The notes below the pieces were generated by a model, which was given only the letters and a program-made list of their open reading frames with translations, searched no databases and had not been told where the DNA came from. From Undibacterium sp. YM2 (GTDB lineage Bacteria; Pseudomonadota; Gammaproteobacteria; Burkholderiales; Burkholderiaceae_D): a stretch of DNA of 64,000 bases. Below are positions 1 to 64,000 of the stretch, piece after piece. Every line of letters starts with the position of its first letter. Positions within the stretch are counted from its first letter, which is position 1. The stretch spans positions 2,418,001 to 2,482,000 of the forward strand of contig NZ_AP018441.1 of assembly GCF_009937975.1 (NCBI RefSeq). The letters run 5' to 3'. Both the position numbers and the translations under genes were made by a program.

Positions 1-1
1 A

Positions 2-412
2 GGTCATTTGGTGCTGGCAACCTTGCATACCAATGATTCTGCTGCGGCAGTCACGCGTTTGCTGGATATGGGTATAGAACCCTTCCTGTTGTCTTCTTCA
101 TTGCTGGGTGTGGTTGCCCAGCGACTGGTGCGCAAATTGTGTACGCATTGCCGTGTTGAAAAAGAAGGCACTTGGCATGCGGTCGGTTGCGAGCATTGCG
201 GCCATACTGGTTATCAGGGGCGTGTTGGTGTTTATGAGTTATTGCAAACCACAGACGCGATTCGTGCCCAGATACATCATGAGGCGGCAGAAGCAGAAAT
301 ACGTGCGGCAGCCCAGGCGGATGGCATGAAAACCATGCGTGAAGATGGTGATCGCTGGCTGAAAACTGGTGTTACTACGCCAGAAGAATTGTTGCGCGTG
401 ACTAAGGAATAA
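2..412 (+). CDS. gspE: Type II secretion ATPase GspE, 3' part (partial)
   Basis: C-terminal 136 residues of the cytoplasmic ATPase that powers pseudopilus assembly in type II secretion. The reading frame is open through the left window edge, so the 5' end lies outside; the first visible residues ([12 protein letters not shown]) are the internal Asp/His-box region of the secretion ATPase family. Two CxxC pairs follow (CTHC near residue 47 and CEHC near 61), the zinc-binding tetracysteine element typical of GspE, then the family's GVYELL motif. It ends 4 bases before gspF. The tetracysteine could also fit a PilB pilus ATPase, but the gspF and gspC neighbours favour GspE. Confidence 0.92.
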
Positions 413-416
413 GTAC

Positions 417-1637
417 ATGCCAGCATTTCGATATGAGGCTGTTGATAACGCAGGCCATACCAGCAAAGGCGTATTAAATGCCGATAGTGCCCGGGCTGCC
501 CGCAGTGACTTGCGAGCTCAGGGCCTGGTGCCAGTTACTGTAGAGTCCATTGCCAATCAAATGGATGCGGGTGGCAAGCGCAAGACCAGCTTCTTTGCCG
601 ATCATCTTTCTACAGTGGAAAATGCCTTATTCACCAGACAATTGTCCAGTCTGCTGGAGGCGGGCTTACCGCTTGAGCAATCCCTGTCTGCCTTGCTGGA
701 GCAATCAGAGCGCACTTATGTCCGTGACCTGGTCGGTTCTATACGTTCGGAAGTCATGGCCGGTAATTCCCTGTCTGACGCGCTGAAGCAGCATCCCAAT
801 GATTTTACTGATATCTATTGTGCACTCGTGGCTTCGGGTGAGCATATCGGCCATCTGTCGCGGGTGTTGTCGCGACTGGCTGATTACATAGAGAGACGTA
901 ATGCGCTGATACAAAAAGTCAGGCTGGCATTTACTTATCCGGCAATCGTGACGGTGGTGGCTTTTGCCATCGTGATTTTCTTGTTGACTTATGTGGTGCC
1001 ACAAATTGTTTCTGTCTTTGCCAATACCAAGCAGAAGCTACCTTTCCTGACACTGGTGATGCTGGCCATTTCAGATTTTGTGCGTGCTTATGGCTGGATC
1101 GTTGCAATCCTGTTGGTGGCTGCTTTCTCTCTGTGGCGGCTGGCTTTGCGCAATCCTGATTTCAAGATGCGCTGGCACCGCTGGTTATTGCACGCGCCTT
1201 TGTATGGCAAGTTTGAACGCAGCCTGAATACGGCAAGGTTCGCCAGTACTCTCGCGATTACGACTGGCTCAGGCGTTCCTATCTTGCGGGCTCTGCAAAC
1301 CAGCCGCGAAACCTTGTCCAATGTGGCCATGCGTGCACAGGTAGAAGAGGCAACGGCTAGCGTCAGAGAAGGCGTCAGCCTGGCACGCGCCTTGTCGGCG
1401 CACAAGCATTTTCCACCCATGTTGATACATATGATCAGGGCAGGCGAGGTGACTGGTGAATTGCCCGCCATGCTGGAGCGTGCGTCAAATACCCAGGAGC
1501 AGGACCTTGAGCGCCGGGCAATGACCATGGCTGGCTTTCTGGAGCCGGTATTGATCCTGACCATGGGGATCGTGGTCTTGCTCATCGTGCTGGCGGTACT
1601 GATGCCTATCATAGAAATAAATCAATTGGTACGCTAA
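417..1637 (+). CDS. gspF: Type II secretion inner-membrane protein GspF
   Basis: Polytopic inner-membrane platform protein of the type II secretion system, which couples the GspE ATPase to the pseudopilus. It has 406 residues, the usual length. It shows the two tandem T2SSF domains (roughly residues 70-193 and 273-395), membrane segments near residues 168-195, 222-245 and 375-400, and the family's FTRQLSSLLEAGLPLEQSL stretch near residue 70. The ATG lies 4 bases after the gspE stop, so the two are probably translated together. Confidence 0.95.
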   Translation: MPAFRYEAVDNAGHTSKGVLNADSARAARSDLRAQGLVPVTVESIANQMDAGGKRKTSFFADHLSTVENALFTRQLSSLLEAGLPLEQSLSALLEQSERTYVRDLVGSIRSEVMAGNSLSDALKQHPNDFTDIYCALVASGEHIGHLSRVLSRLADYIERRNALIQKVRLAFTYPAIVTVVAFAIVIFLLTYVVPQIVSVFANTKQKLPFLTLVMLAISDFVRAYGWIVAILLVAAFSLWRLALRNPDFKMRWHRWLLHAPLYGKFERSLNTARFASTLAITTGSGVPILRALQTSRETLSNVAMRAQVEEATASVREGVSLARALSAHKHFPPMLIHMIRAGEVTGELPAMLERASNTQEQDLERRAMTMAGFLEPVLILTMGIVVLLIVLAVLMPIIEINQLVR

Positions 1638-1647
1638 AAGGATAAAA

Positions 1648-2247
1648 ATGAAACGCTTACCTGTCCTTGTGACATTTCTTTTGTTTATCGCACTATGTGC
1701 GTCATTGAGTTTTTGGGCGCTGCGTTTATTCAAGCCGCAGGCAAGGGCGGTTGCTGCCGGGTTTCAGCAAAACAGTTATGAACCAGGTACTGGGCAATGG
1801 GGTGGTATTTTCGGTAATAGCCAGGCCGCGCAAGCTACTGCCACCAATTACCAGTTAAAAGGCATTGTGCTGGCAAAGCAGGCTGAAAAAAGTCTGGCCA
1901 TCATCAGTGCCAACGGAAAACCAGCTGTAGCTGTGGCCATGGATAAGGAGGTTGCTCCTGGCGTGCTCCTGAAAGAAGTGCATGAACAATATGTGATGGT
2001 GTCTGAATCCGGCATCATGCGACGTGTAGAATTGCCGCAAATGCCGGATATGAATCGTGGTCCGGTACAAATACCGCCCTTGAATCAGTCCAATACAGTG
2101 CCGCCACAAGTGGCGCCTGTCGCATTTCCTTCTGCCAAGCACAATGATGCACCAGGCGGACCTATCAGCAGCCCGCCGCCACCTATGGTGACACCTGGCT
2201 TGCCTACGGCCTCTCTGCCATCTGCAATGCCGGGCGGGCAGCAATGA
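1648..2247 (+). CDS. gspC: Type II secretion protein GspC (HR domain, no PDZ)
   Basis: Bitopic inner-membrane protein thought to link the platform to the secretin. It has 199 residues: a short cytoplasmic start, one membrane segment (about residues 7-27) and a periplasmic homology region (about 68-130; LKGIVLA, SLAIIS, then ELP) matching the T2SSC/PilP-type fold. The C-terminal 60 residues are Pro-rich with no recognisable PDZ domain, as in short GspC forms. It lies 10 bases after gspF and its stop overlaps the next ATG (ATGA). The pseudopilin genes gspG-M that often follow are absent here. A generic PilP/GspC-family name would also be defensible. Confidence 0.8.
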   Translation: MKRLPVLVTFLLFIALCASLSFWALRLFKPQARAVAAGFQQNSYEPGTGQWGGIFGNSQAAQATATNYQLKGIVLAKQAEKSLAIISANGKPAVAVAMDKEVAPGVLLKEVHEQYVMVSESGIMRRVELPQMPDMNRGPVQIPPLNQSNTVPPQVAPVAFPSAKHNDAPGGPISSPPPPMVTPGLPTASLPSAMPGGQQ

Positions 2248-3068
2248 GTTCATGGCAAGATGTGTGCCCGGAAGATGTGTGTCTGGCGATAGAACAGTCA
2301 CACTCATCCTGGCGGCCTGTCATAGAGAGGGGATTGCAGCGAGTGCATGAAACCAATCCGGATTATTTCCCGGGTTTGACCAGGTCTGACTATCTGCCTA
2401 ACCAGGCCAGATTATTTGCTGCATTCTCCATGCCCATGGATGATGTACGTTACATCCTGATGGGCGAGGGACCTTATCCGCGGGCAGACAGTGCAACAGG
2501 TTATTGTTTCATGGACGGGGCGGTAAAAAGCTTGTGGTCTGATGAAGAGGGTGGTGGCTTGTCCAAGAAAGTCAATCGCGCCACGTCACTGAGAAACTTC
2601 ATGAAGATGTTGCTGGTCGCTTCTGGTCATTTGCAGCAAGAGGCAACTGCTGGTGACGCCATGGCTGCTGTTGCCACACAGGCGCGTTTGCCTGAGGGCG
2701 GTTTTATTCAGACGCTGGACGATTTACAACACAAACTCATCGCACAAGGATTTTTACTATTGAATGCCAGTCTGGTATTTCGTGAAGACACAGCTCCGGT
2801 AAAAGATGCAAAAGCATGGCAGCCATTTTTGCAAACAGTTTTATCTGCGCTAGATCAATATCAAAGTGCGCACAAAAAGCAAAAGGCAGTGTTAGTCTTG
2901 TGGGGTAAGATTGCCGAACAGCTTCGTGTCATGCCCGAGACCGCACTGTACGAGCAGATCAGTGCTGAGCATCCCTACAACCTGAGTTTTATCGGTAACA
3001 AGACAATGCAGGATTTTTTCCGTCCTATGAATTTGTTGGGTAACTTGCCTGAAGGAAAAATTTTGTAA
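2244..3068 (+). CDS. Uracil-DNA glycosylase-like protein with degenerate active site
   Basis: The 274-residue protein follows the family 1 uracil-DNA glycosylase (Ung) layout from end to end: an ARLFAAF segment before motif A, the motif A region, SLRNFMKML, QGFLLLNASL (uracil-binding Asn block), VLVLWG, and a HPYNLS block replacing Ung's HPSPLS. Motif A, GQDPYH in Ung, reads GEGPYP here (near residue 74), so the water-activating Asp and following His are lost, while the Asn and late His are kept. Normal uracil excision is therefore doubtful. It overlaps gspC by 4 bases, so is probably co-transcribed. A non-catalytic DNA- or protein-binding role is possible but only inferred. Confidence 0.75.
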   Translation: MSSWQDVCPEDVCLAIEQSHSSWRPVIERGLQRVHETNPDYFPGLTRSDYLPNQARLFAAFSMPMDDVRYILMGEGPYPRADSATGYCFMDGAVKSLWSDEEGGGLSKKVNRATSLRNFMKMLLVASGHLQQEATAGDAMAAVATQARLPEGGFIQTLDDLQHKLIAQGFLLLNASLVFREDTAPVKDAKAWQPFLQTVLSALDQYQSAHKKQKAVLVLWGKIAEQLRVMPETALYEQISAEHPYNLSFIGNKTMQDFFRPMNLLGNLPEGKIL

Positions 3069-3170
3069 TATACGGTTTTACTACTGGCTTGTGGACGAGC
3101 TTTGTAGAATAATTGGGTGACACGCATTGAAGCTTTTTTTGCTTATCCAATTCATAACTTTCCCCTGCCT

Positions 3171-4427
3171 ATGTTGAAGAAAATTGAAGTCGCTCAACTG
3201 AGGGTTGGCATGTATGTGCAGGAACTGTGCAGTTCCTGGATAGATACGCCATTCTGGCAAAAGTCTTTCTTGCTTGGAGAAATTGAAGAATTAAAAAAAA
3301 TCCAGGCAACCAAAATCCGTCATGCCTGGATTGATGTCAGCAAGGGCCTTGATGTCCTGCCCGAGGCGGTAGAAAAAACGGCTGCCGAACCTGAGCCAGC
3401 GCCACAACCCGAGCCTGCGCCAGAACCGCTGCCAGAGCCTGCTCCATCACCGCGCCAGATTACCTCAGTCTCCATGGATGACGAACTGGGGCGTGCTTCT
3501 GCCATTGTCAGCAAATCCAAGCAAGCCGTGTTCAGCATGTTCAGTGAAGCCCGCATGGGCAAGGCGGTAGACGTCGGTAATGCCCAGACCATGGTGGAAG
3601 AAATTGCTGATTCCGTCATGCGCAATCCTGGTGCCCTGATAGGTTTGGCCAGACTCAAGACCAAGGATGATTACACCTATATGCATTCGATTGCCGTATG
3701 CGCACTAATGGTGGCATTGGCCAAGCAGCTGGGCTTGTCTGAAGAGGCAACCAGGGAAGCCGGTCTGGCTGGCTTGTTGCACGATATAGGCAAGATGATG
3801 GTGGATGCTGATATTTTGAACAAGCCAGGAAAATTGACAGATGCTGAATTTGTCTCCGTCAAGGAACATCCTGTAGCTGGATACAAAATGTTGAAAGAGG
3901 CCAAGGGTGTCAGTGCAATTGCCCTGGATGTATGCCTGCATCATCATGAAAAAATTGATGGTACCGGTTACCCAAGGCGTCTGAAGGGAGATGAGATCAG
4001 TTTGTACGCACGTATGGGGGCTGTATGCGATGTGTATGACGCGATTACTTCAGATCGTCCCTATAAACAAGGCTGGTGCCCTGCTGAATCATTGCGCAAA
4101 ATGGCTGAGTGGAGTAGCGGTCATTTTGATGAAAAAGTATTTCAGGCTTTTGTCAAAAGTATAGGTATTTATCCTGTGGGTACAATGGTCAAGCTGGAGT
4201 CTGGCAGGCTGGCTGTCGTCGTTGAGCAACAGGTTGGAAAATCCCTGTTATTGCCAAAGGTCAGAGTATTCTTTTCTGTTAAATCTATGGCCTACATTGC
4301 TCCAGAACTGATTGACTTGTCACGTCCGGGAATGAACGACAAGATCGCCTCACGTGAAGATGCTGCCAAATGGGGTATCAAGGACATCAATCGTTATTGG
4401 CTCGGTGAGGCTGCCAACAACCGCTAA
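3171..4427 (+). CDS. HD-GYP domain c-di-GMP phosphodiesterase (DUF3391 N-terminus)
   Basis: Likely hydrolyses cyclic di-GMP. It has 418 residues from ATG 3171, chosen because relatives start MLKKI..QLRVGMYV; an in-frame GTG at 3117 would add 18 unconserved residues. The N-terminal DUF3391 domain is followed by a Pro/Glu-rich linker (about residues 68-97), then the HD-GYP domain with LLHDIGK (His204-Asp205), the HHH motif (LHHHEK) and DGTGYP (Gly266-Tyr267-Pro268), so the metal ligands look complete. No membrane segment is visible, suggesting a soluble enzyme. No strong Shine-Dalgarno sequence precedes either start. Confidence 0.9.
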   Translation: MLKKIEVAQLRVGMYVQELCSSWIDTPFWQKSFLLGEIEELKKIQATKIRHAWIDVSKGLDVLPEAVEKTAAEPEPAPQPEPAPEPLPEPAPSPRQITSVSMDDELGRASAIVSKSKQAVFSMFSEARMGKAVDVGNAQTMVEEIADSVMRNPGALIGLARLKTKDDYTYMHSIAVCALMVALAKQLGLSEEATREAGLAGLLHDIGKMMVDADILNKPGKLTDAEFVSVKEHPVAGYKMLKEAKGVSAIALDVCLHHHEKIDGTGYPRRLKGDEISLYARMGAVCDVYDAITSDRPYKQGWCPAESLRKMAEWSSGHFDEKVFQAFVKSIGIYPVGTMVKLESGRLAVVVEQQVGKSLLLPKVRVFFSVKSMAYIAPELIDLSRPGMNDKIASREDAAKWGIKDINRYWLGEAANNR

Positions 4428-4457
4428 CAAGTAGTCCCTTTAAGTAGTCCTTTTTGG

Positions 4458-4485
4458 GGAAAAGACCTCGCACGCAGGCGAGGTC
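4458..4485 (-). terminator. Intrinsic terminator of the MDR oxidoreductase gene
   Basis: A perfect 8-bp GC-rich stem (GACCTCGC 4464-4471 with GCGAGGTC 4478-4485, 6-base loop). Read on the minus strand it is followed at once by TTTT, fitting termination of the gene ending at 4493. It may also stop plus-strand transcription from the HD-GYP gene, since the two converge here. Confidence 0.75.
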
Positions 4486-4492
4486 CCGGACT

Positions 4493-5473
4493 TTATTTCT
4501 CAGGTTGTATGACTATCTTGCCAGTTACTTTGCGGGCTGCCAGGTCGTTCAGGGCTGCTGGTGTGTCTTTGAGTGCATAGCGGCCAGAGATATGTGGCTT
4601 TATTTTTCCTTCATGCAGCCAGCCCATCAGCTCACGCATGGCAGCCAGGTTGGCTTTAGGCTCACGCTTGGCAAACTCACCCCAGAAAACACCAACCAGA
4701 GAAGCGCCTTTCAGCAGGGTCAGATTCAATGGCAGCTTGGGTATTTCGCCATTGGCAAAACCTACCACCAGATAGCGACCGCGCCAGCCTATCGAGCGGA
4801 AAGCTGGTTCTGCGTAAATGCCACCGACCGGGTCATAAATCACATCCGGGCCTTTGCCATCGGTAGCGGCCTTGATGGCTTCGCGTAAATCCTGATTGCT
4901 ATAGTTGATCGTGACATCGGCACCATGCTGCTTGCAGATATCGAGTTTTTCATCGGTCGATGCTGCTGCAATGACACGGGCACCCAGAGCCTTGCCAATT
5001 TCTATGGCTGCAAGTCCGACGCCACCGGCAGCGCCCAATACCAGCATGGTTTCACCAGCTTTTAACTGGGCACGATCTACCACTGCGTGATGGGAGGTAC
5101 CATAAGTCAGGGTGATCGCTGCTGCAACGTCAAAGTCCATGTCTGGTGGCATGGGCATGACGGCATTGGCAGGGGCAACGACCTGTTGTGCAAACGCACC
5201 ATTACCAATAAAGGCAATCACCTTGTCGCCAGCCTTGATATGGCTGACACCTTCGCCAACGGCATAGACTATCCCGGACAATTCGCTGCCTGGCGTAAAT
5301 GGCAGTTCAGGTTTGAACTGGTACTTGTTTTGTATGATCAATACGTCAGGGAAGTTGACGCCTGCTGCCTTGACATTGATGGCCACCTGGCCAGGTGCTG
5401 GCACCATATCTGGTAAATCTTCTATCACCAAAGTGTCTGGCAATCCCCACTCCTTGCAAACAACAGCTTTCAT
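4493..5473 (-). CDS. NADPH:quinone oxidoreductase-family (MDR) protein
   Basis: Zinc-free medium-chain dehydrogenase/reductase of the quinone oxidoreductase group; 326 residues, full length. The N-terminal GroES-like domain carries the AAGVNFPDVLIIQ motif near residue 36 and the Rossmann domain has LGAAGGVGLAAIEIGKALGA near residue 146. The Cys/His set of zinc alcohol dehydrogenases is missing. Substrate cannot be told from sequence: quinones, enones or acyl-CoA-type alkenes are all used in the family. It is transcribed alone, divergent from surE (105 bases between starts). Confidence 0.88.
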   Translation of the reverse strand: MKAVVCKEWGLPDTLVIEDLPDMVPAPGQVAINVKAAGVNFPDVLIIQNKYQFKPELPFTPGSELSGIVYAVGEGVSHIKAGDKVIAFIGNGAFAQQVVAPANAVMPMPPDMDFDVAAAITLTYGTSHHAVVDRAQLKAGETMLVLGAAGGVGLAAIEIGKALGARVIAAASTDEKLDICKQHGADVTINYSNQDLREAIKAATDGKGPDVIYDPVGGIYAEPAFRSIGWRGRYLVVGFANGEIPKLPLNLTLLKGASLVGVFWGEFAKREPKANLAAMRELMGWLHEGKIKPHISGRYALKDTPAALNDLAARKVTGKIVIQPEK

Positions 5474-5578
5474 TTTGATGTCTCCATAAAATAGTACGAC
5501 CGTTTGATTTTGTGATTATGCCGTAAAAATCTGTTCTCTGTAGAAATTTATATTTCAGCATCAGGTAGAATACAAAAC

Positions 5579-6316
5579 ATGAAAATTCTGATCAGTAATG
5601 ATGATGGTTATCTGGCTCCTGGCATCGTGGCGCTCGCTGAGGCCATGGCATCAATTGCCGAGATTACCGTGGTGGCTCCCGACAGTAACCGTTCCGGGGC
5701 ATCGAATGCCTTGACCCTGGACCGGCCCTTGAGTGTGCAACGAGCCAGCAATGGTTTTTACTTTGTGAATGGTACTCCTTCTGACTGCGTGCACATCGCC
5801 CTGACCGCCATCATGAAAGAAAAACCTGACCTGATCGTTTCTGGTATCAATCAGGGGCAGAATATGGGGGACGATACTTTGTATTCTGGTACCGTAGCCG
5901 CAGCGACTGAAGGATTTTTGTTTGGTATCCCGGCAATTGCCTTTTCGCAAACTGAAAAAGGCTGGACGCACCTGGATGCGGCAGCACGCATTGCGCTGGA
6001 TATGGTGAAGCGTGGTTTCTCAGACTTGGCCAGACCGTTCCTGCTGAATGTGAATATTCCTAATCTGCCGTTTGAAGACATCAAGGGAGTGCGCAAGGCG
6101 CGCCTGGGTAAGCGTCATACTTCTGAGCCTGTCATCCACATGACTGATCCGCACGGTCGGGATATTTACTGGATAGGCCCGCCAGGAGCAGCACGGGATG
6201 CCAGCGTGGGGACGGATTTTGATACGACGGCCAGGCATTTTGTGTCGGTAACACCTTTACAAATAGATTTGACGAATACCCGCCAGTTGGCTGACCTGGA
6301 TATGGATTTTGCATGA
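5579..6316 (+). CDS. surE: 5'/3'-nucleotidase SurE
   Basis: Metal-dependent nucleoside monophosphate phosphatase linked to stationary-phase survival. It has 245 residues, the normal size. Metal-binding NDD follows the start (Asn7-Asp8-Asp9), with the family motifs [12 protein letters not shown] near residue 37, [13 protein letters not shown] near 62 and [20 protein letters not shown] near 88. It heads the conserved surE-pcm-nlpD-rpoS block and overlaps pcm by 4 bases (ATGA). Confidence 0.97.
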
Positions 6317-7182
6317 CAACCAAGGATAAGCGCTTTCCTTTGCCCTTGTCTTCTGTGGTCAATCAAAAAGACAAGGCCGGTGGTGGGGCAGTGCGGCATA
6401 CCGCGATGCCGCAAACTGCCATGCGCAATGCCGCCCACCATTTAAGTGGTGTGGCTGCAGCGAAAGCTGCAAAACCCCAGCAATTGAATGTACCGCAGGG
6501 GGCTGCAGGTTCTTCCGCAGGTTTGTCGCCTTCTTTATTGTCTGGCCCCTTGGTGTCTGAAGGCGTAAGGCGTGCCATGGTCGCACGGGTTGCGCAACAA
6601 GGGGTCAAGGATGCGACTGTGCTGGCAGCTTTGCAAGCCGTGCCCAGACATTTGTTTCTGGAATCTGGCATGGCCAGCCAGGCCTATGTGGATGCCTCCC
6701 TGCCCATAGGCCATCACCAGACCATTTCGCAACCGTATATTGTGGCCCGTATGCTGGAAATCATGCGTAATGGTGGCAAATTGGAGCGTGTACTTGAGAT
6801 TGGTACTGGCTGCGGCTACCAGGCAGCCGTCCTGTCTGTGATGGTCAAAGAGGTATATTCCATAGAGCGTATCAAGGCCTTGCATGAACTGGCCAAAAGC
6901 AATCTGCGTCCCATGCGTATCGCTAATATCCGGCTTTTATATGGCGATGGCATGCAGGGTTTGCCGGGCGAGGCCCCTTTTGACGGTATCATATTGGCAG
7001 CAGCGGGAATGGAAGTGCCACAGGCCCTGTTAAAACAGTTGCGGGTAGGTGGCAGGTTGGTTGCACCTGTGGGTGGGCGTAATCAGGTGTTGCAATTGAT
7101 AGAGCGTGTATCCAATTATGAATGGAAGAGTTCTGTGCTCGAATCCTGCCATTTTGTGCCTTTGCATCCCGGCGTAATTTAG
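6313..7182 (+). CDS. pcm: Protein-L-isoaspartate O-methyltransferase with N-terminal extension
   Basis: Repairs isoaspartyl damage in proteins using SAM. The family core starts near residue 76 ([19 protein letters not shown]) and includes [17 protein letters not shown] and SAM motif [16 protein letters not shown] (about residues 160-174). At 289 residues it is about 75-80 longer than enterobacterial Pcm; the extra N-terminus is rich in Ala, Gln, Lys and Ser and looks disordered. The start is supported by the 4-base overlap with surE, though an internal start cannot be excluded. Confidence 0.95.
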
Positions 7183-7224
7183 CTTTGCCCATGGCAACAA
7201 TGAATTTGATAGATTAAAACAGAA

Positions 7225-8178
7225 ATGAAGAAAATACAGCAAATACTACAAACTGGTTTATCCATAACAGTCTTGGCGGTCATGACTGCATGTACCACCA
7301 ATGTCCAGAATAAGGCGCCAGTTGTGGAGAGGGGCTTTGATCCCAGGCCAGTTGATCCTCCTCCTGTCGTTGAGGTTGTCAAGCCAGTGGTGAAGGCTCC
7401 CGATAATACGCGCGGTACCTATGTGGTCAAGCGTGGTGATGGTCTGTACAGAATCGCACTTGATCATGGGCAAAGCTATAGTGACCTGGTTGCCTGGAAT
7501 GACTTGAAAAACCCGAACGACATCAAAGTGGGGCAGGTTCTGCGGGTTGCGCCACCGGACGCTGCCCAGGGGGCGCAAACTACGGGTGTGGCACCAAATG
7601 CCGGAATTGAAGTCAAACCTTTGCCAGTGAACGCAGCTACCAACAAAACCAGCCCGCGCGGCGACAAGCGGCCATATTCAGAGGCTAACCTCGCTGAATT
7701 GCAGAAGGCAGATGCCACGGTAGTCGCCTCGGTTGCGCCGACAGTGCCAGTCATTAAGTCTGAAACTTCTGTGCCAGTCAAAGCAGCAGAACCTGTTACG
7801 TCTGAAACTGAAAGTGTGGATTGGATGTGGCCGGCTGACGGTAAAGTCCTGGCGACATTTGACGATGTTAAGAATAAAGGCTTCGATATCGCTGGCAAAA
7901 TGGGGCAGGATGTATTGTCCGCTGGTGCCGGTAAAGTTTTGTACGCAGGTAGTGGCATCCGTGGTTATGGTAATCTGGTGATTATCAAGCATACCAGCAC
8001 CTTGCTGTCAGCCTATGCGCATAACAAATCCATACTCGTCAAGGAAGGGCAGAGCATAAGCAAAGGGCAAAAAATTGCTGAAATGGGAAATTCTGACAGT
8101 GATACTGTGAAGCTGCATTTTGAGATCAGGGTGCAGGGTAAGCCGGTTGATCCGGCAAGATATCTGCCAGCCCGCTAG
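7225..8178 (+). CDS. nlpD: Lipoprotein NlpD (LysM + degenerate LytM/M23)
   Basis: Outer-membrane lipoprotein that activates a cell-division amidase. It has 317 residues with a lipoprotein signal peptide (VMTAC, lipidated Cys23), a LysM peptidoglycan-binding domain (about 64-107) and a C-terminal M23/LytM domain (about 215-312). The first zinc-ligand motif of active M23 enzymes is replaced (KGFDIAG) while the last, HFEIR, is partly kept, so it is probably a non-catalytic amidase activator like enterobacterial NlpD. It lies between pcm and rpoS as in gammaproteobacteria; rpoS promoters are known to lie inside nlpD in that group, which could apply here. Confidence 0.93.
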   Translation: MKKIQQILQTGLSITVLAVMTACTTNVQNKAPVVERGFDPRPVDPPPVVEVVKPVVKAPDNTRGTYVVKRGDGLYRIALDHGQSYSDLVAWNDLKNPNDIKVGQVLRVAPPDAAQGAQTTGVAPNAGIEVKPLPVNAATNKTSPRGDKRPYSEANLAELQKADATVVASVAPTVPVIKSETSVPVKAAEPVTSETESVDWMWPADGKVLATFDDVKNKGFDIAGKMGQDVLSAGAGKVLYAGSGIRGYGNLVIIKHTSTLLSAYAHNKSILVKEGQSISKGQKIAEMGNSDSDTVKLHFEIRVQGKPVDPARYLPAR

Positions 8179-8351
8179 CTTTTGCGCGCCTTTGTTGTGA
8201 AGATGCAGCAAGTGCCGGTGTTTTTCGTAAATTGACATTTTTTATGTAGGGTAATTCCAGAAAAACTGTATTGGTAAATTAATATTGCCATTTTCGACAA
8301 TAATTTGTTCAAGCAGGACTCACTTACCGGATTTGCAAACCAGCTCAGATC

Positions 8352-9413
8352 ATGCATAACAATTTAAGCACCTACAAGTTGGAAAATTCTTCCGCTAGCG
8401 ATGAGCCGGATATGTCGCCGGACGGCGCTGATGGTGATGCGCATCCTGCCTCGGATGCTGTGGATATGGATGATGCGGCTGATCTGGCGCAGGAGGGGCG
8501 GGACGAGCAAAGTGAAGATCCTGCGGCGCTCATTGTTGCCCCTATTGATGAGCTGAAAAACGTACTTGCTGCCGAGCTTTCTACAGATACCACACAATAC
8601 TATTTGAATCAGATAGGTACGCGGCCATTGTTTGCCTCTGCTGAAGAGCTGCATTATGCGACTCTGGCCAAGCAAGGTAATTTTGAGGCCAGGCAAAAAA
8701 TGATAGAGCACAACCTGCGCCTGGTTGTGTCGATTGCCAAACACTATATCAACCGTGGCGTTGCTTTGCTCGACATGATAGAAGAGGGTAATCTGGGCCT
8801 GATGCATGCCATCGATAAATTCGAGCCCGAACGCGGCTTTCGTTTTTCGACCTACGCAACATGGTGGATACGCCAGAGTATAGAGCGCGCCATCATGAAC
8901 CAGGCCAGGACCATACGTCTGCCTGTGCACATGGTGCGTGAACTGAACCAGATACTGCGGGCCAAGTACCATCTTGAATCGCAAAGGCGCGATGGGAGGG
9001 ATGCGGCACTGGAAGATATTGCCCTGCTGGTCGACAGGCCAGTTGATGAAGTGCAGGATATTCTGACGCTGTCCGAGCATGCCACCTCCCTGGATACGCC
9101 GCTGGATAATGATCCCCAGTCCAGTCTCATGGATATGTTGCCAGGTGATAGTGATGATGCGCCAGACATTCGTGCCGAGCAGCATGAAATGACGATCCTG
9201 GTCAGGGACTGGCTGTCAAAATTGCCTGACAAGCAACGTATCGTCATAGTGCGCCGCTTTGGACTTGATAATGATGATCCGGCAACTCTGGAAACCCTGG
9301 CCGATGAAATGGGGATCACCCGTGAACGTGTGCGTCAGATACAGCAGGAGGCTTTGATCAAACTAAAGCGTTCGTTTGCTTCACGTGGCGTGGGTCGTGA
9401 CTCTGTGCTTTAG
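8352..9413 (+). CDS. rpoS: RNA polymerase sigma factor RpoS (sigma-38)
   Basis: Stationary-phase and general stress sigma factor. It has 353 residues. An acidic N-terminus (about 1-60, Asp/Glu-rich) precedes region 1.2 ([13 protein letters not shown]), region 2 with [20 protein letters not shown] (about 160-182), region 3, and region 4 with the promoter -35 reading helix-turn-helix ([20 protein letters not shown], about 318-337). The unusual 173-base leader after nlpD could host post-transcriptional control, and Hfq is encoded 11 kb downstream, but no specific small-RNA site can be named from sequence alone. Confidence 0.97.
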
Positions 9414-9465
9414 TTGGCTGGCGGCATCTTAAGTTATAGCAGCCAGTTCAATTCGCATATTTCTT

Positions 9466-9487
9466 GAGGTGCGCGTCCGCGCATCTC
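9466..9487 (+). terminator. Possible rpoS terminator hairpin
   Basis: A 10-bp GC-rich hairpin (GAGGTGCGCG 9466-9475 with CGCGCATCTC 9478-9487, one G-U pair, very small loop) lies 52 bases after rpoS, followed by TTATAATTCCGTCTTTT. The T-tract is interrupted, so strength is uncertain. TATAAT at 9489-9494 could instead, or also, be the -10 box for rlmD, with a poor TTGAGG -35 at 9464. Confidence 0.45.
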
Positions 9488-9551
9488 TTATAATTCCGTC
9501 TTTTAAATCTCACTTCCTCCCGGCGCGATATATCTCGCACCGTTAATTTCC

Positions 9552-10886
9552 ATGAATACAATAGAAATTCGCTCTTTGGATATGGACGCACGTGGCGTCG
9601 GTAACTTGCAAAATGAAGATGGTTCCACTGGTAAGGTGGTGTTTGTTGATGGTGCGCTGCCAGGTGAGTTGGTTGAGTTTAGTACCTACAAAAAGAAGGC
9701 CAGTTGGGAAGCTGCAACCATGATGAGCCTGGTACGCGAATCTTCGCAAAGGGTGGAGCCTAAATGTGAATTTTTTGGCACTTGCGGCGGTTGTTCCATG
9801 CAGCATCTGGATGCCAGCGCCCAGGTTGCCATGAAGCAGCGTGTGCTGGAAGACAACCTCTGGCATATTGGAAAGGTCAAATCCGAAATCATGCTCCGGC
9901 CCATCATAGGTCCGACCTGGGGTTACCGCTACCGCGCACGTCTGTCTGTGCGCCATGTGATCAAAAAGGGCACGGTACTTGTTGGTTTTCATGAGAAAAA
10001 ATCGCGTTATGTCGCGAATATGGAAACCTGTGACATCTTGCCTGCGCATGTGTCCGCCATGCTAATGCCTTTGCGTGGCCTGGTGGCTTCGCTGTCCATA
10101 GTTGAAGCCTTGCCGCAAATTGAACTGGCAATAGGTGAGGGTGTGACTGCCATGGTATTGCGCATCATGGCACCATTGACCAAAGAAGATGAAGTGAAGT
10201 TGAAGGCATTTGCTGATCAATATCAGGTGCAATGGTGGTTGCAAACCAAGGGGCCGGAAACAGCCACGCCATACTACCCTGCGACTAGCGAATTGCATTA
10301 TCTGTTGCCAGAATTTGGCGTCAAAATGCCGTTCAAGCCCACTGATTTCACTCAGGTGAACCATCATATCAACCGGGTACTGGTCGCACGCGCCTTGCGC
10401 ATGCTGGATGTGCAAAAAGATGAGCGTATCGCTGATCTGTTCTGCGGTCTGGGCAATTTCACCCTGCCTATCGCCACGCTGGCAAGAGAGGTTGTGGGTA
10501 TAGAGGGTAGTGATACTTTGACTGAGCGTGCTCTGGAAAATGCAAAACACAATGGTCTGGCGGCCAAGACCTCGTTCAGTACGCGCAATCTGTTTGAGGT
10601 GACGGCACAAGACTTCGTCAAGCTTGGTAAATTTGATCGTTTCCTGATCGATCCGCCTCGCGATGGCGCCATGGCTGTCTGTCAGGCTTTGATTGATCTG
10701 GGTGATATCGCGCCTGAATTAAAGCCCAAGCGTCTGGTCTATGTTTCATGCAGCCCTTCCACCCTGGCCAGGGATGCTGGCATGCTGGTGAATCAGGCTG
10801 GTTATCGTCTTAGCAGTGCTGGCGTCATTAACATGTTCCCGCATACCTCTCACGTGGAATCCATGGCAGTTTTTGATCTGATCTAG
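9552..10886 (+). CDS. rlmD: 23S rRNA (uracil-1939-C5)-methyltransferase RlmD
   Basis: Methylates U1939 of 23S rRNA with SAM. It has 444 residues: an N-terminal TRAM-like OB region, the four iron-sulfur-cluster cysteines (Cys72, Cys78 and Cys81 in CEFFGTCGGC; Cys160 in ETCD), SAM motif ADLFCGLGNFTLPIA near residue 296, and the catalytic Cys400 in VYVSCSP with the final Glu in HTSHVESMAVF. All RlmD hallmarks are intact. It is transcribed between rpoS and ndk with intergenic spaces on both sides. Confidence 0.95.
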   Translation: MNTIEIRSLDMDARGVGNLQNEDGSTGKVVFVDGALPGELVEFSTYKKKASWEAATMMSLVRESSQRVEPKCEFFGTCGGCSMQHLDASAQVAMKQRVLEDNLWHIGKVKSEIMLRPIIGPTWGYRYRARLSVRHVIKKGTVLVGFHEKKSRYVANMETCDILPAHVSAMLMPLRGLVASLSIVEALPQIELAIGEGVTAMVLRIMAPLTKEDEVKLKAFADQYQVQWWLQTKGPETATPYYPATSELHYLLPEFGVKMPFKPTDFTQVNHHINRVLVARALRMLDVQKDERIADLFCGLGNFTLPIATLAREVVGIEGSDTLTERALENAKHNGLAAKTSFSTRNLFEVTAQDFVKLGKFDRFLIDPPRDGAMAVCQALIDLGDIAPELKPKRLVYVSCSPSTLARDAGMLVNQAGYRLSSAGVINMFPHTSHVESMAVFDLI

Positions 10887-10949
10887 ATTTTTGCAATAAC
10901 AAATCTGTCGTTATGATTGCCCATCGCTGATGGATTTGCCTTATTGCAA
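10885..10949 (+). other. Structured inverted repeat between rlmD and ndk
   Basis: TTGCAATAA-CAAATC (10891-10905) can pair with GATTTG-CC-TTATTGCAA (10933-10949), a 15-bp stem with a CC bulge, with a small CATC/GATG hairpin inside the loop (10922-10932). The left arm can instead form AGATTT/AAATCT (10885-10890 with 10901-10906), so two structures compete. There is no T-run after it, so a standard intrinsic terminator is unlikely. Confidence 0.45.
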
Positions 10950-11040
10950 TGAAATCCCTGCTTCAGATGACATAAGTTCAATTAATTCAGTCTGCGACCA
11001 ATTGTATTTCTTGAAAGATATATCTGAGCTGGTGGTTTCA

Positions 11041-11049
11041 TGTTAAAAT
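11041..11049 (+). promoter_or_regulatory. Candidate extended -10 promoter of ndk
   Basis: TG-T-TAAAAT at 11041-11049 matches an extended -10 element 61 bases before the ndk ATG. No good -35 box lies 16-18 bases upstream, as is common for extended -10 promoters. Motif-based only. Confidence 0.35.
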
Positions 11050-11109
11050 CTAAGGTTAGATGAATTCTTGAAATTTTTCTTAACCCTTTCTTTTTATTGG
11101 AGTTTTTAG

Positions 11110-11535
11110 ATGGCTATCGAACGTACATTGTCTATTATTAAGCCTGATGCAGTTGCAAAAAACGTCATCGGTCAAATTTACAGCCGCTTTGAAGGCGCTG
11201 GCCTGAAAGTAGTTGCTGCCCGTATGGCGCAGTTGTCCCGTGCTGAAGCTGAAGGTTTCTACGCTGTTCACAGCGCACGTCCTTTCTTCAAGGATCTGGT
11301 TGATTTCATGATCTCCGGTCCAGTGATGATCCAAGTTCTGGAAGGCGAAGGCGCCATTTTGAAAAACCGCGACCTGATGGGCGCGACAGATCCTAAGAAA
11401 GCAGAAGCTGGCACAATCCGCGCTGATTTCGCTGACTCTATCGATGCTAACGCTGTTCACGGTTCTGATGCTCCAGAAACAGCTGCTGTGGAAATTGCTT
11501 ACTACTTCCCAGCGTTGAACGTTTATTCCCGTTAA
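11110..11535 (+). CDS. ndk: Nucleoside diphosphate kinase
   Basis: Transfers the gamma phosphate between nucleoside triphosphates and diphosphates. It has 141 residues, the typical size. The start [15 protein letters not shown] is near-invariant and the phosphorylated active-site His is His117 in [11 protein letters not shown] clear Shine-Dalgarno sequence (TTGGAG, 11097-11102) precedes the ATG. It heads the conserved Burkholderiales run ndk-rlmN-pilW-rodZ-ispG-hisS. Confidence 0.98.
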
Positions 11536-11578
11536 TTCAGACTTTGTCTGCATGTAACAGAATAAAGAATTAAGATAT

Positions 11579-11611
11579 GCACCTCATACAGTCTGGTGCT
11601 GTTTGAGGTGC
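11579..11611 (+). other. Leader hairpin before rlmN
   Basis: GCACCTCA (11579-11586) pairs perfectly with TGAGGTGC (11604-11611), and ACAG/CTGT extends the stem inside. It ends 13 bases before the rlmN ATG, right next to the AGAGAAG ribosome-binding region. No T-run follows, so it is more likely a leader structure or an ndk mRNA 3' end than an intrinsic terminator. Confidence 0.5.
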
Positions 11612-11624
11612 GAAAGAGAAGATC

Positions 11625-12782
11625 ATGACGGTACTCACAAATTTATTGGATCTGGATCCAGCACAGCTCGTCGCATATTGCGGTGACTTGGGTGAGAAGC
11701 CGTTTCGTGCCAAGCAATTGCAACGCTGGATACACCAGTTTGGTGCCAGTTCGTTTGATGAAATGACAGACCTCGCGAAATCCCTGCGCGAGAAGCTCGC
11801 TACGCGGGCGATGATTGCCGCACCCACCGTGATCAGTGACCATACTTCTACAGATGGCACGAGAAAATGGCTGGTTGATGTCGGCCAGGGTAATGCTGTA
11901 GAAACTGTATTTATCCCTGAAGAAAACCGTGGCACCCTGTGTATTTCTACCCAGGCTGGTTGTGCGGTGAATTGCCGTTTCTGTTCTACCGGCAAGCAGG
12001 GTTTTAACCGCAACCTGAGCGTAGGCGAAATCATAGGCCAGCTCTGGATGGCAGAATTTGAATTGCGCAAGACCAAAGGTATTGCACCTGGACCTAAAGG
12101 TGAGCGTCAGATCACCAATGTGGTCATGATGGGAATGGGTGAGCCTTTGCTGAATTTTGAACCAACTGTGACAGCCTTGCGTCTCATGCTCGATGATAAT
12201 GCTTATGGCTTGTCGCGTCGCCGCGTGACGCTGTCTACCAGTGGTGTGGTTCCCATGATAGACAAGTTGTCGCAAGAATGTCCGGTGGCACTGGCGGTGT
12301 CCCTGCATGCATCGAATGATACTTTGCGTGACAGCCTGATACCACTGAACAAAAAGCATCCATTGAAAGAGTTGATGGCAGCCTGCAAGCGCTACCTGGA
12401 GTTTGCGCCGCGCGACTTTGTCACGTTTGAATATTGCATGCTGGATGGTGTCAATGATACTGATGCACATGCACGGGAGTTGATCGAGCTGGTGCGTGAT
12501 GTGCCGTGCAAGTTCAATCTGATTCCTTTTAATCCTTTCCCGGAATCTGGCCTGAAAAGATCAGCGAATCCGCGTATCAAGGCATTTGCCCAGATTTTGC
12601 TCGACGCAGGCTTGGTAACAACCACCCGTAAAACCCGTGGCGATGATATCGATGCGGCTTGTGGTCAACTGGCTGGTGAAGTGCAGGACAGAACGCGTGT
12701 GCAAGAGCGCATGCAAAAAATGGCGGAATATCAAAAGAAGTTTGGCGAAAATTTTGGCAAGATCGTGGAGATCACTCAGTGA
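11625..12782 (+). CDS. rlmN: Dual-specificity 23S rRNA/tRNA adenine-C2 methyltransferase RlmN
   Basis: Radical-SAM enzyme that methylates A2503 of 23S rRNA and A37 of some tRNAs. It has 385 residues. The radical-SAM CxxxCxxC is Cys113, Cys117, Cys120 ([16 protein letters not shown]), and the methyl-carrying Cys of the family corresponds to Cys346 in [10 protein letters not shown]. The GMGEPLLNF motif is also present. It overlaps the pilW start by 4 bases. Confidence 0.97.
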
Positions 12783-13585
12783 AAATTTCTCAAATGCGTC
12801 AATGTTTTTTGAGTGGAGTGCTGGTGGTGCTGGCACTTTCTTTGTCAGCATGTGCATCCAAGAGCCTGGAGGGTGACAGGCCAGATCAAAACATGTCTGC
12901 TGAAAAGCAGGATGCGCGAAAACGTGCCTCCATACGCATGGAGCTGGCGGTCGGTTATTATCAGCAGGGGCAGCAGAAGGTTGCTCTTGAAGAGATTCGT
13001 CAGGCGTTATTGATTTCTCCTGATCTGGTTGATGCTTTCAGCCTGCGGGCACTTATCTTCATGGATATGGGTGAGAAGCAACTGGCCGAAGATAATTTCC
13101 AGCATGCACTGAAACTCGCACCAGGTAATAGTGATATTGGCAATAATTATGGCTGGTTCTTGTGTATGAATGGCCGCGAAAAACAAGGGCTTGTGTATCT
13201 TGAGAACGCTGTCAAGGATCCCGCCTATAATGCGCCAGCCAAGGCTTTGAATAATGCTGGATTGTGCAGTTTGCGTATCAAGGATACGCTTGCTGCAGAA
13301 CGCTATTTCATGCAGGGGCTGCGTGAAGATGCTGGCAATCCGCAAATCAATGCGAATCTGGCCGATGTGCTTTACAAACGCGGTGAATACAAGCAGGCGA
13401 AGTTTTATATTGGCCGTGTACTCAAGTTGGACGTGTTGGCAGCAAATGTATTTTGGCTTGCCATCAAAATTGAAAAAAAATTGGGTGATGAGGCTGCGGT
13501 AAATAGTCTGGCTACGCAACTGCGTCGCCGCCATCCAAATTCAGCAGAATTTTCTCTGTATCAACGTGGAGTGTTTGATGAGTGA
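12779..13585 (+). CDS. pilW: Type IV pilus biogenesis lipoprotein PilW/PilF (TPR)
   Basis: Outer-membrane pilotin that helps secretin multimer assembly in type IV piliation. It has 268 residues: a lipoprotein signal with LSLSAC (lipidated Cys25 from the GTG start) and about five TPR-like repeats over residues 50-255. GTG 12779 overlaps the rlmN stop (GTGA); an in-frame ATG at 12794 is an alternative that still leaves a usable signal peptide. Position between rlmN and rodZ is the standard PilF/PilW locus of Proteobacteria. Confidence 0.88.
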
Positions 13586-14642
13586 TGCGGGCGCGAATCT
13601 ACCTGTAGAACCTTTGGCTTCTGAGATATCTGAGACTAAAGCGGTTTTGTCTGTAGTGCAGACTGCCGGTTCTCAATTGTCTGCTGCGCGCGTTCAACTC
13701 GGTTTGAGTGTGCAGCAGGTGGCGGATCAGCTCAAATTGTCTCAACGCCAGATACTTGCGCTGGAGAGTAATCAATTTGATGATTTGCCCAAGATGGTGA
13801 TCGTGCGAGGTTTTGTGCGCTCTTATGCGAAACTTCTCAAGCTTGACCCCGCGCCAGTGATCGACTGCCTCCCTGCAGAAAAGGGCCTGTCTGGGCTGGA
13901 TGCAGATTTGCGTCCTACCCTTGCGACACCTTTCATGGAGTCTCGTACGCCTTTTCTGGGGCGTCAGGACAGTAATAATAATCGCAAGTATGTGATAGGT
14001 GCGATAGTGCTGGCTGCATGTGCCCTGATCTTTGTGGCGGTGCAAAAGCTCGAGCAAAACGATTACATCAAGAGCCTGATCTCAGGGCAGTCTGCAAAAA
14101 AAACGACTGAAGCAGAGCCTGAAAAACCTGTTGAAAATCCAGACGCGGCATCTGTCAAGCCAGAAGCTGACAAGCCGGCGGCATCAACTATTCCCACAGT
14201 GCTTGGTACGCTCAATGGTGCAAAACCAGAAGCTCAGGATGTCGTTCCTCCACCCAAAGTGGATCAGGATGTCCAAACTCCGGTGTCTGCGCCAGCGGTT
14301 GCTCAACAAGCTCCGGCCCCGGCTTCTGCTCCTGTGGTTGCAGTAGCTCCGCCCCCGGTTTCCGTGCCCGCTGCGGTTGCCGCACCAGCAGCGACAGATG
14401 CGGGAAATAATCAGTTGAAACTGAAATTCAGGCAAGACTCCTGGATACAGGTCAAGCGTGAAAATGGCAGTATTGTGACTTCTCATCTCGCCAAAGCGGG
14501 TACTGAAGAGGTGTTTGACATGAAAGAGGCTTTGCAGCTCAGGATAGGTAATGCTGCAGGTGTGGATGGCTGGTTGCGTGGCAAATCCATGGAGATTGCG
14601 CCTGGCAAGGATAGTAATGTCATTAATTTGAATGTGAAGTAA
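13578..14642 (+). CDS. rodZ: RodZ-like cell-shape protein (HTH + TM + DUF4115)
   Basis: Membrane protein that links MreB to the cell envelope. It has 354 residues from ATG 13578, which overlaps the pilW end. A cytoplasmic Xre-type HTH (about residues 30-75, [17 protein letters not shown]) precedes one membrane segment (about 134-152), a Pro/Ala/Val/Glu-rich periplasmic linker (about 165-275) and a C-terminal DUF4115 beta domain starting near [12 protein letters not shown]. This layout is typical of RodZ. A GTG at 13566 would add four residues. Confidence 0.9.
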
Positions 14643-14644
14643 AG

Positions 14645-15922
14645 ATGACGGATTTTTTATCGGAAATCGGTTCTGGTCCTAAGCTCAGGCGTGCATCCCG
14701 TGCTGCCAAAGTGGTATATGGCAACCGGGAAGTTCTGGTAGGTGGCGGCGCACCTGTCGTGGTGCAATCCATGACGAATACTGATACTGCTGACGCGATA
14801 GGCACAGCAATTCAAATCAAGGAATTGGCGCGGGCTGGTTCTGAGTTGGTGCGTATCACGGTCAATAATGCGGAAGCGGCGGCAGCCGTACCAGCGATAC
14901 GTGAGCAGTTGGACAGAATGGGCATAGATGTGCCGCTGGTAGGTGATTTTCATTACAACGGCCACACGCTGCTGAATGATTTTCCTGATTGCGCCAGGGC
15001 TTTGTCCAAGTACAGGATTAATCCTGGCAATGTAGGGCAGGGCGCCAAGCGCGATATCCAGTTTGCCCAGATGATAGAAATGGCTTGCCGCTACGATAAG
15101 CCAGTGCGCATCGGTGTCAACTGGGGTAGCCTGGATCAGGCCTTGCTGGCTCGCATCATGGACGATAACGCCAAGCGTGCTCAGCCATGGAGTGTGCAAG
15201 CCGTGATGTATCAGGCATTGATCACCTCTGCGATTGAAAGTGCGCAAAAAGCTGAAGAGCTGGGTCTGGCTGGCGACAAGATTATCCTGTCTTGCAAGGT
15301 CTCGGGTGTGCAGGACTTGATCGCCGTTTACCGCGAACTGGCAGCACGTTGCGATTACCCCCTGCATCTTGGCCTGACCGAGGCTGGCATGGGTAGTAAA
15401 GGCATCGTCGCTTCGACTGCAGCATTGTCGGTATTGATGCAGGAGGGCATAGGCGACACCATACGCATATCCCTGACACCGGAGCCCGGTGGTGACCGTT
15501 GCAAGGAAGTTGTCGTTGGTCAGGAAATTTTGCAGACTATGGGTTTGCGAAAATTTACGCCCATGGTCATTGCTTGCCCCGGCTGTGGCAGGACTACCTC
15601 GACTGTGTTCCAGGAACTGGCTGATAATATCCAGAGTTTCCTGCGGAATCAAATGCCAGTCTGGAAGAGTCAGTATCCGGGTGTAGAGAATATGAATGTC
15701 GCCGTCATGGGCTGTATCGTTAATGGCCCTGGTGAATCCAAGCACGCCAATATTGGTATCAGTTTGCCAGGTACGGGTGAATCACCGGCTGCTCCAGTTT
15801 TTATTGATGGTGCCAAGGCGCTCACCTTGCGCGGCGACCGTATTGCAGAAGAGTTCCAGGAAATTGTGCTGGACTATGTCAAGAGTCACTATGCCCCAGT
15901 GCATGGCGTAACAAATAATTAA
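14645..15922 (+). CDS. ispG: 4-hydroxy-3-methylbut-2-enyl diphosphate synthase IspG
   Basis: Iron-sulfur enzyme of the non-mevalonate (MEP) isoprenoid pathway, converting MEcPP to HMBPP. It has 425 residues. The [4Fe-4S] cysteines are Cys311 and Cys314 (ACPGCGRT) and Cys357 ([10 protein letters not shown]). The N-terminal TIM-barrel motif [13 protein letters not shown] is near residue 38. It starts 2 bases after rodZ and is followed by hisS in 14 bases, as in E. coli gene order. Confidence 0.97.
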
Positions 15923-15936
15923 ATCAGGTAGCAAGC

Positions 15937-17295
15937 ATGTCGGAAATAAAAAAAGCAGAAAAAATCGCTGGTGTGAAAGGGATGAACGACCTTTTGCCGG
16001 ATGACGCCCCGTTGTGGGAGTTGTTTGAAAATACTGTGCAATCTGTATTGAAGAGTTATGGCTTCCAGCAAGTCCGTACACCTATCGTTGAGCCTACTAA
16101 TTTGTTCGCACGTGGTCTGGGTGAAGTAACGGATGTCGTCGAAAAGGAAATGTATTCCTTTGAAGACTCCATGAATGGCGACAAGCTGACTTTGCGCCCG
16201 GAAGGTACCGCCGGTGTCGTACGTTCTGCGATTGAGCATAATCTTATTTACGATGGTCCAAGGCGCTTGTGGTATACCGGCCCGATGTTCCGTCATGAAA
16301 AACCGCAGCGTGGTCGTTATCGTCAATTTCATCAGGTGGGTGCTGAGGCGCTGGGCTTCACCGGCCCGGACATTGATGCCGAACTGATCATGATGTGTCA
16401 GCGTTTCTGGGATGACCTGGGGCTGCAAAATGTGCGTCTGGAATTGAATTCCATTGGCGATGCAGAAGAACGCAATCAGCACAAGGCCGCGTTGATCGCT
16501 TATTTTGAACAACATCAGGACATTCTGGATGCCGAAGCAAAAAGGCGTTTGCTGACGAATCCCTTGCGTATTCTGGATACCAAAAATCCTGCCATGCAAG
16601 AGATGGTCAATGCTGCCCCCAAGTTGCTGGATTATCTGGGTGCAGAATCGCTGGCTCATTTTGAAGGTGTGCAAAAGATTTTGCGTCATAACAGCATTCC
16701 ATTTACCATCAATCCGCGTCTGGTGCGTGGGCTTGATTACTATAACCGCACTGTCTTTGAATGGGTCACTGACGACCTGGGTTCCCAGGGCACAGTTTGT
16801 GCTGGCGGTCGTTATGATGCCTTGTTTGGTATTTTTGGCGGCAAGCCAACACCAGCCTGTGGTTTTGCCATGGGTATAGAACGCTTGCTGGAATTGATGA
16901 AAGCCAATGGCGACGTACATCAGCCTGCAATGTGCGATGCTTATCTGGTGCATCAGGGAGCAGAAGCACAAATGCAGGCGATGGTATTAAGTGAGCGTTT
17001 GCGTGATGCAGGTCTGGATGTTGTGTTACATTGCGCAACTGCCAATGGTGTAGGCAGTTTCAAGTCACAGATGAAAAAGGCTGACGGCAGCGGTGCGGCT
17101 TATGCTGTCATCATCGGTGAAGATGAGGCAAATAATAATACAGTGAGTATCAAGGAGTTGCGCGCGGCTGACGCTGAAAATAATCAGGTTAACGTCCCGT
17201 TCGATACTGCGGTGGATTACCTGGTTGATCAAATTGCCGGTAGCGCTGATGCAGATTGCTGTGATGATCCTCATCATCACCATGTACACCATTAA
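15937..17295 (+). CDS. hisS: Histidyl-tRNA synthetase with His/Cys-rich tail
   Basis: Charges tRNA-His. It has 452 residues. Class II motifs are clear: [12 protein letters not shown] (about 86-97), [20 protein letters not shown] near 118, and histidine motif [15 protein letters not shown] near 262. The anticodon-binding domain fills the C-terminus. Unusually, about 14 residues are added at the end, with two adjacent Cys, acidic residues and six His ([12 protein letters not shown]), resembling a metal-binding tail. It is followed 42 bases later by the yfgM-like gene. Confidence 0.96.
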
Positions 17296-17337
17296 TCCAT
17301 ATTAAAAATATTTATAACATAGATAGACAAAGATACT

Positions 17338-17994
17338 ATGGCATACGATTTAGAAGAACAAGAGCAGTTAGATAACCTCAAGGCAATCTGGAAAAAATAC
17401 GGCAACATGGCTACCTGGGGGCTGATCGTTGTCCTGGCTGCTTATGCTGGCTGGACCGCATGGACATCGCGTCAAAACACCCAGACTTTGCAAGCTTCTC
17501 AGTTGTATGAAGAAATGCAGAAGTCGGTTGTTGCCAAAGACAATGCCAAGGTGCAGGCAGTGACAGAGGATTTGAAAACCAAATTTGCTTCTACTTCATA
17601 TGCACCTATGGCTGCGCTGGTAGCAGCCAAGAGCGCATTTGATGCGAACGATCTGAAGGCTGCCAAGAGCCAGTTGCAATGGGTGGCAGATACTTCCAAG
17701 GCTGATGAATACAAGGCCGTGGCAAGAATACGCCTGGCTGGTATAGCGCTGGATGAAAAAGCCTATGACGAGGCCCTGCAGCAATTGTCAGGTACTTTCC
17801 CTGCACAATTCGATGCTGATGTGCTGGATGCCAAAGGCGATGTTTATATAGCACAAAACAAGATCGAAGATGCGCGTACGGCGTATAAGTCAGCGCTGGA
17901 AAAAATGGCAGATAAAAGTCCAGGTCGTCAGGCTTTGCAAATGAAGCTGGATGTCATCGGTGGTGTGGCAGATACTAAAGTTGTCAGTAAATAA
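17338..17994 (+). CDS. YfgM-like tetratricopeptide membrane protein
   Basis: Has 218 residues with a cytoplasmic N-terminus (AYDLEEQEQLDNLKAIWKKYG), one membrane segment (about 24-42) and a periplasmic helical TPR region. This is the YfgM/TPR_21 family, linked in E. coli to the SecYEG translocon and periplasmic chaperones. Position between hisS and bamB is conserved in beta- and gammaproteobacteria and supports the family call; the exact role here is inferred. Confidence 0.88.
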   Translation: MAYDLEEQEQLDNLKAIWKKYGNMATWGLIVVLAAYAGWTAWTSRQNTQTLQASQLYEEMQKSVVAKDNAKVQAVTEDLKTKFASTSYAPMAALVAAKSAFDANDLKAAKSQLQWVADTSKADEYKAVARIRLAGIALDEKAYDEALQQLSGTFPAQFDADVLDAKGDVYIAQNKIEDARTAYKSALEKMADKSPGRQALQMKLDVIGGVADTKVVSK

Positions 17995-18006
17995 GGGGAA
18001 TCATAC

Positions 18007-19167
18007 ATGCAATTTTCTGCCAAACTGCTCATTGCGTCATCTGTACTCATGGCAATGACGGGCTGTTCCACGCTGTCTTCGCTGAATCCATTTTCATCTA
18101 AATCCGACGCAAAAAATCAGCCAGCTGTTTTGACCGAGATCAAGCCCAGCCTGGCGATCAAACCAAGCTGGACAGTGGCAATCGGTACTGCAGGTAACTA
18201 CCTCTTTACTCCTGCAGCCTATGCGCAAAATGTCTATGTGGCTGCGGCTGACGGCACGCTGGCACGCATAGAGGTGGCGACTGGCCGCACGGTCTGGCGT
18301 ATCAATGCCGGTACCCGTTTGACGGCAGGTGTGGGCGTTGACGGTACAACTATTGCTGTTGCGGGTGAAAAAGGCCAGGTATTGGCATTTGACCTCGACG
18401 GCAAGCTGCGCTGGAAAACCCAAGGCACAAATGAAATTTTATCTGCTCCGGCAGTTGGCCAGGGTCTGGTTGTGGTTCGTAGTATTGACAACAAGGTCAG
18501 TGCTTATGACCTGACTAATGGGGAACGTAAATGGTCCATTGAGCGCCCATTGCCTCCTTTGACTTTGCGCCTTGCACCTGGCATCGTGATACAGGGGCAG
18601 CAGGCCATTGTTGCCATGCCTGGTGGCCGTATGTCTTCACTGGCGCTGAATAACGGCGGTTTGCGCTGGGAGGCAACGGTCGGTGAACCTAAAGGTGCTA
18701 CCGAGCTTGAACGTGTCGCCGACGTTTCTGGTGCGCCAGTGATCTTTGGCGGTGATATTTGCGCCAGCTCTTATCAGGGCAGGGTAGCTTGTTTTGATGT
18801 GGCTACTGGTGCTTTGCGCTGGGCCAAGCCTTTGTCCAGCGATGTTGGCGTCAGTGTTGATGAGCGCTTTGTGTTTGCCTCAGATGTTGCTGGTGCCGTA
18901 AATGCCTTTGCCCGCAACGGTGGCGCAAGTGCCTGGCGGAATGACAAGCTCAGCTATCGTCGTTTGTCAGCACCAATTTCGTATGACCGTGCAGTTGCGG
19001 TCGGCGATTTCGCAGGTTATGTCCACTTCCTGTCAAGGGAAGATGGTTCTTTCATCGGACGTGTTACTACCGATGGTAGTCAGATTTTAGCAGCGCCTTT
19101 GGTGGTCGATGCTAAACTGATCGTTCAAACAAAATCAGGATCAGTGGTTGCTCTTGCAACCGAGTAA
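18007..19167 (+). CDS. bamB: Outer-membrane assembly lipoprotein BamB
   Basis: Beta-propeller lipoprotein of the BAM complex that assists outer-membrane beta-barrel insertion. It has 386 residues with a lipoprotein signal (MAMTGC, lipidated Cys20) and repeated PQQ-like propeller blades ([41 protein letters not shown] and others). It lies 12 bases after the yfgM-like gene and 5 before der, matching the usual yfgM-bamB-der block. Confidence 0.96.
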
Positions 19168-19172
19168 TAATA

Positions 19173-20516
19173 ATGAAGCCGGTTATCGCACTTATAGGCC
19201 GACCTAACGTCGGCAAATCCACGCTGTTCAATCGGCTCACCCGTTCACGCGACGCCTTGGTCGCAGATTTACCTGGCTTGACCAGGGACAGGCATTACGG
19301 CGAAGGCCGTGTTGGTGAACGCCCTTTTCTGGTGATTGACACTGGCGGTTTCGAACCTGTCGCCAAAGAAGGCATCATGCATGAAATGGCCAAGCAGACC
19401 AAGCAGGCTGTGGCTGAGGCAGATGTTGTTGTTTTTATCGTCGATGGTCGTCAGGGTCTGACACCGCATGACAAAACCATCACGGATTTTCTGCGCAAAT
19501 CAGGCCGCTCCGTCATGCTGGTGGTAAATAAGGCTGAGGGCATGAAATATACCTCGGTCACTGCAGATTTTTATGAACTGGGTCTCGGCGATCCTTATGT
19601 GATCTCTGCCGCACACGGTGATGGTGTAGCAGATCTGGTCGAAGAAATGGTTGATATCGCCTTTGCCCAGCGCCCTGAGGAAGTTGAAGAGCCTGAATCC
19701 CAGGTTCGCGGCATCAAGATTGCCATCGTTGGCCGTCCCAATGTCGGTAAATCGACACTGGTGAATACCCTGCTGGGTGAAGAACGGGTCATCGCTTTCG
19801 ATATGCCTGGTACCACTCGCGACTCGATAGAAATCCCTTTCGAGCGTGATGGCGTGCATTATTCCCTGATCGATACCGCAGGTATCCGTCGCCGCGGCAA
19901 GGTTTTTGAGGCCATAGAGAAATTCTCTGTCGTTAAAACCCTGCAATCGGTGTCAGAAGCCAACGTAGTCTTGTTGTTGCTGGACGCACAGCAGGACATT
20001 TCAGAGCAGGATGCCCATATTGCAGGCTTCATCCTGGAATCTGGCCGTGCGCTGGTAGTTGGCGTCAATAAGTGGGATGGTTTGCAAAGTGACAGGCGCG
20101 ATGAGATCAAGATGGACATAGAGCGCAAACTGAATTTCCTGACATTTGCCAAATTCCACTTCATTTCAGCCTTGAAATCGACCGGTATAGGTCCTTTGAT
20201 GAAATCCATTGATGCTGCTTATGCCGCTGCGATGGTGAATTTATCTACGCCTAAACTCACACGTGCCCTGATTGAAGCAGTAGAACATCAACAACCCAAG
20301 CGCAAGGGCTCTATCCGTCCCAAGTTGCGCTATGCGCATCAGGGCGGGCAAAATCCACCTATTATTGTCATTCACGGCAATGCGCTTGAGGCAGTGGGTG
20401 ATGTGTATAAGCGTTATCTCGAAAAACACTTCCGCGAAACGTTTTCACTCACTGGTACTCCTTTGCGAATAGAAATGCGTTCTGGCAAGAATCCGTTTGA
20501 CAAGTCGTCGAAGTAA
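19173..20516 (+). CDS. der: Ribosome biogenesis GTPase Der (EngA)
   Basis: Essential GTPase with two tandem G domains that matures the 50S subunit. It has 447 residues. Both P-loops read GRPNVGKST (about residues 8-16 and 187-195), with a matching NKAEG/NKWDG G4 motif in each domain and a C-terminal KH-like domain ([20 protein letters not shown]). The ATG is 5 bases after bamB. Confidence 0.98.
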
Positions 20517-20624
20517 GATCGTTCAGTTAAGTTTGCTGGCAAGTATTAAAATGTAAGAAAATGCTTGGTTGATCTCCTTTTGCAGTGAAATTTAAGCAAG
20601 AGATATGCAATTAAGATGAAAATA

Positions 20625-20644
20625 GATTACATTACTTTGTAATC
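20625..20644. promoter_or_regulatory. Inverted repeat upstream of hfq
   Basis: GATTACA-N6-TGTAATC (20625-20644) is a perfect 7-bp inverted repeat in the 199-base der-hfq gap, 72 bases before the hfq ATG. Its shape fits a dimeric repressor or activator operator; a small RNA hairpin is the alternative. No regulator can be named. Confidence 0.35.
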
Positions 20645-20715
20645 AACTTCTGGGAATACTTGTATTCTGATAAGTAGTCCCCAACTCCTAATCACAACAA
20701 CACAATGGAGCTGTT

Positions 20716-20952
20716 ATGAGCAATAAAGGGCAATTATTACAAGACCCATTTCTGAACGCTTTGCGTAAAGAACATATTCCTGTATCAATTTATCTGGTCA
20801 ATGGCATCAAATTGCAGGGCCATATCGAATCTTTCGACCAGTATGTGGTTTTGCTGCGTAATACTGTGACACAAATGGTTTACAAGCATGCTATTTCTAC
20901 CGTTGTGCCAGCACGCGCAGTCAGCATTAACACCGAGCCAGAGGCAGAGTAA
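20716..20952 (+). CDS. hfq: RNA chaperone Hfq
   Basis: Hexameric Sm-like protein that pairs small RNAs with mRNAs. It has 78 residues, the short betaproteobacterial form. The Sm1 motif ([21 protein letters not shown]) and Sm2 YKHAIST are intact, with a short acidic C-terminus. A good ribosome-binding site (TGGAG) precedes the ATG. hflX starts 3 bases downstream, the conserved hfq-hflX-hflK-hflC order. Confidence 0.98.
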
Positions 20953-20955
20953 TTT

Positions 20956-22110
20956 TTGAGTAATGAAATAAAGAAGCCGTCCATGCGCGCCGCTTTAGTC
21001 GGCGTGGATTTTGGTAAGGACGACTTTGCCGCCAGCCTGGAAGAGCTATCTTTGCTTTCGCAATCCGCGGGGGCAGAGCCAGTTACAACCATCACTTGCA
21101 AACGATCAAGCCCTGACGCTGCTTTTTTTGTCGGTAGCGGCAAGGCGGATGAGATTGCGCATGCTGTTGCCGACGCTACGCTGGATATAGTCATTTTTAA
21201 TCATGCACTCTCGCCGGCGCAACAGAGGAATCTGGAGCGCCACCTGAAAGTGAGGGTGGTTGATCGTACCAGCCTGATCCTGGATATTTTTGCTCAACGA
21301 GCCCAAAGTCATGAAGGTAAGGTCCAGGTAGAGTTGGCTCAGTTGCAACATCTTGCCACGCGATTGATACGCGGCTGGACGCATCTGGAAAGACAAAAAG
21401 GCGGTATAGGTTTGCGCGGCCCAGGCGAGACTCAGCTTGAGACTGATCGCCGCTTGCTGGGGGAGCGTGTCAAAATGCTCAAACAAAAGCTCGATAAGCT
21501 ACATAAGCAAAGGGAAACCCAGAGACGTTCGCGTGGCCGTAGTAATACCTTGTCGGTTTCTTTGGTCGGTTATACCAATGCGGGCAAGTCCAGTCTGTTT
21601 AATACCATGACCAAGGCAGGCGCTTATGCCGCCAATCAATTATTTGCAACGCTGGATACTACTTCGCGCCGCTTGTACCTGGGCGATGCGGGTAATATCG
21701 TCATTTCTGATACGGTTGGTTTTATTCGTGAATTGCCGCATCAACTCGTTGCAGCGTTCAGGGCAACATTGGAAGAAACGATACATGCCGATTTGCTCTT
21801 GCATGTCGTAGATGCAAGTAGTCCGGTAAGGTTTGACCAGATACAACAAGTCAACCAGGTGCTTGAAGAAATCGGCGCGGATCACATACCACAGATACTT
21901 GTGTGGAATAAGATAGATCTTGCTGAGCTGGAGCCTTCGGTCGAGGTAGATGATTGTGATAAAATCCAGAGGGTTTTTTTGAGTGCCCGCACCGGAGCAG
22001 GTATAGGTTTGTTACGCGAAGCTATCGCCGAATTCGCACTGGCAAAAACGTCTGGCATTGCGCAAACGGCAACGCCAGAGGCAGTTGATGCCCGCTTTGA
22101 TTTTCAGTAG
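20956..22110 (+). CDS. hflX: Ribosome-associated GTPase HflX
   Basis: GTPase that splits stalled ribosomes, chiefly in stress. It has 384 residues from TTG 20956, chosen because it lies 3 bases after hfq; ATG 20983 (MRAALVGVDFG) is a real alternative. The N-terminal glycine-rich HflX domain (GIGLRGPGETQLETDRR) is followed by the G domain with P-loop VGYTNAGKSSLF near residue 205 and switch DTVGFIRELPH. All G motifs are present. Confidence 0.95.
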   Translation: MSNEIKKPSMRAALVGVDFGKDDFAASLEELSLLSQSAGAEPVTTITCKRSSPDAAFFVGSGKADEIAHAVADATLDIVIFNHALSPAQQRNLERHLKVRVVDRTSLILDIFAQRAQSHEGKVQVELAQLQHLATRLIRGWTHLERQKGGIGLRGPGETQLETDRRLLGERVKMLKQKLDKLHKQRETQRRSRGRSNTLSVSLVGYTNAGKSSLFNTMTKAGAYAANQLFATLDTTSRRLYLGDAGNIVISDTVGFIRELPHQLVAAFRATLEETIHADLLLHVVDASSPVRFDQIQQVNQVLEEIGADHIPQILVWNKIDLAELEPSVEVDDCDKIQRVFLSARTGAGIGLLREAIAEFALAKTSGIAQTATPEAVDARFDFQ

Positions 22111-22177
22111 TCCAACCCACTATTCATTGGATAGCGACAGAATGCTTGTTTCATTTCTCAAAAGAATTGGTTTGACC

Positions 22178-23407
22178 ATGTCCATAAATGATCCGCAATG
22201 GGGGCGTGGTTCACAAAACAATAATCAAAATAATAATAAGCCCGATGGCAAAAAACCACCGGAAGGCCCACCTGATCTTGATCAGTTATGGAAAGACTTT
22301 ACCCAGAAATTGGGGCGTCTGTTCGGGCAAAATGGTGCTGGCGATAATGGTGGCAATTTTTCACCAGACTCATCTGGCGCTAAAGTTGGTGCATCCCTGA
22401 TTGTTGCCGTAATCGCGCTGGTATGGTTGTCCAGTGGTTTTTTCATCGTGCAAGAAGGGCAGACTGCTGTCATCACGACATTTGGTAAATTCAGCCATCA
22501 AACTTCTGCCGGCTTTAACTGGCGCTGGCCTTATCCTGTCCAAGGACATGAGATAGTCAATCTGTCGCAAGTCAGAACAGTGGAGATAGGCTACAAAAAA
22601 GGCTCAAAAGAGCGCGAATCCCTGATGTTGACTGATGATGAAAACATCGTCGATATTCAGTTTGCTGTCCAGTACACCTTGAACAATGCCGCAGACTGGC
22701 TGTATAACAACCGTGATCAGGAAGAGATGATACTTCAGGTCGCAGAAACTGTTGTCCGCGAGGTCGTCGGTAAAAGCTCCATGGATTTTGTCTTGTATGA
22801 AGGTCGTGAAAAAATAGCACTTGATGTCAGCGCAGGCATGCAAAAAATCCTGAATGCGTATGGTTCAGGTGTGCTGGTGGCGCAAGTGACTATGCAAAAT
22901 GTGCAGGCACCTGAGCAGGTCCAGGCTGTTTTTGAAGATGCGCAAAAAGCAAAGCAGGATAAAGAGCGCCTGAAAAATGAAGGCATAGCTTATGCCAATG
23001 ATGTTATTCCAAAAGCACGTGGTGAGGCGTCCCGGATGATACAAGAGGCAGAAGCATACAAGGGAAGTATCGTTGCCAATGCCCAGGGTAATGCTTCACG
23101 CTTCCAACAAGTGCTGGTTGAGTATCAAAAAGCGCCTGCCATTACCAGGGACAGGATGTACCTGGAAACCATGCAGCAAATATTTGCCAATACCAGCAAG
23201 GTGATGATGGATACCAAGACTGGTAATAATATGATTTATCTGCCTCTGGATAAAATCCAGGGCGATCAGGCAGCGAAAGTCGCGCCGGCGGCTCCTGCCC
23301 AGGTAACTATTCCCGCAGCAGAGCAGATACCTACCGTGGAAATGCGTTATGGCAAGGATGGAAGATCAAAAGATAACCGTGATACACGCGAAAGGGAGGG
23401 CAGATAA
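22178..23407 (+). CDS. hflK: FtsH protease modulator HflK
   Basis: Inner-membrane SPFH/prohibitin-family subunit that, with HflC, surrounds and tunes the FtsH protease. It has 409 residues from ATG 22178 (MSINDPQWGRG), chosen by family convention; ATG 22142 would add 12 residues. An Asn/Gly/Pro-rich N-terminus precedes one membrane segment (about 72-92) and the SPFH domain (VQEGQTAVITTFGKF). It overlaps hflC by 1 base (TAATG). Confidence 0.94.
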   Translation: MSINDPQWGRGSQNNNQNNNKPDGKKPPEGPPDLDQLWKDFTQKLGRLFGQNGAGDNGGNFSPDSSGAKVGASLIVAVIALVWLSSGFFIVQEGQTAVITTFGKFSHQTSAGFNWRWPYPVQGHEIVNLSQVRTVEIGYKKGSKERESLMLTDDENIVDIQFAVQYTLNNAADWLYNNRDQEEMILQVAETVVREVVGKSSMDFVLYEGREKIALDVSAGMQKILNAYGSGVLVAQVTMQNVQAPEQVQAVFEDAQKAKQDKERLKNEGIAYANDVIPKARGEASRMIQEAEAYKGSIVANAQGNASRFQQVLVEYQKAPAITRDRMYLETMQQIFANTSKVMMDTKTGNNMIYLPLDKIQGDQAAKVAPAAPAQVTIPAAEQIPTVEMRYGKDGRSKDNRDTREREGR

Positions 23408-24309
23408 TGAATAAGTTAGCTACTTTCCTCATTGCCATCTGTGGTGCAATTTTAATTGCTTACTCGACTATTTTTGTTGTTGATCAGCGTTCGCACGCGA
23501 TTGTCTTTGCTTTGGGTGAAGTCAAGTCTGTCATCAGTGAGCCTGGCTTGCACTTCAAGTTGCCACCACCATTCCAGAATGTCTTGTTGCTGGATAAACG
23601 TATTCTGACTATTGATACGAATACTGGTGATCGTTTTGTTACGTCGGAAAAGAAAAACATCCTGGTTGATTCGTATGTGAAGTGGCGTATCAAGGACCCA
23701 CGTCTGTATTTCGTCAGCTTCAATGGCGAAGAGCGCAGAGCACAAAACAGGATGTTGCAAATCATCAAGGCTGCCTTGAATGATGAAATTACCAAGCGTA
23801 AAGTTGGCGAAGTAATATCTACACAGCGTGGCAAGGTCATGGACGCCATCAAGAAAAAGGTTTCTGACGAAACCAGGCAGATAGGTGTGGAAATTATAGA
23901 TGTGCGCCTCAAGCGTGTTGATTACGTAGAGCAAATCAATAATTCGGTGTATGAACGCATGAAGGCCGAGCGTACCCGTGAAGCAAATGGTCTGCGCTCT
24001 ACCGGTGCAGCTGAAAAAGAAGAAATTAGCGCAGATGCTGACAAGCAAAGATTGGTGATCAAGGCTGAAGCTTATCGTGAAGCGCAAAAGATACGCGGTG
24101 CAGGTGACGCTGAAGCTTCACAGATTTATGCGCAGGCATTTGGTCAAAATCCAGAATTTTATAAGTTCTATCGCAGCCTTGAAGCGTATACTGCGTCATT
24201 CAAGAATAAGAGTGATGTCTTAGTAGTGGATCCAAACTCTGAGTTCTTTAAATATTTTAAGAGCCCTTCTTCGGTAGGTGGTAATGCTCCTGCTGCAAAG
24301 GGTAAGTAA
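23407..24309 (+). CDS. hflC: FtsH protease modulator HflC
   Basis: Partner of HflK in the periplasmic cage around FtsH. It has 300 residues with an N-terminal signal anchor (about 5-22), then the SPFH domain (VVDQRSHAIVFALGEVKSV, PGLHFKLPPPFQNV) and a coiled C-terminal part (ADADKQRLVIKAEAYREAQ). A long hairpin follows it before hisZ. Confidence 0.96.
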   Translation: MNKLATFLIAICGAILIAYSTIFVVDQRSHAIVFALGEVKSVISEPGLHFKLPPPFQNVLLLDKRILTIDTNTGDRFVTSEKKNILVDSYVKWRIKDPRLYFVSFNGEERRAQNRMLQIIKAALNDEITKRKVGEVISTQRGKVMDAIKKKVSDETRQIGVEIIDVRLKRVDYVEQINNSVYERMKAERTREANGLRSTGAAEKEEISADADKQRLVIKAEAYREAQKIRGAGDAEASQIYAQAFGQNPEFYKFYRSLEAYTASFKNKSDVLVVDPNSEFFKYFKSPSSVGGNAPAAKGK

Positions 24310-24340
24310 CACTCGCCACTGTAAATAGTGACTGTAGTGA

Positions 24341-24385
24341 CCGACAGCGATCTGCACAAATTTTGTGCAGATCGCTGTTTGTCGG
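24341..24385 (+). terminator. Long hairpin between hflC and hisZ (terminator or attenuator)
   Basis: CAGCGATCTGCACAAA (24345-24360) pairs perfectly with TTTGTGCAGATCGCTG (24362-24377), 16 bp with almost no loop; outer CCGA/TCGG adds 4 more. There is no immediate T-run, but eight T's lie at about 24407-24414, just before hisZ. It could terminate the hflK-hflC mRNA, attenuate hisZ, or be a near-palindromic DNA site. Confidence 0.5.
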
Positions 24386-24425
24386 ATAGACTCAACCAAT
24401 TTCTTGTTTTTTTTGATTGTTCTTC

Positions 24426-25577
24426 ATGCCAAATTGGCTTTTACCTGAAAATATCGCTGATATCTTGCCGTCCGAAGCACGCAAGATAGAAGAGTTGCGC
24501 CGTGTTCTCCTGGACAATTTCAGACTGTATGGCTACGAGCTGGTCATGCCGCCCATGCTGGAATACATAGAGTCCTTGCTGACCGGCGCCGGTCAGGATA
24601 TGGATTTGCGTACCTTCAAATTGGTAGATCAAATCTCTGGCCGTACCATGGGCCTGCGGGCTGATATGACCACGCAAGTAGCCCGTATTGATGCGCATCT
24701 CTTAAACCGCCATACTGTTACCCGTCTTTGCTATGCGGGCAGTGTCTTGCATACCAAGCCTTCTGGTCTGCACGCCACACGCGAGCCTTTGCAAATCGGC
24801 GCAGAAATTTATGGTCATGCTGGTCTGGAAGCGGATGCTGAAATCCAGGAGCTGGTATTGGCTTGTCTGGCACTTGCGCATGTGAAAGATGTCAGGCTGG
24901 ATATGTGTCACGTCGGTGTCTTGCGTGCCTTGCTGGCGGCAGATCCGCTCGCCAAAGCGCAGGAAAATACTCTATATGCCTTGCTGGAGGCAAAGGATTT
25001 GCCTAGCATCGATAAGCTGAGCAAGGATTTTTCACCCGAGGTGCGTGCTGCATTAATGGTTTTGCCAGGTTTATATGGCGATATTTCCGTTATCCAGAAA
25101 GCGCGTGCGGTACTGCCTGCATTTGAAGGCATACAGACCGCGCTCGACGAACTGGAGCATCTGGTGCGTTTGACTGGCACAACCCATGTCACGATAGATC
25201 TCGCTGATTTGCGTGGCTACCACTATCATAGTGGGGTGATGTTCAATGTATTTGTACCAGGTTTGCCAAACGCAGTGGCGCGTGGTGGTCGGTATGACCA
25301 TGTGGGTGAGGCTTTTGGCCGCTCACGTCCGGCGACTGGATTTTCCCTGGATTTGCGTGAGCTGGCGCGTCTGCTGCCATCCGCAGAGAGAAAGGATGCG
25401 ATCCGGGCTCCCTGGGGTAGTGACCCTGCATTGCGGGCAAAGATCGTAGAGCTGCGTAGCGAAGGTGAGATCGTTATTCAAAGCTTGCCTGGGCACGAGA
25501 ACGAACAAGACGAATTTGACTGCAATCGCACGCTCATTTTCGATGCGGGTAAATGGATTCTTCAAAATGTAGGTTGA
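24426..25577 (+). CDS. hisZ: ATP phosphoribosyltransferase regulatory subunit HisZ
   Basis: HisRS-like paralogue that activates and gives feedback control to short-form HisG, at the first step of histidine synthesis. It has 383 residues from ATG 24426 ([15 protein letters not shown]); TTG 24417 is the alternative. Class II synthetase-like motifs are present ([41 protein letters not shown]). Location between hflC and purA is a conserved betaproteobacterial arrangement. Confidence 0.94.
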
Positions 25578-26894
<1,317 letters not shown>

Positions 26895-26911
26895 GAAGGA
26901 AAAATAAAAAT

Positions 26912-27451
26912 ATGAATATGCCTGCATCTACAGACAAGGACTTATGGGTTTCCTGGGAAGCCTATCATCGTTCCATTGAGCAGCTTGCATTGAAAGTGCA
27001 TGAGTCTGGCTGGAAATTTGATCAGGTCCTGTGTCTTGCCCGTGGTGGCTTGCGTCCTGGTGATATTTTCTCCAGAATATTTGACGTGCCTCTGGCGATT
27101 TTATCGACCAGTTCGTATCGCGAAGAATCAGGTACCGTACAGGGCACTCTGGATATAGGAAAGTATATTTCCATGACCAAGGGTGCGCTGCAAGGTAAAG
27201 TTTTGGTGGTCGATGATCTGGTCGATTCTGGCGTTACTCTGGAAAAAGTACTTGTGCATTTGCGTGAGAATTTCCCGGCTGTGACTGAAGTAAAATCAGC
27301 TGTGATCTGGTACAAGGCATGTTCATCAGTGGCTCCGGATTACTATCTCGACTATCTGGCGAACAATCCATGGATACACCAGCCTTTTGAAGAGTATGAC
27401 AGTATCAGGCCTCATCAGTTGAATGCCTGGTTGAAAAAGGGTGCAGCTTAA
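26912..27451 (+). CDS. Purine-type phosphoribosyltransferase
   Basis: Type I phosphoribosyltransferase, likely a purine salvage enzyme. It has 179 residues with the PRPP-binding motif VLVVDDLVDSGVTL (about residues 97-110) and an N-terminal CLARGGLRPG loop. The family pattern resembles xanthine/hypoxanthine-guanine phosphoribosyltransferases; the base used cannot be fixed from sequence. Its place after purA fits purine metabolism. Confidence 0.85.
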   Translation: MNMPASTDKDLWVSWEAYHRSIEQLALKVHESGWKFDQVLCLARGGLRPGDIFSRIFDVPLAILSTSSYREESGTVQGTLDIGKYISMTKGALQGKVLVVDDLVDSGVTLEKVLVHLRENFPAVTEVKSAVIWYKACSSVAPDYYLDYLANNPWIHQPFEEYDSIRPHQLNAWLKKGAA

Positions 27452-27463
27452 CTGACAGTCATG

Positions 27464-27493
27464 AAAACGGAAGCAATTTGCTTCCGTTTTTTT
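27464..27493 (+). terminator. Strong intrinsic terminator after the phosphoribosyltransferase
   Basis: AAAACGGAAGC (27464-27474) pairs with GCTTCCGTTTT (27480-27490) with a 5-base loop, and the right arm runs on into a seven-T tract ending at 27493. A classic Rho-independent terminator 13 bases after the stop, ending the hisZ-purA-phosphoribosyltransferase transcript. Confidence 0.93.
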
Positions 27494-27553
27494 ATGTCTA
27501 CGCTATGCGATTATCTTGTGCTTTATTGCAATGGGTGTCTTGTGTTCTGTGGA

Positions 27554-27563
27554 GGGGGGGGGG
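27554..27563. repeat. Homopolymer run of ten G
   Basis: Ten consecutive G bases in the non-coding stretch between the phosphoribosyltransferase terminator and the tRNA-Leu repeat. It is in no gene I accept. Such tracts are prone to slippage and to sequencing error. Confidence 0.9.
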
Positions 27564-27625
27564 CTCCCGCCAGACTTTGTTTGATTTGGATAATGCAGAT
27601 ATGATGCAGCTTGCGCTAATGATGA

Positions 27626-27652
27626 AGGCAAATGAGGCAAATGGAGCAAATG
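27626..27652 (+). repeat. Short tandem repeat, three 9-base units
   Basis: AGGCAAATG twice (27626-27634, 27635-27643) followed by GAGCAAATG (27644-27652). It directly abuts the left end of the duplicated tRNA-Leu segment. Confidence 0.8.
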
Positions 27653-27660
27653 TGGAATTG

Positions 27661-27690
27661 AAAAAGCCCGCTGATTTTCATCAGCGGGCT
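27661..27690 (-). terminator. Terminator of tRNA-Leu copy 1
   Basis: On the minus strand an 11-bp stem (arms 27680-27690 and 27665-27675, 4-base loop) runs into TTTTT at 27665-27661, 10 bases after the encoded CCA. Standard intrinsic terminator, identical to that of copy 2. Confidence 0.9.
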
Positions 27691-27700
27691 CTCAAATTTG

Positions 27701-27785
27701 TGGTGCCCACGGAGGGACTCGAACCCCCACATCCGAAGACACATGGACCTGAACCATGCGCGTCTACCAATTCCGCCACGTGGGC
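27701..27785 (-). tRNA. tRNA-Leu (anticodon CAG), copy 1
   Basis: 85 bases including an encoded CCA (27703-27701). Acceptor arms GCCCACG/CGTGGGC, D-arm with TGGCGGAATTGGTAGACGC, anticodon loop TTCAGGT giving CAG, a long class II variable arm (UGUC-UUCG-GAUG) and T-loop GGTTCGAGTCCC. It reads CUG leucine codons. A TATAAT box (27804-27799) lies upstream on the minus strand; no good -35 was found. Confidence 0.97.
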
Positions 27786-27798
27786 AACGGAAGGCGTA

Positions 27799-27804
27799 AT
27801 TATA
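27799..27804 (-). promoter_or_regulatory. Candidate -10 box of tRNA-Leu copy 1
   Basis: Exact TATAAT on the minus strand, 14 bases before the tRNA 5' end. There is no clear TTGACA at 16-18 bases, unlike copy 2, so this copy may be expressed more weakly. Confidence 0.5.
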
Positions 27805-27978
27805 GAGTATTTGACTGGCTTTGGGGAAATATTTCGGAGAAAATTTCGCATTATGGTGCCGGCAGGTAGAAAGTCGTTGGCAGCTTGGGCAGGAAGTGCA
27901 GGGTCAGGGGATTTCTTGCTTATACTTGCAAAACTGAATGCGTGGAATGTGCTGAATGTGAAATTCGAAGTGGAATTG

Positions 27979-28008
27979 AAAAAGCCCGCTGATTTTCATC
28001 AGCGGGCT
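27979..28008 (-). terminator. Terminator of tRNA-Leu copy 2
   Basis: Same 11-bp stem and T-run as copy 1 (arms 27998-28008 and 27983-27993). It lies between the two tRNA genes, so they are probably separate transcripts. Confidence 0.9.
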
Positions 28009-28017
28009 CTCAAATTT

Positions 28018-28102
28018 TGGTGCCCACGGAGGGACTCGAACCCCCACACCCGAAGGCACATGGACCTGAACCATGCGCGTCTACCAATTCCGCCACGTGG
28101 GC
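28018..28102 (-). tRNA. tRNA-Leu (anticodon CAG), copy 2
   Basis: 85 bases with encoded CCA. It is identical to copy 1 except in the variable arm, UGCC-UUCG-GGUG instead of UGUC-UUCG-GAUG. The two changes turn a U-A pair into C-G, so the arm stays paired. Same CAG anticodon. Confidence 0.97.
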
Positions 28103-28115
28103 AACGGAGAACAAC

Positions 28116-28143
28116 ATTATAAATTAATTGAAGCATTTGTCAA
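28116..28143 (-). promoter_or_regulatory. Consensus sigma-70 promoter of tRNA-Leu copy 2
   Basis: On the minus strand TTGACA (28143-28138) is separated by 16 bases from TATAAT (28121-28116), both perfect consensus boxes. The -10 ends 13 bases before the tRNA 5' end. Consistent with a strong stable-RNA promoter. Confidence 0.88.
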
Positions 28144-28261
28144 GGTGAGCCACCTTGCAGATACAAGAATTGTTAGGCGAAAGAGGTTTGCTACAGTAAA
28201 CTATGGCCTGATAAGATTTTGGCGTGAGCCAAATTAACTTTTTTAAGAAAAAATACAAAAT

Positions 28262-30757
28262 TTGAACAAGCATTTATACCCCATCCCCAGTCGCGAAGAG
28301 ATACTGGGTGTTCTACGTACTAACACGGCAAAAATGACGGCTACTGCAATAGCAGATGCGTTGTCAGTAAAACCTGAGGAGTTAGATGGCATGACACGAC
28401 GTTTAAGCGCGATGGAAAGAGATGGGCAAGTCAAAGTAGATAAAGGTGGAAATTATTCCATCGCCAATCACGATAACTTCATCAGCGGTAAAGTCAGCAG
28501 TCATCGCGAAGGTTATGGTTTCCTGATTCCTGATGATGGCAGTGAAGACCTGTTCCTGCCAGAGCGCGAAATGCAAAAGGTCTTGCATGGTGACCGTGTC
28601 ATGGCACGCGTGGTAGGTACTGACAGGCGTGGTCGTCTTGAAGGCGGCATACTTGAGATACTCGACCGTGCCAATACTCATGTCATCGGGCGGCTGTTAA
28701 ATGAAAACGGCGTCTGGATAGTTGCGCCTGAAGACAAACGCTTCAGCCAGGATATTTTATTGACCGGCGCACCGGGCAAAGCCAAGGCTGGTCAGGTTGT
28801 CAGCGTCGAGTTGACCGAACAACCGACCCGTTATGCGCAGCCAGTTGGCAAGATCGTTGAAATTCTGGGTGATGTTGATGACCCCGGCATGGAAATCGAA
28901 ATCGCTGTCCGCAAATTTGGTGTGCCTCATGAGTTTTCTGAAGCGGTAAAAAAAGCCGCAGCCAAATTGCCATCCGAGGTACGCGATATTGATCTGGCTG
29001 ACCGTGTGGATCTGCGTGACATTCCATTGGTGACTATCGATGGCGAAGACGCCCGCGATTTTGATGATGCAGTGTATTGTGAACCAGTCAAGATAGGCCG
29101 CAGTAAAGGTCACAGGCTGATCGTCGCCATTGCCGATGTCAGCCACTATGTCAACCCGAATGATGTGCTTGATGAAGAGGCGCTGTTGCGCAGTACGTCG
29201 GTGTATTTCCCGCGCAGGGTGATACCGATGTTGCCAGAGCGCCTGTCGAATGGCCTGTGTTCGCTTAATCCTGACGTCGATCGCCTGACGCTGGTGTGCG
29301 ATATGGTGATTACGCAAGACGGTGAAGTCACGGCTTACCAGTTTTATCCGGCGGTCATTCATTCTGCTGCGCGCTTCACTTATACCGAAGTGGCAGCCAT
29401 ACTGGGTAACACCAAGGGGCCAGAGGCTGCCAAGCGCCTGACCCTGGTGCCGCATCTCCTGCATTTGTATGAGGTCTTCCAGTCTCTATTGAGGGCACGC
29501 CATGCGCGTGGGGCCATCGATTTTGAAACGACAGAGACCTATATCGTTTGCAATCCATCTGGCAAGATAGAAAAAATACTGCCACGCACACGCAATGATG
29601 CACACAAGCTGATTGAAGAATGCATGCTGGCAGCCAATGTCTGCGCAGCAAATTTGCTGGAAACCTACAAGCATCCAGGCACTTATCGTATTCATGCAGG
29701 TCCGACCAAAGAGAAGCTGACCCAGGTCAGGAATTTCCTGAAACAGGTAGGTCTGTTCCTCAATGGTGGCGACAAGCCTTCAGCCTCGGATTATGCTGAG
29801 CTGATGAATAAAATTAAAGGGCGGCCAGATGCGCCGCTCTTGCAAACCATGCTGCTGCGTTCCATGCAGCAAGCGGTTTACAGCCCGGACAATATCGGCC
29901 ATTTTGGTTTGTCGTATGATGCTTATGCCCATTTCACCAGCCCTATACGCCGTTATCCCGATTTGCTGACCCACAGAGCGATCAAGGCTATTTTGCAGGG
30001 GCGTAAATATGAACCCAAGGGCATAGACCTGACGCTCTTGAATACTTCAGTATCGAATGCCGCCAGAAAACAGCAAATTGCTGACAAGGCCGCGGGCAAG
30101 AAGAAGGAAGAAAAAGAACAGACCATCTGGGATGCTCTGGGTGTCCACTGTTCTGCCAATGAGCGTCGTGCAGATGAAGCTTCACGTGATGTCGAAGCCT
30201 GGCTCAAATGCTACTTCATCCGTAACAAGGTTGGTGAAGAATTCACTGGCATGATCACTGGCGTGACACAGTTTGGTATCTTTGTCCAGCTCGATGAAAT
30301 TTTCATCGAAGGCCTGGTGCATGTCACTGAGCTCGGTGCTGACTACTTCCAGTTTGACGAAGCACGTCATGAGTTGCGTGGCGAACGCACGGGCAAGCGT
30401 TATCAGTTGACTGACAAAGTCACGGTGCAAGTCAGCCGTGTCGATCTGGATGCACGCAAGATAGATTTGGCCATAGTCCAGCCTGTATCACCACGCTCAG
30501 CTGGTCTGGTAGATGCTCGTGGTACAGCCACGAATGAAAAAAATCGCAAAGGTGCTGCCAGTGCCAAGAAAGCCTTGCTGGTACCTGAAGAAAAAGCCGT
30601 GGCAAATTATGGCAGGGGCGTTAAAGCTGCTCCAGCCAGGAAAGTAAAAGAAGAAAGTTTTTCTGGTGGACGTCGCCAGAAATCTTCGCCTGCTGCTGCC
30701 AGTGCAAAGAAAAAAGCACCAGCTGCCGCTGGTAAGTCAGCGAAGAAAAGACGTTAG
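28262..30757 (+). CDS. rnr: Ribonuclease R
   Basis: Processive 3'-to-5' exoribonuclease for structured RNA, rRNA and mRNA decay. It has 831 residues from TTG 28262, preceded by an A-rich AAGAAAA; the N-terminal [14 protein letters not shown] helix-turn-helix supports this start. Two cold-shock-like OB domains, the RNB catalytic domain with [13 protein letters not shown] (about 256-268), an S1 domain (about 658-740) and a Lys/Ala-rich basic tail (about 760-831) are all present. It is followed 35 bases later by rlmB, as in many Proteobacteria. Confidence 0.96.
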
Positions 30758-30792
30758 TACCTCAAAGAAATGCATGTAAAGAAAAGAATGAA

Positions 30793-31524
30793 ATGAAAAG
30801 TAAAATGATTTTTGGTTTCCATGCGGTGACCTCCCGGATCCGTCATGAAGCCTCTTCTGTCGAAGAAATCTATGTAGATTCGTCCCGCGTCGATGGTCGT
30901 ATGAAAGACCTGCTGCAGGCAGCAAAAGCTGCTGGTGTGCGCATCATTCCGGCAGATGATCAGCGCCTCAGCAATATTGTCGGTACACGTCGCCATCAGG
31001 GTGTAGTAGCGAAGGCCAGTGAATTGTCACTGGCACGTAATCTCGATGAATTGCTCGATGCGATTGATGGCCCGCCTTTGTTGCTGGTGCTGGATGGCAT
31101 CACGGACCCACATAACCTGGGTGCCTGCCTGCGCGTGGCTGACGGCGCGGGTGCGCATGCAGTTATCGCTCCAAAGGACAGGGCAGTGGGCTTGAATGCG
31201 ACTGCAGCCAAGGTTGCCAGTGGCGCTGCTGAAACAGTGCCTTACATCACCGTCACCAATCTGGCGCGCACCCTGCGTGAATTGAAAGACCGTGATATCT
31301 GGCTGGTTGGTACCTCAGATGAAGTCGAAAAAAATATCTACGATGTTGATTTCAAGGTTGGTTGCGCCATCGTCATGGGTTCTGAAGGTGAGGGCATGCG
31401 CCGCCTGACCCGTGAAACCTGCGATATGCTGGTCAGTGTCCCCATGTTCGGTTCTGTAGAAAGCCTGAATGTCTCCGTGGCTTCAGGTGTTTGTCTGTAC
31501 GAAGCCCGCCGTCAGCGTCTGTAA
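30793..31524 (+). CDS. rlmB: 23S rRNA (guanosine-2251-2'-O)-methyltransferase RlmB
   Basis: SpoU/TrmH-family knotted SAM enzyme. It has 243 residues. The N-terminal L30e-like substrate-binding domain is followed by the SPOUT motifs: [32 protein letters not shown] and [19 protein letters not shown]. It sits directly after rnr as in E. coli. Confidence 0.96.
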
Positions 31525-31531
31525 GCCATCG

Positions 31532-31595
31532 TTTCTGTAAGCCTGTACGTCTGCTACCCGGTGATTTTGGTTGGCGGACGCAGCTTTTACAGAAA
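31532..31595 (+). other. Imperfect long hairpin between rlmB and cysE
   Basis: TTTCTGTAA (31532-31540) pairs with TTACAGAAA (31587-31595), with an inner CGTCTGC/GCGGACG stem (one G-U). No T-run follows, so it may be a Rho-dependent end, an mRNA-stabilising structure or a cysE leader element rather than an intrinsic terminator. Confidence 0.45.
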
Positions 31596-31639
31596 TACGC
31601 TACTATCTTATTCCCTTCCGTCATATCCATAAAAAGTTC

Positions 31640-32386
31640 ATGTTTAGCCGCCTGAGAGAAGATATAGCCAGTATTATCAAGAAAGATCCTGCCGCCCGTA
31701 ATGCCTGGGAGGTGATCACTTGTTATCCTGGTTTTCAGGCGATACTCATGCATGGCTGGGCACAATGGTGCTGGAAGCGTGGCCTGAAATGGCTGGGCCG
31801 TTTTATCTCGCACGTTGCCCGCGTATTGACAGGTATAGAAATCCACCCTGGTGCGACCATAGGCCGCAGGGTATTCATAGACCATGGTTTTGGTGTGGTT
31901 ATTGGTGAAACGGCAGAAATTGGTGATGACTGCACGATCTACCAGGGCGTGACTTTGGGAGGAACTTCCCTGTCGCGTGGCGCCAAGCGTCATCCTACGC
32001 TGGAGGCGGGTGTCATTGTCGGTGCCGGTGCCAAGGTGCTGGGTGGTTTTACCATAGGTGCGGGTGCCAAGATAGGGTCTAACTCTGTGGTGCTCAAGCC
32101 AGTGCCTGCTGGTGGTACTGCAGTTGGTAATCCTGCTCACGTCATCAAAAAAGAAGTTCCATCGGCAGATTCAGAAACTGCGCATTTGTTCACCGCTTAT
32201 GGCGTGACTCAAAACAGTGATGACCCGATTTCCAAAGTCTTGCACAAGCTGATTGATCATGCTGCTGCACAGCAAGAGCAGATAGAAAAATTGTCCGCTG
32301 CCTTGGCACAGTCTGGTATTGCCTGCGATGCCCGCTCTGAAGTCGGTAAACTGATACCGGAACAGATTAATAGCCTGGTTGACTGA
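31640..32386 (+). CDS. cysE: Serine O-acetyltransferase CysE
   Basis: Makes O-acetylserine, the entry to cysteine synthesis. It has 248 residues from ATG 31640 ([12 protein letters not shown]), the family's normal start; upstream in-frame sequence lies inside the hairpin region. Left-handed beta-helix hexapeptide repeats include [18 protein letters not shown] and the catalytic His-containing [14 protein letters not shown]. The long C-terminal tail resembles the shorter CysE/NifP class. It converges with nnr, 32 bases between stops. Confidence 0.94.
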
Positions 32387-32418
32387 TTCCTGGTCCAGTC
32401 GGGAATTAATTGTTGGTT

Positions 32419-33957
32419 TTAGGTTTTAGCGTGATAGGCAAATTGATTGATATGAAGCCTGATCTCTGGCAATAACTCACTGGCAGTCAAACCTATAGGC
32501 CCTGTTCCGTTTTTTACCAGTTCATCTGCTGTATGACCATGCACCCAGGTCGCGATTCTTGCCGCATCCATGCTATTGCCAAGCTGCGCCAGTAAGGCAC
32601 CTGCCACGCCTGCCAGTACATCACCAGTGCCGCCGCTGGCCAATGCCGGATTGCCAGTCGTATTGATAAGCAACTCGCCATCAGGGGCGCAGATAATACT
32701 GCCGGAACCCTTGAGTATTACTACTGCATTGAATCGACTTGCCAGTTCTTGTGCTGCAGGCAGGCGATTATTCTGTATGTCAGCGATGCTCTTGTGCAGT
32801 AATCTCGCTGCTTCCAATGGGTGTGGTGTGAGTATGCATGGAGTACTTCTGTCGTGTAATAAAGCCTGCAATTTGCTGTCCGCAGCAATCAGGTTCAAGG
32901 CGTCGGCATCAATGACCAGTGCTTGCGCAGTCTGAGTCGCACTGCTGAGTAAGGCATGCGCAGCATTTGAAGTGCCTAGTCCTGGACCAACGACCACAGT
33001 TGCCTCTGCCAGACTGATATCCCCAGCATGACGAAACATGATTTCTGGGTGTAGACTATCGTAAGCGGGTGCTTCAGCCAGCATGCTGCAGTAAATCCTC
33101 CCGGCACCTGCGTACTGTGCAGCCCTGGCCGCAAGGATGGCAGCGCCTGTCATTCCCCTGGCACCGCCAAGCACGACGACGTCACCAAAGCTGCCTTTAT
33201 GACTGTTTTGTTTGCGAGGTTGTAGAATCTGCAGCAGGGGAGTGCGTTCGTTCAGATGGCTGTGGCATTCAGGAAAAAAATCGTCAGAAATATCCAGTTG
33301 GTTAACTGTGACATGACCCGCATAGTCTTTGCCTGATCCTGTGTGCAGGCCAGGTTTGTTGGCAATAAAAGTAATTGTATGGCTGGCCTGAATAAGCACG
33401 CTGTCGTGGCTCACTGGCTGCCCGGTATCGGCATTCAAACCACTGGGGACGTCAATCGCCAGTACTGGGATAGTTTTTTCAGATGCGAGTTGGTTGATGA
33501 AGTTGATTAGCCTGGCGATGTCAGCTTCTGGTGCCCGTTTCAGACCTATTCCGAATAAGCCATCAATAATCAGGCCCCAGTTTTGTGACGGGGTATTGAG
33601 TAACGTCTGAAGCTCTGCAAACTCCAGTCCCGAGCTCCGGGCTCTTTGCAGCGCAGCCTGTGCATCTGGTGAGTATTTCTCAAATACCCCGCACATGAGA
33701 CAAACGACTTTGAAACCCTGTCTGGATAAGTGATATCCGGCCTCATAAGCATCCCCTCCATTATTACCTGGTCCTGCCAGTATCAATATGGGATATTGCT
33801 TGTTCGCGCAAATTTTCGCTGCCAGTTCTGCCGTCGCCAACCCGGCTTTTTGCATGAGTGTGACTTCGCCCTGATGTGCCAGTGCACGGGTCTCTATTTC
33901 ACGTATCTGTTCTACGTTATATAGTCTGGCTTCGCCGGTAAATACGCTGCATGACAT
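32419..33957 (-). CDS. nnr: Bifunctional NAD(P)H-hydrate epimerase/dehydratase
   Basis: Repairs damaged hydrated NAD(P)H: an N-terminal NnrE epimerase domain (about 1-220; LAGPGNNGGDAYEAG, AIDVPSGLNADTG) fused to a C-terminal NnrD ADP/ATP-dependent dehydratase (about 235-505; GSFGDVVVLGGARGMTGAA, TPHPLEAARLL, ASGGTGDVLAG). It has 512 residues, the E. coli YjeF-type fusion length. Its ATG is 3 bases after the fliR stop, so it is probably the last gene of the flagellar operon despite an unrelated role. Confidence 0.95.
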   Translation of the reverse strand: MSCSVFTGEARLYNVEQIREIETRALAHQGEVTLMQKAGLATAELAAKICANKQYPILILAGPGNNGGDAYEAGYHLSRQGFKVVCLMCGVFEKYSPDAQAALQRARSSGLEFAELQTLLNTPSQNWGLIIDGLFGIGLKRAPEADIARLINFINQLASEKTIPVLAIDVPSGLNADTGQPVSHDSVLIQASHTITFIANKPGLHTGSGKDYAGHVTVNQLDISDDFFPECHSHLNERTPLLQILQPRKQNSHKGSFGDVVVLGGARGMTGAAILAARAAQYAGAGRIYCSMLAEAPAYDSLHPEIMFRHAGDISLAEATVVVGPGLGTSNAAHALLSSATQTAQALVIDADALNLIAADSKLQALLHDRSTPCILTPHPLEAARLLHKSIADIQNNRLPAAQELASRFNAVVILKGSGSIICAPDGELLINTTGNPALASGGTGDVLAGVAGALLAQLGNSMDAARIATWVHGHTADELVKNGTGPIGLTASELLPEIRLHINQFAYHAKT

Positions 33958-33960
33958 GAT

Positions 33961-34757
33961 TTACCTCTTTACAGGGAGCGGTGTAGTCTGGCTTAAAGAC
34001 TGTATCATTTCCAGGCCACTCTGGAACAGGTTTTGCAGCGGCAGCAGCAGGTAAGGCATGATAAGGGCGACCATCAAAAAACCTACACCTATGGTGATAG
34101 GAAAGCCGATACCAAACAAATTCAATTGAGGCGCAGCGCGCGTCAATATGCCAAGAGCGACGTTGGTTACCAGCAGGGCAGCAACAATGGGTAGTGAGAG
34201 ATGCATGCCTACGCTAAAAATTTGCTCCCCCAGATTGCCAGCTTTTGATAATTGAGACCAGATTGATAAGTCGTGGCAATTGGTATGGTATGAAAACTTT
34301 CCACCAGCGCCGCCAACATGGAGAGGTGCACATTCAGTGTCAGCATCAGCAAGGTGGATGTCAGCACAAGGAATTGTGCAATGGCCGACGATCGCCCCTG
34401 CGTCTGTGGATCAAAAAAAGTCGCAAAGCCCAGCCCCATGGTCAAGCCAGAAACCTCACCAGCCATTTCTATGGCAGAAAAGACGACGCGCATGACAAAG
34501 CCCATTGCCAATCCTATGATGAGCTGCTGCGCCAGCACCAAAATGCCATTCAGCGAAACCGGATCAAGATTGGAAATGGCTGGCAGGGTAGGGGCGACGA
34601 TCAGCGATAAAACTATGCCCAGCGCGATCTTGATTTGTACCGGAACAGTGTTATTGCCAAAGGGCGGGGCAACAGCAATCAGCCCCAGTATCCTGGTCAG
34701 GGGCCAGATAAAGGAGTTGATCAGTGCGATCAGCTCATTGCTGGAAAAAGAAATCAT
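33961..34757 (-). pseudogene. fliR: Flagellar export protein FliR, split by a -1 frameshift
   Basis: Polytopic membrane part of the flagellar type III export gate. The first 182 codons (34757-34209) encode the FliR N-terminus and middle, then hit a stop. The remaining C-terminus (SVGMHLSLPIVAALLVTN..APQLNLFGIGFP) continues in another frame. One extra G in the minus-strand GGGGG run (plus-strand 34227-34231) restores a single protein of about 265 residues joined as LAIWG-EQIFSVGMH. It is either a real disabling indel or a sequencing error. It lies 21 bases after fliQ. Confidence 0.85.
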
Positions 34758-34778
34758 GGAATTGCGATGGTACGCAAA

Positions 34779-35048
34779 TCAGGCTGCCATGGTGGCGATG
34801 CTGGAAAACATCTGGCGCATGTAATCCATCAGGACGGAAAGCATCCAGGGCCCGGCAATGATGAGCGTGACAAAGATGCCTATCAGTTTGGGAATAAAAG
34901 ACAGGGTCGTTTCATTGATTTGCGTGGCTGCCTGGAAAATACTGACGATCAGACCTATGCCCAGTGCCACCAGCAATAAGGGGGCAGACACCATCAAGGT
35001 GACTTCCATGGCCTGGCGGCCTAATGTCATTACGCTATCGGGTGTCAT
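34779..35048 (-). CDS. fliQ: Flagellar export protein FliQ
   Basis: Small export-gate subunit; 89 residues with two membrane helices (about 15-40 and 52-78). It begins MTPDSVMTLGRQAMEVTLMV and carries the family's FQAATQINETTLSFIPKL motif. It lies 8 bases after fliP. Confidence 0.96.
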   Translation of the reverse strand: MTPDSVMTLGRQAMEVTLMVSAPLLLVALGIGLIVSIFQAATQINETTLSFIPKLIGIFVTLIIAGPWMLSVLMDYMRQMFSSIATMAA

Positions 35049-35056
35049 GGTGAACC

Positions 35057-35824
35057 TCAGTAAAAACTTTGTGCGAGTGAACCTATCAACAACTGCCAGC
35101 CATCGACGAGTACGAAAAGCATGAGCTTGAAGGGCAGCGATACGATAGCAGGTGAGACCATCATCATACCCATGGACATCAGCACGCTGGCAACCACCAT
35201 GTCGATGATGAGGAAGGGGATGAAGATGGCAAAACTGATTTGAAAAGCAGTTTTCAGTTCACTGGTAATGAAGGCAGGGATCAAAATTCGCAAAGGCACA
35301 TCTTCCGGCCCTTGCAACTCAGGGGTATTGGATAATTTTACATACAGGGCAAGATCAGTCTGCCTGGTTTGCTTCATCATGAATTGTTTCAGCGGGGTTG
35401 CACCCTTATCCAGGGCAACCTGCATGGTAATCTTGTTTTCAGTAAATGGCTGATAAGCTTCAGCATAGATTTTGTCAAACACCGGCCCCATGACGAAAAG
35501 AGTCAGAAAAAGGGACAAGCCCACCATCACCTGATTCGGTGGTGCAGACTGGGTGCCCAGGGCTTGCCTGAGTAAAGATAAGACGATAATGATGCGGGTA
35601 AAACTGGTCATCATCAGCAAGGCCGCCGGCAAGAAGCTTAATGCTGTCAGGAATAGCAGCGTCTGTATGCTGAGGGAATAGTTTTGTCCGCCACCAGGTG
35701 CCGGCGTGCTGGTGATGGCTTGCAGGCCACCATTGGCCTGGGCCATGGCGGCTTCTGGCAGGGCTAGTCCGCACAACAAGAGAGCCAGCCAGATGAATGG
35801 CAGATGAGAGCGCAAAATTTTCAT
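35057..35824 (-). CDS. fliP: Flagellar export protein FliP
   Basis: Core subunit of the flagellar export gate. It has 255 residues with a cleavable signal peptide (about 1-28, ending AMAQA) and four membrane segments. The FliP motifs [20 protein letters not shown] and [20 protein letters not shown] are intact. Confidence 0.97.
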
Positions 35825-35833
35825 GCGATGTAA

Positions 35834-36298
35834 TTACCTGTTATCAGACGGCTCTGTAGATTGCTCAGGGGTACGCCCGGTATTGCGTTTTTCCAGCGTG
35901 CGTTTAAGCCAGGCGGAAAAAGGATCATTTGCGGCTATTTGCGCTGATTGATTAAGCAGTTCTTGCTGTTTGGGCATGCTGCCCAGATTATTGATATTGC
36001 TTGCGGTCACGCCAAGGATCAGCCATTGGTCGCCCACTTCAACTACCATCACCCGTTCGCGATTGCCTACGCTGATGCCGCCAATGATTTTAACCGGAAT
36101 TTTATTTCCTGCATTCATGGGGCCCAGGCGGCGCATGAGCCAGGCGGCCATGACCACCAATCCCAGTACTAAAAGTAATGCTGTAGCAATTTGCAAAAAA
36201 CCGCCGCTAGGTGACACTGGCGCAGTCTCGGCAGCAAAAGCAGAGCTGCCAAGTGTGGCTAATATTAGCGGCACAAAATAAGACAATTTCATCCTCAT
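35834..36298 (-). CDS. fliO: Flagellar protein FliO
   Basis: Assembly factor for the FliP ring. It has 154 residues: a signal-like N-terminus, one membrane segment (about 35-57, ATALLLVLGLVVMAAWLMRR) and a conserved cytoplasmic IIGGISVGNRERVMVVEVGDQ region. It overlaps the fliN end by 4 bases; an internal ATG two codons on is equally possible. Confidence 0.93.
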   Translation of the reverse strand: MRMKLSYFVPLILATLGSSAFAAETAPVSPSGGFLQIATALLLVLGLVVMAAWLMRRLGPMNAGNKIPVKIIGGISVGNRERVMVVEVGDQWLILGVTASNINNLGSMPKQQELLNQSAQIAANDPFSAWLKRTLEKRNTGRTPEQSTEPSDNR

Positions 36299-36723
36299 TT
36301 GTTGAGCTTGCGTATGCGTTCTGCAGGCGTCACGATATCGGTCAGGCGTATACCGAATTTATCGTTGACCACAACCACCTCACCCTGGGCAATCAGGCAG
36401 CCATTGACCAGCACATCCATAGGCTCACCCGCCAGGCCGTCAAGTTCTACGACAGAGCCCTGTGCCAGTTGCAGCAGGTTTTTGATGGCGATCTTGGTTC
36501 TGCCCAACTCTACCGTCAGTTGAACCGGAATATCCAGAATGAAGTCGATGTCATTATGGGTTTCAGGTGCGTTACTGCTCTTGCCGCTGAACTCTTTAAA
36601 AATGGCAGCGCTGGCCGGTGGTGCTTCAGCTTTTTCGGCTGCCGCAGCTTCGGCTCTTTCCTGCTCTGCAATTGCAGCACCCCAGTCATCTTCACTGATG
36701 GGGGAATCGCCGTTGTCATCCAT
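36295..36723 (-). CDS. fliN: Flagellar motor switch protein FliN
   Basis: C-ring switch component. It has 142 residues with an acidic and Ala-rich N-terminus (about 1-60) before the SpoA/surface-presentation domain (DIPVQLTVELGRTKIAIKNLLQL..GSVVELDGLAGEPMDVLVNG). It overlaps fliM by 8 bases. Confidence 0.97.
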   Translation of the reverse strand: MDDNGDSPISEDDWGAAIAEQERAEAAAAEKAEAPPASAAIFKEFSGKSSNAPETHNDIDFILDIPVQLTVELGRTKIAIKNLLQLAQGSVVELDGLAGEPMDVLVNGCLIAQGEVVVVNDKFGIRLTDIVTPAERIRKLNK

Positions 36724-37717
36724 GATTTTCTCCTTGTGCTACTTCCTGTACGCTGGAGCTGATCAACTTCTCCACGCGCAAGGCATATTGCCCGTTAAAC
36801 ACGCCGTATTTGCACTCCATGACCGGAGTGCCATCGACTTTAGCTGAAATAATTTCTGGTACTGAAAGCGGAATGATATCGCCTTCCTTCATATTCAGTA
36901 TATCGCCCAGAGTGACGCGCGTGGTGCCCAGATCTGCAACTATTTCAACTTCTGCTATCTGTATCTGTTGCGTCATCAGACGCACCCAGCGTTTATCCAC
37001 CTCCAGGGTTTCGCCTTGCAGGCTGCTGGTCAGGATGTCGCGTATGGGTTCTATGGTGGAGTAGGGCATGCATAAATGCATTTCACCACTGACTGGCCCC
37101 AGTTCTATCGTGAACGTGGTGGACACCACTACTTCATTCGGTGTCGCAATGTTAGCGAACTGGGTATTCATTTCTGAACGTATGTATTCAAACTCGATGG
37201 GATAAACAGGCTCCCAGGACTTGGAATAGGTTTCGAAAATGATTTCCAGGATGCGATGAATGATACGCTGCTCAGTCTGGGTAAAATCGCGGCCTTCGAC
37301 ACGGGTATGGAAGCGGCCGTCACCACCAAACAGATTATCCACCAGCAAAAACACCAGGCCAGGGTCAAGCACAATCAGGGAGGTGCCGCGCAAGGGCTTC
37401 ATGTGTACCAGATTCAGATTGGTTGGTACCACCAGGTTGCGGATGAACTCACTGTACTTTGATACCCTGACAGTACCGACGGATACCTCGGCACTGCGTC
37501 GCAGGAAATTGAACAAGCCTATGCGCAACAAACGGGCAAAACGTTCATTGATAATTTCCAGCGTCGGCATACGGCCACGGACGATACGCTCTTGCGTGGC
37601 AAGATTGTAGGGCCGGACACCGGAGGTATCCTCCAGAGATTGCGAGTCGTCCTGATCTCCCGTGACGCCCTTCAAAAGGGCATCAACTTCTTCCTGGGAG
37701 AGAAAATTATCTGACAT
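36716..37717 (-). CDS. fliM: Flagellar motor switch protein FliM
   Basis: C-ring protein that binds phosphorylated CheY. It has 333 residues. The N-terminal CheY-binding peptide (FLSQEEVDALLKGVTGD) is intact, followed by the CheC-like middle domain (MKPLRGTSLIVLDPGLVFLLVDNLFGG) and the C-terminal SpoA domain. It is 3 bases from fliL. Confidence 0.97.
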   Translation of the reverse strand: MSDNFLSQEEVDALLKGVTGDQDDSQSLEDTSGVRPYNLATQERIVRGRMPTLEIINERFARLLRIGLFNFLRRSAEVSVGTVRVSKYSEFIRNLVVPTNLNLVHMKPLRGTSLIVLDPGLVFLLVDNLFGGDGRFHTRVEGRDFTQTEQRIIHRILEIIFETYSKSWEPVYPIEFEYIRSEMNTQFANIATPNEVVVSTTFTIELGPVSGEMHLCMPYSTIEPIRDILTSSLQGETLEVDKRWVRLMTQQIQIAEVEIVADLGTTRVTLGDILNMKEGDIIPLSVPEIISAKVDGTPVMECKYGVFNGQYALRVEKLISSSVQEVAQGENHG

Positions 37718-37720
37718 GGT

Positions 37721-38224
37721 TTATTGAACTACAAAAGACGTAAAGAAAACACCGCTGACTTTTTGCGGTTCTCCCTTGGGCGTGAAAGGCTGGGCAACTT
37801 TTTCTATAATGTCGTTGACCAGTTTTTCCTTGCCTTCGGACGATAAAATTTCAGTTGAATCCTTGCTCGACAACAGCAGCAATAAGCGGCTGCGCACTTG
37901 CGGCATATTGGCCTTGATCAGATTGACCTGCTCTTCATCCTGTACTTGCAATGTCATGCTGATTTGCAGGTATTTATCACCATTATCGGATTGCAGGTTT
38001 ACAGTAAATGGTTCGAGAGCAAGAAATACCGGTGCTTTTGCTGGTTCAGCCTTATGTTCCTTTTCTTTGTTGGCCGAGCTTTTTTTTGACAGTAAAAGGG
38101 CTGCACCACCGCCTGCGGCGACCAATAAAAATACGACGGCAGCAATGATGATCAGGAGTTTTTTCTTTGATTTTCCTGCTGGAGCATCACTTGCTTCCGC
38201 TGCTTTGGCTGGTGCTTTCGCCAT
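37721..38224 (-). CDS. fliL: Flagellar basal-body protein FliL
   Basis: Single-span inner-membrane protein that supports stator function. It has 167 residues from ATG 38224, preceded by AGAGGA; a start at 38245 would add 7. Ala/Lys-rich N-terminus, membrane segment about 22-42, then the periplasmic FliL domain (FLALEPFTVNLQSDNGDKYLQISMTL). It leads the fliL-R segment after a 331-base gap. Confidence 0.94.
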   Translation of the reverse strand: MAKAPAKAAEASDAPAGKSKKKLLIIIAAVVFLLVAAGGGAALLLSKKSSANKEKEHKAEPAKAPVFLALEPFTVNLQSDNGDKYLQISMTLQVQDEEQVNLIKANMPQVRSRLLLLLSSKDSTEILSSEGKEKLVNDIIEKVAQPFTPKGEPQKVSGVFFTSFVVQ

Positions 38225-38555
38225 GGTTTTCCTCTCTGTAGGCATGAAATGCCATGATTTTTAAGTATTATGCTTGATGGCAGGCATTTAATATCCAAGA
38301 AAAAGAGGGCGTATTTCAGCTTATCTCTAATGTTTGCAAAGTAGTGTGGCCACTTCATCGCCCGGATCAGCCTGTTCATGATCATTCTACATGCATGTAC
38401 CGGTCTTTTTCCAGAGAGTGGGGCAGGATCTTGCTGCGCAAGAGCAATACTTTTGTGTCAGAGAGTGAAATGAGGGCTGCAACAATGGGCCGGTGTGCAA
38501 ATCCGGCCATCATTGCAAGGCCTTAGCTCAAGAAAGGGTAGTCGCGGCAAAAAAC
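38225..38555. other. 331-base gap between fliK and fliL
   Basis: No credible gene. It contains a hairpin (GGCCGG 38488-38493 with CCGGCC 38503-38508 and further partial pairing out to about 38478-38517) shortly after the fliK stop, without a T-run. A GG...GC pair near 38326-38350 resembles a sigma-54 site but has the wrong spacing. Probably holds the promoter for fliL-R. Confidence 0.6.
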
Positions 38556-40178
38556 TCAGGCAAAGGTATCTACCAAGCCGTTATTTGTCTGTATCCTGGC
38601 TGGTGCTGTACTTGTTGTATTGATCGTATTGTCAGGCAAGTCAACGCCAGTTCTTGTTGAGCCCAGGCTGCGTGGCTGTTGTTGCGCGAAATTTTGTCCC
38701 TGGCCCGCCGCCTGTGAATTGACAGAGAAACCTGTCAATTGTACGCCCGCATCGTTGAGCATTTGTTTCAAGCGCGGTAAGGCTGCTTCCAGTGCTTCCC
38801 TGACTTCTGGCTGGGCGGAAGAAAAACTGGCGCTGGCTTGTTCATTGCTGACCTTCAGCACGACCTGCAAGGGGCCGAGATCCGGCGGGTTCAATGTCAG
38901 CTCTGCTGATTGCAAGCCTTCACCCACCATCCAGACAACTTTCTGGCCTACTGCTTTATCCCAGCCATTGCTGCCGACTCGTGGTGCAATTTGCTCTGCC
39001 GCCAGCACTGCGGCATTGAATTGCGTACTACTGACGGCATTGGCTGCAATCGCAGGTGGTGCCATGACTTGCTGACTGTCTTTGGTAGTTGCACCCGTTT
39101 TGACTTCAGATATACGTTCTGCCATGGCATCTTTTGCCTGTGCAATATCAGTGGCAAACGATTTTGGTGTGTCTGCCGCACTTGCTACAGTGCGGGCATC
39201 CCCGGTCTTGTCGCTGGTGGCTTTAGCCAAACTCAGGTCGCTGATCTTGGCGTCACTAACTGCCGTTTCAGATGGTGTGTCTGCGCCGACTGTAGTTGCG
39301 CCCTTGCTTGTCAGTGTATCTTTTGGTGCGGGAGAGGTGAGCTCAGCCGCGCGGCTAATGGCATCCGTCAATTTGCCTGCCTCTTTATCGAGAGATGACG
39401 CTACCGCAGTTTGCCCAGTCTCTGCCAGTCTGCCCGTGGTTTTGCCATCAGCCTTGCTGGCAATCATTTGCGCAGCAATTGCTGCAACATCAGCTTTGCC
39501 GGCAGGGTCCTCAGACTTGACCTGTTCCTTGCCCGTTGATTTGCCATCAAGCTGGGTAGTGGCCAGATCCTGATTTTCTGCGCCTGACTTTGCCAGGCTG
39601 GCGACCGTATTGCTATCGATCAGATCGCTTGCCGCTGAGTCTGTGCTGGCGACGGCTGCAAGACTATCATTTTTACTGGCATCAACATCGCTTGCAACAG
39701 GTTTTTTGGCTATATCTGCAGCCACAGGCGCAGGATTGAGGTTGCCTACCAAGGCGAGAATTTGTTCGCTTACACTGAGTCCATCTTCTTTTTTGACATC
39801 AGTTTCGTCTTCTTTGCTGACTGTGCCATCAGTACTCGCTGCGTCTGTTTTTGCTGCACCGGCATTGCCAGGAGCATTATCGTCATTCTTTGCCAGTTTA
39901 TTGCCAGCATTGGCCTGGTTATTGGCGTTGCCGTTGTTGTTAACGGTATTGTTGGCGTTGTTATTTGTCGCGTTATTATTGTTTTTGTTCGCCTGGGGAG
40001 GTTTGTTAGCGCTGCTGGCAGGGCGCGGCGCATCCATCTCTGGCCTTCTTGATCCAGAGATTTCTTTATTCAGCATTTGATTGAAGCTGTTTTCGGTATT
40101 GCCAGACGAGTTGCTTTTGCTCGTTTTGGTAGCCGCAGCCGTCTTGTCTGTTGCCGTCAGTATGGGATTAGCTTGCAT
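38556..40178 (-). CDS. fliK: Flagellar hook-length control protein FliK
   Basis: Secreted ruler that sets hook length and triggers the export switch. It has 540 residues. The N-terminus includes a long Asn-rich low-complexity stretch (about residues 60-95) and an Ala/Ser/Asp/Lys-rich middle, then a conserved C-terminal Flg_hook domain (AELTLNPPDLGPLQVVLKVS, FSSAQPEVREALEAALPRL, LNDAGVQLTGFSV). Placement after fliJ is canonical. Rulers vary greatly in length between species. Confidence 0.95.
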   Translation of the reverse strand: MQANPILTATDKTAAATKTSKSNSSGNTENSFNQMLNKEISGSRRPEMDAPRPASSANKPPQANKNNNNATNNNANNTVNNNGNANNQANAGNKLAKNDDNAPGNAGAAKTDAASTDGTVSKEDETDVKKEDGLSVSEQILALVGNLNPAPVAADIAKKPVASDVDASKNDSLAAVASTDSAASDLIDSNTVASLAKSGAENQDLATTQLDGKSTGKEQVKSEDPAGKADVAAIAAQMIASKADGKTTGRLAETGQTAVASSLDKEAGKLTDAISRAAELTSPAPKDTLTSKGATTVGADTPSETAVSDAKISDLSLAKATSDKTGDARTVASAADTPKSFATDIAQAKDAMAERISEVKTGATTKDSQQVMAPPAIAANAVSSTQFNAAVLAAEQIAPRVGSNGWDKAVGQKVVWMVGEGLQSAELTLNPPDLGPLQVVLKVSNEQASASFSSAQPEVREALEAALPRLKQMLNDAGVQLTGFSVNSQAAGQGQNFAQQQPRSLGSTRTGVDLPDNTINTTSTAPARIQTNNGLVDTFA

Positions 40179-40198
40179 TTGCGGTACCTGTAAATAAA

Positions 40199-40639
40199 TT
40201 AGCGCTTATAAAAAAGGGCGCGGGCAGCCATTTCATCGGTTTGCTTCTGATCTCGCTTGGCTTCTTTTTTTTGCTGTACCGTGAGCGCACGATTCTGCAA
40301 AGTATCGTAAGAGAGCCGCTTTTTCTCAGAGGCCTGCCATTCTGTTCTTGCCATCACGATGCGATGTTCTGCATCCATGACGACTTGTTTTTGTCCATCA
40401 ATAGCCGAGTCCAGCTTGGCGAGGAAAGACAAGAAATTCGTGTATTGCGATACAGTCAGGCCCTTTGCCGCACCATCCTGTAGTCTCTGCGCGTAATCAT
40501 CGCGGTATTGTTGCAATAAACTCAGTTTTTTTTCTGTATCTTCATGTGCACGTATGGCTTTACCCAGAAGTTTGGCGGCATCGTCAACTTCTTTCTCTGT
40601 CATTTCTATCAGTGTGCTAATTGGTGATTTCAACGCCAT
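40199..40639 (-). CDS. fliJ: Flagellar export chaperone FliJ
   Basis: Coiled-coil export chaperone that contacts FliI and FlhA. It has 146 residues, almost all helical and charged, including RAHEDTEKKLSLLQQYRDDY and a Lys/Gln-rich C-terminus. Low primary conservation, so the call rests on family pattern plus position between fliI and fliK. Confidence 0.92.
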   Translation of the reverse strand: MALKSPISTLIEMTEKEVDDAAKLLGKAIRAHEDTEKKLSLLQQYRDDYAQRLQDGAAKGLTVSQYTNFLSFLAKLDSAIDGQKQVVMDAEHRIVMARTEWQASEKKRLSYDTLQNRALTVQQKKEAKRDQKQTDEMAARALFYKR

Positions 40640-40671
40640 GGTGATTTAAGTATAGTCGCTGGCAGGATTTT

Positions 40672-42059
40672 CTAAGCGTTGAATAGAGCCTGAAGTTGCC
40701 CCAAGCTTTCGGGAATGCTGCATTTTTCGGCAATATCTTGTTGTAAAAATGAAACGATTCGGTCGCGCAGGCGGATTGCCTCATCCAGTAGTGGGTCTGA
40801 TCCCGGTGAATAGGCGCCTACGCTAATCAAATCACGGCTGCGTTCGTAACGGGAATACAGCTGTTTAAGTCTTCTTGACAGCGCCTGGTGTTCCGGTGAT
40901 GTAATGCTGTGCATGGCACGGCTGATCGATTGCTCTATATCGATAGCGGGATAATGCCCGCTTTCAGCCAGGGTCCGGTTCAGGACGATATGACCATCCA
41001 GAATGGCCCTTGCGGCATCTGCTATCGGATCCTGCTGATCATCACCTTCGGTCAGGACAGTATAAAAGGCTGTGATTGAGCCGCCACCAGATTTGCCATT
41101 GCCCGCTCTTTCTACCAGGACTGGCAGCTTGGCAAATACGGATGGCGGGTAACCCTTGGTCGCTGGTGGTTCGCCTATGGCCAGGGCAATTTCCCTTTGT
41201 GCCATTGCATAGCGCGTCAGTGAATCCATGATCAGCAATACACTACGGCCCTGATCCCTAAAATATTCAGCGATGGTGGTCGCGTAGGCAGCGCCCTGCA
41301 GGCGCATCAGGGGCGGGGCATCGGCTGGTGCTGCCACCACGACTGAGCGTGCCAGGCCTTCGGCACCAAGAATTTGTTCGATGAATTCTTTCACCTCACG
41401 ACCCCGTTCACCTATCAGGCCAACCACGATGATGTCGGCGGCGGTATAGCGCGCCATCATGCCCAGCAAGACGCTTTTACCCACGCCAGAACCGGCAAAC
41501 AGACCCAGGCGCTGGCCCTTGCCGACGCTGAGCATGCTATTGATGGCGCGGACGCCCACGTCCAGCGTTTCAACGATAGGAGCGCGCTCCAGCGGATTAT
41601 AGATACGCGCACCCAGGGGGCTGATTCGTGGGTGCCGAGCGGGCCCAGGGTATCAAGAGGGCGGCCATTACCATCCAGCACGCGACCCAGTAATTCGTAA
41701 CCTACTGGTAGATGACGGCTACGGTCACTAGGTCGGCGACGTGGGTGATTGACGATTTCATGTGCTTCAGGTTCCGCCGGGAAGACCGGTGCTCCTGGTG
41801 TGACGCCGTCAAGATCACTATGTGGCATCAGGAATAACCTGTCGCCATCAAAACCGACTACTTCGGCATCTATCTTTGCACCACTTTGTAAATGGATGGC
41901 GCAGGCGCTACCTACTGGCAAGCGCAAGCCAACTGCTTCCATGACCAGACCCGTGACCCGGGTGACGCGGCCAGACATGGAGGTAGTCTGTACATGCGAA
42001 ATCTGTTCCCGGCTTAAACTGAGCCTGGATTTCCAGTCATTGATGAAGGTATCCTGCAT
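40672..42059 (-). pseudogene. fliI: Flagellar export ATPase FliI, split by a -1 frameshift
   Basis: ATPase of flagellar type III export, homologous to F1-beta. The 5' part (from ATG 42059; TTG 42068 also possible) reads normally to [10 protein letters not shown]; the 3' part, in another frame, gives [18 protein letters not shown], Walker [14 protein letters not shown], and [16 protein letters not shown] through the normal C-terminus. One more C in the minus-strand CCCCC run (plus-strand GGGGG, 41616-41620) joins them as [15 protein letters not shown]. No other defect is visible. It overlaps the fliH end region and precedes fliJ. Confidence 0.88.
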
Positions 42060-42064
42060 GCGTA

Positions 42065-42745
42065 TCAATCTGTTTTGTAGTCACTGATTTGCATACTGTC
42101 GAGTAGCTTTTTCCAGCGGGTGGAATAACTGGCATCCACCAGGTTATGCTGGGTGACCAGCTTGCAGCCACCACGTTCCATATTGGTGTCAGACACGATG
42201 CGCCAACCATCTTCAGACAGAGCTTCTCCCAGCTGATTTTTTACCATTGCTACGTCATCAGGGTGAAGCAGAATTTGCGCTGGCTGCTGTACGCTGGCCA
42301 GCTGTGCAATGGCTTCTTCGACGATGGGCAGGATCACGGTAGGGTCGCTATCCAGTTTGGCCTTGAGCATGGCTTGCGCCATGTCCATGGCCAGATGCAT
42401 CAGCTCATTTCCCATTTGTTGCGACGCTGAATGCAATTGCTCTGAAAATGCTTGCGCCATTTGTTGCAGGGCCAGGATTTCCAGTTGCACTTGTTCCATG
42501 GTTTCTGCATAAGCAGTTTCCTGGCCATCTTTCAGGCCACGCTCATAAGCTTCTTTATAGCCCGCAGCAAATCCTTCCTGCTTTGCAGCTTCCCTGGCAT
42601 GTTCTGCTTCCAGGCGTTGCCGTGCAGCGACCTGAGCGTTCGCAGCCTTGACTTCTTCGACCTGGGCTGGCCGGTTATCGCCAAACGAAGCCATTTCCCA
42701 GCGCTGGAAAGCAGTCATGTCACCACTGCGCGTGGCATTAGACAT
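42065..42745 (-). CDS. fliH: Flagellar assembly protein FliH
   Basis: Negative regulator and escort of FliI. It has 226 residues from ATG 42745 (MSNATRSGDMTAFQRWEM), which overlaps the fliG end by 8 bases; a start at 42766 is also possible. Ala/Glu/Gln-rich helices with several GxxxA/G-type repeats in the middle (GFAAGYKEAYERGLKDG) are typical of FliH. Confidence 0.93.
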   Translation of the reverse strand: MSNATRSGDMTAFQRWEMASFGDNRPAQVEEVKAANAQVAARQRLEAEHAREAAKQEGFAAGYKEAYERGLKDGQETAYAETMEQVQLEILALQQMAQAFSEQLHSASQQMGNELMHLAMDMAQAMLKAKLDSDPTVILPIVEEAIAQLASVQQPAQILLHPDDVAMVKNQLGEALSEDGWRIVSDTNMERGGCKLVTQHNLVDASYSTRWKKLLDSMQISDYKTD

Positions 42746-43733
42746 AGGCGTCCTCACCTTTTGCACCTAACATGATTTGTCCTTCATCAGCCAGACGTCT
42801 GACGATGAGCAGGATTTGTTTTTGCTGTGCTTCCACTTCTGACAAACGTACCGGACCTTTGGATTCCAGGTCTTCGCGCATCATTTCAGCCGCACGTTGC
42901 GACATATTCTTGAAGATTTTTTCGCGCATGTCCTGGTTTGCACCTTTCAGTGCCACGATCAGGGAGTCGGACTGTACTTCGCGCAACAGCAACTGTATAC
43001 CCTTGTCATCAATCTCAAGAATGTTATCAAAGACAAACATCTCATCCATGATTTTTTCAGCCATGTCGCCATCATATTTGCGCAGATTGTCCATGACTGA
43101 AGCCTCATTCTCGCCACTCATGAAGTTCAGGATTTCTGCAGCAGCGCGTACGCCACCTATGGATTTTTTCTTCAGGCTTTCATTGCCGGTCAGCAGCTTG
43201 GTCAATACATCGTTCAGTTCGCGTAAGGCAGTTGGCTGGATACCATCCAGGGTAGCAATACGCAGCACGATGTCATTGCGCAGGCGTTCAGTAAACTGAT
43301 TCAGGATTTCGCAAGCCTGGTCACTTTCCAGATGAACCAGGATGGTGGCGATAATTTGTGGATGCTCATTCTTGATCAGCTCTGCGACTGAGGGCGAATC
43401 CATCCACTTCAGGCTTTCTATGCCGCTGGCATCTTTGCCACCGAGGATACGGTTTAATAAAGAAGCTGCCTTGTCGTCACCCAGGGCTTTGGTCAGCACG
43501 TTGCGGATGTATTCGTCTGAATCCAGACCCACCGAGGAACTGAGGTCGGCCGCTGCCTTGAATTCTTCCAGCACCTTGGCGATGGCCTCATGCGGGATGG
43601 CACCAATCGCAGCCATGGCTGCACCGATTTTTTGCACTTCGCGTGGCCCAAGATATTTCATGACCTCGGCAGCACCATCTTCACCCAGTGCCAACATCAG
43701 GGTGGCGGCTTTTTGGACTCCATCTTCACTCAT
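42738..43733 (-). CDS. fliG: Flagellar motor switch protein FliG
   Basis: Rotor protein that interacts with the MotA stator. It has 331 residues. The EHPQIIATILVHL motif (near 125) and the C-terminal charged torque helix (LLREVQSDSLIVALKGA) are conserved. It overlaps fliF by 8 bases. Confidence 0.97.
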   Translation of the reverse strand: MSEDGVQKAATLMLALGEDGAAEVMKYLGPREVQKIGAAMAAIGAIPHEAIAKVLEEFKAAADLSSSVGLDSDEYIRNVLTKALGDDKAASLLNRILGGKDASGIESLKWMDSPSVAELIKNEHPQIIATILVHLESDQACEILNQFTERLRNDIVLRIATLDGIQPTALRELNDVLTKLLTGNESLKKKSIGGVRAAAEILNFMSGENEASVMDNLRKYDGDMAEKIMDEMFVFDNILEIDDKGIQLLLREVQSDSLIVALKGANQDMREKIFKNMSQRAAEMMREDLESKGPVRLSEVEAQQKQILLIVRRLADEGQIMLGAKGEDAYV

Positions 43734-45417
43734 TGCTGACCCATGCCTTTACTACGTTAGCTACAATTCGGGGATCGTCTTTTGCCAGTTGTTTCGCCAT
43801 TTCCAGGTTCATTTCATAGCTGGAACCATGCCTGGTATTTTGCAATTCTGCTTCTTTCGATAAATTCACAATGGCAGCTTCTTCTTCCTCTTTTTCTGCT
43901 TCTTCCTGAGCGCGTTTTTCAGCTTCGATTGCTTCCAGGGTTTCTTTGTCCTTGCCCATCATCTTAAGTAACATGGGTTTCAGGAAGCCAAAAAACAAGT
44001 AGGCAAGGACGATGGCAACACCTATGTATTTGGCGATTTCCTTAGCCGTTTGCAATACATCAGGCTGTTTCCACAGTGGTAAATCTACTATAGGCTCTTT
44101 TTCAGGGCTGGCAAAGGGGCTGTTGACTACGTTCAATGTGTCGCCCCTGTCTTTGTTGAAGCCCATGGCCTCTCTGGTCAAATCAGTGATCTGGGTTTTT
44201 TCTATGTCTGTCAAAGGACGTGTTGTGGTCTTGCCATTTTTGTCTGTTTCTGTTTTGTAATTGATGACCACCGCGACAGACAGACGTTTCACACCGCCCA
44301 TGGGTTGCTGGGTATAGCGTATGGTCTTATCGACTTCAAAGTTCATGGTGGAGTCTTTTTGCATCAGGCCAGCGTTGGATGCCGCACTCTGCGTATTGGC
44401 AGCACCGCTGGCGACGATAGGTGCTGTCGCCGGGACAGGCGGCTGATTGCTCAATGCCCCAGGGATGCCAGACGGATTGCCTGCTTTGTTGTACGACTCG
44501 CTGGTTTGCTGGCTGCGGATGGCAGAAGCTTCCGGCGGTGAATTAGGTTTGTACGTTTCAGCAGCTTGTTCTGAGCGGGAGAAGTCGATGTCTGCGGTCG
44601 CTTCGGCACGCACATTATTTGCACCTACAATCGGTGAAATAATCGACTCTATGCGCTTGATAATGTTTTGCTGATATTCCTGCACATATTTGAGTTGTGA
44701 GGGATCAAGGCTGTTATTTGCCATTTGCTTGGCAGGATCGGACAGCAAATTACCATTCTGATCGACAATAGTGACATTCTTGGCAGATAACTCAGGCACG
44801 CTACTGGCCACCAGGTGAATGATGGCGCTGACTTGCTGCTGATCAAGCACACGGCTGGGGTAGAGATTCAATAAAACCGAGGCAGTTGGTTTTTGCTGAT
44901 CGCGGATGAAAACCTGTGATTTGGGAATGGCCAGATGTACGCGCGCAGTCTGGACGGCAGAGACCGCCTGAATGGAACGGGCCAGTTCGCCTTCCAGTGC
45001 ACGCTGGAAATTCACTTGCTCCAGAAACTGTGAGATACCCAGCTTCTGGTTTTCCATCAATTCAAAACCGACATTGCCGCCCTTGGGCAAACCTTGTGAA
45101 GCCAGTTTCAGGCGTGCATCGTGCACCTGGCTGGCAGGGACGAGAATGGCATTACCACCTTCAGAATATTTGTAAGGAATGTTTAACTGTTGCAATGAGG
45201 CAACGATAGCGCCGCCATCCCTGTCATTAAAATTGGAAAACAAGACTTTGTAGTCAGGAGTCTGGCTCCATAGCCAGACGCCAACCATGATGGCCAAAGT
45301 AATGGCTGCGCCTACACCCAGAAGGATATTGCGCGTGGCAGGCGTCTGCGGCAAGCCAAATATGCCTGGCAAGGCAGGGCCAGGCGGGGCCATTGCTATA
45401 TTTTCTGCGGTTGCCAT
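43726..45417 (-). CDS. fliF: Flagellar MS-ring protein FliF
   Basis: Builds the inner-membrane MS ring. It has 563 residues with membrane segments near 27-47 and 460-480, the YscJ/FliF lipoprotein-like ring domain (FNDRDGGAIVASLQQLNIPYKYSEGG) and the C-terminal FliG-binding tail. It is the first gene of the minus-strand fliF-K set, divergent from fliE with 202 bases between starts. Confidence 0.97.
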   Translation of the reverse strand: MATAENIAMAPPGPALPGIFGLPQTPATRNILLGVGAAITLAIMVGVWLWSQTPDYKVLFSNFNDRDGGAIVASLQQLNIPYKYSEGGNAILVPASQVHDARLKLASQGLPKGGNVGFELMENQKLGISQFLEQVNFQRALEGELARSIQAVSAVQTARVHLAIPKSQVFIRDQQKPTASVLLNLYPSRVLDQQQVSAIIHLVASSVPELSAKNVTIVDQNGNLLSDPAKQMANNSLDPSQLKYVQEYQQNIIKRIESIISPIVGANNVRAEATADIDFSRSEQAAETYKPNSPPEASAIRSQQTSESYNKAGNPSGIPGALSNQPPVPATAPIVASGAANTQSAASNAGLMQKDSTMNFEVDKTIRYTQQPMGGVKRLSVAVVINYKTETDKNGKTTTRPLTDIEKTQITDLTREAMGFNKDRGDTLNVVNSPFASPEKEPIVDLPLWKQPDVLQTAKEIAKYIGVAIVLAYLFFGFLKPMLLKMMGKDKETLEAIEAEKRAQEEAEKEEEEAAIVNLSKEAELQNTRHGSSYEMNLEMAKQLAKDDPRIVANVVKAWVSNE

Positions 45418-45619
45418 AGTTCACCTTGTACTAAGTAATGTGTCAGCGGATTGCATGCTTGCTATTCCAGATATGGTTTTTTCCTTGATAGCGATTTTCC
45501 ACTTAATTACTAAAATCAAACGCAGGAAAAACGATGCCTTTACAGTTCTTTTCCAAGCTCCCGTTTGCCATCTGGCTGTTAATGTAGCAAATGTGAAAGT
45601 CCACAATATAGGTGATCAA

Positions 45620-45973
45620 ATGAAAATGGGGGGCATAGACGCCAGTCGGATAGAAGCCATGGTTGCGCAATTAAAGGCAACTGCGGCCAGGATGGAGGCA
45701 GGCTCGGGCCTGGGAGTAAGCCCGGCAGATGGTGCAGCACCGCCTGGCAGGCTGGATTTTGCAGAGGCTTTGAAGGCCTCGCTGGAGAGTGTGAATGAGT
45801 CGCAGGTCAGCTCGCAGCAACTGGGGCAAAAGTTTGCCATGGGCGATGATAAGGTCAGTTTGTCCGACGTCATGATTTCCATGCAAAAAGCCAATATCTC
45901 ATTCCAGACCACCGTGCAGGTCAGGAACAAGCTGGTATCGGCGTATCACGACATCATGAACATGCAGATATAG
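45620..45973 (+). CDS. fliE: Flagellar MS-ring/rod adaptor FliE
   Basis: Joins MS ring to rod. It has 117 residues from ATG 45620, preceded by AGGTG at 45610-45614; the longer in-frame upstream sequence lies inside the divergent promoter region and fliF and is not coding. The C-terminal FLE motif SLSDVMISMQKANISFQTTVQVRNKLVSAY is intact. The divergent fliE/fliF arrangement is as in E. coli. Confidence 0.95.
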   Translation: MKMGGIDASRIEAMVAQLKATAARMEAGSGLGVSPADGAAPPGRLDFAEALKASLESVNESQVSSQQLGQKFAMGDDKVSLSDVMISMQKANISFQTTVQVRNKLVSAYHDIMNMQI

Positions 45974-46040
45974 CTTCCCGGTAAGACTTGCAGCAGGCTA
46001 GCCTCTGGCACCTGTATCTTGCCTGGGTTTGAAAAAATTA

Positions 46041-46064
46041 GGCCCGATTGCTGGAAATCGGGCC
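46041..46064. terminator. Bidirectional terminator between fliE and ycgR
   Basis: GGCCCGATT (46041-46049) and AATCGGGCC (46056-46064), 9 perfect pairs with a 6-base loop. On the minus strand it is followed by TAATTTTTT (strong, for ycgR); on the plus strand by CTGTCTTTG (weaker, for fliE). Confidence 0.85.
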
Positions 46065-46117
46065 CTGTCTTTGTAACTATCTGACTGACTGTTTAGTTAA
46101 TTGTTTAGCTAATTTTC

Positions 46118-46879
46118 TTAGCGTATGCCAGTCAACTTGGCATTGCGTTCCCGTTCCAGTTTCATGATGTAGCGCTGTACGCTTGCCAGGACGCTATTTG
46201 ACATGTTAATGAACTGGCAGCCGAGGCGGCGGTTTGATTTTCCATTCAGCAGAACCAAATCCTGAGAATTGCGGATTTGCAGTATCACATCCACCAGGCC
46301 TATGGTTGGCAAATCCAGTTTGCAATGCTCATAGATGGTGCCTATGGTGCTATCGAGGACTTTTCTTTCATCCAGTATAGCTATGCCACCACAACTGATA
46401 TCTACCAGGGCAAGTTTCAGTGTTTCCTGATGCCCCTCCAGATGTACTGGTATCAGCGCGCGGATGGGGTTGGATAGCGGAGTGTTGATACGATAATATT
46501 CGCGCCTTTGCAGGCGTATCATACTTGCCGGTATCTCAAACTGCAGTGCAGGGCGGTCTTCAAACTCTATGCGTTCAAGATTAGATGCAGAAAATTGTAT
46601 GCTGATTCTGTCGAGCAGGCCTTCAAACGACACCCTTGGTGCTTCAACGATGCGTTGATTTGCCAATTGACCAGGGGCGCTGTCTATGATCACCAGATTG
46701 CTGCTGTCATCGACATCAAGTATGGAGGTAATGAATACTTCCGAGCCATTATTGATCAACATGCTGATCAATTGCTTGCTTTCTTTCAGGCCGCGCAGCA
46801 AACCGATGATTTCCCGACGGGAATCAACTTGAAACGGGCTTTGATTTTCTGTACCCAGACTCGGAGGTGTCGATGGCAT
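46118..46879 (-). CDS. ycgR: Flagellar brake protein YcgR (PilZ)
   Basis: C-di-GMP effector that slows flagellar rotation. It has 253 residues from ATG 46879 (MPSTPPSLGTENQSPF); a longer frame reaching 47032 would overlap the previous gene by 116 bases and is less likely. The N-terminal YcgR domain is followed by PilZ motifs RREYYRINT (RxxxR) and ALVDISCGGIAI (D/NxSxxG), so c-di-GMP binding is expected. Confidence 0.93.
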   Translation of the reverse strand: MPSTPPSLGTENQSPFQVDSRREIIGLLRGLKESKQLISMLINNGSEVFITSILDVDDSSNLVIIDSAPGQLANQRIVEAPRVSFEGLLDRISIQFSASNLERIEFEDRPALQFEIPASMIRLQRREYYRINTPLSNPIRALIPVHLEGHQETLKLALVDISCGGIAILDERKVLDSTIGTIYEHCKLDLPTIGLVDVILQIRNSQDLVLLNGKSNRRLGCQFINMSNSVLASVQRYIMKLERERNAKLTGIR

Positions 46880-46916
46880 ATTTTTATGATCACATTGTAA
46901 AATTGGGGCTGTTTTT

Positions 46917-47228
46917 TTATTGTCGCCCTGAAGTCTCCGAAATTGTCCCAGACTTTTCCGTATCAATATGGTAAAGCCAAGCGAGCAGTTCTGCAACTGC
47001 CCGATACAGGGCAGGGGGAATATCGCGGTCAAGATCCACCTTCATGAGCAAAGAAACCAGCTCTTTGGACTGGTGCACATGGACCCCATGCTCTTTTGCC
47101 CTGGCAATGATTTCTTCGGCAATCAGTCCTTTGCCCTTGGCAACTACCTTAGGCGCGGCATCACCATTCTGGTAAGCCAGCGCAACGGCGTTTTGTACTG
47201 GTTTGAGAGGTGGATCAGCTGCGCTCAT
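46917..47228 (-). CDS. Small FlhB C-terminal-domain homologue (FlhX-like)
   Basis: 103 residues matching the cytoplasmic end of FlhB/EscU export-switch proteins (NAVALAYQNGDAAPKVVAKGKG, EIIARAKEHGVHV, IPPALYRAVAELLAWLY), with no membrane domain. The NPTH self-cleavage motif of full FlhB is missing, since the protein starts just after it. Such free FlhB-CC homologues can support export switching in some bacteria. It overlaps the end of the FliK-like gene by 14 bases, suggesting a functional pair. Confidence 0.85.
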   Translation of the reverse strand: MSAADPPLKPVQNAVALAYQNGDAAPKVVAKGKGLIAEEIIARAKEHGVHVHQSKELVSLLMKVDLDRDIPPALYRAVAELLAWLYHIDTEKSGTISETSGRQ

Positions 47229-48546
47229 TTTTATTCACCACAAAAGACATCAGCGGTGAACCGGCCACCTGCATCGCAGTTGCCAGTTCACTTGCATGAT
47301 CCTTCAGGGCGGAGACAGTGGTACTTTGCTCAGCCCGTAAGGACAGGCCCAGATTACTTGACTGCAGATTGATGATGGCCGTGACTGGCCCCAAGTTAGG
47401 CAAATCAAAACGAACCACCGATTGCCAGTTTACGTTCTCAATATCTTGCTGATTGCGCTCCCCCTGGCTTTCTTTTTTAATTTCCCATTCGATTTTTTGT
47501 CCGGGGAAAAGCTCTCCTTGCCATCGTACGATATTTTGCTCCAGAACATTTAGTTGCTGGTGAATTATTTGGCCCATTTCTTTGTTGGCCGGGTTTAAAG
47601 CTGAAGCAGAGGTGCTGGCGGTGGCATCAGAAGAGGCAATTTGAGATTGAGGCTCAGCCCTGATGTCATTAATAGGACGTTTACCCTGTGCCCATTCTGC
47701 AACATGTGACTCATAAAACAAACCACTGGTGTTGATCTGGTGCTGGAGCTTGCTGGCGGTGGCGCTTGTGTCTTTCAATTCCGCTGCTGTCGCGACGACC
47801 GGGGTTTGGCTGGCAATACTCAGTTTCTCCCCTTGACTGGGAGTTGCCTGCAAAATTTGTGTAATAAATTTCCCGGTGCTGCTCAATGATGTTGGGGCGC
47901 TGCTCAGATGGTCTGGTGTCGTATCAAAGGCGTTGTTATTGCCGGGGATGAGCTTACCGTTGATTTCTGTCGGTTTGGCCGTGGTTACTTCCTGTGGGCC
48001 GACCTTGGGTGAGTTGACAGTGGCGTCGTTGCTGATCTTCTTGCCAGCTTCATTTACTGACAAACTGACTATACTCGAAGTATCGGCTTTGGCACCTGTT
48101 TCTGGAGTGACTGGCCTGCTGGCAGTTTGAAGGCCTGGAGTATCTACCTCGTCAGTTGCCGCACCCAGATAATTACTGGACTGGAGTTGCGGGCGCTTTT
48201 CTGCGCCTGTTGCGTAGTTTTGCGGTAGCGGGGTAGGGAAATGGGCGTCCCCGTCATGTTCCAGCAGAAATGTGGGGCGGGGTTCGGTCGCGATCAGGCG
48301 CAGTGGAATCTGGTCGCCTGTTTTACTGCCTTCGGGCAGCATCATCTTAGCGGTAATGCCTGCCACTCTGACGGTAAAACTGCCGTCCATTAACTTTGAC
48401 AGGATTTCACCCTTGAGCAATTGCCCGGTAACCAGCTGCGCCAGTTTGGGGGTGATGTCCTGCCGGGTTTCGTTAATGGACAGTGCTGCTGCCGGTGCCT
48501 CGATATTGGCAACTGGTTTGGACAGAATATCGAGCCGGGTCGCCAT
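47215..48546 (-). CDS. Second FliK-like flagellar hook-length control family protein
   Basis: 443 residues with no close match to the canonical fliK 7 kb away except in the C-terminal Flg_hook-type region (QKIEWEIKKE, NWQSVVRFDLPNLGPVTAIINLQ, GLSLRAEQ). The N-terminus begins with a helical QLVTGQLLKGEILSKLMDG segment; the middle is Ser/Thr/Pro-rich and likely disordered. It is 5 bases after fliT. It may be a ruler variant or a partner of the following FlhB-like gene; function is inferred from fold and context. Confidence 0.78.
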   Translation of the reverse strand: MATRLDILSKPVANIEAPAAALSINETRQDITPKLAQLVTGQLLKGEILSKLMDGSFTVRVAGITAKMMLPEGSKTGDQIPLRLIATEPRPTFLLEHDGDAHFPTPLPQNYATGAEKRPQLQSSNYLGAATDEVDTPGLQTASRPVTPETGAKADTSSIVSLSVNEAGKKISNDATVNSPKVGPQEVTTAKPTEINGKLIPGNNNAFDTTPDHLSSAPTSLSSTGKFITQILQATPSQGEKLSIASQTPVVATAAELKDTSATASKLQHQINTSGLFYESHVAEWAQGKRPINDIRAEPQSQIASSDATASTSASALNPANKEMGQIIHQQLNVLEQNIVRWQGELFPGQKIEWEIKKESQGERNQQDIENVNWQSVVRFDLPNLGPVTAIINLQSSNLGLSLRAEQSTTVSALKDHASELATAMQVAGSPLMSFVVNKNERS

Positions 48547-48551
48547 AAAAA

Positions 48552-48887
48552 TCAGGCTGAACTACCTGCACCATACGCATTGGATAATTTTCTGTTGGTA
48601 CTGGAGTTTTTCATCAGGTCTGACAACTGCGCCATCCATGGCTCGGTAATGTCGCGAATTTCCTTGTCGTCGGCAAGAATTTTCTTGATGATGCGGACTT
48701 TTTTGTCACGCATGTCTGCGGGCAGATCAAAAGGGATTTCGCTTTCACGTATGGTTTGTACGCGGCTGGAGCAGTCATTTTCCAGTTGTTCCAGCAATTC
48801 CCAATTTCCTGAGCGCGCAGCTTCCAGCATATTGCCTGTAATCACGGCAACATTTTCATACAATGAGATCAGTTCCAGACTATTCAT
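48552..48887 (-). CDS. fliT: FliT-like flagellar export chaperone
   Basis: 111-residue helical protein with the FliT-type start (LELISLYENVAVITGNMLEAARSG) and a later helical pair. Chaperone for FliD and regulator of FlhDC in enterics. Sequence conservation is modest; the fliD-fliS-fliT order makes the call likely. It lies 6 bases after fliS. Confidence 0.85.
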   Translation of the reverse strand: MNSLELISLYENVAVITGNMLEAARSGNWELLEQLENDCSSRVQTIRESEIPFDLPADMRDKKVRIIKKILADDKEIRDITEPWMAQLSDLMKNSSTNRKLSNAYGAGSSA

Positions 48888-48893
48888 CTTGAT

Positions 48894-49364
48894 TCAAGCC
48901 TCAACAAAGTTGGCAGGACGAGGGGACAATGGGTCGATATTCATTTTGGGTGCTTCCGCAGCAGGTTCGTTGCTGGGGGCAATTGCTTCCCATGAAGATT
49001 TTAAATCCCTTAATAGATTTTTTACTTCATTGAGCATGTCATCGTTATTGTCCAGATTGGCGCGAATCAAACGGGCACTCATATATTCGTAAAGGGCATC
49101 AAGATTATTGGCTATTTCACCACCGGCCTTCTTGTCCAGGCTGGCGCGCAGTCCGTTTTCGATAATGGCGATAGCTTTCGAAATTGACTGACCTTTAGAG
49201 GCTATTTCACCATTGCTGAGGTGCTGCGATGCATTGGAGATCGCTACGATTGCTCCTTCAAAAAGCATCACGATCAATTTATGGGGACTGGCAGCAATCA
49301 CGCCAGTCTCTATGCCTACTTTTGCGTAGGCATTTGCACCACGTACTTGAGATGAGCCAAACAT
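48894..49364 (-). CDS. fliS: Flagellin export chaperone FliS
   Basis: Binds the flagellin C-terminus to keep it unfolded for export. It has 156 residues with the family motifs YAKVGIETGVIAASPHKLIVMLFEGA and LDALYEYMSARLIRANLDND. A Pro/Ala-rich tail extends beyond the usual 130-140 residues. It is 43 bases after fliD. Confidence 0.96.
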   Translation of the reverse strand: MFGSSQVRGANAYAKVGIETGVIAASPHKLIVMLFEGAIVAISNASQHLSNGEIASKGQSISKAIAIIENGLRASLDKKAGGEIANNLDALYEYMSARLIRANLDNNDDMLNEVKNLLRDLKSSWEAIAPSNEPAAEAPKMNIDPLSPRPANFVEA

Positions 49365-49407
49365 AGCGATTAATCCTCTCTGATATTATTGGTACTGCTA
49401 ACTTCGT

Positions 49408-51420
49408 TCACTTCGTGCTTGACGTCAGTGCTGCCAGTTGTTGTGAAAGAAATGAACTTGTATTATTCAAACTGCTTACAATCGAGTCCAGGGCTGTAAA
49501 TTGCGCCCGGTAGCGTGCTTCTGTATCGAACAGGCGGCTATTCAAAATATCCCTTTGTTTGCCTATGTCCTTGATACTGCGGTTGATACCATCTGTAGCA
49601 CTGGATATTGAGCCGGAAGTGCCAACCACAGTAGATAGCAAAGACGATACCTGTGACGCATAACCCCTGGAAAAATTCACTGTTCCGCGGGCTCCCAGTG
49701 AGCCACCACTGACCAATATTTTCAAGCCCTCGGTATCAGAGCCAGTAGCACCTGTCAGGAACTGTCCACTGCCAGCCGCTGTAATGCCATTCAGTTTGCC
49801 TGCCACGTCCACGCCGGCCGTGCCGTTGAGGACGGTGCCGGTAAAACTGGCAGCACCAGTGCCGGTGCCATTTGCCAGGTTCACATTCGAAGCACTACCA
49901 TACTTGGTTGATTGCAATTGCAACTTGCCGCCGCTGTTAATGGTGGCAGTGACGGTTGAACCATTGTCTTTGAAAGTGGAATTCCCGTTGATTGAAGTTT
50001 GCAGCAAGGTTGCCAGCGAAGACGCTGTGTAAGTGCCTGCGGCCAGTGATACTAGGGATGTTTTCCCATCCAGGGTGACATTGATGGCAGTGTTGGCTGC
50101 AATGGTGGTGTTGCCGGTGCTCAGGTCCAGATCGCCTTGCAAGCCACCTTGCGTAGCAATGGCAGTGATTTCCAGGCCATAAGCGCCTTGCTTGGTTGCA
50201 CTGGTAGAGCTGCTGTAACTGACCAGACTGTCCGTCGCTTTACCAACGGAGGCAAACAAACCGCTGATCTCATTGTAATTCGTCGACAAGGCAGCACTGA
50301 GTTTCGTCGAATCGACGGAGAGTGTGCCATCTTTTTGAAAATTGATGCCTATGCTGGCAAGGCTGGTGATGTTTCCACCCAGGCCGTTGACAGCAGTACT
50401 GAGTGTCGATCTGATCTGGCTTTGCACATTTCTGGCTGTAGAGTCGCCAATCAGAATGCCACCTTTTTTTGTGCTGGCATCGTAACCGGTCAAGGTTTTT
50501 AAGGTTGCCTGAAAGTCATTGTAACCTTTGACAAAACCATTAATGGCAGACTGTATGCCGCTGGTATTGGCACTCAGGGCAAGGCTGGTCGTGCCTACTT
50601 TACTGAGGTTCAGGGTGGTACCCTGTATGGCACCCGTTACTGCGTTGGACGTGCTGGAAATCGCAATGCCATTGACCGTCAGTGCTGCATTCTGGGCAGT
50701 GGTGGTTTCGGTAAAGTTTTGTGTTCCGGCAGGATCGTAATTCACCAGGCTTTGGATGGCAGCATCGCCCGTGGCAGAAATTTTAAGACTGGAGGTGGCA
50801 CCAGTTTTGGCAGAAGTGAGCACCAGATGGTAAGGTGTGGCGCTACCGTCACCAACAATGGCGGCAGTTGCGCCTACCTTTGCGGCATTAATTGCGTCAC
50901 GGATGCCTTGCAGTGAATTGTTAGCGCCATCAATAGTGACTGTGCCTATCGATTGCGTGGCATCCTGAGTAAAGGTAGAGCCCGTATAAACGCCATTTGC
51001 AGAAGTGCCACCAGTAATAGTGCCAAACTCAAAGGTGATCGTCGTGCTGGTGCCACTGCCGATACTGGCTGTAGAACTGACTTGACCAGCGCTGGAAATC
51101 GTTTGTGCCTGTGCCAGTTTGGTGACATTGACATTATAGTTGCCCTGGGTAGAAACGCTGGTGGTAGTGGCAGACAGGATAGAGCTGTCGCCTGCCGTAG
51201 CAGTTAACGACTGAAAAGTGCCCAGATTACTGAGGCCGGTAACATTGGACTGAAAAACGCTGAGCGCGCTGTTAAGCGTGCCATAAGCAGACAGCTTTGC
51301 CTGAAAACTGGCTTCTTTCTTCGCCAGTGTAGTCAGAGGCTGACTCTCCACCTGCATTAATTTGGTAATGAGACCGTTGACGTCCAGATTGGCGCCTAAG
51401 CCTGTCGATTGTATGCTCAC
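49408..51420 (-). CDS. fliD: Flagellar filament cap protein FliD
   Basis: Filament cap that guides flagellin polymerisation. It has 670 residues, about 200 longer than enterobacterial FliD, with conserved N-terminus (STGLGANLDVNGLITKLMQVE) and C-terminus (YRAQFTALDSIVSSLNNTSSFLSQQLAAL) and an enlarged Thr/Ser/Gly-rich middle with a Flagellin_IN-like motif (NAALTVNGIAI). The large outer domain suggests added surface variation. It is preceded by a sigma-28 promoter. Confidence 0.95.
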   Translation of the reverse strand: MSIQSTGLGANLDVNGLITKLMQVESQPLTTLAKKEASFQAKLSAYGTLNSALSVFQSNVTGLSNLGTFQSLTATAGDSSILSATTTSVSTQGNYNVNVTKLAQAQTISSAGQVSSTASIGSGTSTTITFEFGTITGGTSANGVYTGSTFTQDATQSIGTVTIDGANNSLQGIRDAINAAKVGATAAIVGDGSATPYHLVLTSAKTGATSSLKISATGDAAIQSLVNYDPAGTQNFTETTTAQNAALTVNGIAISSTSNAVTGAIQGTTLNLSKVGTTSLALSANTSGIQSAINGFVKGYNDFQATLKTLTGYDASTKKGGILIGDSTARNVQSQIRSTLSTAVNGLGGNITSLASIGINFQKDGTLSVDSTKLSAALSTNYNEISGLFASVGKATDSLVSYSSSTSATKQGAYGLEITAIATQGGLQGDLDLSTGNTTIAANTAINVTLDGKTSLVSLAAGTYTASSLATLLQTSINGNSTFKDNGSTVTATINSGGKLQLQSTKYGSASNVNLANGTGTGAASFTGTVLNGTAGVDVAGKLNGITAAGSGQFLTGATGSDTEGLKILVSGGSLGARGTVNFSRGYASQVSSLLSTVVGTSGSISSATDGINRSIKDIGKQRDILNSRLFDTEARYRAQFTALDSIVSSLNNTSSFLSQQLAALTSSTK

Positions 51421-51453
51421 ATTGTTCCCCTTGTCAGACCGTACTGTACTAAA

Positions 51454-51480
51454 TTATCGGCAAAGACAAACCAGACTTTA
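51454..51480 (-). promoter_or_regulatory. Sigma-28 (FliA) promoter of fliD
   Basis: On the minus strand TAAA (51480-51477), 15 bases, then GCCGATAA (51461-51454): a perfect match to the flagellar sigma-28 core TAAA-N15-GCCGATAA. It lies 34 bases before the fliD ATG and should drive fliD-fliS-fliT and possibly downstream genes. Confidence 0.93.
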
Positions 51481-51540
51481 GAGGGGAATTTACATGCCAA
51501 TTTAAAACTTAGATGCAGGACTGACTATATGATTAGCTAA

Positions 51541-51924
51541 TTACGCTTGTTGTTTGATCAGTAAACCCTGTAGTTTATCCAGAGACCGCGAGATTTCAAG
51601 GGCTTCCTCGGACGGGATCTGGCGCAAAACTTCTTTGGTTTGCAAATCAACCACCTTAACGACTACTTTATTACTATGTTCTTCCACACTGAATTCGAGT
51701 GATTGTGACAGAGATTGGATTGTCTTGTTGATATCATCGACAGCTTTGGTCACTTTATCGAATTCTGGCGGTGCGGATGCAGAAGAGACTGCCTTGACGG
51801 CATCAATGGTTTGCGTTGATGCTGCTGCAGACCTTGAAACAGGGGCGCTGGTATCGGGGCCTGTTGCACGGTCAGTGATCAGTTGTCCTGATGGAGATGC
51901 GCTCCCTATCGACCGGATGTCCAT
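51541..51924 (-). CDS. flaG: Flagellar protein FlaG
   Basis: Small cytoplasmic flagellar protein that affects filament length in some species. It has 127 residues from ATG 51924 (MDIRSIG), preceded by AAGGAA; an upstream TTG (51939) is weaker. The C-terminal FlaG domain (FSVEEHSNKVVVKVVDLQTKEVLRQIPSEEALEI) is intact. It lies between fliC and fliD, just behind the fliC terminator. Confidence 0.94.
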   Translation of the reverse strand: MDIRSIGSASPSGQLITDRATGPDTSAPVSRSAAASTQTIDAVKAVSSASAPPEFDKVTKAVDDINKTIQSLSQSLEFSVEEHSNKVVVKVVDLQTKEVLRQIPSEEALEISRSLDKLQGLLIKQQA

Positions 51925-51947
51925 GATCTTTTCCTTCAAGAAAAATA

Positions 51948-51973
51948 CCCCTGGTCAAAAAGATGACCAGGGG
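51948..51973 (-). terminator. fliC terminator upstream of flaG
   Basis: A 10-bp perfect stem (CCCCTGGTCA 51948-51957 with TGACCAGGGG 51964-51973, 6-base loop), followed on the minus strand by TATTTTT. It ends only 24 bases before the flaG ATG, so flaG probably depends on read-through or on attenuation. Confidence 0.85.
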
Positions 51974-52024
51974 GACATGCTTTACGCTTTAAGTATAGAC
52001 CTAATTTACATAAGCCTACTGCTA

Positions 52025-53512
52025 TTAGCCACGCAACAGGGCCAGAACGCCGTTTGGCAAGCCGTTAGCCTGTGCCAAAATCGCTGTACCAGCTTGTTGC
52101 AAGACCTGACCACGTGTCAGAGATGCTGTTTCTTGAGCGAAATCTGCATCACGGATACGGCTGCGGGATGCTGTCAAGTTTTCAGAGTTGGTCTGCAAAC
52201 TTTCAATCGCAGAAGAGAAACGGTTCTGATAAGCACCCAGAGAAGCGCGGGAACTATTGATCGATTGCAGCGCCGCATCGATGGTCGTCAACGCGGCGGT
52301 GGCCCCGGCAGCGGTACCCAGATTCAGTGAAGATACACCTGCACCTACTGTTACAGTGGCAGAAGTGAAACCACCTGTCAGGTTGGCAGCTGTCAAACCA
52401 GTACCAGTACCGTTAGCCAGAGTGATACCTGCAGAGCTGGTAGAAGTCAGGGACAGTGTCGAAGTGCTGACGTCAGTTGCGCCCGTTGCCGATACAGTAA
52501 TACCTGTGTTGGCAGCAGCAGCAGCAGCGTTAGTGCTGGCTGTTACAGTGATGTTGCGGCCGTCGGCAGCAGCCAGTGCGACTGCACCAGTTGTTGTGTT
52601 GAATGTAGCCGTAACACCTGTTTGTGTGCTGATTGCATTAACGGCTGCAGCAACTTGTGCGCCGCGTTGTGCGCCAGAAGTAGATGCATTCAAGGCGCCC
52701 AGATTTACGCCGTTAATTGTAATGTCGCCAGAAGCAATTGCAGTTGCAGAAGTGCTTGCAGTACCAGCAATAGTAGTGGAGCCTACAGTTGCTGTTACGC
52801 CTGTGCTGCCGCTGATCGCATTGATGGCTGCTGCCTTAGCGATACCGCTGCCTGTAGAATTGGAGAAGGATACGCCGTCAGCAGCGGACGCACCAACCTG
52901 GAAGCCGTTGATGGACAAGTCACCGGCAGCCAGAGCTGTTGTGGTAACTGCACCGGCACCGGCTACTGTCGTAGCGTAGCTGGAAGATGCACCAACACCC
53001 AGAGCGCTCGATTTTGCGCTGGAGATAGAAGCGATACTGATTTGATCGTTTGCTGTACCGTTGGCACCGACTTGGAAAGTTTGTGCAGAGAAGCTACCGT
53101 CAAGCAGGTTCACGCCGTTGAAGTTAGTGCTGCTGGCAACGCGGTTAATTTCAGAAATCAGCTGACTTGCTTCGTTGTTCAGAGCGGCGCGATCAGAAAC
53201 GCTGTTGGAGCCGTTGGCGGATTGTACGGCCAGATCACGGATACGTTGCAAGTTGGAACCGATTTGTTGCAGCGCGCCCTCAGCGGTTTGCGCCAGGGAG
53301 ATACCGTCGTTTGCATTACGTGCAGCTTGATTCAAGCCACCGATTTGTGAAGAAAGACGTTCGGAAATCGCCAGGCCAGCAGCATCGTCTTTTGCGCTAT
53401 TGATACGCAAGCCAGAAGACAAACGTTGGAGGGACGTATTCAGAGCGGATTGAGATGTGCTCAAATTGCGTTGCGCATTCAGCGAAGCAATATTGGTATT
53501 AATAACAGCCAT
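52025..53512 (-). CDS. fliC: Flagellin FliC
   Basis: Filament subunit. It has 495 residues with conserved D0/D1 ends ([36 protein letters not shown]-terminal [27 protein letters not shown]). The middle has two Flagellin_IN repeats ([12 protein letters not shown] near 200 and [12 protein letters not shown] near 259) and a Ser/Thr/Ala-rich surface domain, suitable for O-glycosylation. A strong AAGGAG site and sigma-28 promoter precede it. The neighbouring TPR glycosyltransferase operon may modify it (inference). Confidence 0.97.
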
Positions 53513-53916
53513 GGTGATTCTCCTTACCTAAGTTATACAATTTTGGCGTAGTAGCCTGAAACTTTGGTCTTTCGTGCTGACTATTGGACCGCCGTTGTAA
53601 AGGGTATCGGTAGAGACTAAAAAAGTTTTAGCGTGTTTCTGAAAATAAATCTTATTTTTTCTGCTCAAGTTTTTTTTCTCTTTCCGCTTGTCGGCGCTTT
53701 TTTTAAATACTTTAGGGGTAAATTTGATTTAGTTTTCGGCCTTTATTTAACACATGGAAACAAAATCATTAGCTATAAAATAAGCCTGAGCATGGTGGTT
53801 TCTGGTATTTTCCAGTGTGGACATGCAGTTTTATTCATTTTGCTTACTTAATTTGTAAGTCAGATGAGGTAATTGTAAAAAAGATTAATGATAAAAAGCT
53901 GACCTGGGGACCGGAC
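53513..53916. other. 404-base divergent region between fliC and the glycan operon
   Basis: Contains the fliC sigma-28 promoter (53604-53630). The rest, 53631-53916, is AT-rich with T-runs and no credible gene. A short CTTAC/GTAAG hairpin lies near 53837-53855. The operon's own promoter was not identified with confidence; a sigma-28-like TAAA near 53719 lacks a proper GCCGATAA. Confidence 0.7.
53604..53630 (-). promoter_or_regulatory. Sigma-28 (FliA) promoter of fliC
   Basis: On the minus strand TAAA (53630-53627), 15 bases, then ACCGATAC (53611-53604), matching 6 of 8 bases of GCCGATAA including the central CCGATA. It lies 91 bases before the fliC ATG. Confidence 0.88.
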
Positions 53917-56121
53917 ATGGCAAAAACGAGTTTTGATGCGCGAAAAGCAATGCGCGATGTTCATCGACTTTTCGATGCTGGTTCTGTTTCCGAGGCCAGG
54001 CAAGGCTGCCTGACCATCATCAGGCATTTTCCGCGTCACGCAGAAGCTTTATATGCCCTGGCCAGGATGGCTGGGGATGCGGGTGAGAGTGATGAAGCCA
54101 TGGGATATCTGAAACTGGCTTTTGACGTCATGCCTCACTTTCCTGACAACAGGAAGATTGCTTTCGGCATATTCAATAAATATTTGCTGGCGAAACAGTA
54201 CCCCCAATTGGAAGAGGCTGGCCTGTGGCTATCAGCTTATTTGCCACGGGACGGCATCGTTTGGGACTATATAGGTGTAGCCAGGATAGAGCAGGCCAAG
54301 TTTCCGCAAGCACTTGAAGTGTTGAGCAAGGCTGTTGCCTTGTTGCCAAATAACCCCCACATACTTGCCAATATGGGCAATGTGCTGATTTCTCTGGAGC
54401 GTTGTTCCGATGCCATCGTGTATCTGGAAAAAGCACTGGCTATTCAGCCAGAGATGGTTGTTGGCCTCAATAATCTGGGAAATGCATTGCGTTTCATAGG
54501 CAAGACAGAGGAGGCGATAGCGAGTATATCGAAAGCAGTTCAATTAGACCCGGGTTTGCCCTATCTGTACAATAATCTTGGTCTCGCTTATCGTGAGCAC
54601 GGTATGTATAGCGTCGCCATCGAACAATACCGGCACGCCTTGCAACTGCAGCCAGAGCTGGTACAGGTTTATCCCAATCTGATTGATGCACTGCGCCAGA
54701 ACGGGCAAGTGCAGGAATCCATAGAGTGCGGGCAGCATGCGCTGACGCTGACCCACGATATTCCTGAAATCTGGGGGGCTTATGGTGACACCTTGCGCGA
54801 GGCGAACCATCTCGATGCGGCGATTGAAGCTTATATCAAGGCCCTGTCTTTCAAGCAGGATAGCGTGTCTTCTTTCAACCGGAAAATTTACACTAACCTC
54901 TTATTTTGTCTGAATTACCATCCGGATTTAACGCCTGAGGTGATTTATAACGCTTACCATGAATTTGATTTGCGTTTTACTGCGCCGCTCAAGGCAACAT
55001 GGAAGAAATTTGAAAATGTCCGCGTGCCGGGCAGACGTCTCAAAGTGGGCTATGTGACGCAAGCTTTTTATAATCATGTTTGCAAGTATTTCCTGCTGCC
55101 GCTGATAGAGGGCCATGACAAGGATCAGGTTGAAGTCTATGCCTACGCAAATCCGCCTTTCGAAGATGAAGTGACTGCCTATTATAAGAAGCAGGTAGAT
55201 CACTGGGTGCCAACCCGGGATCTGACGGATGAGGCGCTGGCCGAGCGTATTCGCGCCGACGGGATTGATGTCCTGGTGGATGTGGCAGGCCATACCAATG
55301 GCAATCGTTTACCGGTCTTTGCGCGCAAACCGGCCCCTGTTTCCTTGCATTGGCTGGAGTATGGTTACACGACGGGTCTAAGTGCCATAGATTATTACTT
55401 GACTGACAAGCCCACAATTACGGACAATTGCGCACATTTATTTTCTGAGAAAGTCTGGTGCCTGGATGGTCCGGCCTATGTTTACAGGCCAGATACGCGC
55501 AGGGCAGAGCTGACGCCTTCACCTTTTGAAAAAACAGGTCTGATTACCTTCGGTAGTTTATCGCGTTCAACCAGGATAAATCATCGTGTAGTGCGCGTCT
55601 GGGCAACGATACTGGATGCAATGCCAGATTCGCAATTAATAATCAATAGTGGTGACTTTAAAGACCCACAAGTACAGGAAGAAATGGCATCACGCTTCAT
55701 GCGCTATGGTATAGAGCGCTCACGATTACATATAGGATTCAGTACACCATCCTGGGAAGTGTTGAAACACATCGATATCAGCCTGGATTGTTTTCCCCAT
55801 AATTCGGGAACGACTCTGCTTGAGTCGTTATATATGGGCATACCCTTTATCTCTCTGGCAGACCGGCCTTCAGTTGGTCGCATCGGCGCCAGCATATTGA
55901 CAGCAATCGGGCATGAAGAGTGGCAGGCTTATACAGAAGATGAATATGCGCAAAAAGCGATTATCCTCGCACATGATCTGGACGGTCTGCGCAGCCTGAG
56001 GGCTGGTTTGCGCCAGGAAATGGAGCAATCCCTGCTCATGAACGAACCGGCATTCGCACGTTCAGTCGAAAAAGCTTATCGCCAGATGTGGCAAATTTAT
56101 TGTGAAGGACAGGAAGAGTGA
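53917..56121 (+). CDS. TPR O-GlcNAc-transferase-like (SPINDLY/GT41) glycosyltransferase
   Basis: 734 residues from ATG 53917, chosen because a GGGGA ribosome-binding site sits 6 bases before it; longer upstream frames are AT-rich. N-terminal TPR repeats (about residues 40-330) are followed by a GT41 catalytic region with [20 protein letters not shown] (His near 459), the LTDK motif, [17 protein letters not shown] and a donor-binding [16 protein letters not shown] (near 628-643). Family members add sugars to Ser/Thr of proteins; adjacency to fliC suggests flagellin as target. It overlaps rfbF by 4 bases. Confidence 0.9.
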
Positions 56122-56887
56122 AGGCCGTTATTTTAGCTGGTGGTCTGGGTACCCGTATTTCTGAAGAGACCCACCTCAAGCCCAAACCCATGATAGAGAT
56201 AGGGGGCACCCCATACTCTGGCACATCATGAAGTCGTACTCGGCGCATGGTGTGAATGAATTCGTGATTTGTTGTGGTTACAAGGGTTATCTGATCAAGG
56301 AATATTTTGCTAATTATTTCCTGCACATGTCAGACGTTACCTTCGACATGCAGAATAATAGTATGGAGGTGCATGAGCACCATGCTGAACCCTGGAAGGT
56401 AACCCTGGTCGATACCGGGGAAGACACCATGACTGGCGGGCGTCTCAAGCGTGTTGCACGCTATTTGCAGGGCGAGGAAGCTTTTTGCTTTACCTATGGT
56501 GATGGCGTTGCAGACCTGGACATTGCGGCGTCCATCGCATTCCATAAGCAACACGGCAAACTGGCTACCGTTACAGCAGTTCTGCCTCCCGGACGCTATG
56601 GCGCACTGGAGCGCAACGGCAATCAGGTCGCCGGTTTTATCGAAAAGCCGCGTGGTGACGGCGGCTGGATCAACGGCGGATATTTCGTGCTGTCTCCGAA
56701 AGTACTGGATTTTATCGAGAATGACAGTATCAGCTGGGAAGCCGCTCCACTTGCTGAATTGGCAAAGCGCCAGGAATTAATGGCCTTCGAGCACAGTGGA
56801 TTCTGGCAGCCCATGGATACCTTGCGTGAAAAAAATCTGCTGGAAGACTTGTGGCAATCCGGAAAAGCACCTTGGCGAGTATGGTAA
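56118..56887 (+). pseudogene. rfbF: Glucose-1-phosphate cytidylyltransferase RfbF, split by a -1 frameshift
   Basis: Would make CDP-glucose from CTP and glucose-1-phosphate. GTG 56118 overlaps the previous stop (GTGA). It starts [23 protein letters not shown], the nucleotidyltransferase signature, but reaches a stop after GGTPYSGTS. The rest ([22 protein letters not shown] to WRVW) lies in another frame. One extra base in the G5 (56202-56206) or C4 (56209-56212) run restores PILWHIMK and a full 257-residue enzyme. It feeds rfbG, so real loss would disable CDP-sugar synthesis unless another copy exists. Confidence 0.88.
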
Positions 56888-57960
56888 ATCATCCCACACA
56901 AACAAGCATCGTTGATCCGGCCTTCTGGCGCGGGCGCCGTGTCTTGCTGACCGGGCACACTGGTTTTAAGGGAGCCTGGCTGGCACACTGGCTGTCTGGC
57001 ATGGGTGCCGTAGTGCATGGCCTGGCTCTGGCTCCGGTTACCGAGCCTAATTTGTTCGATTTGCTCAATATTGAAGACAAGGTCTGCAGCCACATTGGCG
57101 ACATACGCGATATCCATGCCGTGACTGCAGCGGTGGAGGCATGTCAGCCAGAGTTTGTATTCCATCTGGCGGCGCAAGCCCTGGTGCGCGCGAGTTATCG
57201 TGAGCCTCTGGTGACTTTTGCCAGCAATATCATGGGCACCGCCAATCTGCTGGAGGCTATCAGAGGGCGCAGCGATGTAAAGCTTGCGCTGATTGTGACG
57301 ACGGATAAAGTCTATCGCAATCTTGAGCAGATCCATCCCTATCCGGAAACCGCTGAATTGGGCGGACATGACCCGTATAGCGCGAGCAAAGCTGCAGCAG
57401 AACTGGTGCTGGCTAGTTATCGTGCTTCATTCTTGGCCGGGCAGGGTACAGCCGTGCTGGCCGCCAGGGCCGGGAATGTGATTGGCGGTGGCGACTGGTC
57501 TGAAGACAGATTACTTCCGGATGCCGTAAGAGCCTGGCAAAGCGGCCAGACTTTGCAGATCCGCCGTCCCGACTCTGTCCGGCCATGGCAACATGTACTG
57601 GAGCCGCTGTCAGCTTATCTGTGTCTTGCCCAGTATGCCCATGCAAATCCACACGTTAGCCATGCGTGGAACATCGGCCCCGATGATGCTGCAAGTGTCA
57701 GAACAGTGGTAGAACTGGCTCAGGCTGCTTACGGTAGTGGACAGACTGAATTTGCGACTGATATCGTTGGCCCGCATGAAGCAGGTTTATTGGCATTGGA
57801 TGCCAGCAAATTGAGGCAGACCCTGGGAATTACCCCGCGCTGGAATCTTGAGCAGGCGGTCAGCCGCAGCATGCACTGGTATCGTGATTTTGCGCAAGCT
57901 CAGTGTGCTGCAGAATTGTGTGACCGTGACATTGCCGCTTTCATGGCAGGTAATGCATGA
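56881..57960 (+). CDS. rfbG: CDP-glucose 4,6-dehydratase RfbG
   Basis: NAD-dependent SDR making CDP-4-keto-6-deoxyglucose. It has 359 residues from ATG 56881, overlapping rfbF by 7 bases; GTG 56851 is the alternative. Rossmann TGHTGFKGAWL near 23, VTTDKVYRN and the YSASKAAAE catalytic Tyr/Lys motif are present. It typically works right after RfbF. Confidence 0.95.
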   Translation: MVNHPTQTSIVDPAFWRGRRVLLTGHTGFKGAWLAHWLSGMGAVVHGLALAPVTEPNLFDLLNIEDKVCSHIGDIRDIHAVTAAVEACQPEFVFHLAAQALVRASYREPLVTFASNIMGTANLLEAIRGRSDVKLALIVTTDKVYRNLEQIHPYPETAELGGHDPYSASKAAAELVLASYRASFLAGQGTAVLAARAGNVIGGGDWSEDRLLPDAVRAWQSGQTLQIRRPDSVRPWQHVLEPLSAYLCLAQYAHANPHVSHAWNIGPDDAASVRTVVELAQAAYGSGQTEFATDIVGPHEAGLLALDASKLRQTLGITPRWNLEQAVSRSMHWYRDFAQAQCAAELCDRDIAAFMAGNA

Positions 57961-58535
57961 TGAAGCTCTCAGCCTCAGGCCGTTTTGAAATTTTATCGAC
58001 GCCTCTGGATAGTCTGTACCTGCTGCAAAGAAAAGTGCTGGGTGATCAGCGCGGCTATTTTCAGCGCATGTTTTGTGCAACAGATTTGGCTGAATTGGGC
58101 TGGCATGAACCTATAGCGCAGGTAAATCATACCTATACCTCAGTAAAAGGGTCTATACGTGGCATGCACCTGCAATTGCCCCCCAGTGCAGAAATGAAAT
58201 TAATCACTTGCATGAAAGGCGAGGTCTGGGATGTGGCCGTAGATTTGCGCGCTGATTCTGCCACTTTCTTGCAATGGCATGCTGTGTTGTTGTCACAAGC
58301 GAATCAGCGCTCGTTTTTAATACCTGCCGGTTTCGCCCATGGCTTTCAAACTCTGTCGGATGAGGTTGAAATGCTATATTGTCATAGCAAGCCTTATGTA
58401 CCGGCAGATGAAATGGGGTTAAATCCATTTGATGCCCGGTTGGCAATAGAATGGCCTTTGGGGGCAACCGAGATGTCGGATAAAGACCGCAACTGGCCCA
58501 TGTTAAGCAAAGAATTTCAAGGAGTGATTGTATGA
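57957..58535 (+). CDS. RmlC-type dTDP/CDP-keto-sugar 3,5-epimerase family protein
   Basis: 192-residue cupin of the dTDP-4-dehydrorhamnose 3,5-epimerase family: DQRGYFQRMF, QVNHTYTSVKGSIRGMHLQ (catalytic His) and AGFAHGFQTLSD are conserved. In this cluster it probably epimerises the CDP-4-keto-6-deoxyglucose made by RfbG, though which carbons are affected is unknown. It overlaps rfbG and the next gene by 4 bases each (ATGA). Confidence 0.88.
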   Translation: MMKLSASGRFEILSTPLDSLYLLQRKVLGDQRGYFQRMFCATDLAELGWHEPIAQVNHTYTSVKGSIRGMHLQLPPSAEMKLITCMKGEVWDVAVDLRADSATFLQWHAVLLSQANQRSFLIPAGFAHGFQTLSDEVEMLYCHSKPYVPADEMGLNPFDARLAIEWPLGATEMSDKDRNWPMLSKEFQGVIV

Positions 58536-59758
58536 AGTGCCGGCATTGCGCGCATGAGTTGACGCAAACCTTTCTCGATCTTGGTTCAGCACCGCCATCG
58601 AATGCCTATTTAAAACCAGAAGCCCTGAGCCAGGCAGAAATCTGGCTGCCTTTGAAAGTAATGGTTTGTGATGCTTGCTGGCTGGCACAAACCCTGGATT
58701 TTACCGGGCGTGAAAATTTATTCGATGCCGACTACGCCTATTTCAGTTCATTTTCTTCCAGCTGGCTGGCCCATGCGAAGAAATTTGTTGAAACGATGCG
58801 TCAGGATTTGAGCTTGAATTCGCAAAGCCTGGTGATGGAAGTTGCGGCAAATGACGGGTATTTATTGCAGTACGTGCAGGAGGCTGGCATCCCGTGTTTT
58901 GGGGTGGAACCAACTGCTAGCACCGCTGCGGCAGCAAGGGAAAAAGGCATTAAGGTCATAGAACGCTTCTTTGGTGTGGAGTTGGCAAAGGAGATACTCG
59001 CACGTGGTCAGCGCGTTGATTTATCGGTCGCCAATAATGTATTGGCGCATGTACCTGACATCAATGATTTTGTTGCTGGTTTTAGCTTGGTCTTAAGCGA
59101 GCAAGGTGTCGCCAGTTTTGAATTTCCGCATTTGTTGAATATGGTGGAGCAAAACCAGTTTGATACTGCTTACCATGAACATTATTCTTATCTGTCACTG
59201 CATGCGGTCAAAACAGTGTTTGCAAAAAATGGTTTGCATGTATTTGATGTGCAGGAGTGGCCAACGCATGGCGGCAGCCTGCGTGTACTTGCTCAGAGAA
59301 TGGATATCAGGTACCGCGAAGAAAAAGCCAGTGTCGCACAAATACTGCAAGCAGAGCAGGCAGCGGGTATTCTCAATACCGGCTTTTATGAGGCAGCACA
59401 GGCTAAGGCAGAATCTGCCAAGTTCGCATTGCTGGAGTTTTTGCTCAATGCAAAACGCAATGGCACGCGTGTAGCCGCCTACGGCGCTGCCGCCAAGGGC
59501 AATACCTTGCTGAACTTTTCTGGAGTCAGGCCTGATCTCTTGCCGTATGTCGTGGATATCAACACCCATAAGCAAGGTAAATTCATGCCTGGCAGCCATA
59601 TACCTATTGTTGATATTCAGCATTTGCTGGCAGATAAGCCGGATTTCATTCTTATTTTGCCCTGGAATTTGCAGGCAGAAATCATGCAAGACCTCGCCCA
59701 GGCAAAAAACTGGGGTGGGCAATTCGTCGTTGCGATTCCTCAATTAACGGTGTTGTAA
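58532..59758 (+). CDS. Sugar C-methyltransferase (TylC3-like family)
   Basis: 408-residue SAM enzyme with three parts: an N-terminal zinc site (Cys3, Cys6, Cys46, Cys49), a central methyltransferase domain (MEVAANDGYLLQYVQ near 98; EFPHLL, HEHYSYLS) and a C-terminal domain (AAYGAAAKGNTLLNF, VDINTHKQGKFMPGSHIPI). This layout is that of NDP-keto-hexose 3-C-methyltransferases making branched sugars. Here it would act on the CDP-keto-sugar after the epimerase. Substrate is inferred. Confidence 0.88.
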   Translation: MKCRHCAHELTQTFLDLGSAPPSNAYLKPEALSQAEIWLPLKVMVCDACWLAQTLDFTGRENLFDADYAYFSSFSSSWLAHAKKFVETMRQDLSLNSQSLVMEVAANDGYLLQYVQEAGIPCFGVEPTASTAAAAREKGIKVIERFFGVELAKEILARGQRVDLSVANNVLAHVPDINDFVAGFSLVLSEQGVASFEFPHLLNMVEQNQFDTAYHEHYSYLSLHAVKTVFAKNGLHVFDVQEWPTHGGSLRVLAQRMDIRYREEKASVAQILQAEQAAGILNTGFYEAAQAKAESAKFALLEFLLNAKRNGTRVAAYGAAAKGNTLLNFSGVRPDLLPYVVDINTHKQGKFMPGSHIPIVDIQHLLADKPDFILILPWNLQAEIMQDLAQAKNWGGQFVVAIPQLTVL

Positions 59759-59767
59759 GAGCTCAGC

Positions 59768-60256
59768 ATGATAGAGATACATCCAGATGCGCGAATTTCT
59801 AAATTGGCTGATATTGAAGATTCAGTCAGGGGGACGCGCATTATCATAGGTGCTTTTTCCAGCATAGACAGCTTTGTCAAATTCAAGCCTGCCGGTGGCG
59901 TGGCCGATGTTGTGATTGGTGAGCGCAGTGTCATCAATTCTGGCTGCGTCCTGTATACGGGAAACGGCATCGTGATAGGGAATGACGTCGCGATTGCCGC
60001 GAATTGTACTTTTGCGCCAGTCAATCATGCCTATCACGACAAAAGCCGGCGCATCAATCAACAAGGCTTCTTGCCAGGCAAAGGCGGTATCATCATTGAA
60101 GACGATGTCTGGATAGGAGCAAATTGCGTGATACTTGATGGTGCCATCTTGAGGCAGGGCTGCGTCATAGGTGCAGGTTCTATCGTCCGCTCTGAAGTTG
60201 CTGCGTACTCCATTAATGTTGGCAACCCCTTGCAACAAATCGGGATGCGCAAATGA
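59768..60256 (+). CDS. Hexapeptide-repeat acyltransferase
   Basis: 162-residue left-handed beta-helix acyltransferase of the acetyltransferase/maltose O-acetyltransferase type. Hexapeptide turns run through IIIGAFSSID, VVIGERSVIN, IVIGNDVAIA, IIIEDDVWIG and CVIGAGSIV; the active-site His is likely in FAPVNHAYHD. It may acetylate the operon's sugar. It overlaps the next gene by 4 bases. Confidence 0.85.
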   Translation: MIEIHPDARISKLADIEDSVRGTRIIIGAFSSIDSFVKFKPAGGVADVVIGERSVINSGCVLYTGNGIVIGNDVAIAANCTFAPVNHAYHDKSRRINQQGFLPGKGGIIIEDDVWIGANCVILDGAILRQGCVIGAGSIVRSEVAAYSINVGNPLQQIGMRK

Positions 60257-61068
60257 GCGAGGCTTTGCGCGCAACCCTGATAGGTGGCAAGGGCTTTGTC
60301 GGGCGGCATCTGCACCAGGCTTTGCAAGCAAAGGGATGGGACAGTTATGTCGCAGAACGTGATGATCCGCGGCTGACAACAGATGACCTGGGTCATGTTT
60401 TTTATTGCGCTGGTCTGACGGCCGATTTCCGGCAACGTCCCTATGCCACAGTAGATGCCCATGTGCATCTGCTATCAAGTATTTTGCAACATACTCGTTT
60501 TGCCAGCCTGACTTACTTGTCGAGTACCCGTGTTTACGCTGGTGCTCTAAATACACAAGAAGACGCAGCATTGACCGTCAGCGCTCACTTGTCTGGCGAT
60601 TTATATAATATTTCCAAGCTCATGGGTGAAAGCCTGTGCCTGCATGGTGGTCGCAATGTGCGTGTAGTTCGTTTATCGAATGTGTATGGAGCAGGGATGC
60701 CAGAGCAGAATTTCCTGGCAGATATCTTAAATTCCGCAACGAAAACCAAACGGGTGGTATTTCGCAGCAGCCCTGATTCGGAAAAAGATTACATTTCCAT
60801 CACAGATGTCGTGCGTTTTTTACCCATAATTGCCACACAAGGTGAGATTGGCATATACAATTTAGCCAGGGGCAGGAATACTACGCATGCCAGAATCGCA
60901 GCATTGCTGGAACAGTTCGGCGTCAGTTGTGAATTCGAAAATCATGCACCATGCATCAGTTTTCCGCCTATTTCCATATTAAAGCTGGAGTCTTTGTCCG
61001 GGCAGCCGGAATTGGATATAGCAAGTGAATTACCAGCGCTTTTTAATCATTACACAAAAAAACCATGA
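60253..61068 (+). CDS. NAD(P)-dependent SDR epimerase/dehydratase family protein
   Basis: 271-residue extended-SDR-like protein. A GGKGFVG nucleotide-binding motif follows the start, a serine-rich YLSSTRVY loop and catalytic YNISK lie in the middle. It is shorter than RfbG-type enzymes. It may reduce the 4-keto group after C-methylation, finishing the sugar, but this is inferred from context. It overlaps the next gene by 4 bases. Confidence 0.85.
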   Translation: MSEALRATLIGGKGFVGRHLHQALQAKGWDSYVAERDDPRLTTDDLGHVFYCAGLTADFRQRPYATVDAHVHLLSSILQHTRFASLTYLSSTRVYAGALNTQEDAALTVSAHLSGDLYNISKLMGESLCLHGGRNVRVVRLSNVYGAGMPEQNFLADILNSATKTKRVVFRSSPDSEKDYISITDVVRFLPIIATQGEIGIYNLARGRNTTHARIAALLEQFGVSCEFENHAPCISFPPISILKLESLSGQPELDIASELPALFNHYTKKP

Positions 61069-61814
61069 ATCCGATTAAACAATTTGAAGCAGAACGCGAT
61101 GCCCGCATAGAGCAATTGGGCAAAGACCTTGAGTTCCAGGCGCAGTCCCGCGACTGGCTGGAACAAAGCATGCGTCGTCAGTATGTTTATAATTTTTCAT
61201 GGTTGGGGCGCCCCATCATACAAAACCCGATAGACATGATGGCGATGCAAGAACTGATCTGGACGGTGCAGCCCGATCTCATCATAGAAACCGGTATTGC
61301 TCATGGCGGTTCGATTATTTACTCCGCTTCCTTGCTGGAGTTAAACGCTGCTTGCGGCGGTAATCCTGACGCTAAAGTTATTGGTATCGATATTGATATT
61401 CGCGAACACAATAAGGAAGCAATTCTGCAGCACCCTATGTCCAGGCGTATACAGATGCTGCAGGGATCAAGCGTCGCCACTGAGATTGTGGACCAGGTGA
61501 AGGCCATTGCACAGGGCAAACAGAAAGTCCTGGTTTTCCTGGATTCCAACCATACCCACGAACATGTATTGGCTGAGCTGCAGGCTTACGCACCACTGGT
61601 AACGAAAGACAGTTATTGCGTCGTATTTGATACTTTTGTAGAAGATGTGCCGGCAGACGTATTTGATAACCGTCCATGGCAGCCGGGAAATAGCCCGAAG
61701 ACAGCAGTGCATGAATATCTGAAAACTCATCCAGAATTCGTGATAGACAAGGCCATGGACTATAAATTGCAGATTACCGTGGCACCTGACGGCTTCCTGA
61801 AGCGGGTCAGCTAG
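61065..61814 (+). CDS. CmcI-type (cephalosporin hydroxylase family) methyltransferase-like protein
   Basis: 249 residues of the CmcI/rhamnosyl O-methyltransferase family: SWLGRPIIQNPIDMMAMQELI, SAM-binding-type IETGIAHGGSI (near 74) and metal-binding-type VFLDSNHTHEHV (Asp160, His163). Despite the family name, most members are thought to be SAM-dependent O-methyltransferases; here it could O-methylate the sugar. Last gene of the operon, followed by a strong terminator. Confidence 0.85.
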   Translation: MNPIKQFEAERDARIEQLGKDLEFQAQSRDWLEQSMRRQYVYNFSWLGRPIIQNPIDMMAMQELIWTVQPDLIIETGIAHGGSIIYSASLLELNAACGGNPDAKVIGIDIDIREHNKEAILQHPMSRRIQMLQGSSVATEIVDQVKAIAQGKQKVLVFLDSNHTHEHVLAELQAYAPLVTKDSYCVVFDTFVEDVPADVFDNRPWQPGNSPKTAVHEYLKTHPEFVIDKAMDYKLQITVAPDGFLKRVS

Positions 61815-61825
61815 AAAAAAAGTTC

Positions 61826-61867
61826 AAAAAAACACGGAGGACATCATTTTGTCTTTCGTGTTTTTTT
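61826..61867 (+). terminator. Terminator of the glycan operon
   Basis: AACACGGAGGACA (61831-61843) pairs with TGTCTTTCGTGTT (61850-61862), 13 pairs including two G-U, 6-base loop, leading straight into a T-run to 61867. The A-rich left flank also gives some activity on the minus strand. Confidence 0.9.
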
Positions 61868-61938
61868 GTATTCGCTTTTTACTTTTTTACTGATACTGAT
61901 CAGCGACATATTTCCCCTGATCTGCTGATCCCTTAATA

Positions 61939-63591
61939 TCAGCCAGCCTTGATGACGCGGTTTTTGCCAGACTGTTTTGCCTCGTACATAGCCTTATCGG
62001 CACGCTTGATGGTTTCTTCTTGTGGCTCGCGTGGATTGCGCAAGGCAACGCCCGCACTGAAAGTGATGAACAAGCGTTGATCATTGGCCGTGAAGAAGTG
62101 CTTGGTCAGTTCTCTTTGCACGCGCATCATGGCCTGGGCAGCTTCTTCCAGCTGCGTTTCTGGCATGATGATGACAAATTCCTCACCGCCGTAGCGTGCT
62201 ACCATGTCTATGGATCTCAGGGTTTGCTTGACAATGCGTACCAGGTGAACCAGCGCCTCATCACCGGCGGCGTGGCCGTGGGTGTCGTTGAGCTTCTTGA
62301 AGTTATCAAGATCCAGCAGGGCTACGCAAAGTGGCGTGTTACGTCGGTCAGACCTGTCGGCTTCGCGTTCAAATACATCGTCCATACCCCTGCGGTTCAG
62401 GCTGCCTGTCAGTTGGTCTTCCCTGACCAGTTCACTCATGTGGGCAAGTTTGTTTTCCAGTTCCTTGATGCGTGCCTCTGCTTCGCTGACCTCTTTTTGA
62501 GCAGCGACTATCATGTCACGCGAACGCAGGGTTTCAGACTGGACTTCCCTGGTTTCGTTGAGGATATTCCTGATCAGGTCGCTGACCTCGGCAACATTCT
62601 TGGCTGAACTCAGTTGTTGTGAGTAGGTGCCCATTTTGTGCTGATAAGCGCCGGTGCTGTCTGCCATGGCATTCAATCTGTCGATAAATGCCGTCATCAT
62701 GTTCTTGACTGAGGTTTTTGACTCGTCAATACTGGTTTTCAATACGCCTTGCTTGTAGATGACATCTTTCAGGCTGCGCGTGGCTTCTTGCAGGGCACGG
62801 TGATCAATCGGGCCCGCGATGAGATTTTGTACCACCTCGATCTGGCCGCGTAACCAGTTATCGTTATCAAGCAGATCGTGGATATTGGTCAGCAGCAGGT
62901 CGAACAGGCGCAGCAGCAATTCCTGTTGTTCAGCGCTGTCACCGCTTTGCAGTTCAATCTGAAAGCACAATTGCTTGAGTCTGCCAGCAATCATGTTCAG
63001 CTCACCTTCATTGACCGCAACCTTGACCGCTGTGCCCAGGCTTTCCGACTCTTCGGCAAGTTGCGGGCTAGGTTTCAGTAGCGAGGTGAGGGCAAGGGTC
63101 AGGGTGCGGTACAGTAAGTCCTTGAGGATGCGCAACCTGCCATCCTCAACCGGGCCATCATCAACCAGTGAGATGCTCTTGCTGGCAACAGGCGTTGGCA
63201 GCGGATCGACGAGACTGATGTTATTGGAGGCAGTTGGCGGCGGAGCCGTAATACGTTCAGCCAGTTGTGTCAGGCCACGGCCATAATCTTGCCAGTTGCC
63301 AGTTTTGATCGCACGGCTGAAGCGTTGCCCAAAAGTGGACATCTCACCTGTCGAAATCTGCAGGCTGTTGGCAAAATTGGCAAGTAAAATCTCGGCTTGC
63401 GGAATGACTGGAGTTGCCTCCATTTCAGGCGGGGCTTCTACCGGAGTATCCGGAACACCTGCTATATCATTATAGAGTTTGCGGTAGGCCTCTGGTGTTG
63501 GCGCAATGCGCTGTATTGCCAATTGTCTGAATGTCTCGCGCGCAATATCTGTAGGACTTTTAAACTGCGAATTATTTGGAGTTTTCGACAT
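61939..63591 (-). CDS. GGDEF diguanylate cyclase
   Basis: Makes c-di-GMP from GTP. It has 550 residues. The N-terminal 370 residues have no domain I recognise and no membrane segment; helical coiled-coil sequence (about 340-390) links it to the GGDEF domain (about 390-548) with GGEEF at 468-472 and an upstream RxxD inhibitory site (RSID), suggesting product inhibition. It is likely soluble and regulated by the N-terminal sensor part. It stands alone, converging with the glycan operon. Confidence 0.93.
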   Translation of the reverse strand: MSKTPNNSQFKSPTDIARETFRQLAIQRIAPTPEAYRKLYNDIAGVPDTPVEAPPEMEATPVIPQAEILLANFANSLQISTGEMSTFGQRFSRAIKTGNWQDYGRGLTQLAERITAPPPTASNNISLVDPLPTPVASKSISLVDDGPVEDGRLRILKDLLYRTLTLALTSLLKPSPQLAEESESLGTAVKVAVNEGELNMIAGRLKQLCFQIELQSGDSAEQQELLLRLFDLLLTNIHDLLDNDNWLRGQIEVVQNLIAGPIDHRALQEATRSLKDVIYKQGVLKTSIDESKTSVKNMMTAFIDRLNAMADSTGAYQHKMGTYSQQLSSAKNVAEVSDLIRNILNETREVQSETLRSRDMIVAAQKEVSEAEARIKELENKLAHMSELVREDQLTGSLNRRGMDDVFEREADRSDRRNTPLCVALLDLDNFKKLNDTHGHAAGDEALVHLVRIVKQTLRSIDMVARYGGEEFVIIMPETQLEEAAQAMMRVQRELTKHFFTANDQRLFITFSAGVALRNPREPQEETIKRADKAMYEAKQSGKNRVIKAG

Positions 63592-63649
63592 TTTGCTTTG
63601 CCAATGACCTTGCTAACAAGAGTATTGCCCACGACATTAATATTGCCGT

Positions 63650-64000
63650 TTAATCTACAAGCTGATTTTTTATTGCATAGTGCGTTAATTCAGCATTGTG
63701 CCGCAATTTCATCTTCAATAGAATTCTCGACCTGTATTCGCTAATGGTTTTTACAGAAAGTGACAATTCTTTTGCGATGTCGCTAACTGACTTGCCTGAG
63801 GCGATCAGGGTCATGGTTTGGAACTCACGGTCAGACAGGGTTTTGTGCAGTGCATCTTCATGTTCCTGGTTCAGGTTGTTTGCCAGTTCCTGGGCAAGTT
63901 GCGTGCTGATGTATTTCAAGCCACGGGCGACTTGTCGTATGGCTTCCAGGATTTGCACGCTGCTGCATTGCTTGTTCAGAAAACCAGAGGCGCCGGCTTT
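63650..64000 (-). CDS. NarL/LuxR-family response regulator, 3' part (partial)
   Basis: Open to the right edge; 116 residues are visible. The end of a receiver domain (KAGASGFLNKQ, with the conserved Lys) is followed by a linker and LuxR HTH (LSDREFQTMTLIASGKSVSDIA, LSVKTISEYRSRILLKMKL). A cognate histidine kinase is not in the window. Lies 58 bases upstream of the diguanylate cyclase start, same strand, so the two may be co-transcribed. Confidence 0.9.
   Translation of the reverse strand, partial: KAGASGFLNKQCSSVQILEAIRQVARGLKYISTQLAQELANNLNQEHEDALHKTLSDREFQTMTLIASGKSVSDIAKELSLSVKTISEYRSRILLKMKLRHNAELTHYAIKNQLVD

Follow-up and report, generated by a model that had tools for sequence, protein, structure and literature searches.

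Organization of the fliC-adjacent operon

The window (the whole 64,000-nucleotide stretch of Undibacterium sp. YM2 DNA that we analysed) contains an overlapping run of eight genes that opens with a TPR/GT41 gene and closes at a terminator-like hairpin (Table 1). The first of these genes is divergent from fliC, with a start-to-start distance of 404 bp, in agreement with the roughly 400 bases given in an earlier, sequence-only reading of this DNA. The tight GTGA and ATGA overlaps described there are likewise present: by inspection of the sequence alongside its ORFs, there is one GTGA junction (GT41/rfbF, 56118-56121) and there are four ATGA junctions (rfbG/rmlC, 57957-57960; rmlC/C-methyltransferase, 58532-58535; hexapeptide gene/SDR, 60253-60256; SDR/CmcI, 61065-61068). 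rfbF and rfbG overlap at 56881-56887, and a 9-bp gap (59759-59767) separates the C-methyltransferase gene from the hexapeptide gene. The hairpin was called by a consensus scan, which yields 17 such sites in the stretch versus 9.4 in shuffles. A sigma-28-like site (53605-53630) lies upstream of fliC; exact sites of this kind number three in the window, all of them on the minus strand and none facing the operon. Arguments based on promoters were dropped, as sigma-70-like sites number 8 against 11.3 in shuffled sequence. The GGDEF gene beyond the hairpin was named for a GGEEF motif in its sequence.

Table 1. Features of the fliC-adjacent operon and its borders (window positions).
Feature	Position	Strand	Remarks
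fliC flagellin, 495 aa, proposed acceptor	52025..53512	-	Flagellin_N + Flagellin_C; divergent from operon
GT41 protein glycosyltransferase, 734 aa	53917..56121	+	N-terminal TPR superhelix, C-terminal SPINDLY/OGT-type GT-B domain
rfbF, glucose-1-phosphate cytidylyltransferase, frame broken	56118..56887	+	5' piece 56118-56231, 3' piece 56228-56887
rfbG, CDP-glucose 4,6-dehydratase	56881..57960	+	TIGR02622
RmlC-like 3,5- (or 3-) epimerase	57957..58535	+	PF00908
Sugar 3-C-methyltransferase	58532..59758	+	PF08421 + PF08484; zinc-binding N domain, C-methyltransferase C domain
Hexapeptide-repeat acyl/acetyltransferase	59768..60256	+	PF00132
SDR, probable C4-ketoreductase	60253..61068	+	PF01370; YNISK motif
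RMNT/CmcI-family methyltransferase, probable sugar O-methyltransferase	61065..61814	+	PF04989, 317.3 bits
Terminator-like hairpin, operon end	61825..61868	+	19 pairs, T-rich tail
GGDEF gene bordering insertion site	61939..63591	-	Adjoins fliC where operon absent

Conservation within Undibacterium

An orthologous GT41 gene heads the same operon in 25 of the 36 genomes of the genus, and fliC is divergent from it in all 23 assessable loci, the window included. Behind the GT41 gene we found rfbF in 25/25, rfbG in 24/25, and rmlC and the C-methyltransferase gene in 23/25, the missing counts being loci cut by contig ends. With this succession of genes repeated in 25 genomes, up to the limits of the contigs, the arrangement is far beyond chance. 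Five of the other 11 genomes have an empty site between fliC and the GGDEF gene, and none of these five has a TIGR02622 match over the cut-off. In 24 genomes there is a single over-cut-off rfbG, located inside the operon. Considering the conserved linkage to fliC, the all-or-none presence at the fliC/GGDEF site and the location of the genome's only over-cut-off dehydratase, we regard this as an operon dedicated to a flagellin glycan. The linkage and presence pattern thus favor the dedicated flagellin O-glycosylation system proposed in the sequence-only reading, while the donor and acceptor in that proposal stay presumptive.

One supporting argument of that reading, a large Ser/Thr-rich surface domain in FliC, was overstated. 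The mean Ser plus Thr fraction of the central region is 0.32 for the 22 FliC proteins beside the operon and 0.28 for the 5 at empty sites, and with contents this similar the domain was rejected as evidence of glycosylation.

The SDR and hexapeptide genes are replaced by other genes in 4 of the 22 complete loci, a DegT-type gene standing where the SDR gene would be. In both of the loci tested by Pfam, the replacements are a DegT aminotransferase and an acyltransferase, and the exchange of the SDR for a DegT aminotransferase is as expected if the SDR acts on a C4 ketone.

CDP-sugar enzymes and their predicted product

The CDP-sugar synthesis genes named in the sequence-only reading were confirmed by family models, with the 3' piece of rfbF scoring 382.6 bits against TIGR02623 (cut-off 300.25) and rfbG scoring 432.7 bits against TIGR02622 (cut-off 278.45). 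RfbG also bears TTDKVY...YSASK, matching the CDP-glucose 4,6-dehydratase fingerprint [ST]DK...Yx3K (PMC8987622). For the RmlC-like protein, the best PDB matches are 3,5-epimerases (E 1.5e-36), and its TIGR01221 score of 155.3 bits is slightly below the cut-off of 155.75. The C-methyltransferase matches 5t64, 4rv9 (D-mycarose 3-C-methyltransferase) and TcaB9 at E about 1e-62. Its homology to TcaB9 and the D-mycarose enzyme (PDB 3ndi, 4rv9) spans the whole length and includes a common Y-x-E-H motif; Y214-H215-E216-H217 are invariant across the 15 rows of alignment A2. Those two enzymes act on dTDP-sugars of antibiotics, whereas the Undibacterium protein sits within a CDP pathway. The CmcI-family protein matched the rhamnosyl O-methyltransferase family NF045824 below its cut-off (E 1.7e-27), and for the hexapeptide protein all 25 NCBIfam matches listed fell short of their cut-offs.

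The families that a CDP-vinelose pathway calls for (cytidylyltransferase, 4,6-dehydratase, epimerase, 3-C-methyltransferase, C4 ketoreductase and O-methyltransferase) are all present, as judged by family and counting the window's broken rfbF. The predicted product would be a CDP-6-deoxy-3-C-methyl-O-methyl-hexose. The CDP-activated deoxysugar suggested earlier is therefore supported by the pathway and narrowed to a 3-C-methyl, O-methyl 6-deoxyhexose, with the frame break of rfbF in this isolate counting against it.

The GT41 enzyme and its donor

The first gene was correctly recognized as encoding a TPR/SPINDLY-type transferase: the protein scores 139.8 bits against PF13844 (Glyco_transf_41; cut-off 25) and matches several TPR families. 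It has the OGT/SPY fold, and among glycosyltransferases of solved structure Arabidopsis SPINDLY (8dtf/7y4i) and TtOGT (5djs) resemble it most, in sequence as well as in fold. The known enzymes of this type use GDP-fucose or UDP-GlcNAc, and we know of no OGT/SPY enzyme with a CDP-sugar donor. Unlike SPINDLY and OGT, which have a conserved phosphate-binding Lys (K665 in SPY and K842 in OGT), the Undibacterium GT41 has Arg 553 aligned with the SPY Lys, and the position is Arg in 14/14 rows of alignment A1. Because this change is common to many of the bacterial GT41s compared, we kept the protein in the family as a variant.

The Arg-for-Lys change was considered as a marker of a CDP donor and rejected. 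It also occurs in Undibacterium paralogs that adjoin no CDP cassette, and it is absent from the cassette-adjoining GT41s of Acidovorax, Curvibacter, Caldimonas and Azotobacter vinelandii. With both Arg and Lys types beside cassettes and Arg in paralogs without CDP genes, no residue marks a CDP donor.

This variation at the phosphate site among GT41s beside CDP cassettes is also what one might see if the GT41 put a common sugar (e.g., GlcNAc from UDP-GlcNAc) on flagellin, with the CDP-sugar added atop by a glycosyltransferase encoded elsewhere. The GT41 of A. vinelandii is fused to a GT2 domain, so the GT41 there may attach another, inner sugar, and in Pseudomonas GT2-type proteins hold the place of the GT41. 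However, we found no second glycosyltransferase gene in the window's operon (ORF list and Pfam), and none among the relatives' classified operon genes, where unclassified ORFs were Pfam-checked in part. We consider such a two-step arrangement rather unlikely. In our proposal the CDP-sugar would serve directly as the donor of the GT41, and the CDP-derived sugar would end up on flagellin.

Recurrence in other Proteobacteria

The neighborhood search proposed in the sequence-only reading was run for GT41 genes near rfbG. Of 82 genomes in the order that carry rfbG, at least 12 have the two genes no more than 10 kb apart, against about 0.4 expected by chance. The pairing, which had been thought unusual, is thus not peculiar to this genome and recurs in other Proteobacteria. 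Among 80 C-methyltransferase loci, a GT41 gene was found in 20 and FliC or FlgL nearby in 31, with GT41 and FliC together in 12, in both Beta- and Gammaproteobacteria. In many Pseudomonas loci the cassette adjoins flgK-flgL and lacks a GT41, having GT2-type proteins instead; for example, in locus L126 the same rfbF-rfbG-rmlC-C-methyltransferase-CmcI set as in Undibacterium stands behind flgK and an FlgL-like gene.

On the other hand, 70 of the 82 sampled rfbG genomes had no GT41 within 10 kb among the matches listed, and neither FliC nor FlgL was seen in the available stretch of 49 of the 80 C-methyltransferase loci. The CDP pathway therefore also serves other ends, and these counts are what could be cited for a sugar that enters lipopolysaccharide or exopolysaccharide, its genes standing beside fliC for historical reasons. 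For the Undibacterium operon we find this highly improbable, given that the whole operon is present or absent exactly at the fliC/GGDEF site, that the linkage is kept in 25 genomes and that cassette, GT41 and flagellin gene occur together in those 12 loci.

Azotobacter vinelandii and vinelose

All seven sugar genes recur in A. vinelandii (genome G119, assigned to this species as its AnfD is identical over 513 residues to PDB 8boq_A), with their order unchanged and with both fliC and a GT41 gene close by. In that genome rfbG, rfbF and the C-methyltransferase gene were each found once. Three more genomes with an over-cut-off Fe-only nitrogenase (G073, G090 and G114, probably other Azotobacter) have no C-methyltransferase.

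CDP-vinelose was isolated from A. vinelandii in the 1960s, and vinelose is 6-deoxy-3-C-methyl-2-O-methyl-L-talose. To our knowledge, CDP-vinelose is an orphan metabolite known only from Azotobacter, and the open-access literature we searched yielded no paper on vinelose. Judging from genes, each step needed for it is matched by an enzyme family in the Undibacterium operon; vinelose itself has no acyl group, whereas the Undibacterium hexapeptide gene suggests acylation. The cassette beside fliC may explain the CDP-vinelose of A. vinelandii, a standard laboratory species in which the vinelose/flagellin question is directly testable.

Proposed function

We consider it probable that the operon is a cassette for O-glycosylating flagellin with a sugar of the vinelose type, where the sugar, donor, acceptor and order of steps are our proposal. 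RfbF would convert glucose-1-phosphate to CDP-glucose and RfbG would convert this to CDP-4-keto-6-deoxyglucose, which the RmlC-like enzyme would epimerise and the C-methyltransferase would methylate at carbon 3. The SDR would then reduce C4 (with transamination there instead in some species), the CmcI-family enzyme would O-methylate the sugar, most likely at C2 (a position we assume from rhamnosyl O-methyltransferases), and the hexapeptide protein would possibly add an acyl group. The product would be a vinelose-type nucleotide sugar, a CDP-6-deoxy-3-C-methyl-2-O-methyl-hexose. The TPR arm of the GT41 would bind newly made FliC in the cytoplasm and the enzyme would attach the sugar to Ser/Thr residues in its surface domain, FliC being exported afterwards.

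A comparable enzyme is FlmG of Caulobacter crescentus, a flagellin O-glycosyltransferase with a cytoplasmic pathway that, like the Undibacterium GT41, combines TPRs with a GT-B domain and has a dedicated sugar pathway; that pathway makes pseudaminic acid, usually CMP-activated, as opposed to the CDP-6-deoxy-3-C-methyl hexose pathway of Undibacterium (PMC7591256). Differing from FlmG, the Undibacterium genes form one operon beside fliC. No description of a flagellin GT41 with a CDP donor was found in the titles and abstract openings of the open-access literature searched.

More tentatively, and with somewhat less than even confidence, we propose that the operon encodes the route to vinelose-type CDP-sugars, that these are destined for flagellin, and that bacterial GT41s use a CDP-activated branched deoxysugar as donor. 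Under this proposal Proteobacteria would exchange the whole cassette next to fliC, and the enzyme acting at C4 could be either a ketoreductase or an aminotransferase. If so, the orphan CDP-vinelose would gain genes and a purpose, the donors of the OGT/SPINDLY family would widen to CDP-sugars, and a small, self-contained, naturally present-or-absent cassette would be at hand for studying flagellar coating.

The rfbF frame break

The GTG start of rfbF at 56118 meets a stop after 37 codons, and the remainder of the gene is an ORF in a different frame (56228-56887), so not every gene of the CDP-glucose pathway is intact. With an E-value limit of 1e-20, TIGR02623 matched nothing in the genome but the operon's rfbF. 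With the gene broken and no second copy found, this isolate may be unable to produce the sugar, and its operon might be decaying or phase-variable, leaving flagellin without this sugar. We hold this to be unlikely but a serious possibility, as the operon genes downstream of rfbF are all open, all genes of the operon are uninterrupted in the nearest relative, at 87-98% identity, and such frame breaks are also a common assembly error. rfbF is open in all 24 relatives examined, at 256-267 codons. The break had been overlooked in the first reading of the sequence.

Organization of the fliC-linked operon

The window lies at G000:C1:2418001-2482000 (G000 being the YM2 genome, 6.66 Mb; G-numbers denote compared genomes and L-numbers loci cut from them). 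The sequence-only reading had a GT41 gene starting about 400 bases from fliC and tightly overlapping genes for CDP-sugar synthesis, and both points were borne out: the measured distance agrees, the two genes being on divergent strands, and seven more genes follow 3' of GT41, each overlapping the preceding gene at stop and start or, once, separated from it by 9 bp, in a run that ends at 61814. The rfbF gene, which starts at GTG 56118 overlapping the GT41 stop, meets an in-frame stop after 37 codons, with the rest in a different frame. No other TIGR02623 match in the genome reaches E 1e-20, and the gene is open in 24/24 relatives examined; the break in this assembly may be an error or a mutation. 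Separately, three exact sigma-28-like consensus sites were seen in the window against 0.09 expected, two of them standing before fliD and fliC.

Features of the fliC-linked operon and its surroundings (window positions)
Feature	Position	Strand	Remark
Sigma-28-like site	36336-36361	minus	
Sigma-28-like site	51455-51480	minus	before fliD
fliC	52025-53512	minus	
Sigma-28-like site	53605-53630	minus	before fliC
GT41 with TPRs	starts 53917	plus	404 bp from fliC
RfbF	ORF 56228-56887 (rest of rfbF)		3' piece above TIGR02623 cut-off
RfbG			above TIGR02622 cut-off
RmlC-like epimerase			0.45 bits below TIGR01221 cut-off
Sugar C-methyltransferase			two domains
Hexapeptide acyltransferase			family assignment
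SDR			family assignment
RMNT/CmcI methyltransferase	ends 61814		family assignment
Terminator-like hairpin	61825-61868		19 pairs, 3' of operon

Conservation across Undibacterium

Among 36 genomes of the genus (the window's own counted, and including Undibacterium hunanense and U. pigrum), 25 have an ortholog of the window's GT41, although the G018 contig holds just its end. Its divergent neighbor is fliC in 23/23 loci where the contig reaches, with a flagellin fragment between the two in L051 and fliC split in two pieces in L045. Downstream are rfbF (25/25), rfbG (24/25), and rmlC and the C-methyltransferase gene (23/25 each), the missing ones falling past contig ends.

The tailoring genes vary among the 22 loci that cover the whole operon (window and L039-L059). 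The hexapeptide gene and SDR are present in 18; in the other four (L050, L056, L058, L059) two genes of ~370-380 and 213-235 aa replace them. As Pfam identifies the replacements in L050 and L056 as a DegT aminotransferase and an acyltransferase, these variants suggest an amino-sugar version of the glycan. The CmcI gene is likewise present in 18/22, its position being taken in L054-L057 by a gene of ~217-235 aa (no Pfam match in the two tested), and L043, L051, L052 and L053 carry two additional genes past CmcI, which in L043 are PhyH and TylF-like.

RfbG (TIGR02622 above cut-off) occurs in 27/36 genomes, as a single copy in each: within this operon in 24, elsewhere in G022, and ~12 kb past a different GT41 in G019 and U. 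pigrum G034. In the latter two (L079, L080), this GT41, with Lys at the phosphate-site position where the window's has Arg, occupies the same fliC-side place, in what is, judged by gene content, a longer glycan locus. It is followed (by Pfam in L079) by an aminotransferase, WbqC-like, AMP-binding and other genes, then rfbF-rfbG-rmlC-C-methyltransferase. Eleven genomes lack the ortholog, and the fliC flank was readable in 8 of them (all but G007, G022 and G035). In five (G011, G014, G016, G021, G023), fliC adjoins the GGDEF gene that otherwise borders the operon's far side, no ORF of ≥90 aa being listed between them, and there is no rfbG above the TIGR02622 cut-off; G015 has another GT41 at fliC, then an aminotransferase set, and no rfbG above cut-off. 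Three more GT41 genes lie in G000:C1 (at about 638 kb, 4.45 Mb and 5.12 Mb), with no matches to CDP-cassette proteins within the surrounding 20 kb.

Pairing of GT41 and CDP-sugar genes beyond the genus

Of 300 genomes sampled evenly from the order, 82 have above-cut-off rfbG. In at least 12 of these (G000, G029, G033, G490, G530, G564, G574, G608, G641, G677, G689, G695; 9 outside Undibacterium), a GT41 match lies no more than 10 kb away on the rfbG contig, versus an estimated ~0.4 by chance (~45 genomes having the two families, at 1.7 matches per genome and 20 kb out of ~3.6 Mb). Twelve is a lower bound, because scoring took the top three GT41 candidates of each genome and the count is among the matches listed. 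The remaining 70/82 have no GT41 within 10 kb among the matches listed: in most cases the CDP pathway has other roles.

We also scanned named genomes with the C-methyltransferase alignment and examined all of the best 80 of 594 loci. These contain RfbG (75), RfbF (70) and, within the locus stretch, a GT41 catalytic domain (20, one from Undibacterium; five GT41s were checked by Pfam), flagellin (15), a FlgL-like gene (21), or either of the last two (31). GT41 and flagellin occur together in 12, including Undibacterium, Achromobacter dolens, Acidovorax, Curvibacter, Rhodoferax, Caldimonas, Pseudomonas xionganensis and P. ullengensis; Methylobacterium, Rhabdaerophilum, Sulfuritalea and Allochromatium are among the taxa whose stretch holds GT41 but no flagellin. 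Many other Pseudomonas loci have GT2-type proteins (by Pfam in L126) and a cassette placed after flgK and a FlgL-like gene; homologs of the 1212-aa protein of L126 occur in 23 loci.

Predicted sugar and the Azotobacter vinelandii locus

The C-methyltransferase has full-length homology to sugar 3-C-methyltransferases (E ~1e-62), the epimerase is nearest to 3,5-epimerases, and the CmcI-family protein matches a rhamnosyl O-methyltransferase model below cut-off and CmcI structures weakly. Together, these homologies point to a CDP-6-deoxy-3-C-methyl-O-methyl-hexose as the predicted product. Azotobacter vinelandii is the source of CDP-vinelose (6-deoxy-3-C-methyl-2-O-methyl-L-talose), isolated in the 1960s. 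A search for Fe-only nitrogenase in 398 genomes of the P. xionganensis family gave four above cut-off. One, G119, has three nitrogenase loci at the positions expected for A. vinelandii, and its AnfD is identical to PDB 8boq_A across 513 residues; it is taken here as A. vinelandii. G119 has a single C-methyltransferase profile match, a single rfbF and a single rfbG. Its locus (L184) comprises fliC, a GT41-plus-GT2 protein and, convergently, rfbF, rfbG, rmlC, C-methyltransferase, hexapeptide gene, SDR and CmcI, then PhyH and TylF; all seven sugar genes of the window are thus present in identical order. The C-methyltransferase match is absent from 5/6 other genomes from the nitrogenase search, including the remaining three with above-cut-off Fe-only nitrogenase; the sixth, G080, has a cassette with different tailoring genes, also adjoining GT41 and flagellin.

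Proposed transfer to flagellin

Flagellin glycosylation by GT41 and CDP-sugar pathways are each known separately. A partial search of open-access literature found no paper uniting them. The simplest reading is that GT41 would transfer the CDP-sugar onto FliC in the cytoplasm. Direct transfer is favored by GT41 being the sole glycosyltransferase of the window's operon; against it are the GT2 fusion in A. vinelandii, the GT2 proteins in Pseudomonas and the absence of a donor-specific residue. The GT41 here resembles FlmG of Caulobacter, which performs cytoplasmic flagellin transfer within a pseudaminic acid pathway (PMC7591256), whereas the present GT41 stands beside a CDP-sugar pathway.

The Ser/Thr content of FliC, which the sequence-only reading had cited as evidence of glycosylation, proved uninformative. 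FliC of four other species (L040, L044, L046, L047) is 94–98% identical to the window's, even though 24–52% of same-residue third codon positions differ and their FliD is just 68–90% identical, which indicates that purifying selection is strong across the entire flagellin, including the surface domain.
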